Shown here in pieces: positions 1 through 38,845 of a DNA stretch of 38,845 bases. Source of the stretch: Bacteroidota bacterium (GTDB lineage: Bacteria; Bacteroidota; Bacteroidia; B-17B0; Aurantibacillaceae); NCBI GenBank assembly GCA_013697245.1, contig JACCXH010000040.1, positions 1-38,845 of the forward strand. Direction: 5' to 3'. Every line of letters begins with the position of its first letter. Positions within the stretch are counted from its first letter, which is position 1. Made by a program: the position numbers and the translations under genes. The notes below the pieces were generated by a model. The model ran no database searches. It was not told where the DNA came from and saw only the letters and a program-made list of their open reading frames with translations.

Positions 1-1675
1 CTGTATCAAGGCTTGCCACATTAGTAAGTGGTTTTTCCCAGCGCACAAAAACAGAACCTGTAGAAACTGAAGTAGAAAGAATATCAACATTTAAAAGTAC
101 CGGAATATCGCGTTTTAATTTAGCGCACACTAACGAGCTACCATAACTTTGCGAACCGTCTTTATAAACTGCAATTACCAAATAACTATAATCCTGACCA
201 ACAACCAAACCGTTTCCGCCATTGTTATCAGTAAAAGCACTTACCGTTGGCGATGTTTGGCCAATGTATGAAAAGCCTGAGGTTGGTGATACGCCTGTTT
301 GACAAGGGTTATAGACAAACGGTGTGCAATCGTTTTTTCTATAGATCTTATAAGCAATGATAGGATTGTTTGCGGGGCTGCAGGCCGAAAGCGACCAGGT
401 AACATTTATAGATGAGCCTTGAGGTGTAGCCGTTACATTTTTTACTGATGGCGGCACAACCCGGATGTTATAACTTGCAAAATTAATCAGGTCGATAGGA
501 TTGCCTGCGCCAGAAGGCTGCCCATTGTCTTCTACTTTAAAAACTGTTTGATACGGCTGCAAGCGAATATGATTACAATTTGTTTGCCAGAAAAAATTTG
601 CAGAATTCGTGTTTGAGGGCGATGTTACAGAGATTACAAAACTTGTATTGGCTAATGTTGCTAAGGGTAATGCGCCGGAAAATGCGCCGCCGTTGCCTTG
701 CAGCGTAATAATATTGGTAAAATTAACGGTCGTTGTAGGGATATTAGGGTCGCCGTAAATGATGTTTTTTGTAATTAGGGCACCGGCCTCTACACAAGTG
801 TCAATTGGCACATTTACAAAAGGTGGGTCGTTGGCCGGGCACGCGCCTACAACCACCTGCATGTCGCGCAAAACAATACCAATTACCTGATAAATGCCAC
901 TTGTGTTCTTACGCCATTCTTTTACAATAAAGGCCAAGTTATATTCACCCTGTGCTTGAGGTGAACACCAGGTTAACAAACCGGTTATTGGGTTTATACC
1001 GTATGTGCCTCCCCCCGAATCGGGATAGGAGTATCCGGGAACAGTTTGCCCGTTTGCTCCCCTGGATGTTGAAATTTCATAGCTCAGGCTATCCCCATCA
1101 GAGTCGTAGGCCCCCGGATTATGGTAAAAACATTTATCGGCACAGGCCCTGTCTATTGGTGGGTACTTAAACTCTGGCGACGAATTAGCCCCGGTAAAAT
1201 TATTAATGATCAAAAGCGATTCAAGATAAAAAGGCTGATTAATTGAATTGGGAATGTTTATTACCCCACCATTTCTATTTGGATCGTATGAGTGAATTAA
1301 ATAGCTACCCGCTCCGGAGTAGGTATGAGTAATCGTATAGATATTGATCTTAACGTTATAACCGCCGTTTGAAATGATGAGGCTGCCACATTGATTACAA
1401 TCGTTACAAAGACTCGTGCCGCCATTTATTCTTGCCGCGACGCCTCGGGCTCCATCTCCAAAATAAATTGTATCTACGCACCTGTCGGCTACTCCGTTGC
1501 CATGATCAGTATATTTAATTAAAGTTATAGAATAAGTATAAACCTGCACCGTAAGGTTTCCTACAACCTGCGTAAACGGCGCAATACGTTTATATAAAAT
1601 TTCCCCGGCCCGATTGTGAGTAGCAAAACCGTGAACAGAAAACAAAATTAATAATAGTAATAAAAGTTTTTTCAC
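1..1675 (-). CDS. Large secreted T9SS/gliding-type protein, N-terminal part (runs off window)
   Basis: The frame is open from a GTG at 1673-1675 down to the window edge, about 558 codons, with no stop. The N-terminus is a clear Sec signal peptide (MKKLLLLLLILFSVHGFA) followed by THNRAGEI. That opening is characteristic of long Bacteroidota surface proteins annotated as gliding-motility-associated C-terminal-domain (T9SS type B) proteins. The visible part is rich in Gly, Asn, Thr and Tyr, with Ig/PKD-like beta segments and a fibronectin-III-like stretch toward the window edge (around the IIAYKIYRKND and YSYLVIAVYKDG segments). GTG is chosen because the overlapping ATG is followed at once by TGA and the signal peptide starts exactly at the GTG. 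It is divergent from kup. The sorting domain would lie outside the window, so T9SS export is inferred from the family. The exact role (adhesin or gliding-related) is unknown. Confidence 0.8.
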   Translation of the reverse strand, partial: MKKLLLLLLILFSVHGFATHNRAGEILYKRIAPFTQVVGNLTVQVYTYSITLIKYTDHGNGVADRCVDTIYFGDGARGVAARINGGTSLCNDCNQCGSLIISNGGYNVKINIYTITHTYSGAGSYLIHSYDPNRNGGVINIPNSINQPFYLESLLIINNFTGANSSPEFKYPPIDRACADKCFYHNPGAYDSDGDSLSYEISTSRGANGQTVPGYSYPDSGGGTYGINPITGLLTWCSPQAQGEYNLAFIVKEWRKNTSGIYQVIGIVLRDMQVVVGACPANDPPFVNVPIDTCVEAGALITKNIIYGDPNIPTTTVNFTNIITLQGNGGAFSGALPLATLANTSFVISVTSPSNTNSANFFWQTNCNHIRLQPYQTVFKVEDNGQPSGAGNPIDLINFASYNIRVVPPSVKNVTATPQGSSINVTWSLSACSPANNPIIAYKIYRKNDCTPFVYNPCQTGVSPTSGFSYIGQTSPTVSAFTDNNGGNGLVVGQDYSYLVIAVYKDGSQSYGSSLVCAKLKRDIPVLLNVDILSTSVSTGSVFVRWEKPLTNVASLDT

Positions 1676-1719
1676 ATTTCAAAAATCTATTATATAAAAT
1701 TAAACCTTTTAATTTGAAC

Positions 1720-1756
1720 CCACAACGCTTATATCGTTAAAAACACAGCGTTGTGG
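1720..1756. repeat. 10-bp inverted repeat between divergent genes
   Basis: CCACAACGCT (1720-1729) and AGCGTTGTGG (1747-1756) are perfectly complementary across a 17-nt loop. The repeat lies in the 261-bp region between the divergently transcribed secreted-protein gene and kup, where no terminator is needed. It could be an operator or a 5'-UTR stem-loop. No poly-T tract follows the stem directly on either strand. Confidence 0.55.
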
Positions 1757-1887
1757 CTTAGGTTTACAATTTTTTGTCAAAAAAAGTTATTTTTTATAAT
1801 CTAACGCTAATCTTCTGTTTTTTATTGTTTGTGTGTGTATTTTTTTAAACCATGCCGTTAAATAAATAATTAGTCGCAATTATGGTT

Positions 1888-1915
1888 TTGATACTTCTTT
1901 TTGTATTAATTTTGA
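1888..1915 (+). promoter_or_regulatory. Possible kup promoter
   Basis: TAATTTTG at 1908-1915 matches the Bacteroidota -7 consensus TAnnTTTG and lies 21 bp before the kup ATG. A TTTG lies at 1888-1891, but the 16-nt spacing is shorter than the usual ~19-21. The upstream half is therefore weak. Confidence 0.35.
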
Positions 1916-1936
1916 TTTCTTTATTTAAACACCCTC

Positions 1937-3889
1937 ATGGGAAATCATCAGAATGGCCACTCTAGCAAATTAACTATTGCCGGCCTGCTTTTAACCCTTG
2001 GTATCATTTACGGTGATATTGGAACCTCTCCACTTTATGTGATGAAGGCTATTGTTGGCGATAAGCCGATTGACGCTTTTGTTATTATTGGAGGAATGTC
2101 GTTAGTGTTTTGGACGCTTACTTTACAAACCACCATCAAATATGTGATATTTACCTTAAAAGCCGATAATAAAGGCGAGGGTGGCATCTTTGCTTTATTT
2201 GCACTTATTAAAAAGGCTAAAAGAAAATGGCTCATCTTTCCTGCCATTATTGGCGGTTGCTGCATTTTAGGTGAGGGTATTATTACTCCGCCTATCTCTG
2301 TCGCCTCTGCCGTTGAGGGTTTACAGCTTATTCCGCGTTTTAGTAATATTCCAACCATACCAATTGTAATTGCAATTATTACCGGCTTATTCTTTATTCA
2401 ACAATTTGGCACCAAATTTATTGGTAAATTTTTTGGCCCCGTAATGATGGTCTGGTTTATAACGCTTGGTTTAATGGGCTTTATAGGCCTAGCGCAAAAT
2501 TTTACAGTATTAAAATCTTTAAATCCATATTATGGTATTAATTTATTGATCAATCATCCGGGTGGTTTTTGGTTAATGGGTGCGGTATTTTTATGTACTA
2601 CAGGGGCCGAAGCGTTGTACTCTGATATGGGCCATTGCGGCAGAAGAAATATCAGGATCAGCTGGATCTTTGTTAAATGTATGTTGGTGCTAAATTACAT
2701 GGGCCAAACAGCCTGGCTAGTGTCAATGGATGGTCAATCGCTTAATGGCGCCAACCCTTTTTATTCTATTATGCCCGAATGGTTTCTTCCTTTCGGTATC
2801 GGTATTGCCACCATAGCCACCGTTGTTGCCTCTCAGGCATTGATAAGCGGTTCGTTCACATTAATAAATGAGGCCATGCGCCTTAACTTTTGGCCTAAAG
2901 TAAAAATAAAATACCCTACTGATCTAAAAGGGCAAATGTATATTCCATCCATCAACTGGTTATTATACATTGGCTGTGTTGGTATTGTTTTGTTCTTTAG
3001 AGAATCAAAAAATATGGAGGCGGCTTACGGCTTAACTATTATTTTAGGCATGATCATGTCGTCGCGTTTGTTGGCCTTTTTTATGCGATTAAAAAAATAC
3101 CCACACTGGTTCTTAAATATTTTTGCTGTTACTTATATTATTATTGAGGGTGCCTTTTTAATTGCCAATCTCGAAAAATTCCCGAAAGGCGGTTACATCA
3201 CACTTATCATTGCTTTGTGCCTTGCCTGCGTGATGGCGTCCTGGTACATAGCCAAACTCATCAGGCAACGTTACGTAGATCTTGTGCCGCTAGATAATTA
3301 CAAGCAAATGCTGGTTGACCTGAGTACTGATAACTCTATTCAAAAATATGCCACGCATTTGGTTTATATGACTAGTGCCAACAATCCATCTATGATAGAA
3401 TCTAAAGTGATCTATTCTATTTTACAAAAACGGCCAAAGAAAGCAGATATTTATTGGTTTGTGCACGTTGATGTAATGGATGAGCCTTATCGTATGGATT
3501 ACAAAGTAACTCAAATTGCTAACGAAGATATTATACGTGTTGATTTTAGAATTGGTTTTAGAATTGCGCCCCGCATAAATTTAATGTTTAGAAAAGTTGT
3601 TGCGGATATGGTGAAAAACAAAGAAGTGGATATTACCAGCCGTTACGAGTCGTTGAACAAGAATAATGTGATTGGCGATTTTAAATTTGTGGTATTAGAG
3701 AAATTCTTATCGTATGAGAACGACCTTCCTTTCTTCGAAAAACTAATTTTAAACACTTACTTTATTTTAAAGCGCATGAGTTTAAGTGAGGCCAAGGCTT
3801 TTGGCTTAGACAGCAGTTCGGTTAAGATCGAGAAGTTTCCAATGGTAATTAGTCCGCCAAAAGAATTGAACTTAAAGAGAATAACTTAA
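1937..3889 (+). CDS. kup: Potassium uptake protein Kup
   Basis: This 650-residue polytopic inner-membrane protein belongs to the KUP/HAK/KT family, which imports K+ with protons. The family signature GDIGTSPLY is at residues 26-34. It is followed by about twelve hydrophobic segments to roughly residue 440 and a soluble C-terminal cytoplasmic domain of about 200 residues. Conserved stretches include the GEGGIFALFALI region and the TTGAEALYSDMGHCG region. The length matches bacterial Kup (about 620-680 residues). ATG 1937 gives a short cytosolic N-terminus before the first helix. The gene is monocistronic, divergent from the secreted-protein gene, and convergent with purH with only 5 bp between stop codons. 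No K+-sensing riboswitch was recognised upstream. Confidence 0.96.
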   Translation: MGNHQNGHSSKLTIAGLLLTLGIIYGDIGTSPLYVMKAIVGDKPIDAFVIIGGMSLVFWTLTLQTTIKYVIFTLKADNKGEGGIFALFALIKKAKRKWLIFPAIIGGCCILGEGIITPPISVASAVEGLQLIPRFSNIPTIPIVIAIITGLFFIQQFGTKFIGKFFGPVMMVWFITLGLMGFIGLAQNFTVLKSLNPYYGINLLINHPGGFWLMGAVFLCTTGAEALYSDMGHCGRRNIRISWIFVKCMLVLNYMGQTAWLVSMDGQSLNGANPFYSIMPEWFLPFGIGIATIATVVASQALISGSFTLINEAMRLNFWPKVKIKYPTDLKGQMYIPSINWLLYIGCVGIVLFFRESKNMEAAYGLTIILGMIMSSRLLAFFMRLKKYPHWFLNIFAVTYIIIEGAFLIANLEKFPKGGYITLIIALCLACVMASWYIAKLIRQRYVDLVPLDNYKQMLVDLSTDNSIQKYATHLVYMTSANNPSMIESKVIYSILQKRPKKADIYWFVHVDVMDEPYRMDYKVTQIANEDIIRVDFRIGFRIAPRINLMFRKVVADMVKNKEVDITSRYESLNKNNVIGDFKFVVLEKFLSYENDLPFFEKLILNTYFILKRMSLSEAKAFGLDSSSVKIEKFPMVISPPKELNLKRIT

Positions 3890-3894
3890 CGGTC

Positions 3895-5421
3895 TTAATG
3901 CTTAAAATGTCTTACGCCCGTAAGCACCATGCTAACACCGTTCGCATTACAATAATCAATACTCTCTTTATCTTTTATTGATCCCCCCGGTTGTATTACT
4001 GCTGTAATTCCTGCTTTGTGAGCGATCTCAACACAATCCGGAAATGGAAAAAAAGCATCGCTGGCCATTACAGCGCCATGCAGATCAAATCCAAAATTAT
4101 TTGCTTTTACAATGGCTTGTTGCAACGCGTCAACACGAGACGTTTGCCCGGTGCCGCTTGCCAACAATTGACCGTTCTTTGCAAACACAATGGTATTTGA
4201 TTTTGTGTGCTTCACTAATTTATTAGCAAATAAAAGATCTTTTATTTCGCTCGCTGTTGGTGAAGTTGTTGTTACCAATTTTAGATCAGCTTCTGTTTCT
4301 GTTTTAAGGTCTTTATCTTGTTCAATTATGCCATTTAATAAATTACGGAAAGATGTTTTGCCAAGCTCTACGTTATTTTGAATTAAAATAATACGGTTGG
4401 CTTTCGATTTCAAAAGTGCTAATGCATCATCATTATAAGCCGGTGCAATAACCACTTCGCAAAATAATTTATTTACTTCGGTAGCGGTTGCCATATCAAT
4501 TGTACGATTGGCAATTAAGATCCCTCCAAAAGCGGAAACAGGGTCTCCGGCCAAAGCATCCTTATATGCTTGGCTAATGGTTGGCCGCGAAGCTACACCA
4601 CAAGCGTTATTATGTTTTAAAATAGCAAACGTTGGGTCCGAAAAATCTGCTATCAAATTAACTGCTGCGTCAACATCTAAAAGGTTATTGTATGAAAGTT
4701 CTTTTCCATTTAGTTTTGTGAACATGGCATCCAGGTCGCCATAAAAAATTCCTTTTTGGTGAGGATTCTCGCCGTAGCGTAACGTTTGTCCTTTTTGAAC
4801 ACTTTGTTTGAACTCGCTAATGTTTTCGGTTTGATTAAAATAATTAAAAATGGCAGTATCGTAATGCGATGATGTTGCAAATGCTTTTCCTGCGAATTTT
4901 TTTCTGTCAGCAAGATCAGAACTTCCGTTTTTTGTTTCTAATAAATTTAGTAGTTCAGAATAATCATTGCGGGAAGAAACAATTACCACATCGTTAAAAT
5001 TTTTAGCGGCTGCGCGGATCAAAGAAATGCCGCCAATATCTATTTTCTCTATTGTATCTTCTTCGGAAGCTCTTGCGGCAACAGTTTCCTCAAAAGGATA
5101 AAGGTCAACAATCACCAGATCAATATCCGGAATGTTGTGCTGTGCTTTTTCTTTTTGGTCGGTGATGTTATCTCTCCGGTTCAATATCCCGCCAAAAATT
5201 GCAGGGTGTAACGTTTTTACACGGCCGCCAAAAATTTCGGGATAAGTTGTAACAGAGTCAACAGCTGTTACAGGAATATTTAATTTTTCTATAAAAGATA
5301 ATGTGCCCCCGGTGCTATATAGTTTAACATTTAAGCTATGTAGTTTTTTAATGATCGGTTCTAAGTTGTCTTTATAGTAAACCGAAACAAGTGCGCTCTT
5401 AATCGTTTTTGAATTGCTCAT
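3895..5421 (-). CDS. purH: Bifunctional AICAR formyltransferase / IMP cyclohydrolase
   Basis: PurH catalyses the last two steps of de novo purine synthesis: formylation of AICAR with 10-formyl-THF, then cyclisation to IMP. The N-terminal MGS-like cyclohydrolase domain (about 1-195) begins with IKSALVSVYYKDNLEPI and contains a YSTGGT motif and GGRVKTLHP. The C-terminal AICAR transformylase domain carries RYGENPHQ and the catalytic K269-H270 pair in LKHNNACG, plus a SDAFFPFPD segment. At 508 residues it is the normal length. A -7 promoter element lies just upstream. It is the only purine gene in the window. Identification is very secure. Confidence 0.97.
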   Translation of the reverse strand: MSNSKTIKSALVSVYYKDNLEPIIKKLHSLNVKLYSTGGTLSFIEKLNIPVTAVDSVTTYPEIFGGRVKTLHPAIFGGILNRRDNITDQKEKAQHNIPDIDLVIVDLYPFEETVAARASEEDTIEKIDIGGISLIRAAAKNFNDVVIVSSRNDYSELLNLLETKNGSSDLADRKKFAGKAFATSSHYDTAIFNYFNQTENISEFKQSVQKGQTLRYGENPHQKGIFYGDLDAMFTKLNGKELSYNNLLDVDAAVNLIADFSDPTFAILKHNNACGVASRPTISQAYKDALAGDPVSAFGGILIANRTIDMATATEVNKLFCEVVIAPAYNDDALALLKSKANRIILIQNNVELGKTSFRNLLNGIIEQDKDLKTETEADLKLVTTTSPTASEIKDLLFANKLVKHTKSNTIVFAKNGQLLASGTGQTSRVDALQQAIVKANNFGFDLHGAVMASDAFFPFPDCVEIAHKAGITAVIQPGGSIKDKESIDYCNANGVSMVLTGVRHFKH

Positions 5422-5438
5422 TTTTTAAAAATAAAGAG

Positions 5439-5446
5439 CAAAGATA
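5439..5446 (-). promoter_or_regulatory. Putative purH promoter (-7 element)
   Basis: On the minus strand this reads TATCTTTG, an exact TAnnTTTG -7 element, 17 bp upstream of the purH ATG. No clear TTTG is seen at the -33 distance, so only the -7 half is supported. It suggests purH has its own promoter and does not depend only on read-through from the gene upstream. Confidence 0.5.
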
Positions 5447-5492
5447 GGTTAAGAAATGAAAAACCTATGCATTGTTTAAAAAGGTTGAAAAG

Positions 5493-5876
5493 CTATTTAG
5501 TCTGCTGCAGTTTAAGCCAGGTAATGGCACTTTCGCGATCATCAAAAAAGCGCGTTGGCACAATGGGGTTGTTTATTTTTAAGAACAGGTTACCTATTAT
5601 TTTTTCGTGAAGACGATTGCTGCAAAGGGCAACAGCGGCTACGTGCCTTGAATATTCTTCTGAGGCCCCTGCTCTTCTGGCATCCACCGAAACATCAAAA
5701 TTCTCATCTACCTCAAATAATACAAAAAACTTTTTCCCGGGCATATAATTAACCGATTGGTCTCTGGACTCCCAAATATCTTTGGCCTGGAGCTTTACAT
5801 TTTTTTTTACTTTAAACTCAATTAAAAGGTCATCGTTGATGGCCATTGTATAAGCTTCTGTTTCAAAATTTTTCAT
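5493..5876 (-). CDS. STAS/SpoIIAA-like domain protein
   Basis: This 127-residue soluble protein has no signal peptide. Its pattern is that of SpoIIAA/STAS-like (SEC14-related) small proteins common in Bacteroidota: alternating hydrophobic strands (FFVLFEVDENFDVS), a helix with AAVALCSNRLHEKIIGNLFL, and the terminal motif FFDDRESAITWL that resembles the 'F.d..eAl.WL' ending of that fold. Members are thought to be regulatory or lipid/anti-sigma binding; the ligand here is unknown. Its start lies 2 bp from the stop of the upstream 1056-residue membrane-protein gene, so the two are probably co-transcribed and perhaps translationally coupled. The assignment rests on fold-level pattern only. Confidence 0.6.
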   Translation of the reverse strand: MKNFETEAYTMAINDDLLIEFKVKKNVKLQAKDIWESRDQSVNYMPGKKFFVLFEVDENFDVSVDARRAGASEEYSRHVAAVALCSNRLHEKIIGNLFLKINNPIVPTRFFDDRESAITWLKLQQTK

Positions 5877-5878
5877 GT

Positions 5879-8800
5879 TTAATTTCCTTTTGTAATGGTT
5901 ATGTTTGAGATGGTTAGATCTTTGTTAGAATCTGTTATTATGCTAAGCCGGTTCACGTTTTCTGAATACCATTTATAAATGCTGCTTATTCTTATTGCGT
6001 ATTTTTCTTGCTTGTCTGATGGTATGATATCAAATTGGATTGTTGTTGGGTTTTTATTGCTTGTGTTACCAAATAATAATTTTGCCTTTTGTCCTTTTCC
6101 TGTGTTTTTGCAGGTAATAATAATTGTATTACCACTTGACCGATCCATTTTTTCAGGGATCGAAAGGCTGTATGCTTTGTTGGCTTCGAGTAAAACAATT
6201 TCATTCTTTTCAAACAAGATTTTCTGATCGGAAAGCAGTTTATCGTTTGCGCCCCAAACATACGGAAGTTTTTCAAAATTATAGAACAAGGTTCGGTGAG
6301 AAAAATAGTCCGGAATATGATCTGATTCGATAACCAAAAACTCTGTAATCTGTTGCCAATCGTTTTTAAGTGTTAGGTCATAAAAATTTTCCTTAACGTC
6401 TAATATAGAATAAACGGAGTTTTCGTTTATAGATTTTATTTGTGGAAAAGTTGTGTTTCCATTGTTCATTAAACTAAGTTCATAATTCATTTTATTTTGT
6501 GATGTGATCATTACAGTATAAACTTTGTCCGGTTTTATTTTTAATCCTGTTTTTATAGTTTTTTCATTAGCTATCGAGTCTGTTATTTTAAAATAAGTAA
6601 ATATAGTGTCCTTTTTATTTATATCCTTGGTCGCGTTACTTCGCCATAAACAAAAGTTATTTACAATTATAAATGGTTTATAGTTGTTATAAAAATATTC
6701 TGCCATTTTATAATGCCTAACCGAATTTGGCACATCATCTATATTATCATAACCAACTTCGGATAGCCCGGAAAATAAAAGATATGGCGTTTTATAGTCT
6801 TTAAGGCCGTTTATGAATTTTTCCTGCAGGAAATCATTTTGTACACATAAAGGCGATTGATAGAACCAGGAAGGTGTTTCCTTTTTGGTAAAAAAGTAAA
6901 GCATTGGTCTATTCGAAAAATCAATGAAGGTTTCATCCGGCTTAGTATTCTTTTTAATAAAATCGCTGAACGGTTTATATCTTTGTGTAATAGTATCCGG
7001 GGCATTACTTACGCGGCTGCTAATAGTAGAAAGCATAATGTTCTGCGTATTCTTTGTCTTTTCTTCCAGGCGCTCAAAAAAACTCTTCATGCCTTTTGGT
7101 TCGGGCAAACGATATGTATTTATAGTAACAAAGGCGATCACAAAAAACATAGCACTCTTTACAAGATTATTTTCCTTTCTAAATAAAACAAAGACCGACG
7201 CGGGTAAAATAATATATATAAAAGAGGCCACAAAACCATCTGAGCCTTCTAACAAACTATGGCGTATAAGACCTCGGTTAAAATTAACGAAATAAAATAT
7301 GCAAATAAATAACAGGCTTAAATAGGCTTGCCTTTGGCTTTTTGACTTGTTCAATTCTTTATATTTTATGACCATTATAATCATTAAGATCGCCACAATA
7401 GCGGGAAAAATAAAATATTGGGCTTTGAAAACAGTGGTAGTGTTATCGCCAATAGAATGGTAGCCGTAAGATTGTGCGGATGCACAATAGTTAAGAAAAG
7501 AACCAAGATTAGAAAACAGGTTCTTTTGCCGAACAACAGATAGTGTTGTTAATATTGTAACAATAAATCCAAAGGAATATACAATGGATTTAAACAGAAC
7601 GCGCCAATTGATTTTTTGTTGCTGATCACGAAAATGATAATACAAAAGTAAAAAGAGCATTGTTAAAAGACAATTGTAACCAAGGTCTATTCGCCAACAT
7701 ATTAAAAAAAGTAAAACACTAAAATAAATTAAATAGTTTTTTACGGATTGTTTGGCGCCTATAACTTTAAATAAAGCAAAGATCCCAAGTATAGAGAAGC
7801 AGAATCCTTCAGGCATCAATACTTCTGCGTAAGGAAAAAATAATACTAAAAAGATCGCAACGAATTCATTTCTTGTTAGAAACCTGAACAAAAAATAAAA
7901 CAGTGTGCATGAAATAGGTAAAAGAAAGAAATCATATAGTGTGATCTCGTTTATTTTAAGTCCATTGAAAAACACATATATGTAACTAAAAAAATAATCT
8001 GATAATAAGTGTGTGTTAAGTTTTTCTACTGGCGATAAAGTGCCAAAAAGCTTATACTCCATAATGGGGAGGTAAACGTTACCCGACTCGAAGATTTCGT
8101 CATAGTACTCTGCATAATAACTATAACTTAAATAGGCAAATAAAGAAAAAATAAATAGAGGAAAATAATTCTTTGCCAGCAGATCTTTTTCTGAAATTAT
8201 TTCATTTTTCTTTCCTTTTTTATACCGGTATATTATTAAAAGGCTTAGTATTAAAAGCAACCCTAGATAAATAAACTTTTGATCCGCTAAAACAATACCA
8301 TTACTTTTTAATACCAAAAAAAGCTCGTCTTTTAATACACTCATAAAAGGCAGCGCCAGTAATGGAAGAAACGCAAATATAATAATACGGAAATGAGCTT
8401 GTGGGTTTGGTCGTTTTGAATTTCTTAAGAAAAGGTTCACCACAACAAATAATAAAAGAGCGATAATAAATGTAGTAATGTAAAGATCGGGATTATTGAG
8501 ATTACCTAAAAAATTGTTGAGGTCTGCTATTAAAAAATAAGAGGCTGCTGCCCATAATAAAATTGTTGAGAGTTGGTAAACCGATAATTTATTTTCTTTA
8601 TAAATAAGGATCCTGATAGTTATGCTGACAAGCATTAACTTATGAAAAAAATAAATGAACTCGAGTGTTTCGTATACCTCAACATTAAAGACCTTGAAAA
8701 TAAAAATAAATATGCCTGTTACAGATGCGTAATTAATTAAGCGATTTTCGGTACAACTTAACAACGTTTCTTTTTTTCGAGAAATAATATACCCTAGAAA

Positions 8801-9049
8801 TGTGAATACTAAAAAAGCGCCAAAAAATACAGCAATACATTTATAGAATAAGGCAACCCTGGCTTCAACGTCCACATTATTCATCGTGGCAATTCCTATC
8901 ATCCTGCCGGAAAACGAATGAAGGTTGAGATCGGCAGAGCTAACGATACTTATTACAAGCCATAGCGAATAAAACAAACTTGTAAATATTATAGATCTTC
9001 CTCTGCCTGTAAAAAACGAGCCGAAGGAGCTAAAGTAAGTTTGTTTCAT
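5879..9049 (-). CDS. Large polytopic membrane protein, possibly GT-C-like
   Basis: This 1056-residue protein has about fifteen hydrophobic helices over roughly residues 15-640, then a largely soluble region of about 400 residues. I do not recognise a named family with certainty. The architecture of many helices followed by an extracytoplasmic tail is similar to GT-C lipid-linked glycosyltransferases or polymer-processing membrane proteins. The segment FIDFSNRPMLYFFT followed by an aromatic-rich QSPL region resembles a periplasmic loop in such enzymes. An acidic pair suitable for GT-C catalysis (YAEYYDEIFESGN, about residue 320) precedes a helical hairpin. The C-terminus looks beta-rich. It is transcribed with the STAS-like gene (2-bp gap) and lies 58 bp downstream of the secreted-protein gene. 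Function is inferred only. Confidence 0.6.
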   Translation of the reverse strand: MKQTYFSSFGSFFTGRGRSIIFTSLFYSLWLVISIVSSADLNLHSFSGRMIGIATMNNVDVEARVALFYKCIAVFFGAFLVFTFLGYIISRKKETLLSCTENRLINYASVTGIFIFIFKVFNVEVYETLEFIYFFHKLMLVSITIRILIYKENKLSVYQLSTILLWAAASYFLIADLNNFLGNLNNPDLYITTFIIALLLFVVVNLFLRNSKRPNPQAHFRIIIFAFLPLLALPFMSVLKDELFLVLKSNGIVLADQKFIYLGLLLILSLLIIYRYKKGKKNEIISEKDLLAKNYFPLFIFSLFAYLSYSYYAEYYDEIFESGNVYLPIMEYKLFGTLSPVEKLNTHLLSDYFFSYIYVFFNGLKINEITLYDFFLLPISCTLFYFLFRFLTRNEFVAIFLVLFFPYAEVLMPEGFCFSILGIFALFKVIGAKQSVKNYLIYFSVLLFLICWRIDLGYNCLLTMLFLLLYYHFRDQQQKINWRVLFKSIVYSFGFIVTILTTLSVVRQKNLFSNLGSFLNYCASAQSYGYHSIGDNTTTVFKAQYFIFPAIVAILMIIMVIKYKELNKSKSQRQAYLSLLFICIFYFVNFNRGLIRHSLLEGSDGFVASFIYIILPASVFVLFRKENNLVKSAMFFVIAFVTINTYRLPEPKGMKSFFERLEEKTKNTQNIMLSTISSRVSNAPDTITQRYKPFSDFIKKNTKPDETFIDFSNRPMLYFFTKKETPSWFYQSPLCVQNDFLQEKFINGLKDYKTPYLLFSGLSEVGYDNIDDVPNSVRHYKMAEYFYNNYKPFIIVNNFCLWRSNATKDINKKDTIFTYFKITDSIANEKTIKTGLKIKPDKVYTVMITSQNKMNYELSLMNNGNTTFPQIKSINENSVYSILDVKENFYDLTLKNDWQQITEFLVIESDHIPDYFSHRTLFYNFEKLPYVWGANDKLLSDQKILFEKNEIVLLEANKAYSLSIPEKMDRSSGNTIIITCKNTGKGQKAKLLFGNTSNKNPTTIQFDIIPSDKQEKYAIRISSIYKWYSENVNRLSIITDSNKDLTISNITITKGN

Positions 9050-9107
9050 TGGCTTAAAGTTAGCAATAATATTATAGCGACATTAGCTTATTAAAGTTGT
9101 GTTGGAG

Positions 9108-10046
9108 TTAGTTTTTATGTGAGCCCTTTGGTTTTTGTTTGATGACAACGGCAAAACCAAAATTTAAATACGGTAAAAACGCAAAGCCATCTTTCATATA
9201 ACGCGTTTGTAATTTAGGAATATTGTTTGGATCAGTTATTGTGGCAGAGGCAGGTAAAGCATTTCTTGTTTTCCAGGAAAAATAAGTGTTCTTTGTGAAG
9301 GCAGCATAAGTACCAGGAATAATAAAAAATTCTAAAGATGACTTGTCGCGTTTGAATTGAAAATTTAATTTTAAAAAAAGCCCTACGCCCTTTTTGGTTT
9401 GCGTGAAATAATAAATACCATCATCGGGCCGATATTTATCTTGTTTACTGTCCAACTCCACGTGTGCCATAACCTGTTGTCTATACGAAGCGGCGGCGCC
9501 AAGCGACATTCTTCGCCGGCCCTTATAATAATGCCTTGAGGCACCAATTTTTATTTCTCCACCCTCACTGCGATTATACAGGAGGGTCTTCCAGTCTGTT
9601 CCGTAATAATTATTTCCCTGTTCCGGCAAAAATTTATAAAACCCATCCACGTCTAAAGAATATCTTTTGGTGTACATTCTTTCGTAGCCGAAACTAACTT
9701 TGTTATAAACAATATCTGTAAAATAAATTCTTACCGAATTTCTAACCAAAGGCAAAGAGTCATAGTTAACAGGTTTTTTTAGGTGCTTCTGTTGCTGAGA
9801 TTCGGGCTTAACCGTAATTTCATATTGCTCAATGGTACCGTCGGCATATTTAATTTTTAGAACACTATCTCGTGAAACCTCGTAAGTTCTAATGGGCTCG
9901 GAAAAAGAACTATACTTAATCGTTTCTGGATTTATTTCTTTAACACGCGCTACAACAATTTGCTCGCTTCTAAAAAAAATTGAATCTTGAGCAGATCCAT
10001 CCGCACAAAATAAAACGAAAATAATTATTGCAACAAAATATTTCAT
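9108..10046 (-). CDS. Secreted beta-rich protein, probable outer-membrane barrel
   Basis: This 312-residue protein has a Sec signal peptide (MKYFVAIIIFVLFCADGSAQ). A short N-terminal domain, about residues 20-85, contains VARVKEINPETIKY and IKYADGTIEQYEI. It resembles a small beta domain seen at the start of many Bacteroidota exported proteins. From about residue 105 the sequence alternates aromatic and polar residues (VRIYFTDIVYNKVSFGYERMY, FFIIPGTYAAF, FLPYLNFGFAVV), as expected for an outer-membrane beta-barrel of eight to ten strands. No named family is recognised. It sits 40 bp downstream of metH on the same strand, but metabolic linkage to metH is not evident. Confidence 0.6.
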   Translation of the reverse strand: MKYFVAIIIFVLFCADGSAQDSIFFRSEQIVVARVKEINPETIKYSSFSEPIRTYEVSRDSVLKIKYADGTIEQYEITVKPESQQQKHLKKPVNYDSLPLVRNSVRIYFTDIVYNKVSFGYERMYTKRYSLDVDGFYKFLPEQGNNYYGTDWKTLLYNRSEGGEIKIGASRHYYKGRRRMSLGAAASYRQQVMAHVELDSKQDKYRPDDGIYYFTQTKKGVGLFLKLNFQFKRDKSSLEFFIIPGTYAAFTKNTYFSWKTRNALPASATITDPNNIPKLQTRYMKDGFAFLPYLNFGFAVVIKQKPKGSHKN

Positions 10047-10086
10047 TCTTTATTGTGATTAAAGATACAAAATATTAAATTACTTT

Positions 10087-13000
10087 TTAATAACTAAGAT
10101 ATGGCCCTAACCATTTCTCGATCGTTTCAACACTTAAGTTCTTACGCGTTGCATAATCTTCTACCTGCTCTTTATTTATTTTGCCAATACCAAAGTAATG
10201 CGATTGCGGGTGCGAAAAATACAAACCGCTTACCGCAGCAGTTGGAACCATCGCTAAACTTTCTGTAAGTATAATGCCGGTGTTTTTTTCAACGTCCAGT
10301 AATTTCCAAATGGTTAATTTTTCTAAGTGGTCTGGCTGCGCGGGATAACCCGGGGCCGGGCGAATGCCTGCGTATTCTTCTTTTATAAGATCTTCGTTGC
10401 TTAACGTTTCGTTCTTTGCATATCCCCAAAATTCTTTCCGCACTTTTTTATGCATTAGTTCTGCAAAAGCTTCGGCTAACCTATCAGCTAAGGCCTTTAG
10501 CATAATGGCGCTGTAATCGTCGTGGTCGGCCTCAAAACGTTTTACGTGTTCGTCAATTCCAATTCCTGTTGTTAAAGCAAATGATGCTATATAATCGCCC
10601 TCAACCTCTTGTATCTCTCCCTTAGAGAGGGAAGATTTGGGTTTTACAAAATCTGCCAGCGCAACATTGTATTGACCGGCAGGTTTTTTTGTTTGCTGGC
10701 GTATAGAATGAAAAACAGCAATTTTGTTTCCTTTTTCATCATACACCTCTGTATCATCGTCATTTACTGTGTTTGCAGGATAGATACCAATTACGGCATT
10801 GGCTTGCAACCATTTTTCATCTATGATCTTTTTTAACATGCTTTGCGCATCATTAAATAATTTAGTTGCCTCGGTACCGCGCGTAGGGTCTTTTAAAATT
10901 TTTGGATATGAGCCTTTCATTTCCCAGCTATGGAAAAACGGTGTCCAGTCAATATATTCGGAAATTTCTTTCAGATTGTAGCTGGTAAAAACCTTATTGC
11001 CAATAAATGCCGGTTTTAAAATTTCTGTTTTTTTCCAATCAATTGGAAATTTATTTTCGCGGGCTTCTTTTAAAGACACAAATTTATTTTGCGATTGTGC
11101 GTTCTTATTTTGTTCGCGCACGCGTTCGTAATCCTTATTAACATCCAACATAAAAGCATCGCGTAATTCGTTCGAAATTAAACTGCTTGCAACAGGAACA
11201 GATTTACTGGCGTCGTTAACATGCACTACCGGGCCGGAATAATTTTGCGCGATCTTTACAGCGGTGTGAACTTTAGAGGTTGTGGCACCACCAATTAATA
11301 GTGGTGTTTTAAAACCAAGGCGTTCCATTTCTTTAGCCACATGTACCATTTCGTCTAACGATGGAGTGATCAATCCGCTTAAGCCAATAACATCTACATT
11401 TTGCTTTTTAGCTTCTTCTAAAATTTTATCGCAGCTAACCATAACGCCAAGATCAATGATCTCGTAATTATTACAGGCCAACACAACACCAACAATATTT
11501 TTTCCAATATCATGTACATCGCCTTTAACAGTTGCCATTAAAATTTTTCCGGCATTGGTTCTTCCGTCTCCAACTATCCCCGCTTTGGCATTGTCTTCTT
11601 TTTCTTTTAAAAGATAAGGTTCTAAATAAGCCACCGCTTTTTTCATCACGCGTGCGCTTTTTACAACCTGTGGCAAAAACATTTTCCCTTGTCCAAATAA
11701 ATCACCAACCACATTCATGCCATCCATTAATGGGCCTTCAATTACGTGTAATGGTCGCCCTAATTTTTGACGAGCCTCTTCTGTATCTGCATCAATATGT
11801 TCAACCAAACCTTTTACTAAAGCATAACTCAAACGTGATTCGACAGTACCTTTGCGCCAGGCTTCATCTTTTTCGGTTTTTTCTTTTGTAATACCTTTTA
11901 AAGATTCTGCGTGATCAACTAAGCGTTCTGTTGCATCATCGCGCCTGTTCAATAAAACATCTTCAACCAAATCTAAAAGTGTTTTATCGATGTCGTCGTA
12001 AATCACCAATTGTGCCGGGTTTACAATTCCCATATCCATTCCTGCTTTTACAGCGTGAAATAAAAACGCGGAGTGAATTGCCTCGCGTACGTGATCATTT
12101 CCTCTAAAAGAAAAAGAAACGTTACTGACACCGCCACTCACCTTTGCGTATGGTAAATTTTCTTTTATCCATTTAGTTGAATTAAAAAAGTCTAGCGCGT
12201 TCAAGCGATGCTCTTCCATGCCGGTAGCAACCGGGAAAATATTTGGATCGAAAATAATATCCTGCGGTGGAAAATTTACTTTGTTGACTAAAACATCGTA
12301 AGCGCGTTGGCAAATTTCTTTTCTACGTTCGAATGTATCTGCTTGTCCAACCTCATCAAAAGCCATAACAATAACAGCAGCACCGTATTGTTTTATTTTG
12401 TGCGCTTGCTCTATAAACTTTTCCTCCCCTTCTTTTAAAGAAATGGAGTTAACAATTGCTTTTCCCTGAACGCATTTTAATCCCGCTTCAATTACCGTCC
12501 ACTTAGATGAGTCGATCATAATTGGTACACGCGAAATATCCGGCTCTGATGCAATTAAATTTAAAAAAGTGGTCATAGCTTGTTCGCTATCCAACATACC
12601 CTCATCCATGTTCACATCAATAACCTGTGCACCGCCGTCTACCTGATCTTTAGCGATGGATAAGGCTTCTTCATAATTTCCTTCTTTAATTAAGCGTAGG
12701 AATTTTTTTGAACCGGTAACATTTGTTCTTTCGCCAACATTTAAAAAATTACTTTCAGGGCGAAGCGTTAATGGCTCCAGTCCACTCAAATGCATTAAAG
12801 TATCTACAACCGGTTTTTTTCTTGGTTTGGCTTGCTTTGCTAATTCAGCAATACGTTTAATGTGCGACGGAGTTGTGCCGCAGCAACCGCCAACAATGTT
12901 TATAAAGCCTGCCTTTAAAAAATCTTCTATCTGGTGTCCCATTTCGTGGGCATCCTGATCGTACTCGCCAAATTGATTTGGTAAACCTGCATTTGGATAC

Positions 13001-13809
13001 GCGCTAACATAGAAAGGTGCCTTTTCGGACAATTCTTCCAGATAGGGCCTCATATCTTTTGCGCCAAGCGCACAGTTTAAGCCAACGCTTAGCAGATTGA
13101 CATGTGAAACTGAATTTAAAAAAGCTTCGGTTGTTTGACCCGATAAAGTTCTTCCACTGGCATCGGTAATTGTACCGGAAACCATTACCGGCATTTTGCG
13201 ATCAATACTTTCACAATAATTTTGAATAGCGAACAAAGCTGCCTTTGCATTAAGTGTATCAAAAATTGTTTCAACCAATAAAAGATCAGCGCCGCCATCA
13301 ATTAAACCTTTTACCTGTTCGGTATAAGCGGTTACCAGCTCATCAAATGTAATGGCGCGAAAACCAGGGTCGTTTACGTTAGGCGATAAAGATAAAGTAC
13401 GGTTCGTTGGCCCCAATGCGCCCGCTACAAATTTTGGTACAGACGCGAACTCCGGAAATTCTTTGTAAAATTCTTGTATGGCTTCTTTAGCAACCTTAGC
13501 AGATTCAAAATTTAATTCATAAGCCAGCTCCTGCATTTCATAATCGGCCATAGCCACAGTAGTAGCGCTAAAAGTATTGGTCTCAATAATATCAGCGCCG
13601 GCCTTTAAATATTCTTTATGAATGGTTTTAATAATTTGCGGTTGCGTAATCGAAAGCAGGTCGTTATTGCCTTGCAGATCTTTATGCCAATCTGCAAAAC
13701 GTTTGCCGCGAAAATCTTTCTCCTCCAGTTTATACTGTTGGATCATACTTCCCATGGCGCCATCAATTACTAATACGCGTTTTTCAAGTTCCTGTTCTAT
13801 TGTGCTCAT
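10087..13809 (-). CDS. metH: Cobalamin-dependent methionine synthase
   Basis: MetH transfers a methyl group from 5-methyl-THF through cobalamin to homocysteine. All modules are present in 1240 residues. The homocysteine domain (about 1-330) has zinc ligands C246, C309 and C310. It is followed by a pterin-binding domain (about 345-620, with [10 protein letters not shown]), the B12 cap, the B12-binding domain with DVHDIG (H766 is the lower cobalt ligand), and the SAM-dependent reactivation domain (about 920-1240, with [12 protein letters not shown]). The positions closely track E. coli MetH (C247/C310/C311, H759). The ATG at 13809 gives the expected N-terminus. Expression is probably controlled by the SAM-I riboswitch upstream. 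One oddity is an extra segment at about residues 1054-1070 ([13 protein letters not shown]), encoded by a palindromic repeat inside the activation domain. Confidence 0.98.
10605..10650 (-). repeat. Palindromic repeat-like insert inside metH
   Basis: The minus strand reads CAAATCTTCCCTCTCTAAG then GGAGAGATACAAGAGG. This C/T-rich arm, G/A-rich arm and AGAGG tail resemble the element just upstream of the metH start (13811-13850). The element is in frame and adds about 13 residues at MetH positions ~1056-1068, where other MetH proteins have a short loop. Confidence 0.5.
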
Positions 13810-13810
13810 A

Positions 13811-13850
13811 AGCCCCTCCTCTTATCCTCCCCAAAAGGGAGGAAGAAATT
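13811..13850. repeat. G/C-rich palindromic element at the metH start
   Basis: TCCTCCC (13825-13831) pairs perfectly with GGGAGGA (13837-13843) across a 5-nt loop, with a CCCCTCCTCTTA flank reaching the metH start codon. Its base composition differs strongly from the AT-rich surroundings. It resembles short intergenic palindromic repeats of Bacteroidota genomes and the insert inside metH. A hairpin placed directly before the ATG could affect translation initiation. Confidence 0.55.
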
Positions 13851-13872
13851 TGATTATAATTGTTTTTTTAAA

Positions 13873-13907
13873 TAAAAAATCCCTTCAGACTTGCGCCGGA
13901 AGGGATT
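13873..13907 (-). terminator. Intrinsic terminator of the metH riboswitch
   Basis: On the minus strand AATCCCTTC (13907-13899) pairs with GAAGGGATT (13886-13878) in a perfect 9-bp stem with a 12-nt loop, followed by a U-rich run. It lies between the SAM-I aptamer and the metH ATG, the usual place for a riboswitch attenuator. Confidence 0.88.
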
Positions 13908-13951
13908 AGTTTATATGCTTATTTTAAAAATGTTTAACTAATTACTCCGAC
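13895..13951 (-). promoter_or_regulatory. Antiterminator hairpin of the metH leader
   Basis: On the minus strand GTCGGA (13951-13946) can pair with TCCGGC (13900-13895), with one G-U pair, and ATTAGTT (13942-13936) with AACTAAT (13911-13905). Together that is 13 pairs around a small internal loop. This covers the whole 5' arm of the terminator (13907-13899), so the two hairpins exclude each other. The first bases (13950-13951) also belong to the 3' strand of riboswitch P1, so SAM-stabilised P1 should disfavour the antiterminator. Confidence 0.65.
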
Positions 13952-14119
13952 TTATTTTTCTCGTTTTAACGAGACGAATTCCCACCTTCTTTTAGTGTTC
14001 CTGGTTTGAGGTTTCTTGTTTAAGGCTTAGAACCAGAAACACGAAACAAAAAAACAAGAAACTCTTATAAGGGTTGGTAAAGCTTCATTGGGCGTATCCC
14101 TCTGCTTTTCTTAATAAGT
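13950..14119 (-). ncRNA. SAM-I (S-box) riboswitch upstream of metH
   Basis: The minus strand follows the S-box consensus. P1 is ACTTATT (14119-14113) with AATAAGT (13956-13950). Then come AAGAAAAGCAGAGGGA, the GCCCAATGAAGC segment, CCAACC, then AAGGTGGGAATTC and a P4 hairpin TCTCGT/ACGAGA. The P2 strand AAAGC pairs with GCTTT. The family binds S-adenosylmethionine and switches methionine or SAM genes off. The terminator and antiterminator downstream imply transcriptional control of metH. At about 170 nt it is longer than typical (about 110 nt), because P3 carries an extra ~80-nt segment with repeat-like sequence. Confidence 0.93.
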
Positions 14120-14137
14120 GTTTTAAAGAACTGACAT

Positions 14138-14169
14138 CAAAGATAATACAAATTATGTAATTTTACAAA
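14138..14169 (-). promoter_or_regulatory. metH promoter
   Basis: On the minus strand TTTG (14169-14166) is followed after exactly 20 nt by TATCTTTG (14145-14138), a perfect Bacteroidota -33/-7 pair. Transcription would begin near 14132, about 13 nt before riboswitch P1. The -33 element reaches to 2 bp from the divergent DUF4440 gene's ATG. Confidence 0.75.
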
Positions 14170-14170
14170 T

Positions 14171-14596
14171 ATGAAAAAACTCACTTTTCTGCTTTTTATG
14201 TTTTCTTTTGTTTGTTCTGTAGCCCAAAAAGATAAGGCCGGAACAGGTCTTGTTCTAATCAACATGAAGGCTCAAGAAATAGCCTGGAACAAAGGCGATA
14301 TACCGGGTTTTATGGCCCATTATTGGAAAAGCGACAGTCTTAAATTTATTGGCAGCAAAGGCATTACTTATGGCTGGCAAAAAACATTGGATAACTACAT
14401 AAAAAATTATCCTGATAAAAAAGCCATGGGGGTTTTGACTTTTTCTATAATTGAGTCAACACAACTTTCTGAGAACAGTGTTTATATTATTGGCAAATGG
14501 GATCTTCAAAAAGAAAAAAATGCTGGGGGGTATTTTACGTTGCTCTGGAAAAAAATAAATAACAACTGGGTTATTGTTACTGATCATACAAGTTAG
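14171..14596 (+). CDS. Secreted DUF4440/SnoaL-like protein
   Basis: This 141-residue protein has a signal peptide (MKKLTFLLFMFSFVCSVAQ). The mature part fits the NTF2-like fold of DUF4440/SnoaL: an N-terminal helix (INMKAQEIAWNKGDIPGFMAHYW), the DSLKFIGSKGITYGWQKTLDNY segment, then beta strands ending in GYFTLLWKKINNNWVIVTDHTS, the typical C-terminal sheet. Proteins of this group bind or convert small ligands, but most have no assigned reaction. It is divergent from metH, whose promoter lies immediately upstream, and is followed by the DUF1653 gene on the same strand. Confidence 0.8.
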   Translation: MKKLTFLLFMFSFVCSVAQKDKAGTGLVLINMKAQEIAWNKGDIPGFMAHYWKSDSLKFIGSKGITYGWQKTLDNYIKNYPDKKAMGVLTFSIIESTQLSENSVYIIGKWDLQKEKNAGGYFTLLWKKINNNWVIVTDHTS

Positions 14597-14623
14597 ATAT
14601 AAGATTTTAAGAAGTTAGATTTT

Positions 14624-14836
14624 GTGAAAATAGAATTAGGTCTATACAAACATTACAAAGGAAACACTTACGAAGTAACAGGTTTTGCTAAACATAGCGA
14701 AACCTTAGAAGAAATGGTTGTTTACAAAGCAACTTACCAAAAAGAGGGAGAAAACTTGTGGGTAAGGCCTTTGAAAATGTTTGTGGAAGAAATTGTTGTA
14801 GATGGAAAAAGCTTGAAAAGGTTTACGAAACTTTAG
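14624..14836 (+). CDS. DUF1653 domain protein
   Basis: This 70-residue protein matches the DUF1653 pattern along its whole length: LGLYKHYKGNTYEVTGFAKH, SETLEEMVVYKATY, then LWVRPLKMF. The family is small, cytosolic and of unknown biochemical role. The start is GTG. The in-frame upstream stop (TAA at 14600-14602) leaves no better start, and family members begin a few residues before the G-Y-HYKG motif. It lies 27 bp after the DUF4440 gene and may share its transcript. Confidence 0.88.
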   Translation: MKIELGLYKHYKGNTYEVTGFAKHSETLEEMVVYKATYQKEGENLWVRPLKMFVEEIVVDGKSLKRFTKL

Positions 14837-14913
14837 CTACAGATTTCGCAGATAACACAGATGTTTTAATTATAAAAATAAATTTCTCTGCGCAAATCTT
14901 TGCAATCTGTGGC
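14837..14913. repeat. Inverted CACAGATT-type repeat between convergent genes
   Basis: CTACAGATTTCGCAGAT (from 14837) continues with AACACAGAT. The right half (14886-14913) read on the opposite strand is GCCACAGATTGCAAAGATTT, an imperfect inverted copy of the same CAGATT units. Such repeats recur between genes in many environmental bacterial genomes. Here it fills the 91-bp gap between the convergent DUF1653 and lptD genes and could act as a bidirectional transcript end. Confidence 0.55.
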
Positions 14914-14927
14914 AAACACACACACAG

Positions 14928-17564
14928 TTAAAAATTATCAATTGGCGGGCTACGTTTAGGGATTTTAAATTCACTTAGCATGGATGCTTTTAAGTTAATA
15001 GTAAGGTTATAGCTTTTTCTTAATCCAAACGGAATCCAGTCTATACGCGCTTCCCAACACTTTAAGTCACGGTAAATATTAAAACTTGTGTAACTTATTT
15101 TTTGGTTAGTAAAATCGTAACCGCTGGTCACGCCAATTTTCCAATACTTGGTTGGTTTAAGATCGCCGCTAAAATTTAATGTTTGTGTAGGCTGAAGTTT
15201 TCTGTTATCCGGATTGTTTAGCGCCAGGTTATAATAGATATTTAAATTCCATGGTACTTTTTCTGTTTCGTCAAGGTCGTCTGCCGCTCCCTTTTCCGCA
15301 CCATTCGTCATGCTTGGGGCCTGCCTGGTTTTTCTTGCCGCTTCCAGCATGTTACTTCCAAAAGAAGTGTTAACCGCAAAATTAGCATTAGTAAGTCGTG
15401 CAATGTTGCCGGTTGTTGTATAATCAAATTCTTTTAACCGGCGGTTGGTTGCTCTGTCGTATGCATAAGGATCAAAGTTTGAGCTACCCACCACATCAAA
15501 ATATTTAAATAATTTTGTACGCGCGGTTATGTTTATTAAACTCATATTAAAACTGTCTGCCGCAAAATTATAAGCCGTCCCCAAACTGATATTTTGCATC
15601 AGCGTTCTTTTTGTATAAGTAATTCCGGTATCTGTTTTTTGTCTTAGTTTTGCTTCAATGTTATTACTTAGGTTAATTGCCATGGTGTTTTGTTCGCCTT
15701 GCGCGGGGCCCCCAAAAATAGAGTTTTGAAAAACCGAATAATTCTGTTTATGACCCAATGTATCAACCTGCACGCTTTTCCAAATACCATATTGTTCTTT
15801 TCCAAAATCAGGCCGGTAGAGGTATGAGATTGTTGGGATCAGCAAATGACGTATCTGTCGTACGTTTCCTTTCTTAAAAACGTAATCAAAAAAAACTTTT
15901 GTGTTAAATGCCGTGGAAAAGCTGGCGTCGTAACCTGTAACAAAATTGCGGTTAGTGTGGTTTGACACTAAAGGTAAATTATATGTTTTGTAAACAGTAG
16001 TAGAGTCCAAACCCGTGATCAGTGATTTTACGATAACCGTTTGTGTTGTAGGCACGGTTGAATATTCTCTACTCAAACTTTTAGTATACATCACCGAAGA
16101 CAAATTAATAGCCGGTGTTACTGTAATATATTTAAATAAATTAAAGTTGGTTGATATAGGTAGCGAATGCTTTACGCCATAATTTACAGAATCTAAAACA
16201 TTGCCTTTAAAAATAGTTGAATCGTATCCGTGCAACGTGTTTCTTGCTTCCATTAAATAATTGATGCCGATTTTATCCAGCACGGTTTGCTTTACTGCGC
16301 CCTCTCTTCTGAAAGGATAAAAACGATTTATGTTAAACGTCAGCGAAGGAAAGGTGATCTCTACCAGTTTTGAGATCGAGTTTTGGCTATGAGTGGCGTT
16401 TAAACTTAAAGAGCTTAATTTATATGTTTTTGTAAAATTTACATTTGATTGAAATGAGTTTTGCAGGAATTGACCTGAGTTTATGGCGTTTATGCGGTTA
16501 TAGGATTGGTTCTTTACATAATTTACATTCGCGCTAAAACGTATTGTCGGGTCGCTTTTATTATCCTGAGAGTGCGTCCACCTTATTTCATATGCTTTTT
16601 GTTTACTGAATTGTTTTGGAATGTCTTTATCACCAATATTAAACTCGCTATGATTTAAATAAACCATTCCTGATGCTTTGTATAAAACATTGTAATTATT
16701 GGTAGTGTTCAGCGCCCAGCTTCCATTACCATATATATCGCCGCGAATGGTCATATCCGCTTTATCGTTAATGCCCCAATAAAAACCACCATTACGCAGG
16801 TTAAAACCCTGTGTGGACGAGTTACCAAAGGTTGGCATTAAAATACCATTATGCTGTTTTTTCGAATTAGGAAAATACCCGAACGGAAGCCCTAAGGGCG
16901 TGGGAACCCCACCTATCTCCAAATACATTGGACCTGTTACTATTTTATCGTCGGGGATTATTTTTGCTTTTGTGGCTCTGAAAATTGTTCTTGCATCCTC
17001 TTCCTGACAGGGAATGCACTTCATATCCTTCATATAAATAATATTCGTACTATCTTTTTTTATTTCGTTACCGATCACTAACAATTCGCCTTGTTTGGTA
17101 AGGGCGTTAAATATCTTTCCTCTTTTCGACCTAAGATTATAAATGATCTTATCTGCTTTCATTTCCTGTTGACCGTCTTTAAAAACAGGGTTTCCAACGC
17201 TTTTGCCAAGACTATCTTTTTTGCCATAAGCAGTAACAATATTCTTTGAATAATCTATTTCAATAAATTCAGATTCAAGGTTCATCTCTCCAAACTCAAC
17301 ATGCGCCTTACCATAAAGCAACACCTGTTTTGAACCGCTCAAAAAAACAACGCTATCTGCAGCGGTATAAACTATTGGGCTTTCAAGCAGGCTGTTATCT
17401 TCCTCGGCGGGCTTTAAAGTGTCGGCTATAACGTTTGTTAACGTATCTTTTTGGGCTATTTGCCCTTTTAAACCTGTAATACTCAAAGATATTAACAAGC
17501 CAAAGAAGAAAACTACTTTTTTATGTTGGGGTTTTATCAAGCCGAATGGGATAAATTTATTCAA
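14928..17564 (-). CDS. lptD: LptD-like LPS assembly outer-membrane protein
   Basis: LptD is the outer-membrane translocon that inserts lipopolysaccharide into the outer leaflet. I place the start at the TTG 17562-17564, giving 878 residues. That start is followed by a basic n-region and a hydrophobic signal core (KKVVFFFGLLISLSITGL, then KGQ). An OstA/LptA-like beta-jellyroll follows (about residues 45-220: QVLLYGKAHVEFGEMNLESE, EMKADKIIYNLRSKRGKI). A long beta-barrel with alternating aromatic strands runs to the C-terminus, with PTPLGLPFGYFPNSKKQHNG at the junction. A longer reading from 17828 has no signal peptide at its start and would overlap the divergent amidase gene, so it is rejected. 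Bacteroidota LptD proteins of this size are usual. Confidence 0.88.
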   Translation of the reverse strand: MNKFIPFGLIKPQHKKVVFFFGLLISLSITGLKGQIAQKDTLTNVIADTLKPAEEDNSLLESPIVYTAADSVVFLSGSKQVLLYGKAHVEFGEMNLESEFIEIDYSKNIVTAYGKKDSLGKSVGNPVFKDGQQEMKADKIIYNLRSKRGKIFNALTKQGELLVIGNEIKKDSTNIIYMKDMKCIPCQEEDARTIFRATKAKIIPDDKIVTGPMYLEIGGVPTPLGLPFGYFPNSKKQHNGILMPTFGNSSTQGFNLRNGGFYWGINDKADMTIRGDIYGNGSWALNTTNNYNVLYKASGMVYLNHSEFNIGDKDIPKQFSKQKAYEIRWTHSQDNKSDPTIRFSANVNYVKNQSYNRINAINSGQFLQNSFQSNVNFTKTYKLSSLSLNATHSQNSISKLVEITFPSLTFNINRFYPFRREGAVKQTVLDKIGINYLMEARNTLHGYDSTIFKGNVLDSVNYGVKHSLPISTNFNLFKYITVTPAINLSSVMYTKSLSREYSTVPTTQTVIVKSLITGLDSTTVYKTYNLPLVSNHTNRNFVTGYDASFSTAFNTKVFFDYVFKKGNVRQIRHLLIPTISYLYRPDFGKEQYGIWKSVQVDTLGHKQNYSVFQNSIFGGPAQGEQNTMAINLSNNIEAKLRQKTDTGITYTKRTLMQNISLGTAYNFAADSFNMSLINITARTKLFKYFDVVGSSNFDPYAYDRATNRRLKEFDYTTTGNIARLTNANFAVNTSFGSNMLEAARKTRQAPSMTNGAEKGAADDLDETEKVPWNLNIYYNLALNNPDNRKLQPTQTLNFSGDLKPTKYWKIGVTSGYDFTNQKISYTSFNIYRDLKCWEARIDWIPFGLRKSYNLTINLKASMLSEFKIPKRSPPIDNF

Positions 17565-17578
17565 CCTATGTAGGTTCA

Positions 17579-17607
17579 CAAAGCTACAATACTTTATGGT
17601 ATTGCAT
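17579..17607 (-). promoter_or_regulatory. Putative lptD promoter
   Basis: The minus strand has TAGCTTTG (17586-17579), an exact TAnnTTTG element, with a TTTA about 20 nt upstream as a weak -33 element. The predicted transcript would start about 10 nt before the TTG start codon. This supports that start and excludes the longer upstream reading frame. Confidence 0.5.
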
Positions 17608-17625
17608 AAAGATTTATTATTTGAT

Positions 17626-19170
17626 ATGGTTAAAAAATTAAAATATTTTGCCTTTGCAGCGGCTGTTATTAGCCTGTTTACGGCTTTTACCATCTTTAAA
17701 AAAGACAAAAACAACGCTATAAAAATAATTGTAATAGATCCCGGCCACGGTGGTAAAGACCCCGGTTGCAGCGGTGTTACCTTTAAAGAAAAGGATGTAT
17801 CACTTGCTGTTGCCCTAAAATTGGGCAAATTAATAGAAGAAAACCTAAAAGATGTTAAAGTAATTTATACGCGCACTACTGATGTTTTTGTTGAACTGGA
17901 AGACCGCGCTACCATTGCCAATAAAGCAAAGGCCGATCTTTTTATTTCAATACATTGTAACGCTGCAGGAAAGGCCGTTATGATAAAAGACCCTAAAACA
18001 GGCAAAAAGCGAGCAAAAGTTTACAAGAACAAAAAAGGAAAATATGTTGTGGTTGAAAAACCAAACCCCATACCGTTTGGAACGGAAACCTATGTAATGG
18101 GTTTAAAGAACGAAGAGGGAAAAATGAAAGTGGCCACCCGCGAGAACTCTGCTATTTTATTGGAAGACGATTATGAAAAAAAATATGCGGGCTTTGATCC
18201 TGAAAGCGAAGAGAGTTATATTATTATGAGTAATTATACCACTGCTTATGTAATACAAAGCGCTACACTAGCCATGAAGATCCAGGATGAATACATTAAA
18301 AAGGCCGGGCGTATTGATAAAGGGGTTCACCGCCAAAGTATTTGGGTGTTGTGGAGAACTGCTATGCCAAGTATTTTAACCGAAATAGGTTATTTAACCA
18401 ATCCTTTAGAGGAAACATTTTTAGGAAGCCCTAACGGGCAGGACTATTTAGCAAAATCTATTTTTAGAGGCTTAAGAAAATATAAGGATGATGTGGAAGG
18501 GACTAAAAAAGAATATAACGACGATATTGAGAACCAGGTGCCGCTTGAAAATGAAAATATAAAAGCCGGGAATATACCGGGACAAAAGAAAGTTGATGAG
18601 GAAGATGAGGAAGAAGACAAAAAAGAAGAAACAAAAACCGATGTAAAAAAAGACGAGAAAGAAAAAGTAGCTGATGGCAAATATGTAAGTATAGAATTAA
18701 AAGACAGCATAAAAACAAAAGAAACAAAAACAGACTCAAGTGTTATAGCCAAAGAAATAGCTGAGAAATTTAAGAAAGAGCAAAAGGAAAAAGAAGACAG
18801 GGCGAAAGAGGAAAAAGCGAAGGAAGAGAAAATAAAGGAGGAGAAAGCGAAAGAAAAAAAAGCGAAAGAGGAAAAGGAAAAAGGAGTTGTTGCCAACAAA
18901 AGCGAGATCGTTTTTAAAGTACAATTTGCCAGTAGTGAAACAGAGTTAAATTTAAAACAAGATAAGTTCAAGCCAATACAGGAAGGTAATTATTATAAGG
19001 AGAAAAATATTTTTAAATATACCTCTGGTAGTTTTACACAAATTAAAGATGCAATTAATCACCAAAACCAATTACGAGAAAAAGGTTTTAAAGATTGTTT
19101 TGTAATTGCCCTAAAAAGTGGCGAAAGAATAAAAGATATTAATGAGGCCAGAAAACTGGTATCGCAATAG
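17626..19170 (+). CDS. N-acetylmuramoyl-L-alanine amidase with SPOR-like C-terminus
   Basis: This periplasmic cell-wall hydrolase cleaves the amide between MurNAc and the stem peptide. With the ATG at 17626 it has 514 residues: a membrane or signal segment (MVKKLKYFAFAAAVISLFTA), then an Amidase_3 domain (about 32-290). The zinc ligands are visible as H41 (DPGHGG), E55 (FKEKD) and H110 (SIHCNA), with catalytic E253 (LTEIGYLTNP). The insert after H110 is common in Bacteroidota members. A Lys/Glu-rich low-complexity coiled coil (about 290-425) leads to a SPOR-like domain (about 427-510, FKVQFASS), which in other proteins binds denuded septal peptidoglycan. An upstream in-frame ATG at 17596 is possible but would extend the N-terminus beyond the signal segment. 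It is divergent from lptD. Confidence 0.92.
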   Translation: MVKKLKYFAFAAAVISLFTAFTIFKKDKNNAIKIIVIDPGHGGKDPGCSGVTFKEKDVSLAVALKLGKLIEENLKDVKVIYTRTTDVFVELEDRATIANKAKADLFISIHCNAAGKAVMIKDPKTGKKRAKVYKNKKGKYVVVEKPNPIPFGTETYVMGLKNEEGKMKVATRENSAILLEDDYEKKYAGFDPESEESYIIMSNYTTAYVIQSATLAMKIQDEYIKKAGRIDKGVHRQSIWVLWRTAMPSILTEIGYLTNPLEETFLGSPNGQDYLAKSIFRGLRKYKDDVEGTKKEYNDDIENQVPLENENIKAGNIPGQKKVDEEDEEEDKKEETKTDVKKDEKEKVADGKYVSIELKDSIKTKETKTDSSVIAKEIAEKFKKEQKEKEDRAKEEKAKEEKIKEEKAKEKKAKEEKEKGVVANKSEIVFKVQFASSETELNLKQDKFKPIQEGNYYKEKNIFKYTSGSFTQIKDAINHQNQLREKGFKDCFVIALKSGERIKDINEARKLVSQ

Positions 19171-19195
19171 TGTTTTTAGGTTATTATTTATTTTA

Positions 19196-19960
19196 TTAAC
19201 TAAAAACCTCTTTCAAAAATTCAAGCATTAATGCCCATGACCTTATAGCCGCCTTTTCGTTATACGCAGCGCCTTTTGAGTTGTCGTTACCCGCTGCAGG
19301 ATCTGTAAAAGAGTGTACCGCGTTTGCATAATAGGTCATTTCCCAATCTGCTTTTGCTTTTCGCATTTCGTTTTGAAATGATTTTATTTGCGCTTCAGGA
19401 ACAAAAAAATCATCTGCACCATGGCAAACCAAAACTTTTGGTTCAATCTTATTAACTGCTCTCGTTGTATCTCTTCCTAAACCACCGTGAAAAGATACAA
19501 CCCCTTTTACTGGCATGTTTATTCGTGCGGCTTCTAATGCACCGGTTCCGCCAAAACAAAAACCAATTACAACAATGTTAGAAGGGTCAGCGCCATTTTT
19601 AATTAATTCTTCCAACGCCAGTTTAATCCGTTTGTGATATTCTGTAATAATGGTTTTATAAAAGCCGGAAAGCTCGCCTGCTTTTTTTGCATCCTTTGGA
19701 TAATTTCCTTCGCCATAAATATCCGCTACAAAAGCATAATAACCTTGCGCGGCCAATTTTTCTGCCCGATCTTTTGCGTTCTCATCAATCCCCATCCAGG
19801 CAGGAAGTATTAGAACGCCTGCCTTCTTTTTATTCAGGTTTTTTGGACTAGCTAAAAGGCCGTTCAGTTTTTGAGCACCATCAACATAGGCAATTGATTT
19901 TAATTGTGCCTGAGTTTGAAAAACAAAAAAAGCTAATAGAGTTATTACCGTATTTTTCAT
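19196..19960 (-). CDS. Secreted dienelactone-hydrolase family protein
   Basis: This 254-residue alpha/beta hydrolase has a signal peptide (MKNTVITLLAFFVFQTQA). The dienelactone hydrolase triad is visible: nucleophile C135 in GFCFGG, D184 in HGADDFFVP and H216 in NAVHSFTDP. Family enzymes hydrolyse lactones or esters; the substrate here is unknown. It lies 83 bp downstream of the short-chain dehydrogenase gene on the same strand, separated by a strong 11-bp inverted repeat. It is convergent with the amidase gene. Confidence 0.9.
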   Translation of the reverse strand: MKNTVITLLAFFVFQTQAQLKSIAYVDGAQKLNGLLASPKNLNKKKAGVLILPAWMGIDENAKDRAEKLAAQGYYAFVADIYGEGNYPKDAKKAGELSGFYKTIITEYHKRIKLALEELIKNGADPSNIVVIGFCFGGTGALEAARINMPVKGVVSFHGGLGRDTTRAVNKIEPKVLVCHGADDFFVPEAQIKSFQNEMRKAKADWEMTYYANAVHSFTDPAAGNDNSKGAAYNEKAAIRSWALMLEFLKEVFS

Positions 19961-19992
19961 GATAGAGTTTTTAGTTTTAAAGGGTAAAGTTC

Positions 19993-20020
19993 AGTAATTG
20001 TTTCGTTACAAACAATTACT
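19993..20020. repeat. Perfect 11-bp inverted repeat (stem-loop)
   Basis: AGTAATTGTTT (19993-20003) and AAACAATTACT (20010-20020) are perfectly complementary across a 6-nt loop. It lies 24 bp after the SDR stop and 33 bp before the hydrolase start. There is no U-run after the stem, so an operator or a transcript-stabilising hairpin is as likely as a terminator. Confidence 0.65.
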
Positions 20021-20043
20021 AAAGCTGTTTTTCTCCTTAAAAA

Positions 20044-20880
20044 CTAGTTAAATTTTTGTTTGACCGTTTCTTCGCTGAGTTTCCAAAGTTTTTTCTGTAC
20101 CGTTTCGTCCTGCGAAAGTTTTGAGGGGTCAATCGCTTTTTTCTTGCTAAAATATTTTCCGCTTACAGTTTCTACTTCCGGCGATGAGGCAAGATAAATG
20201 GCAGTTTCAGAAGCTTTTTCGGGAGTAAGGAAAAACAAACCGCCAATAAATTTAAAAAACGCACCCATGTCGCGAGAAAGGTTTGTTTTAACCGGCCCAG
20301 GATTTAAGCAGTTTACCGTAACATTTGTTCCTTTTAAACGTTTTGCAAGATCAAGCGTAAATAAAACGTTGCAAAGCTTTGATTGATTGTAAACACCAAA
20401 CAAAGTATACTTTTGTTTATGTCCAATATCTTCAAAATTCATCTTTGCACCAGTATGTGTAGAAGATGCAATGTTTACAATTCTTGCTTTTGGCGCCGCC
20501 TTTAAATTATCCAGCAATAAGTTGGTCAATAAAAAATAACCTATGTGGTTAACGGCAAAGGTCATTTCAACATTATCTACAGAAGTTTGGTAATTGCTAA
20601 AGGCAAGTCCCGCATTATTAACAAGCACATCTATCTGCGGGTATTTTTCTTTTATCTCTTTCGCTAATTCGCGGATAGAGCCCTGCGAAGAAAGGTCACC
20701 GATCAACAGGTCGATATTCTTGTTACCCGAAACAGAAACGATCTCTGCTTTTGCGGCTTCGCCCAATTGTTTGTTTCTGCAAACCATTACAATGGTTGCT
20801 TGTTTTTTAGCCAATTCAATCGCGGTTACCTTGCCCATACCTGAATTTGCACCCGTTATGATTACTACTTTATTTTTCAT
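20044..20880 (-). CDS. Short-chain dehydrogenase/reductase
   Basis: This 278-residue cytosolic Rossmann-fold oxidoreductase resembles the retinol-dehydrogenase-like branch. The NAD(P)-binding motif TGANSGMG is at residues 9-16, NNAG at 88-91, and the catalytic residues are S140, Y164 and K168 (YNQSK). The segment NPGPVKTNL follows as usual. An Arg close after the glycine motif (VCRN) suggests NADPH preference. The substrate is unknown. It is divergently transcribed from an HxlR regulator 160 bp away, an arrangement in which the regulator often controls the oxidoreductase. Confidence 0.9.
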   Translation of the reverse strand: MKNKVVIITGANSGMGKVTAIELAKKQATIVMVCRNKQLGEAAKAEIVSVSGNKNIDLLIGDLSSQGSIRELAKEIKEKYPQIDVLVNNAGLAFSNYQTSVDNVEMTFAVNHIGYFLLTNLLLDNLKAAPKARIVNIASSTHTGAKMNFEDIGHKQKYTLFGVYNQSKLCNVLFTLDLAKRLKGTNVTVNCLNPGPVKTNLSRDMGAFFKFIGGLFFLTPEKASETAIYLASSPEVETVSGKYFSKKKAIDPSKLSQDETVQKKLWKLSEETVKQKFN

Positions 20881-20901
20881 ATTAGTTGTTTTTTAGTGGT
20901 T

Positions 20902-20990
20902 TACTTTATAAATTTACTGCAAATATTATATGTTAATTTATATTATACAATAACTGTCATAAAGTATAGTATTGCACTCGGATAACAGTT
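20902..20990. promoter_or_regulatory. Candidate operator region between SDR and HxlR genes
   Basis: Within the 160-bp divergent region TACTTTAT (20902-20909) is the inverted copy of ATAAAGTA (20959-20966), and AACTGT (20952-20957) is the inverted copy of ACAGTT (20985-20990). No exact TAnnTTTG promoter is seen. These could be HxlR binding sites, but the assignment is position-based only. Confidence 0.35.
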
Positions 20991-21040
20991 TTATTGATAC
21001 CAGTACAAAGAAGAAATTAAAAAAAATTAAAAATTTTTAA

Positions 21041-21442
21041 ATGATCGTAGCGGGAAAACAAATGCAGTGCATTTTAAACGGAGAAGTTTATCATTGCGCC
21101 ATGGATGTGGCCATGAGTTATATTGGCGGAAAATGGAAAACGGTTGTGTTATGGTATTTACTGGATGGGCCCAAACGTTTTAGCGAATTAAAGCGTGCTA
21201 TACCCGATATAACCGAAAAAATGTTATCGCTACAATTAAAAAAGATGGAAAAAGACGGTATATTAACGCGCAAAATTTATGCCGAAGTTCCGCCGCGGGT
21301 TGAGTATTTTTTAACGAAAGAAGGAAAAACACTAATTCCCATGATAAAAGAAATTGCTGATTGGGGAAAATACATGGGCAAAAAGTACGGCGAAATAATA
21401 GAGGTAAAAAAAGAAGAGAAGAAAAAAGTTAAACCACTTTGA
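21041..21442 (+). CDS. HxlR-family transcriptional regulator
   Basis: This 133-residue winged-helix regulator has the HxlR hallmark: C22 in an N-terminal C-A-M-D motif, the YIGGKWKTVVLWYLLDGPKR helix, RFSELKRAIPDITEKMLS, and the wing PRVEYFLTKEGKTL. HxlR proteins are dimeric repressors or activators that often sense thiol or carbonyl stress. The lone conserved N-terminal cysteine could serve such sensing. It is divergent from the SDR gene and is its likely regulator. Its 3' end overlaps the convergent TPR/SpoIIE gene by 14 bp. A Lys/Glu-rich tail ends the protein. Confidence 0.93.
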   Translation: MIVAGKQMQCILNGEVYHCAMDVAMSYIGGKWKTVVLWYLLDGPKRFSELKRAIPDITEKMLSLQLKKMEKDGILTRKIYAEVPPRVEYFLTKEGKTLIPMIKEIADWGKYMGKKYGEIIEVKKEEKKKVKPL

Positions 21443-23555
21443 TTCCAATTAAACTTACATCATCTGTTTGTTCGTATTCTTTTTTCCAATTTACAAATGA
21501 GTTAGAAAGTTTTTGTTTTTGCTCTTCAGGACTCAAGTCAGAAATTTCAGTCAACAATTCTTCCAGCTGTTTATATTTGAATTTTTTTCCTTTTTCGCCA
21601 CCAAACTGATCGGCAAAACCATCTGTGCTTAAATAGATCACATCGTTTGTTTCTAAAATAATTTTTTGCGAAGTAAATTTTTTATTCTCTTCTAAATAAC
21701 TTCCTATTGGCATTTTATCTCCTTTGTATTCGGTAATTTGTTTATTGCGCACAAGGTATAATGCATTGTTGGCACCCGCAAATTCCAAAGAGTTATCCAT
21801 TTTGTTCCAAACACATAACACCATATCCATACCGTCTTTTTGCTGTGTTTGCCCCTTTTGAAATAGTGCCGCAATAACTTTATCGCGCAAACGGTTTAAG
21901 ATCTCATCGGCTTTAAATAATTTATTTTCTACAACCAGTTCATTTAAAAAACTATTGCCAAGCATGCTCATAAAACCGCCAGGCACGCCGTGGCCGGTGC
22001 AGTCTGCTAAAGCAAACACCGCTCTTCCGTTCGAAAGCACGTGTGCCCAATAAAAATCGCCGCTTACAATATCGCGAGGCTGAAAAACAATGAAATGCTC
22101 TTTCGAGATCTTATTCCATACCTCTTCACCGGTAAGCACTGCGCTTTGTATACGTTGGGCATAATTAATACTGGAGATTATTTCGGACTGTTTTTCTTCA
22201 ATAATGTTTTTTTGATTTTCTACTTCCTGTTTTTGTAATTCTAAAACAAGGTTTTGGTTTTGGATTATTAGATTTGCTTTTTTTGCTTTTCTATAATTTA
22301 CAAAAGCAATTATAAGAAAAAACAATGTTCCTACAAAGGCCGCGGTGCCAAGCCAAATAATAATTGTTTTGCGTTTATTCTTTTCTTCTTCAAGATCAAG
22401 TTCTGAATTTGTTTGTTTTATTTGAAGGTCTTTTTTCTCGCTTTCATACTTTGTTTGAAGCTCCCCTGTGATCATTGCGTTTTCGCTGGACGTAAGCGAA
22501 TCTTTAATGGATAGGAATTTATCCAAATAATAATATCCCGTATCTTTATTACCATAACAAAAATTATAAGTAGCTTTTTCCTGATAAAGCACCGCTTCAT
22601 ACTCAGGTGTTTTTAAAACCGAAAATAATTGTTGTATGGTATCTAAATAGCTTTTTGCCAACGCGGGATTAGGTTTAAAACGTTGGTAAATGATATTAAA
22701 ATTCAAATTACATAAAAACTCATTCTTAAGTTCGTTCCTGTTTTTAGCATTTCTTTTTAATTGATTATTAAAATAAATAGCTGAGTCTACCTTACCCTGA
22801 CTCAAATAACATAAGTATAAATTATTATAACAATTTGACGCGCCGCTTAAATTGCCACTTTGCGCAAATTCGTTCAATGCTTTTTTATAGTATTTGCTAG
22901 CCAATTGAAATTGACTTCTATCCTCGTTTATGATCCCAAGATTTAAAAACTGGTAACCTAAAAGTCCTTTTTCCTTCGTAGTATCTATTAGTGCAATGGA
23001 TTGTTGTAAATAATTTTCGGCCTGAACATAGTTTTTTTGTTTTATATATATAAGCGCAATACTATTTTTAATATTAGCATTAGAGATGTCATTTTTTGAT
23101 CGTTCCTGAATTTTTTGCGCTATTATTAATTCGTTTATGGCGTTCTTAAAATCAGCCCTCTCAGAATAGATTAAGGCTAAATTCTGATGCGCATCTCCTT
23201 CTGTTTTTGGATCGTTAACCGTTTTTGCAATCGCCGCAGCTCGTTTAAAATAAACCTCAGCGCTATCGGGAGTGTTTTCTAAATAATAATAAGCGCCAAC
23301 CTTTAAATTACCGATGGCAATGTATTTTTCTGAATTATTTTTTACCCCGAGCTCAATTATTTTTAACGCATATTCTTTTGCCTTTTGGTTGTTGTTGTCC
23401 TGATATAACGTGCTTAGTGAATTATAACATTTAACCTTAATTGTATCGTGCGCGGTTTTAGATAATTTTATTAAACTATCTACTTTTCTTCTATTTTGAG
23501 AAAACAAAGCGTTGAGTAAAAGAAAAAATATGACCGTAAAGAAAAGCCTCATCAT
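21429..23555 (-). CDS. TPR protein with C-terminal SpoIIE-type phosphatase
   Basis: This 708-residue protein has an N-terminal signal or anchor (MMRLFFTVIFFLLLNALFSQ) and extracytoplasmic TPR repeats (about 25-350). A transmembrane helix (about 394-418) and a coiled coil (about 420-470) follow. The cytoplasmic PP2C/SpoIIE domain runs from about 475 to 708. Motifs seen are SINYAQRIQSAVL in the linker, RDIVSGDFYW, ADCTGHGVPGGFMSMLG and a C-terminal DDVSLIGI, which contain the metal-binding aspartates. It is probably a transmembrane Ser/Thr phosphatase acting in partner-switching regulation; its partner is unknown. The start overlaps the radA stop by 4 bp, implying co-transcription with radA. 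Confidence 0.92.
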   Translation of the reverse strand: MMRLFFTVIFFLLLNALFSQNRRKVDSLIKLSKTAHDTIKVKCYNSLSTLYQDNNNQKAKEYALKIIELGVKNNSEKYIAIGNLKVGAYYYLENTPDSAEVYFKRAAAIAKTVNDPKTEGDAHQNLALIYSERADFKNAINELIIAQKIQERSKNDISNANIKNSIALIYIKQKNYVQAENYLQQSIALIDTTKEKGLLGYQFLNLGIINEDRSQFQLASKYYKKALNEFAQSGNLSGASNCYNNLYLCYLSQGKVDSAIYFNNQLKRNAKNRNELKNEFLCNLNFNIIYQRFKPNPALAKSYLDTIQQLFSVLKTPEYEAVLYQEKATYNFCYGNKDTGYYYLDKFLSIKDSLTSSENAMITGELQTKYESEKKDLQIKQTNSELDLEEEKNKRKTIIIWLGTAAFVGTLFFLIIAFVNYRKAKKANLIIQNQNLVLELQKQEVENQKNIIEEKQSEIISSINYAQRIQSAVLTGEEVWNKISKEHFIVFQPRDIVSGDFYWAHVLSNGRAVFALADCTGHGVPGGFMSMLGNSFLNELVVENKLFKADEILNRLRDKVIAALFQKGQTQQKDGMDMVLCVWNKMDNSLEFAGANNALYLVRNKQITEYKGDKMPIGSYLEENKKFTSQKIILETNDVIYLSTDGFADQFGGEKGKKFKYKQLEELLTEISDLSPEEQKQKLSNSFVNWKKEYEQTDDVSLIGIKVV

Positions 23556-24931
23556 CCAAATATTAAACTAAAAACTTCTTCCATTTTTGCAGCAGAAAGT
23601 ATTTTAATTTTATATGAATTTACGTTTATTCCTTTTAGGTTGTAACTGCTAACTATAATTTTATTGAAGCCTAATTTTTCTGCTTCGCTAATGCGTTGTT
23701 CTATTCTGTTTACCGGGCGAATCTCGCCGGTTAGACCCACCTCGCCGGCAAAACAGGTGTCTTGAGGTATTGGTATGTCTTCATTGCTGCTTAAAATGGC
23801 GCACACCAAGGCAAGATCAATTCCCGGATCTTCTACCCTAATGCCGCCGGCAATATTTATAAAAACGTCTTTTACGCCTAATCTAAAGCCACAGCGTTTT
23901 TCTAAAACCGCTAATAACATGGACAGTCTTCTTAGGTCAAAGCATGTTGATGAACGTTGGGGCGTGCCATAAGCGGCGCTACTTACAAGTGCCTGCGTTT
24001 CTATCAGCATTGGCCTGTTACCTTCCATCGTAGCCGAAATAGCCACACCGCTGGTTGGTGCATCACGGGCAGTAATTAAAATTTCTGAGGGATTTAAAAC
24101 CTCGCGCAGCCCATCGCCGTTCATCTCATAAATTCCCATTTCGTTGGTGCTGCCAAAACGGTTTTTAGTAGCGCGCAATAAACGGTATATGTGGTTCCTG
24201 TCGCCTTCAAACTGCAAAACGGTGTCTACCATGTGCTCTAACACTTTTGGGCCGGCCAGGCTGCCCTCTTTGGTAATGTGGCCTATCATAAAAACAGGCG
24301 TGTTGGTCTCTTTTGCAAAACGCAGAAATTCTGCCGCACACTCGCGCACCTGGCTAACGCTGCCAGGGCTACTATCAATATAGGCGGTGTGCAACGTTTG
24401 TATAGAATCGATAATTACCAATTGCGGTTCTATCTCTACTATTTGCTGGAAGATGTTTTGTGTATTGGTTTCTTGCAGAATAAAACAATTGTCGGTGGTA
24501 ACGCCAATGCGCTCTGCACGCATTTTTATTTGCTGTTCGCTTTCTTCTCCGCTTACATAAAGTATTTTTAAATTTTTTAAACGCAATGCCAGTTGCAACA
24601 TTAAGGTTGATTTACCAATGCCGGGTTCGCCGCCAAATAATACAAGGCTTCCGGGCACTATGCCACCACCTAATACGCGCGTTAATTCTTTTCCTGGAAC
24701 AGCAATGCGTGGAAAATCCTGCAAGCCAACATCCTGCAATAAAATAGATTTGTTGGATTGTTTTGCGTTTTTATTTCCCGAAAATAATTGCAGGCGGTCG
24801 TTCTTGCTTTCTTTGTGAACTACCTCTTCTACATAAGTATTCCATTCGTTACAGCTTGGGCACTTTCCTATCCACTTGGCAGAGGGCGCGCCGCAATTCT
24901 GGCAAAAGAAGGTGACTTTGGTTTTTGACAT
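23552..24931 (-). CDS. radA: DNA repair protein RadA
   Basis: RadA is a RecA-related ATPase that promotes branch migration of recombination intermediates. In this 459-residue protein the N-terminal C4 zinc finger uses C10, C13, C24 and C27. The Walker A motif GEPGIGKS is at residues 101-108. The RadA-specific KNRFG motif follows, then a C-terminal Lon-protease-like domain (with GGIRVEDPGIDLA and GEVGLTGEIRPV) that lacks the catalytic serine-lysine pair, as is normal for RadA. The length is standard. It is the first gene of a pair with the TPR/SpoIIE phosphatase. Confidence 0.97.
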   Translation of the reverse strand: MSKTKVTFFCQNCGAPSAKWIGKCPSCNEWNTYVEEVVHKESKNDRLQLFSGNKNAKQSNKSILLQDVGLQDFPRIAVPGKELTRVLGGGIVPGSLVLFGGEPGIGKSTLMLQLALRLKNLKILYVSGEESEQQIKMRAERIGVTTDNCFILQETNTQNIFQQIVEIEPQLVIIDSIQTLHTAYIDSSPGSVSQVRECAAEFLRFAKETNTPVFMIGHITKEGSLAGPKVLEHMVDTVLQFEGDRNHIYRLLRATKNRFGSTNEMGIYEMNGDGLREVLNPSEILITARDAPTSGVAISATMEGNRPMLIETQALVSSAAYGTPQRSSTCFDLRRLSMLLAVLEKRCGFRLGVKDVFINIAGGIRVEDPGIDLALVCAILSSNEDIPIPQDTCFAGEVGLTGEIRPVNRIEQRISEAEKLGFNKIIVSSYNLKGINVNSYKIKILSAAKMEEVFSLIFG

Positions 24932-24937
24932 TTATAG

Positions 24938-24945
24938 CAAAGTTA
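24938..24945 (-). promoter_or_regulatory. Putative radA promoter (-7 element)
   Basis: The minus strand reads TAACTTTG, an exact TAnnTTTG element, ending 6 bp before the radA ATG at 24931. No TTTG is seen at -33. If used, the transcript would be leaderless or nearly so. Confidence 0.4.
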
Positions 24946-24993
24946 CGTTGCGTTGAAGCAATGTCTTGCTATTATTTGTAGTATATGATTTAC

Positions 24994-25030
24994 CACTAAG
25001 ACACGAAGGACACCAAGAAACACTAAGAAG
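24994..25030. repeat. Short CACNAAGR tandem repeat
   Basis: Four degenerate copies follow each other at about 9-nt spacing: CACTAAGA, CACGAAGG, CACCAAGA and CACTAAGA. Similar CACAAAGACAC-type strings are common between genes in Bacteroidota. It lies 63 bp upstream of radA, near the end of the small pseudogene. Confidence 0.5.
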
Positions 25031-25053
25031 TTTTCTATTTCTTTTTGGCTGAT

Positions 25054-25295
25054 TTATCGCTTTTTAAACAAAAAAATTAAAGGAATTATTATTATAAAAT
25101 CAATAAGTAACGGAAGCGGTTTAAACCCTAATTCATTATTATTTTGGAGTTTTCCGTTTGTGTAATCGTAAAATGTCACGGCAATCCAAAACTGCTTAAA
25201 CCATCAGTAAAGGCTCTGTTTTTCATTGTTATCAAAGTAACTATTATAAAGATCAAAACCGTCCAAACACTTGTTTGTCTTATGATCTTCGTCAT
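25054..25295 (-). pseudogene. Frameshifted small membrane protein gene
   Basis: From ATG 25295 the minus strand encodes MTKIIRQTSVWTVLIFIIVT, a hydrophobic helix, and continues to an early TGA. Another frame takes over near 25195-25210 with WFKQFWIAVTFYDYTNG and ends in a second helix and FLFKKR before TAA at 25054-25056. The span is 242 nt, one less than a multiple of three, so a single-base deletion would explain it. The restored product would have about 80 residues and two hydrophobic segments. The family is not recognised. It occupies the otherwise gene-free stretch between radA and the response regulator. Confidence 0.55.
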
Positions 25296-25323
25296 AGGCA
25301 GATAATCTATTTGTTTTTGAAAA

Positions 25324-26082
25324 CTAAAGCGTATTCAATTTCTGCATTAACTCTTCTCTGAAAGAGCCGCCAACAGGAATTACTTTTTTCTCGTTCTCTA
25401 AAATAACATTTTGAGAATCGATGCTTTGAATTTTATCTAAACGCGCAATAAATGAACGGTGAACGCGGGCAAAATCTACAGTGCCTAATTTTTTCTCGAT
25501 ATCCTTCATGGTGCTGTGTACCGTGTAGCGCGCGTATTGCGTGTTAATGATCACATAATCCTTTAATGCTTCTACATAAAAAATATCTTTTAAAAGCACT
25601 TTTACCAAACGGCTGTTTGCTTTTACAAATAAAATATCTTTGCTGGTATCGTCTTTATTTTCAACTAAAGAATATAAAAAGTCTCTTTCTTTTTGAAGCT
25701 CTGCATCTTTCTGATGCTTGTAAACCGCCATTTCTATGGTAGAGTGTAAATCTATCTCTTTAAACGGTTTTAAGATATAACCGTAAGGTTCTGTTACTTT
25801 TGCTTTAGAAAGCGTTCCCTCATCCGCATAAGCGGTTAAAAATATAACCGGGATCTTTGTTTTTTCTTTGATCTTATCGCTTACATCAATCCCTGTTAGA
25901 TCACCCTTGATCATAATATCCATGAGGATAAGGTCGGGCATTGTTTCAATTATTTTTTCGATGGCTTCTTTTCCGTTATTGGAAATTCCAACCACTTCGT
26001 AACCTAATTTAACTAAACTATTTTGAATGTCTTTTGCAACGATGCTTTCGTCTTCGACAATATATATTCTTAATTTTTCCAT
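25324..26082 (-). CDS. LytTR-type response regulator
   Basis: This 252-residue protein has a receiver domain (about 1-120) with acidic EDE at 8-10, phosphoacceptor D55 (LILMDIMIKG) and the KPF motif. A linker and a C-terminal LytTR DNA-binding domain (about 145-250) follow, with FYVEALKDYVIINT and FARVHRSFIARLDKI. It is encoded 4 bp after the PAS histidine kinase and should be its cognate regulator. Targets are unknown. LytTR proteins usually bind direct repeats upstream of envelope or exported-protein genes. Confidence 0.95.
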   Translation of the reverse strand: MEKLRIYIVEDESIVAKDIQNSLVKLGYEVVGISNNGKEAIEKIIETMPDLILMDIMIKGDLTGIDVSDKIKEKTKIPVIFLTAYADEGTLSKAKVTEPYGYILKPFKEIDLHSTIEMAVYKHQKDAELQKERDFLYSLVENKDDTSKDILFVKANSRLVKVLLKDIFYVEALKDYVIINTQYARYTVHSTMKDIEKKLGTVDFARVHRSFIARLDKIQSIDSQNVILENEKKVIPVGGSFREELMQKLNTL

Positions 26083-26086
26083 TTTA

Positions 26087-29000
26087 TTACATCTTAAATT
26101 TAATTAAAACTTCGGTTCCTTTGTCTTTTTCTGATTTAAATTTTATTTCCCCGTCCAGCTGATCCATTAAAGTGTTAACTAATTGTAAACCAAGCGTATT
26201 AGTATTATTATGATCTATTCCGGGCGGAATTCCAACGCCGTTATCTTTCACCTCTAAATGTATATAATTGTTTTCTGATTTCAAATTCAAATTAATACAG
26301 CCTTTTTTTGCATCAGGAAAGGCATGTTTTATAGCGTTTGTTATTAATTCATTTACAATTAAACCGGCAGGAATTGACACGTCTAAATTTAAATTTATTT
26401 TTTCGAGATTTAAAATAAGCTCTATTTTTTCGGACGAAAGTACATATGACTGAATAATGTTTTTTGAAAGTGTTTGAATATATTCTGAAAAGTTAACCGA
26501 TGTAAATGATTTGTTTTGATATAAGCTTTCGTGAATGTAAGCCATTGTTTTTATGCGGTTCTGGCTTTCTTTTAAAAGCGCTAATGTATAATTATCGGTA
26601 ACGTAAGACGATTGTAAATTTAAGATGCTGCTAATAATTTGCATATTATTTTTTACACGGTGGTGTACTTCTTTTAAGAGAACATCTTTTTCTTTTAAAG
26701 ACTGCTCAACGCGCTGCTGATCTATTTTTTTATCGGTAATGTTATGGGCAATTCCGCTTACTTCTAAAATTTTACCGTTTTCCATAATTGGATTTAAAAA
26801 AATATCGAGGTATACTTTTTTATGTTCCTTATCAAGGGTTTCTATTTCAAAATTGGTGGCAATACCTTTAAACGCTTTGTCGTAATGATAATCTAAAACG
26901 CCCGCATAGTCCTGGTTATTTGATAGTACACCGCGATCTAATTTAAAGCCTAAATACGGTTTTGTATTGTAAAGAGCGGTTACCAGTTCAAAATAATTTT
27001 TATTAAAAGAAGTGAGTTTGTGCTCATTATTAACTGTCCAGATATAGTGATGACTGCTGTCGAAAATAGCCTGTAACTTCCCTGTTTGAGTTAATAGTTT
27101 TTGCTCGTATACTTTTGATCCGGTAATATCGTGGGCAATACAATTTATTTCGGTAACCTCGTTAAGCGAATTAAAAATTGGGTTAATATATATTTTTCGG
27201 TATATTTTTTCGGTTGTATAATCTTCTTTTTCGAACTCTATTTTTTTTCCCGCAAAAGCTTCATCGTATTTAGGGTACCAAAAAGTTTCATAATCTTCCT
27301 TGCCTTGTTTTAAATAATCGGCCACACGTTGTCCAATTTGGATTTTTATTTTATGTTTTTGCAGAATGACATTATAAAAATTCTTATTAAAAGAAGTAAT
27401 TTCAAATTTGTTGTTTACCGTCCAAATAAGGTGATTTGAGCTTTCGAAAATAGAAGATAAGTGAGCGGTTTTTTCAAGCAGTTTTTTTTCTGCTTCCTGA
27501 CGCTCTTTGATCTCTAACAATAAAAATTCATTATTAACCTTTATCATTTCTGCTTTAAGCCTTTCCTTTTCGAACTTACGTTGATCGGAAATATTATTGA
27601 TAAGTGTTAAGATGCAAGTGGCATTATTGAATTTAATAACGATCGATTTCATTTCTGTTTCAATAGCATTGCCTTTACTATCAATTATCGTATAGCTGTT
27701 AGATTTTTCTTTGTCTTCGCCGTTATAAATTTCCTTGATCCTATCCATAGCTCTCATCCTATCCGGCTCGGCCACATAATCTAAAACAAACTTCCCAAGC
27801 ATTTGTTTTTCGTTCTTTAACTGCAACATTTTTAACATCGCCATGTTACAAAAAACGGTTACACCCTGCTTATGAATAATATAAGCTATTGGCGAGCTAT
27901 CTAAAAGGTTGCGGTAATTTAAATGCTGTAGATGCAGTTCGATCTCTTTTTCTTTTTGTATTGTAATATCTCGTATAATATTTATAAAAAAGGCAATCTT
28001 ACCGCTTGAGTTTGTAATTGGCGTTACATTATTTTCAAGCCATATCTCTTCCTTGTTTTTTTTTAGCGTTTTGTATGTAAAGTAGTAATTTTTTTTAATG
28101 TTCTTTTTTTGGTTGGTCTTTACTTCTTTATCTAACCTTAAAAATTCTTCGCGGTTGCCGGTTGCTCTCTTTTTAAAAAAACCATCATCGCTTAATAATT
28201 CTTCCGGATCATAACCTAAAATAGTTTTTATATTTGGGCTGATGTAAGTGTATTTTGGTGTTGGCAAATATGTGAAAAAGGCAATAATATCATTGCTGTA
28301 CCTTGTTATTAGATCAAACCTATCTTTTGTTTGTTTTAAAAGGTTCTCGGCATTTATCCTTTCTGTAATGTCTCTTATGCTGCCAATAACACCTGTAATT
28401 TTATTTTTTGTATCGTAAATTGGGTTTATTGCGGTTTCAAGATAAATAAGGCTTCCGTTCTTATGTGTAAAACGTATGGTTATTTTTTCTTCTTTATTTT
28501 TTTGTTTCGAAAGCAGGTGCTGGCGGTTATTAAAAATAAAGTGTTGTTTATCATCAGGGTGCGTTGCTTTTAAAAGCAAGTCTTTTCCCTTATATATTTC
28601 TTCGGCGCTGTAACCTAAAACTTTTTTTGCCGAGGCGCTAATGAACATTAATTTATCGGGATCGAAAGAGAATTTAAAAATAACATCAAAACTGTTCTGG
28701 CTTATTTTTTGAAGCAAAAAATCAGAATTTACTAGATCTTCCTGTTGTTGTTTTAATAAAGAAATATCTATAAAAGAAGATTGTACAACATATTTGTTTT
28801 CAAACGAGATCCTATTCGATTTTGCTTCAATATAAATTAGTTTATTTTTAAATGTTTTAAAAGCCAGCTCTACCGGAGGAAACTCTTCGCCCTTGATAAT
28901 TTTATGGTTGTTTTGTTTTATACGTTGATGGTATTTTTTATCCAGAAAATTAAAAATAGAATAACTGCCAATTTTTTTTAATTGTTCTTTTGATATTTGA

Positions 29001-29125
29001 AATAATTCGATTGCCTTTTTATTTACGAAGTACACTTTTTTGTTGTCAAAAATAGCAACGGCAATAGGCAAAAGGTCTAAAGTATTTCTATCAATCTGTG
29101 CTGATTGATCTTTTTTCAACGGCAT
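26087..29125 (-). CDS. Multi-PAS sensor histidine kinase (HisKA_2 type)
   Basis: This 1012-residue protein has about six PAS/PAC modules (roughly 10-130, 140-265, 270-395, 400-520, 550-670, 680-800), then a HisKA_2 dimerisation segment and a HATPase domain (about 915-1010). The H-box is EVHHRVKNNMQ, with H822 the likely phosphoacceptor. NELITNAIKHAF forms the N-box, and DNGVGIP and LGLQLV form the G boxes. There is no signal peptide or clear transmembrane helix, so it should be a cytosolic sensor. The paired PAS modules near the C-terminal half (HLIWTVNNKFEITSFNKNF and HYIWTVNNEHKLTSFNKNY) are near-duplicates. It is 3 bp after the MORN/YwqK gene and 4 bp before the regulator gene. Confidence 0.93.
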   Translation of the reverse strand: MPLKKDQSAQIDRNTLDLLPIAVAIFDNKKVYFVNKKAIELFQISKEQLKKIGSYSIFNFLDKKYHQRIKQNNHKIIKGEEFPPVELAFKTFKNKLIYIEAKSNRISFENKYVVQSSFIDISLLKQQQEDLVNSDFLLQKISQNSFDVIFKFSFDPDKLMFISASAKKVLGYSAEEIYKGKDLLLKATHPDDKQHFIFNNRQHLLSKQKNKEEKITIRFTHKNGSLIYLETAINPIYDTKNKITGVIGSIRDITERINAENLLKQTKDRFDLITRYSNDIIAFFTYLPTPKYTYISPNIKTILGYDPEELLSDDGFFKKRATGNREEFLRLDKEVKTNQKKNIKKNYYFTYKTLKKNKEEIWLENNVTPITNSSGKIAFFINIIRDITIQKEKEIELHLQHLNYRNLLDSSPIAYIIHKQGVTVFCNMAMLKMLQLKNEKQMLGKFVLDYVAEPDRMRAMDRIKEIYNGEDKEKSNSYTIIDSKGNAIETEMKSIVIKFNNATCILTLINNISDQRKFEKERLKAEMIKVNNEFLLLEIKERQEAEKKLLEKTAHLSSIFESSNHLIWTVNNKFEITSFNKNFYNVILQKHKIKIQIGQRVADYLKQGKEDYETFWYPKYDEAFAGKKIEFEKEDYTTEKIYRKIYINPIFNSLNEVTEINCIAHDITGSKVYEQKLLTQTGKLQAIFDSSHHYIWTVNNEHKLTSFNKNYFELVTALYNTKPYLGFKLDRGVLSNNQDYAGVLDYHYDKAFKGIATNFEIETLDKEHKKVYLDIFLNPIMENGKILEVSGIAHNITDKKIDQQRVEQSLKEKDVLLKEVHHRVKNNMQIISSILNLQSSYVTDNYTLALLKESQNRIKTMAYIHESLYQNKSFTSVNFSEYIQTLSKNIIQSYVLSSEKIELILNLEKINLNLDVSIPAGLIVNELITNAIKHAFPDAKKGCINLNLKSENNYIHLEVKDNGVGIPPGIDHNNTNTLGLQLVNTLMDQLDGEIKFKSEKDKGTEVLIKFKM

Positions 29126-29128
29126 AAA

Positions 29129-30826
29129 TTATTTTCTGATCGTTTGGGTTTTGTTATTGTCTATCTTAATATTATAGGTTCGCAAACCCTCTTCATAAGT
29201 TGGTCTTATCTTATCGCCCTGCCATTTAATTTCAATATCATTTTTATAAGTGATGGTTAAATAATTATAGCCTAATTCATCGTAAAAATGCCAGTCGCCT
29301 TCTTTCATGCCGCTTATATAATTTCCGTAATACATTTTTTTTCCGTTAGGGTAATATTGAGTATGAATTCCAACCGGTTCGCCGGCGGTAAATCTTCCTT
29401 CAAAACGTTTGTATTTTGTGGGCATATAATAACTTATCCAAATACTATCGGGCTCATCGTTCGAGTAAATGCCAATTTCTTTATAGTCCGGCGTTTCGTA
29501 TATCCATTTTCCTTCTTTTCTATTTTCAACAAAAAGACCCTGCAATATTATTTTACCTTGTGGGTCATAATCTTTTATCTCTCCTTCGCGTTTGCCGTTC
29601 ACGTATAATTCTTCACGCCAAAGTTGGCCGCTTTCATAATACCATTTCCAAACACCTTGCGCTCTGCCTTTTTTATCGTACTTACCTTTTTGTTCGAGCT
29701 TACCCGATGCATAATAAAATTCCCAATCGCCGGTGCGGTTACCTTCTTTGTATACGCCTTTTCCTTTAAACTCGCCGGTGTTGTGAAACTCAGACCAAAT
29801 ACCGATTCTGTTCCTTACGCTATCTACAGCACCCCTTGCAACAACAGTACCGTCAAAATATTCTATTGCGCTATCGGGTACAGGTACATTACGGCAAACT
29901 AATTTATTAATATAAATAGGATTTGATAGGGAAGTATTAGAAGTATCGTCTTTTAAAATTAAACTACTATCGCATTGGTATTTTTGTTTGTATTTAAAGT
30001 GTGTTCCAATTGCAACGCCGTCACTATAAACTCCTTCATATTTTAAAGTGCCATCCTGGAATTGTTCTGTATACACTTCTACATTTGCAATTTCGGGCGC
30101 ATTTAAAACAGGTTTTCCGTTATTAAATTTTTTTGTTGACAGAAGATTTCCTCTTTTATCGTATTCTTTTACATAACCATCTAACGAATCGTCGTTAAAC
30201 TTCATTTCTTTTTTTACTTCCAGGTTATCATAAAAGTCTTTCCATATCCCTTGTTTTTTATTTGCCGGATCGCGCTGATTTATTTTTTCGAAGCTTTGTA
30301 AAATGCCTCCTTTATAAACTGTAATAGCTGTTATTAAAGAATCTTCGCTGTATTCATAAGCAGTACCATCCGGTTTTCCTTTATCGTAAGGCACAATGCT
30401 TTTTGTTTTTCCCGATTTATAAAAACTCCGTACAAAACCTTGTTTAATATCATTCACATAGGTTTCTGAATTAATTACTTTTTGTAATGTATCATAATTA
30501 GCCGATAGACCGTTCTTTTTTCCAATTTTATAATTTATTGATTTTGTAATTCTTCCTTTTTCATCATAAAATTTCCAAACGCTGTCTAAAAGAAAGTTTT
30601 TTCTATTACCTTCTATTTTTAATTTTCCGTTCTTATGATAGTTTTTCCAGTAACCTTCCGGTTTTCCATCTTTCATAAAACCTTCGCTGCTAAGAGCGCC
30701 ATTGTCGTAATAAAATTTATTATAACCGTTTGGATTATTAGTAGGAGTTGCCTGAGATAATAATGTGAACGAATTCAGTAAAAACAGAATAGGAATAATA
30801 AATTTTATGATGTTTATTTTATTCAT
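29129..30826 (-). CDS. Secreted MORN/YwqK-like repeat protein
   Basis: This 565-residue exported protein has a signal peptide (MNKINIIKFIIPILFLLNSF, ending near TLLSQ). The rest is made of MORN_2/YwqK-type repeats of the form G-x-W-x-Y-x-x-G-K-L. Examples are EGYWKNYHKNGKLKIEG, TGDWEFYYASGKLEQKG, GVWKWYYESGQLW and EGDWHFYDELGY, about fifteen units in all. Bacteroidota proteins of this type are often labelled 'toxin-antitoxin system YwqK family antitoxin', but no toxin is seen here. It lies 25 bp after nadA and 3 bp before the histidine kinase, so it may share their transcript and could contribute an envelope signal. That link is inferred. Confidence 0.82.
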   Translation of the reverse strand: MNKINIIKFIIPILFLLNSFTLLSQATPTNNPNGYNKFYYDNGALSSEGFMKDGKPEGYWKNYHKNGKLKIEGNRKNFLLDSVWKFYDEKGRITKSINYKIGKKNGLSANYDTLQKVINSETYVNDIKQGFVRSFYKSGKTKSIVPYDKGKPDGTAYEYSEDSLITAITVYKGGILQSFEKINQRDPANKKQGIWKDFYDNLEVKKEMKFNDDSLDGYVKEYDKRGNLLSTKKFNNGKPVLNAPEIANVEVYTEQFQDGTLKYEGVYSDGVAIGTHFKYKQKYQCDSSLILKDDTSNTSLSNPIYINKLVCRNVPVPDSAIEYFDGTVVARGAVDSVRNRIGIWSEFHNTGEFKGKGVYKEGNRTGDWEFYYASGKLEQKGKYDKKGRAQGVWKWYYESGQLWREELYVNGKREGEIKDYDPQGKIILQGLFVENRKEGKWIYETPDYKEIGIYSNDEPDSIWISYYMPTKYKRFEGRFTAGEPVGIHTQYYPNGKKMYYGNYISGMKEGDWHFYDELGYNYLTITYKNDIEIKWQGDKIRPTYEEGLRTYNIKIDNNKTQTIRK

Positions 30827-30851
30827 TATTGAAGCACATTAAATATAGCAA

Positions 30852-31838
30852 TTATAATCCAAAAGCAGCTGATAATTCCAACATTTTTAAGATGGGTTTT
30901 TTTGCTTTTTCTATCATTTCATGACTCATTAATAATTCGGGTTCTTCATGTAACAAGGCTATGTAAATTTTTTCTAAAGTATTTAATTTCATATAAGGAC
31001 AGTCGTTACAGGCGCAGTTATTATTAGGTGGGGCTGGAATAAATGTCTTATCCAGACTGTTCTTTTGCATTTGGTGTAAGATCCCTGTTTCAGTTACAAC
31101 TATAAATTCTTTTTGTTCACTTTTTTTCGAATAATTTAATAAAGCTGTAGTACTTCCTATAAAATCTGCATGTTCAAGTATTGGTGCCTCACATTCAGGA
31201 TGTGCAATTACTTTAGCGTTTGGATGTTGTATCTTTAATTTTATTAATTTTTCCAAACTAAAAATTTCATGTACCATACAAGCGCCATTCCATAAAACCA
31301 TATTACGCCCGGTTTTTTTATTGATATAAGCACCTAAATTTTTATCGGGAGCAAATATTATTTTTTGATCAGAAGGTAAACTTTCTACAATTTGCACAGC
31401 ATTACTGCTTGTACAAATTATATCTGATAATGCTTTTATATCTGCAGTACAGTTAATGTAAGTAATAACAATATGATCCGGATGATTGGCTTTAAAAGCT
31501 GCAAATTCATTAGGTGGACAAGAGTCTGCTAAAGAACAACCTGCTTTTAGATCTGGAATTAATACTTTTTTGTCAGGATTTAATATTTTAGCCGTTTCCG
31601 CCATAAAATGCACCCCGGCAAACAAAATTATATCAGATGTGGTTTTTTGAGCTTCCTGCGCAAGACCTAAAGAGTCTCCAATATAGTCTGCAATGTCTTG
31701 TATATCAGCGTTTTGGTAGTAGTGAGCAAGGATGACGGCGTTCTTTTTCTTCTTAAGATAATTTATTTCTTTGATCAAGTCAAGTGCCGGATCAACTTTT
31801 AAATTTAACCATCCCTTATCTAATAATATATCTTTCAT
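30852..31838 (-). CDS. nadA: Quinolinate synthase
   Basis: NadA condenses iminoaspartate with dihydroxyacetone phosphate to quinolinate in NAD synthesis and carries a [4Fe-4S] cluster. This 328-residue protein has the expected cysteine pattern: C101 (AGCSLADSC), C187 (WNGACMVH) and C280 (CNDCPYM). [21 protein letters not shown] occurs near the N-terminus. No nadB or nadC is present in the window. It is the first gene of a run with the MORN protein, kinase and regulator. Its upstream region is the GTTAA-rich gap. Confidence 0.96.
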
Positions 31839-32328
31839 TTTTAAAATTTTAAAATATGTATTGTATATATAAGGTGTTAATACTGTTTACTAAATTAATT
31901 TTTTTAGTCGTTTATTTACTTTATTAGTACTAGTTAACACGTAATTAACAAAGTTAATACTTTAAAACGTTGAACATCAAATATAGTAACTACTATTAAC
32001 AATAGTTAGTACTTATTAGCCTTAATAACTTTAGGTGGTTTTAAACTGTTAGCAACTCTTAAAGTGGTCTTATAAATTCTGACTTGTAATTATAACTATG
32101 CTAGGATTTGGTAGAAAAATTTACATACGTTACTATTATTTAATATTACGCTAATTTTCTTTTGATATTTATTAACTCGTATTTTGGGTAGTTAACAGTA
32201 CACCTGTTCATTTGTTTATTATTGTATGCTTCATTATCAGTTAGTTAATTTATTAGTGTTAATTAACGTTGATTAAATAAATCGAATTTAAATTGTAAAA
32301 TTATCATAAATCAATTCTTTATAGTTAT
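31839..32328. other. 490-bp gene-free region with dense GTTAA/TTAAC motifs
   Basis: No open frame with a plausible product is seen. The stretch is very AT-rich and carries GTTAA at 31876, 31933, 31953, 32191, 32244 and 32258, and TTAAC at 31934, 31945, 31996, 32172, 32192 and 32263. A small palindrome ACTATT-AAC-AATAGT is at 31992-32006. It separates the divergent nadA operon from the TPR-rpiB operon, so it must contain both promoters, but no exact TAnnTTTG element was found on either strand. No DnaA-box-like cluster was recognised. Confidence 0.5.
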
Positions 32329-33792
32329 ATGTACATGCGCGTTAGATATGTTGTTATTTTAATAATTCAATTTGGAAGCTACTTATCTCAAAACAGAACT
32401 ATCGACTCACTTAAAATTAACTTAAAAATAGTTAATAGCGATACTAATAAAATAAAAACCCAAATAAGGTTGGCGGTTGAATATACCAAACTAAATATGC
32501 GTACCCAAGCATTAGAGGTTTTCAATCAGGCCTTGACTTATTCAGAAAACATTAAATATAATAAAGGAATTATAGTCTGTAATGGTAATATGGGTAAAAT
32601 ATACAGCGCTAGTTCAAATTATCCAAAAGCGCTGGAACGTTATCAAAGATCTCTTAAAGCAGCACTTGAATCGAATAACACTAAAGCCATAGCAAGCTGT
32701 TACACCAACATAGGTATTGTTTACAAGAACCTTTCAGATTTTAAAACCGCTTTTATTTATTACCAAAAAAATTTAAAATTAGGAGAAACAACTGAAGATA
32801 CTGCGGCAATTATAGCCTCTGCAGTTAATATTGGCAACTTATTTGAAATACAGAAGAGGTATGAACAAGCGCTTGAATATTTTAAAAAGAGCCTTGAACT
32901 GGCTTTAAAGACAAATGACATATCCGGTACTATTGGTTCTTATGCCTCTGCCGGACAGGTATATTATAGGTTGCAAAAATACGATATGGCACTCAACTAT
33001 TTTAACTCCTCCATAAAATTATGCGAAGGCACGCCAGAATACAACAACTATCTGAGCATTAACTACGCAAATATTGGAAACATTTATAAGGATAAAAAAG
33101 AATATGCTACAGCGCTTTCCTATTATTTAAAAAGCGAAAAAATGATGGAAGCCTTTGGGGATAAAAATACATTAACTAAAATATATACTACAATTGGCGA
33201 ATTGTATACAATCTTAAATGAGTTTAAATTATCAAGTAATTATTTAATGAAAGCTTATTCTTTATGTATTCAAACAAACACGCCCGAAAACCTTATTACA
33301 ATTAATTCCGGGCTTGCAGAAAACGCCTTTTTTAATCAAAAATATAAAGATGCCTATCTTTATCAAAAACGGTATAAAGAAATAAACGATAGTATCTTTA
33401 ATATTGATAATAGTAAGCAGTTAGGAGACATAAAAACAAATTTTGAAGTTGAGAAAAAAGAAATTGAATTAAAAGCCATCGCAAAAGCCGAAAAAGAAAA
33501 ACTGGAAATTAAGTCAACCGAAGAGAAAAAAAAACAAAACCTGATCATTTATTGTATTCTTGGAGCGTTTGTATTAGTAAGCTTATTCTCTGTATTTATA
33601 TACAGGGGTTTACAAAAGATAAAAAAAGCCAATCGTATAATAACAATTCAAAAACAACAGGTTGAAAAACAACGGGACCTTATTGAAGAAAAACAAAAAG
33701 AAATTCTAGATAGTATACATTATGCCAAAAGAATTCAACAAAGTTTATTACCTACCCATAAATATATTGAACGGGAATTAAATAAAGCATAA
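32329..33792 (+). CDS. TPR membrane protein lacking its phosphatase domain
   Basis: This 487-residue protein has an N-terminal hydrophobic export signal (VRYVVILIIQFGSYLSQ) and about eight extracytoplasmic TPR units (40-370; for example ALERYQRSLKAALESNN and ALEYFKKSLELALKTND). A coiled coil, a transmembrane helix (about 405-428) and a second coiled coil follow. It ends in DSIHYAKRIQQSLLPTHKY shortly before the stop. That end is the linker that normally leads straight into a SpoIIE/PP2C domain, and the same segment (SINYAQRIQSAVL) is seen in the intact phosphatase at 21429-23555. No phosphatase sequence follows; rpiB begins 10 bp later. It is either a decayed paralogue or a dedicated partner. 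A start at the second ATG (32335) is equally possible. Confidence 0.85.
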   Translation: MYMRVRYVVILIIQFGSYLSQNRTIDSLKINLKIVNSDTNKIKTQIRLAVEYTKLNMRTQALEVFNQALTYSENIKYNKGIIVCNGNMGKIYSASSNYPKALERYQRSLKAALESNNTKAIASCYTNIGIVYKNLSDFKTAFIYYQKNLKLGETTEDTAAIIASAVNIGNLFEIQKRYEQALEYFKKSLELALKTNDISGTIGSYASAGQVYYRLQKYDMALNYFNSSIKLCEGTPEYNNYLSINYANIGNIYKDKKEYATALSYYLKSEKMMEAFGDKNTLTKIYTTIGELYTILNEFKLSSNYLMKAYSLCIQTNTPENLITINSGLAENAFFNQKYKDAYLYQKRYKEINDSIFNIDNSKQLGDIKTNFEVEKKEIELKAIAKAEKEKLEIKSTEEKKKQNLIIYCILGAFVLVSLFSVFIYRGLQKIKKANRIITIQKQQVEKQRDLIEEKQKEILDSIHYAKRIQQSLLPTHKYIERELNKA

Positions 33793-33801
33793 ATTTGTTA
33801 T

Positions 33802-34230
33802 ATGAACATCGCAATAGGATCTGATCATGCAGGCTTTGAATTAAAGGAAAAGCTCATCACGTATTTAAAATTAAAAAACAATACGGTTATAGATAAAGGC
33901 TGTTATAGTGCAGAGCGGGCCGATTACCCCGATTATGGCCACGCGGTTGCAAACGCAGTTCTTAATAAAGAAGCGCAAGTTGGTGTTTTAATGTGTGGCA
34001 GTGGAAATGGTATCAATATTACAGCCAATAAGCACACGGGTATTCGCGCAGCATTATGTTGGAATTCAGAGATCGCCACCCTGGCGCGCCAACACAACGA
34101 TGCAAATATTTTAGTACTACCGGCAAGATATATGTCGGTTGAAGAAGCTCATAAATGTATTGATGTTTTTTTGACTGAGAAATTTGAAGGCGGTCGACAC
34201 CTTGATCGCGTAAAAAAAATAGATATTTAA
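33802..34230 (+). CDS. rpiB: Ribose-5-phosphate isomerase B
   Basis: RpiB interconverts ribose-5-phosphate and ribulose-5-phosphate in the pentose phosphate pathway. This 142-residue protein starts with IAIGSDHAGF (D8, H9) and has the catalytic cysteine C65 in MCGSGNG, matching C66 of E. coli RpiB. It also has NKHTGIRAALCW and the HNDANIL segment. The length is normal. It follows the TPR protein by 10 bp and precedes the thioredoxin-fold protein by 19 bp, so the three are likely one transcript. Confidence 0.96.
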   Translation: MNIAIGSDHAGFELKEKLITYLKLKNNTVIDKGCYSAERADYPDYGHAVANAVLNKEAQVGVLMCGSGNGINITANKHTGIRAALCWNSEIATLARQHNDANILVLPARYMSVEEAHKCIDVFLTEKFEGGRHLDRVKKIDI

Positions 34231-34249
34231 AAACCTAAACCTTTATAAT

Positions 34250-34774
34250 ATGAAAAAAGCATTTACATTATTATTATTAGCCGCTGCACTAATCGGTGTT
34301 GCTCAAAAAGGAAAAACATTTCCCGATACACAAGGCGCCACCTTAGATGATAAGGAAAAAAGCATTCCATTTAAAAACGGTAAAGTATCTATTCTTGCCG
34401 TAGCTTTTCATCGTGGAGCAGAAGAGGAATTAAAAAAATGGCTTAATCCTTTGTACAATACATTTATGGTAAAATCAAAAGCAAAAACATTAGACATGTC
34501 AGTTTCTTATGACGTTAATTTTGTTTTTGTGCCCATGATCGCGGGTATTAAAATGATAGCCGAAGAATTTAAAGCAAGCACCGACAAGGCTTTTTGGCCA
34601 GTAGTACTTGATACTAAAAAATCAGACATGAAAGCCGCCGCAACAAGCCTAGGCGTTACAGACCGAAAAATTCCATGGATATTTGTATTGGATAAAGACG
34701 GTAAAGTAATTGATGTGCAAACCGGAGAGTATAGCGAAGCAAAGATTGACGCTATGGAAGAAGCCATGGAGTAA
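34250..34774 (+). CDS. Secreted thioredoxin-fold protein without CXXC
   Basis: This 174-residue exported protein has a signal peptide (MKKAFTLLLLAAALIGVAQ). The mature part looks like a redoxin-type thioredoxin fold: FPDTQGATLDDKE near the start, a strand VSILAVAFHRGAEEELKKWL where TlpA/AhpC-like proteins carry their active site, and a C-terminal PWIFVLDKDGKVIDVQTGEYSEAKI hairpin-helix. There is no cysteine in the active-site position, so it is probably not an oxidoreductase. It is somewhat similar in layout to ATP10-like redoxin relatives. The function is unknown. Confidence 0.65.
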   Translation: MKKAFTLLLLAAALIGVAQKGKTFPDTQGATLDDKEKSIPFKNGKVSILAVAFHRGAEEELKKWLNPLYNTFMVKSKAKTLDMSVSYDVNFVFVPMIAGIKMIAEEFKASTDKAFWPVVLDTKKSDMKAAATSLGVTDRKIPWIFVLDKDGKVIDVQTGEYSEAKIDAMEEAME

Positions 34775-34855
34775 ACATATAAGTGTTTAAAACTAAAACA
34801 TTTACCAAATAAGCCCACCTTATTAACAGGTATTTTTAAGAATATTTGTTATTAA

Positions 34856-36979
34856 ATGCGCCAACACTTTTACGTTTTATTTTTATGTATTTTTCAATTT
34901 TCTTTCCTTGCACAGGATGGAGGTATTGATTCATGGCCTCGCGATGACAGAAAATTATTCGAGAGCGGCCAATCTTTATTTGAAGACAAATTATACGGTC
35001 TCGCTTACGATAGGTTCAGCGAATTAAGCAAAAAACACCCACAAGACCTTGCGGTAAAATACCTAACCGGTATTTGCGGAATTTTTATTAGCGATAAGCA
35101 CGACGAAGCAAAAAACATCTTAAATGTTGTTTATGCCAAAGATAAAAAAACGGTTGATATTGATTTTTATTTTGCTTTGTTATACCACAAAACCGGTGAG
35201 TTTGATAAATCAATTGAATACGCTAATAAATTACTTGCCGCCAATAAATTAAAAGGCGATCAATATAAAGTATTAAAGCGCACAATAGAAAATTGTAACA
35301 ACGCAAAAGAGCTGGTAGAAAAGCCCTTGAGCATAAATATTCAAAATATTGGCAGCCCTCCAAACTCAATGGGTGCAGAGTATTCGGCTGTTGTTACCAG
35401 CGATGAGGAAACTATTTTTTTTACTTATCGCGGTGATAAAAGTACCGGCGGTTTAAGAGACTCGTATGGCAAAGAAAATAAATTAGGATATTATTTTGAA
35501 GATATTTTTTTATCGAAGAAGGTCAATGGCAAATGGCAGGAAGCAACCAGCCTTGAAAATGTTAATACTATTAGCCACGACGCCATAATATCAATATCTA
35601 ATGATGGTCAGCGGATCTTTCTTTTTAGGGTAGATGAAAAAGATGGCGGAGATATTTACGAAAGCGTTTTAGTTGGGGATAAATTTTCAGAACCGGTAAA
35701 ACTAAAAGGTGAAATAAATTCAACAAGCTGGGAGGGGAGTATTTCTTTATCTTCTAACCAGCGCATGGTAATTTTTGCCAGCGAAAGGGCCGGCGGCCTT
35801 GGTGGTAAAGATCTTTATTCTGCATTAAAACTTGCAGATGGTAGCTGGGGAAAAGTAAAAAACCTTGGCCCAACCATTAATACAAAAGAGGATGAAGATG
35901 CGCCATTTATTCATCCTGATGGCCGTACACTTGTATTTAGTTCTACCGGCCACAACAGTATGGGTGGTTATGATATTTTTTTATCAGATCTGGATGAAAT
36001 AGATAGTACGTGGAAAAAACCAGTAAACATTGGATATCCTATTAATACGGTTGATGATGATATTTATTATGTTCTATCTGCCGACGGCAAAAGAGGGTAT
36101 TATGCCAGCGCAAGGCCCGGTGGGTATGGAGACAAAGATATTTACGTGTTAGAGCCGGCAGTATCCTCAAAAAAATCATTTCTAACTATTGTAAAAGGAA
36201 AAATAACACAAAGTTTATTGCCATATGGATGCGAAGTTTCTGTATATCTTGCTAATGGAAAAAGCTTCGGCCTTTATCGGTCTAATGCAAGCAGCGGTAA
36301 TTACCTTATCAGCCTTCCTTCTGGCTATAACTATCGGTTAAGCTATTATCACCCCATACTTGGCGAGCGCTTGTTTGACGTAAACACAAGCCTTGTAGAT
36401 GGTTATGCGGAAAAAGAAATCAACGTTAATTTTGGAGACTTTGATACCATTCCAAAGATCAAAAATATAAAAGTAGAGCCAAAAGACTCTGTACATATTG
36501 TTATCGATCCTTTTGACCTTGCCCCGGTTAAACAGGGTAGAGCTGCCGGTACAGCTACATTTGCACCTATTGACACAACAATTATTTCTGTAGATAATCA
36601 CAACCATCAAATAACAAACACAACAGCAGTCAATTCAAAAATATTAAATCGTGACGAGCTGCTGAGATCTTATGGCGACTTAATAATTAATGGTGTTAAG
36701 TATTTCGTTCAGGTGGGGGCCTATCGTAAACCACAAAACTTTAAAAAACAAAAATTATCAAGCGCGGGTAATGTAAAACAAAGCGGAACTATTTTGGGCG
36801 ACATCTCACTTTTAATAATGGATAAAGAATTTGATACCTGGAAAGAAGCAGATGCCTATTTAATTACTGTAAAAAACCTAGGACAAACAGATGCGTTTTT
36901 AACTGCTTTAATTAACGGGCAGCGTTATTATTTAAAAGATCTTCTTGAGCGCGGCGTTTGGGAGAAAAAAAGTCCGTAA
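34856..36979 (+). CDS. PD40 beta-propeller protein with TPR and SPOR-like domains
   Basis: This 707-residue exported protein has a signal peptide (MRQHFYVLFLCIFQFSFLAQ) and a helical TPR-like region (about 30-150). A six-bladed PD40/WD40-like propeller (about 165-440) has the blade motifs EDAPFIHPDGRTLVFSSTGH and GGYDIFLSDLD. A carboxypeptidase-regulatory-like beta domain (about 445-545), a linker and a C-terminal SPOR-like domain (about 605-700, INGVKYFVQVGAYRKPQNF) follow. The order is like PorE-type T9SS envelope proteins, but those end in an OmpA peptidoglycan-binding domain. Here a SPOR-like domain stands in that place. It is therefore probably a periplasmic or outer-membrane-associated envelope protein. 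It is convergent with the HEAT-repeat gene, 6 bp apart. Confidence 0.82.
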   Translation: MRQHFYVLFLCIFQFSFLAQDGGIDSWPRDDRKLFESGQSLFEDKLYGLAYDRFSELSKKHPQDLAVKYLTGICGIFISDKHDEAKNILNVVYAKDKKTVDIDFYFALLYHKTGEFDKSIEYANKLLAANKLKGDQYKVLKRTIENCNNAKELVEKPLSINIQNIGSPPNSMGAEYSAVVTSDEETIFFTYRGDKSTGGLRDSYGKENKLGYYFEDIFLSKKVNGKWQEATSLENVNTISHDAIISISNDGQRIFLFRVDEKDGGDIYESVLVGDKFSEPVKLKGEINSTSWEGSISLSSNQRMVIFASERAGGLGGKDLYSALKLADGSWGKVKNLGPTINTKEDEDAPFIHPDGRTLVFSSTGHNSMGGYDIFLSDLDEIDSTWKKPVNIGYPINTVDDDIYYVLSADGKRGYYASARPGGYGDKDIYVLEPAVSSKKSFLTIVKGKITQSLLPYGCEVSVYLANGKSFGLYRSNASSGNYLISLPSGYNYRLSYYHPILGERLFDVNTSLVDGYAEKEINVNFGDFDTIPKIKNIKVEPKDSVHIVIDPFDLAPVKQGRAAGTATFAPIDTTIISVDNHNHQITNTTAVNSKILNRDELLRSYGDLIINGVKYFVQVGAYRKPQNFKKQKLSSAGNVKQSGTILGDISLLIMDKEFDTWKEADAYLITVKNLGQTDAFLTALINGQRYYLKDLLERGVWEKKSP

Positions 36980-36985
36980 TTTTTT

Positions 36986-37609
36986 TTAAGATAGTACCTT
37001 AATTACTTTTTCTACGCGTTTGCGTTTCGTATCCTTGTCAATATCATCCAGGCGAGAAGTTAATGTCTTAATAAAAGCGGGTTTATTTTTAGCATTAATA
37101 ATGGGCACCGCTTTCTCTGCGTACATTGGCAGTTGATTGGTTGGACATTTTTTTAATTGCTCATTCAGCATAGCAAAAGCATTATCGGCATATTGTTTAA
37201 TTGTACCAAGTTTTATTAAAACGGCTACTGTATGATCGCGTGTAATTACTGAACCATTTTCACCAACCGAAATAATTTTAGAAAGCGCCGCGTAAATAGT
37301 TTTTGGATCTAAAGAGGCAATACAATTTAAAGCCGTCATAGCGCCCCATTGTAAACGGTTGTTTTTGTCATCTAATAAGGAGATAAATTCTTTGGAATAA
37401 TCACAAATCAATTCCGGCCTTTTCTCCCCTATTTCGTAAAGCACCTTTATAGAATCATTTTGAATATCTTTGCTTTTATTTTTAAGCGCATCAATTAATT
37501 CCTTTACGGACTTTTTATCTCCTTTTTTTGCTATCTCTTCAGCTAGTTTTATGTTTGGCCCCATATCCCTTCTTCCAAGGGCGCTTGCTAATTTTGGAAG
37601 AACAGACAT
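36986..37609 (-). CDS. HEAT-repeat protein
   Basis: This 207-residue protein, almost entirely helical and cytosolic, has five or so HEAT-like repeats. Examples are SVKELIDALKNKSKDIQNDSIKVLYEIG and FISLLDDKNNRLQWGAMTALNCIA. Such proteins serve as protein-binding scaffolds; the partner is unknown. Its ATG overlaps the TAA of the upstream T9SS-sorted gene (TAATG), indicating translational coupling. This is unexpected, since one product is secreted and the other cytosolic. Confidence 0.8.
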   Translation of the reverse strand: MSVLPKLASALGRRDMGPNIKLAEEIAKKGDKKSVKELIDALKNKSKDIQNDSIKVLYEIGEKRPELICDYSKEFISLLDDKNNRLQWGAMTALNCIASLDPKTIYAALSKIISVGENGSVITRDHTVAVLIKLGTIKQYADNAFAMLNEQLKKCPTNQLPMYAEKAVPIINAKNKPAFIKTLTSRLDDIDKDTKRKRVEKVIKVLS

Positions 37610-38772
37610 TAATCAATAATAACTTTACGGTTAATTGTATTTCCCTTTTCAGTAATTATAGAAACAATATAAATGCCGCTCACAAAATTTGAAACCGGAA
37701 TTTCTTGTTTTGTTCTTTCAGTTAGGATTAATTTTCCGGTTATGTCAAAGATCTTTACACAAGAAATATTTTCCTGCGTTTTTATAACAAGAGTTTCATT
37801 AGAAACATATAAAACCGCATCCGTTACTTTTTGTTCGCGAATAAATGTTGGTGATACATATTCAAAAGCCCCAATATCTAATACGCCTTGAATCGTTTTG
37901 CTAACCTGATTTGCGGGATGCATATATTCTTTTGAAGGCGTAAGAACATAACCATTGCTCGCCGTGCCGGCAGGGGTAGAAGAATTTATCGCAGAACAAG
38001 CTGGCAACAAATGATAATCGTAAGTGGCGCTATTTACAAATCCCGCGGCGGCGATAGAGTAATTTTTATTTTTCAAAGTGTCTAATACGGTTGTTGTACC
38101 AGTTAGCAAAGTTCCTGTTCCTGCAAAAATATTATTGTAGCCCTTATATAATGCCGTTCCATTTTGTATAGCAACAAAAGTGCCGGCTGTTTTCTCGTTT
38201 ACAATGGTATTATTAATTAAATAAAAATTATGGGCCGAGGTATTTGTTAATCCTTCCAAGCCATAACCAATAATGCCTGAGTTAGTGCCGTTTATACCTT
38301 GCTGAATAACATTACCCATCACAACCGTCAAACCGCCATTAGGAATATCTAACTCTCTGCTTGCCGTTCCGCTGGCCTCGTTGCTAAAGCGGTTGTATAA
38401 AATATAATTTACATTAGCGCGACTTTTTAACTCGTGCCCAATTTTGCAGTGGTGCGAATAATTGTAGCGGAAAACTAATGTATCAACATGCCCAATATAT
38501 AAATTGTGCGAGTAACCATCACCGGCCCCATTCAAATTAAACTCGCTAAACTCAACGGTTATTTTACAAGGCGTAATTACCCCGGCCAAAATTCCATTTT
38601 CGTTATCGTGAAAATAGCAGTTGCGTACAATAAGGTTTTGCCCTTCTTGTCTAATGCCGGCACCGTTAGCAGAAGTGGAGGTACATAAAGAGAACTCAAT
38701 ATGATCGATGGTTGTGTTATACCAATTTGAAATAATATATAGTCCAATATTTGCATATTGGATTATTTTGTA
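37609..38772 (-). pseudogene. 5'-truncated T9SS-sorted beta-helix protein
   Basis: The open frame spans 388 codons from a stop at 38773-38775. It has no ATG or GTG, and its only in-frame TTG (38587-38589) falls inside the repeat domain. The sequence is a right-handed parallel beta-helix (GAGIRQEGQNLIVRNCYFHD, MGNVIQQG, FYLINNTIVNE). It ends in a T9SS type A sorting domain of about 75 residues (VKIFDITGKLILTERTKQEI, SGIYIVSIITEKG). No signal peptide remains, although T9SS cargo needs one. The frame is closed by a stop inside the palindromic sequence next to a probable transposase start, so the 5' end was most likely lost to an insertion. Relatives include secreted polysaccharide-active or adhesive beta-helix proteins. 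Confidence 0.75.
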
Positions 38773-38781
38773 TTAACTTTG
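38750..38781 (+). promoter_or_regulatory. Promoter of the edge reading frame
   Basis: TTTG (38750-38753) is followed after exactly 20 nt by TAACTTTG (38774-38781), a full match to the Bacteroidota -33/-7 pair. The -33 element lies in the inner palindrome and the -7 element touches the right arm of the outer inverted repeat. A protein bound to these repeats would therefore block it. Transcription would start about 14 nt before the ATG at 38801. Confidence 0.65.
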
Positions 38782-38800
38782 GACTATATAATAAATCAAT

Positions 38801-38845
38801 ATGTCATTACCAAAACAAATCGTGATAAAAGAGAGTCTCTCAGAG
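38801..38845 (+). CDS. Probable transposase, N-terminus only
   Basis: ATG 38801 opens a frame reading MSLPKQIVIKESLSE up to the window edge. The I-x-I-K-E-S-x-x-E-L-like opening is seen at the start of IS630-type transposases, which begin with a short strand before a helix-turn-helix. With only 15 residues the family call is tentative. The palindromic upstream region and the broken neighbouring gene are the main support. Confidence 0.4.
   Translation, partial: MSLPKQIVIKESLSE

Follow-up and report, generated by a model that had tools for sequence, protein, structure and literature searches.

The SAM-I riboswitch upstream of metH in the window (the whole 38,845-nt stretch of DNA that we analysed) carries on its P3 stem an arm made of two inverted arrays of a degenerate heptamer. 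We think it likely that this arm is a nested, self-pairing spacer hairpin that has been renewed within the lineage, and that the riboswitch acts on metH, probably through transcription termination. P3 would be prolonged by a hairpin in which one strand is the heptamer array and the other its inverted complement, and by pairing with itself the arm would prevent this long insertion from intruding on the core of the aptamer. Renewal would change the words on both strands, with the hairpin form and a length of mostly 70-95 nt retained, and may proceed in blocks by a DNA process, either exchange with a pool of dispersed hairpins or slippage and template switching in place.

The SAM-I riboswitch probably controls metH by transcription termination. 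The sequence-only reading of this DNA had called a SAM-I riboswitch with a repeat-expanded P3 arm and had proposed a covariance-model search as a check. The search with RF00162 confirmed the class, exceeding the gathering cut-off across the whole model, and the methionine gene metH lies downstream, with its start at 13809, 139 bases from the aptamer (Table 1). In transcription-terminating S-box leaders, the 5' strand of the antiterminator begins in the 3' strand of P1. The putative antiterminator of the window is arranged in this way, and in the predicted fold part of its 3' strand is the 5' side of the putative terminator. A consensus scan of 13800-14250 gave neither a promoter nor a terminator-like site. 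The ORFs downstream of metH (9108-10046 and 5879-9049, minus strand; 312 and 1056 aa) had no NCBIfam or Pfam match at E 0.001, and metF as the gene after metH was dropped on the same ground, that no family in either collection matched.

The genome of the window has another SAM-I riboswitch (L001:1501-1628), which is of a different type, with a GAGAGAATAG core and a 35-nt P3 arm in which no heptamers were seen. This type was found at 16 of 31 genus loci, with arms of 29-41 nt.

Table 1. Features of the metH leader and its P3 arm, in coordinates of the window.
Feature	Position	Strand	Basis or remark
SAM-I (S box) riboswitch aptamer	13949..14120	-	cmscan RF00162, 60.9 bits, gathering 44.4, model positions 1-108
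P3 base, 5' strand	14071..14077	-	Rfam alignment; held in constrained fold
P3 extension, 85 nt, two inverted degenerate heptamer arrays, (GTTTCNN)n then (NNGAAAC)n	13987..14071	-	sequence
Word A	14052..14062	-	nested partner B', slipped partner A'
Word B	14031..14042	-	nested partner A', slipped partner B'
Word A'	14011..14021	-	nested partner B, slipped partner A
Word B'	13995..14006	-	nested partner A, slipped partner B
P3 base, 3' strand, GAAGGUGG	13982..13989	-	Rfam alignment; held in constrained fold
Putative antiterminator 5' strand, GUC overlapping P1 3' strand	13936..13951	-	fold of 13962-13885, limits by eye
Putative intrinsic terminator hairpin, then U run	13878..13907	-	fold, limits by eye
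metH, cobalamin-dependent methionine synthase, 1240 aa	10087..13809	-	NCBIfam NF007024 2091 bits, TIGR02082 1760 bits, both above cut-off

The arm is written in sevens on both of its strands. It is the stretch between CAACC and GGUG, in the place of the short P3 loop of the Rfam model. The first half reads, roughly, GTTTCTT-GTTTTTTT-GTTTCGT-GTTTCTG-GTT and the second AAACAAG-AAACCTC-AAACCAG-GAACACT, and TRF reported a period-7 row at 14031-14062. The arm is predicted to fold into a single hairpin about its own centre, with 26 bp (-20.0 kcal/mol, z -2.85). The earlier claims that P3 had been expanded by repeats and that the expansion is structured thus held up, the second as a prediction. Compared with SAM-I as described in Rfam (RF00162), the core, P1-P4 and the position before a methionine gene are alike, and the window differs by the 85-nt heptamer hairpin in P3.

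Long heptamer arms were common among the SAM-I leaders of relatives. We scanned with the N-terminal 350 residues of MetH and took the best 80 of 318 loci. RF00162 matched in 73 of these 80 (by batch 20/20, 18/20, 20/20 and 15/20), in some cases about 0.9 kb upstream of metH and not directly before the gene; there was no match in L057, L071, L093, L100, L105, L107 and L111, some of which have little upstream DNA. Arms could be parsed in all 73 leaders from these best 80 loci, 51 of them 55-94 nt long and 22 of them 14-33 nt. Adding the window and a further 30 loci that came from the genus search brought the set to 104 parsed arms, of which 59 were at least 60 nt and 54 of those distinct, with a few genomes represented twice; four extra genus loci are outside the counts of 54 and 59, among them G002, which entered the fold and covariation comparisons, and L134, which entered the comparison of SAM and TPP arms within genomes. 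The mean lag-7 self-match within the halves of the 54 distinct long arms was 0.53, and shuffling lowered it to 0.33 (z 35.6); the period was echoed at lags 14 and 21. Among lags 4 to 11, lag 7 was best in 46 of the 54, lag 8 in six, and lags 6 and 4 in two others. Every one of the 59 long arms was predicted to form a hairpin about its centre with 15 pairs or more; z was below -2 in 48 (mean z -3.1) and -2 or above in 11.

Arms of this kind were also found outside the genus. In a class-wide sample of 149 genomes, RF00162 matched in 107, and the match was at least 150 nt in 12 (read off the list), two of them in the genus of the window. Among the ten others were eight clear lag-7 arms (0.51-0.67), spread over five family codes that include the window's own; one of the remaining two prefers lag 8 and the other was unclear. 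Of seven matches of 140-149 nt, one was unparsed and none of the rest stands out. The heptamer arm of L217 is G+C-rich.

Self-pairing of the arm is predicted to protect the aptamer core. The mean predicted pairing probability of P3 over the 54 arms was 0.54 with the native arm and 0.19 with dinucleotide-shuffled arms whose ends were kept. The native arm gave the higher value in 51 of the 54, and three did not beat their shuffles. For the window the values were 0.36 and 0.07. Native arms thus raise predicted P3 pairing, as they should if self-pairing protects the core. Such protection should be expected of any hairpin, and the shuffle test says nothing about heptamers as such. We infer that the nested hairpin forms in the cell and that there is selection for self-pairing.

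The arms changed between species beside a conserved core. The repeat word varies by species (GTTTCNN, ATGTTAAAT, AAGTAAGA, GTTTGAAA, AATTAAG and others). Among 52 long-arm leaders, mean arm identity was 0.67 at gene identities of 0.85-0.90 and 0.62-0.64 below that, compared with 0.58 (sd 0.04) for shuffled arms; the core in the same leaders had mean identities of 0.90 and 0.79-0.84, respectively. The window and L033 have gene identity of 0.878, core identity of 0.92 and arm identity of 0.558, which is chance level. A quickly built metH tree placed the window together with L033, L034 and L035 in a supported group, with L037 adjacent. The GTTTC arm is common to the window and L037, and L033, L034 and L035 carry two other kinds. 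At least eight changes between long and short arms are needed on the metH tree.

Hairpin form does not appear to be kept up by paired point changes. In the closer pairs of arms we counted 3 compensatory, 29 one-sided and 27 broken pairs (13 comparisons, with sequences shared among them). With so few compensatory changes, single arms decay, and we infer that the hairpin is maintained by renewal, in blocks and by a DNA process, although some changed arms retain likeness to each other: L033 and L035 have identical cores and arms at 0.72, above the shuffled range, and the TPP arms of L202 and L203, described below, are also at 0.72 (shuffled 0.62, sd 0.03).

Arms of the same kind occur in TPP riboswitches of the genus. 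RF00059 matched in 36 of 40 genus genomes and was over the cut-off in 10. Of 40 TPP loci examined, 29 were parsed, and 20 of the 29 had an arm of at least 55 nt, 71-93 nt long and lying between GGGGUGC and GGCUGAGA. The lag-7 self-match of these arms was 0.547, compared with 0.334 after shuffling (z 15.7), and lag 7 was best in 16 of the 20. The 20 include L204, whose parsed limits lie about 13 nt too far outward, and L196, in which no heptamer was seen. Of the 11 loci that could not be parsed, eight are among the 10 over the cut-off, and in seven of those eight a looser pattern read arms of 11-17 nt. The genome of the window has a TPP arm of 79 nt (L199) with words different from those of its SAM arm, and its two arms are not alike. 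The window element is not itself a TPP riboswitch; it shares with RF00059 only the kind of arm. Cobalamin riboswitches, present in 39 of the 40 genus genomes, spanned 124-232 nt compared with 189 for the model, and judged by span alone they include no long-arm class.

The sequence-only reading had supposed that a repeat entered a working aptamer and there acquired structure. The repeat-expanded P3 is as it described, but the account does not reach far enough, since many leaders of the clade have long arms, other families of the class have them with different words, and a second class of riboswitch has them too.

In 26 of the 36 genus genomes with a TPP match, none was above the Rfam cut-off; long arms were present in many of these and short ones in some. 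Standard annotation would therefore miss real TPP riboswitches. Seven of the 27 parsed low-scoring TPP loci have arms shorter than 55 nt, so low scores have causes other than the long arm as well.

Copies resembling some arms are dispersed through genomes of the genus. With the arm of L036 as the query, there were matches in 27 of 40 genus genomes, with up to 29 in one (counting both strands and the riboswitch arms themselves). Nine of the match places, on examination, were between ORFs of at least 100 aa, overlapping them by at most 7 bases. The arm of L036 therefore has dispersed copies of the sort looked for in a mobile palindromic element of the REP or MITE type. Two of the nine places, in L154 and L158, lay inside TPP-riboswitch-like sequence, assigned by sequence motifs and an RF00059 match; cmscan at the gathering threshold called no TPP riboswitch in either. 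The arm of L203 (query, 64 of its 82 nt) had arm-like copies in G012 (87% over query positions 2-60) and G032 and no near-identical copy in its own genome. A search of the window's genome with the window's arm likewise gave no near-identical donor; nothing but the arm itself and a 27-nt stretch of coding DNA matched.

The heptamer signal in the genome of the window was weak. The exact match to three GTTTC heptamers occurred in one place, and a strict lag scan for heptamer stretches found nothing. A looser scan of a 319-kb sample found lag 7 in eight intergenic and two coding stretches; lags 6, 8 and 14 were each found in 5-6 intergenic stretches, so the lag-7 signal there counts for little. 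A crude scan for hairpins in this genome gave 355, with an unremarkable mean lag-7 value and about two convincing heptamer hairpins besides that of the window. Genome-wide enrichment of GTTTC was dropped as a candidate, because the run of three heptamers occurred 45 times at up to two mismatches compared with 40 for the reversed control.

Two further long intergenic heptamer hairpins were noted in this genome (L119:12823-12913 and L122:17945-18013), and no Rfam family matched at the gathering threshold in L119 or L122. By eye, L003:1440-1580 (contig C41, around 240205-240237) is a mixed array, with TAGTCNN-like units giving way to others that are AAC/GAAAC-like, and it looks as if the words change along a single array.

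The arms may come from a pool of dispersed heptamer hairpins, copied or recombined into the terminal loops of structured RNAs, an origin that we hold to be about evenly poised. The arm-like copies in many genomes, intergenic at nine examined places, are consistent with it, as are the similar sizes of SAM arms, TPP arms and dispersed copies. One case is the TPP locus of G003 (L202), compared with that of its near relative G031 (L203). The 120 bases before the arm are 96% identical and the 140 after it 100%, and the arms are 72% identical (shuffled 62%, sd 3%). The SAM arms of the same two genomes (L034 and L033) are 95% identical, and the TPP arm of G003 aligns with the SAM arm of G003 over 77 columns; G031 thus matches G003 in its SAM arm and differs from it in its TPP arm. 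Over 16 genomes with both a long SAM and a long TPP arm, SAM and TPP arms from the same genome had a mean alignment score of 17.2 compared with 13.2 for those from different genomes, reached in 157 of 20,000 permutations, and their count of shared 6-mers was reached in 51 of 20,000; both permutations ignore shared descent, and the likeness was driven by G003, G017 and G023. The arms of L036 and L050 are 96.5% identical, with cores at 85% and genes at 81%. However, neither of the two arms searched had a near-identical donor in its own genome, the genome of the window gave only about two clear copies in the 319-kb sample by the crude scan, and by eye we noticed neither conserved ends nor duplicated target sites nor an encoded mover.

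Renewal in place is a possibility that we rate lower. Slippage during replication would preserve the period of seven, and template switching inside the hairpin of DNA would copy units from one strand to the other, so that complementarity could be restored without a donor. The failure to find a donor copy for the two arms searched fits such a process, as does the residual likeness in the cleanest pairs of changed arms. An earlier survey is reported to have found that repeats of 7 nt outnumbered the other classes in most bacterial genomes, and slippage has been proposed (PMC4679880). The likeness of SAM and TPP arms within genomes and the arm shared by L036 and L050, however, need something more than change in place, or convergence. 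These two observations favour exchange with a pool over change in place.

The two interleaved pairings in the window's arm seem unlikely to be a regulatory switch. The sequence-only reading had held that A:A' and B:B', because they interleave, oblige the arm to choose one helix or to form a pseudoknot, which would place a regulatory choice within the arm. The words themselves were correctly described: all four lie inside the P3 insertion of the RF00162 match, on the minus strand, with the letters given, A:A' is a perfect 11-bp match, and B:B' is 12 bp with one G-U pair. The interleaving is above chance: when the 85-nt arm was dinucleotide-shuffled 1000 times, interleaved helices of at least 11 bp never arose, and the best shuffle reached 10. 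Of the 53 other distinct long arms, three have interleaved helices of this length, but 38 of the 54 have no interleaved pair of even 8 bp. The four words all derive from a single degenerate heptamer or its complement, and A therefore also matches B', and B also matches A', which the sequence-only reading had missed.

With P3 held as in the Rfam alignment, the nested pairing A:B' plus B:A' was the predicted best state in all three arms of the GTTTC word type. For the window the energies were -40.0 kcal/mol for the nested fold, -30.3 with A:A' and -35.4 with B:B', so the two interleaved pairings are 9.7 and 4.6 kcal/mol worse. For L037 they were -33.5, -31.7 and -27.1, with the nested fold using mostly A:B', and for G002 -50.4, -39.6 and -39.5. 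A full pseudoknot would require a 4-nt loop to span an 11-bp stem. The claim that a choice or a pseudoknot is forced is thus not supported by the folds. With P3 left free, the competition was closer. The nested fold of the window was at -41.6 kcal/mol and the best fold with B:B', in which P3 is broken, at -40.7, only 0.9 kcal/mol above it; the expected numbers of pairs in the free ensemble were 6.5 for A:B', 3.5 for B:A' and 3.4 for B:B'. The best free fold of L037 uses A:A'. Because B:B' competes in the free ensemble and disrupts P3, it could in principle oppose SAM binding. Based on these predictions, we regard A:A' and B:B' as slipped registers of one repeat, offset by about two units (15 nt), that are real minor options and not a designed switch.

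Covariation was assessed in the relatives with arms of the same word type. The sequence-only reading had named covariation in A:A' or B:B' as what would support its model. There were three strong matches to GTTTC-type arms in 40 genus genomes: the window, L037 and G002. All 11 pairs of A:A' are possible in both relatives, with one double change, G-C to A-U, in G002; only 10 of the 12 pairs of B:B' are possible in L037, and likewise in G002. A:A' thus gains one compensatory change. The changed base of A is paired in the nested fold as well as in A:A', so this change does not separate the two. In the nested structure, 26 of 26 pairs are kept between the window and G002 (21 unchanged, 4 one-sided and 1 double change); compared with L037, 22 are unchanged, 1 is one-sided, 2 are broken and 1 is gapped.

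That the arm is an A+T-rich loop expansion that looks repetitive by accident can be given almost no credence: an A+T-rich background does lift weak matches (lag-7 baselines of 0.27 for coding and 0.31 for intergenic DNA), but the period-7 z scores of both the SAM and the TPP arms and the G+C-rich heptamer arm of L217 argue strongly against it.

The nearest parallel to the heptamer arm is P6b, a stem-loop of the group I intron in tRNA-Leu(UAA) of Nostoc. P6b is always built on a 7-nt motif, TDNGATT or NNTGAGT, its length is variable, and one motif class has repeatedly and independently been replaced by the other (PMC4476775). The likenesses are the 7-nt period in both strands, seen here in the lag-7 values of the SAM and TPP arms, and the complementary strands that make one stem, as in the predicted centred hairpins of all 59 long arms. 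Close relatives on the metH tree have different words here, but the changed arms of two clean pairs remain above shuffles in likeness. The differences are that our arms are in riboswitches (SAM-I and TPP) of Bacteroidota and have many words, whereas P6b, as given there, belongs to a cyanobacterial self-splicing intron and has two motif classes. The window element is a riboswitch and not a group I intron, and is therefore a parallel to P6b and not a member of its kind.

A fixed heptamer, TAACTGA, is known as direct repeats in Beggiatoaceae, Cyanobacteria and five Bacteroidetes, where its distribution is intergenic and patchy (PMC4679880). Unlike the arms described here, which are inverted arrays within RNA, those repeats are one word in direct orientation, in the Beggiatoaceae genome mostly just upstream of start codons. 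Among the listed titles and abstract openings of open-licence PMC papers, we found no description of heptamer arms in riboswitches.

We put at close to even the chance that, in Bacteroidia, dispersed heptad-periodic hairpins serve as interchangeable arms of structured RNAs, repeatedly taking the terminal loop of P3 in SAM-I and of the corresponding arm in TPP riboswitches, exchanged between loci of a genome and between species and tolerated through their self-folding. If so, interchangeable hairpin arms would be a modular and mobile mode of riboswitch evolution. What looked like the curiosity of one leader is part of a general pattern, with dozens of natural riboswitches that have near-identical cores and very different arms. 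These could serve as a test system for the weight of the arm in ligand binding and switching, for how complementarity fares when both strands change, and for why the unit is seven. A practical consequence is that riboswitches with such arms can drop below annotation cut-offs, as many TPP riboswitches of the genus do.

The heptamer GTTTCTT also occurs within a coding region on contig C41 of the window's genome (L121:14621-16246, minus strand). The 541-aa product is dihydrolipoamide acetyltransferase-like, with two lipoyl-type domains recognised by eye and KQET-rich linkers, e.g., KQETENKKQETGNKQETTNTKQET.
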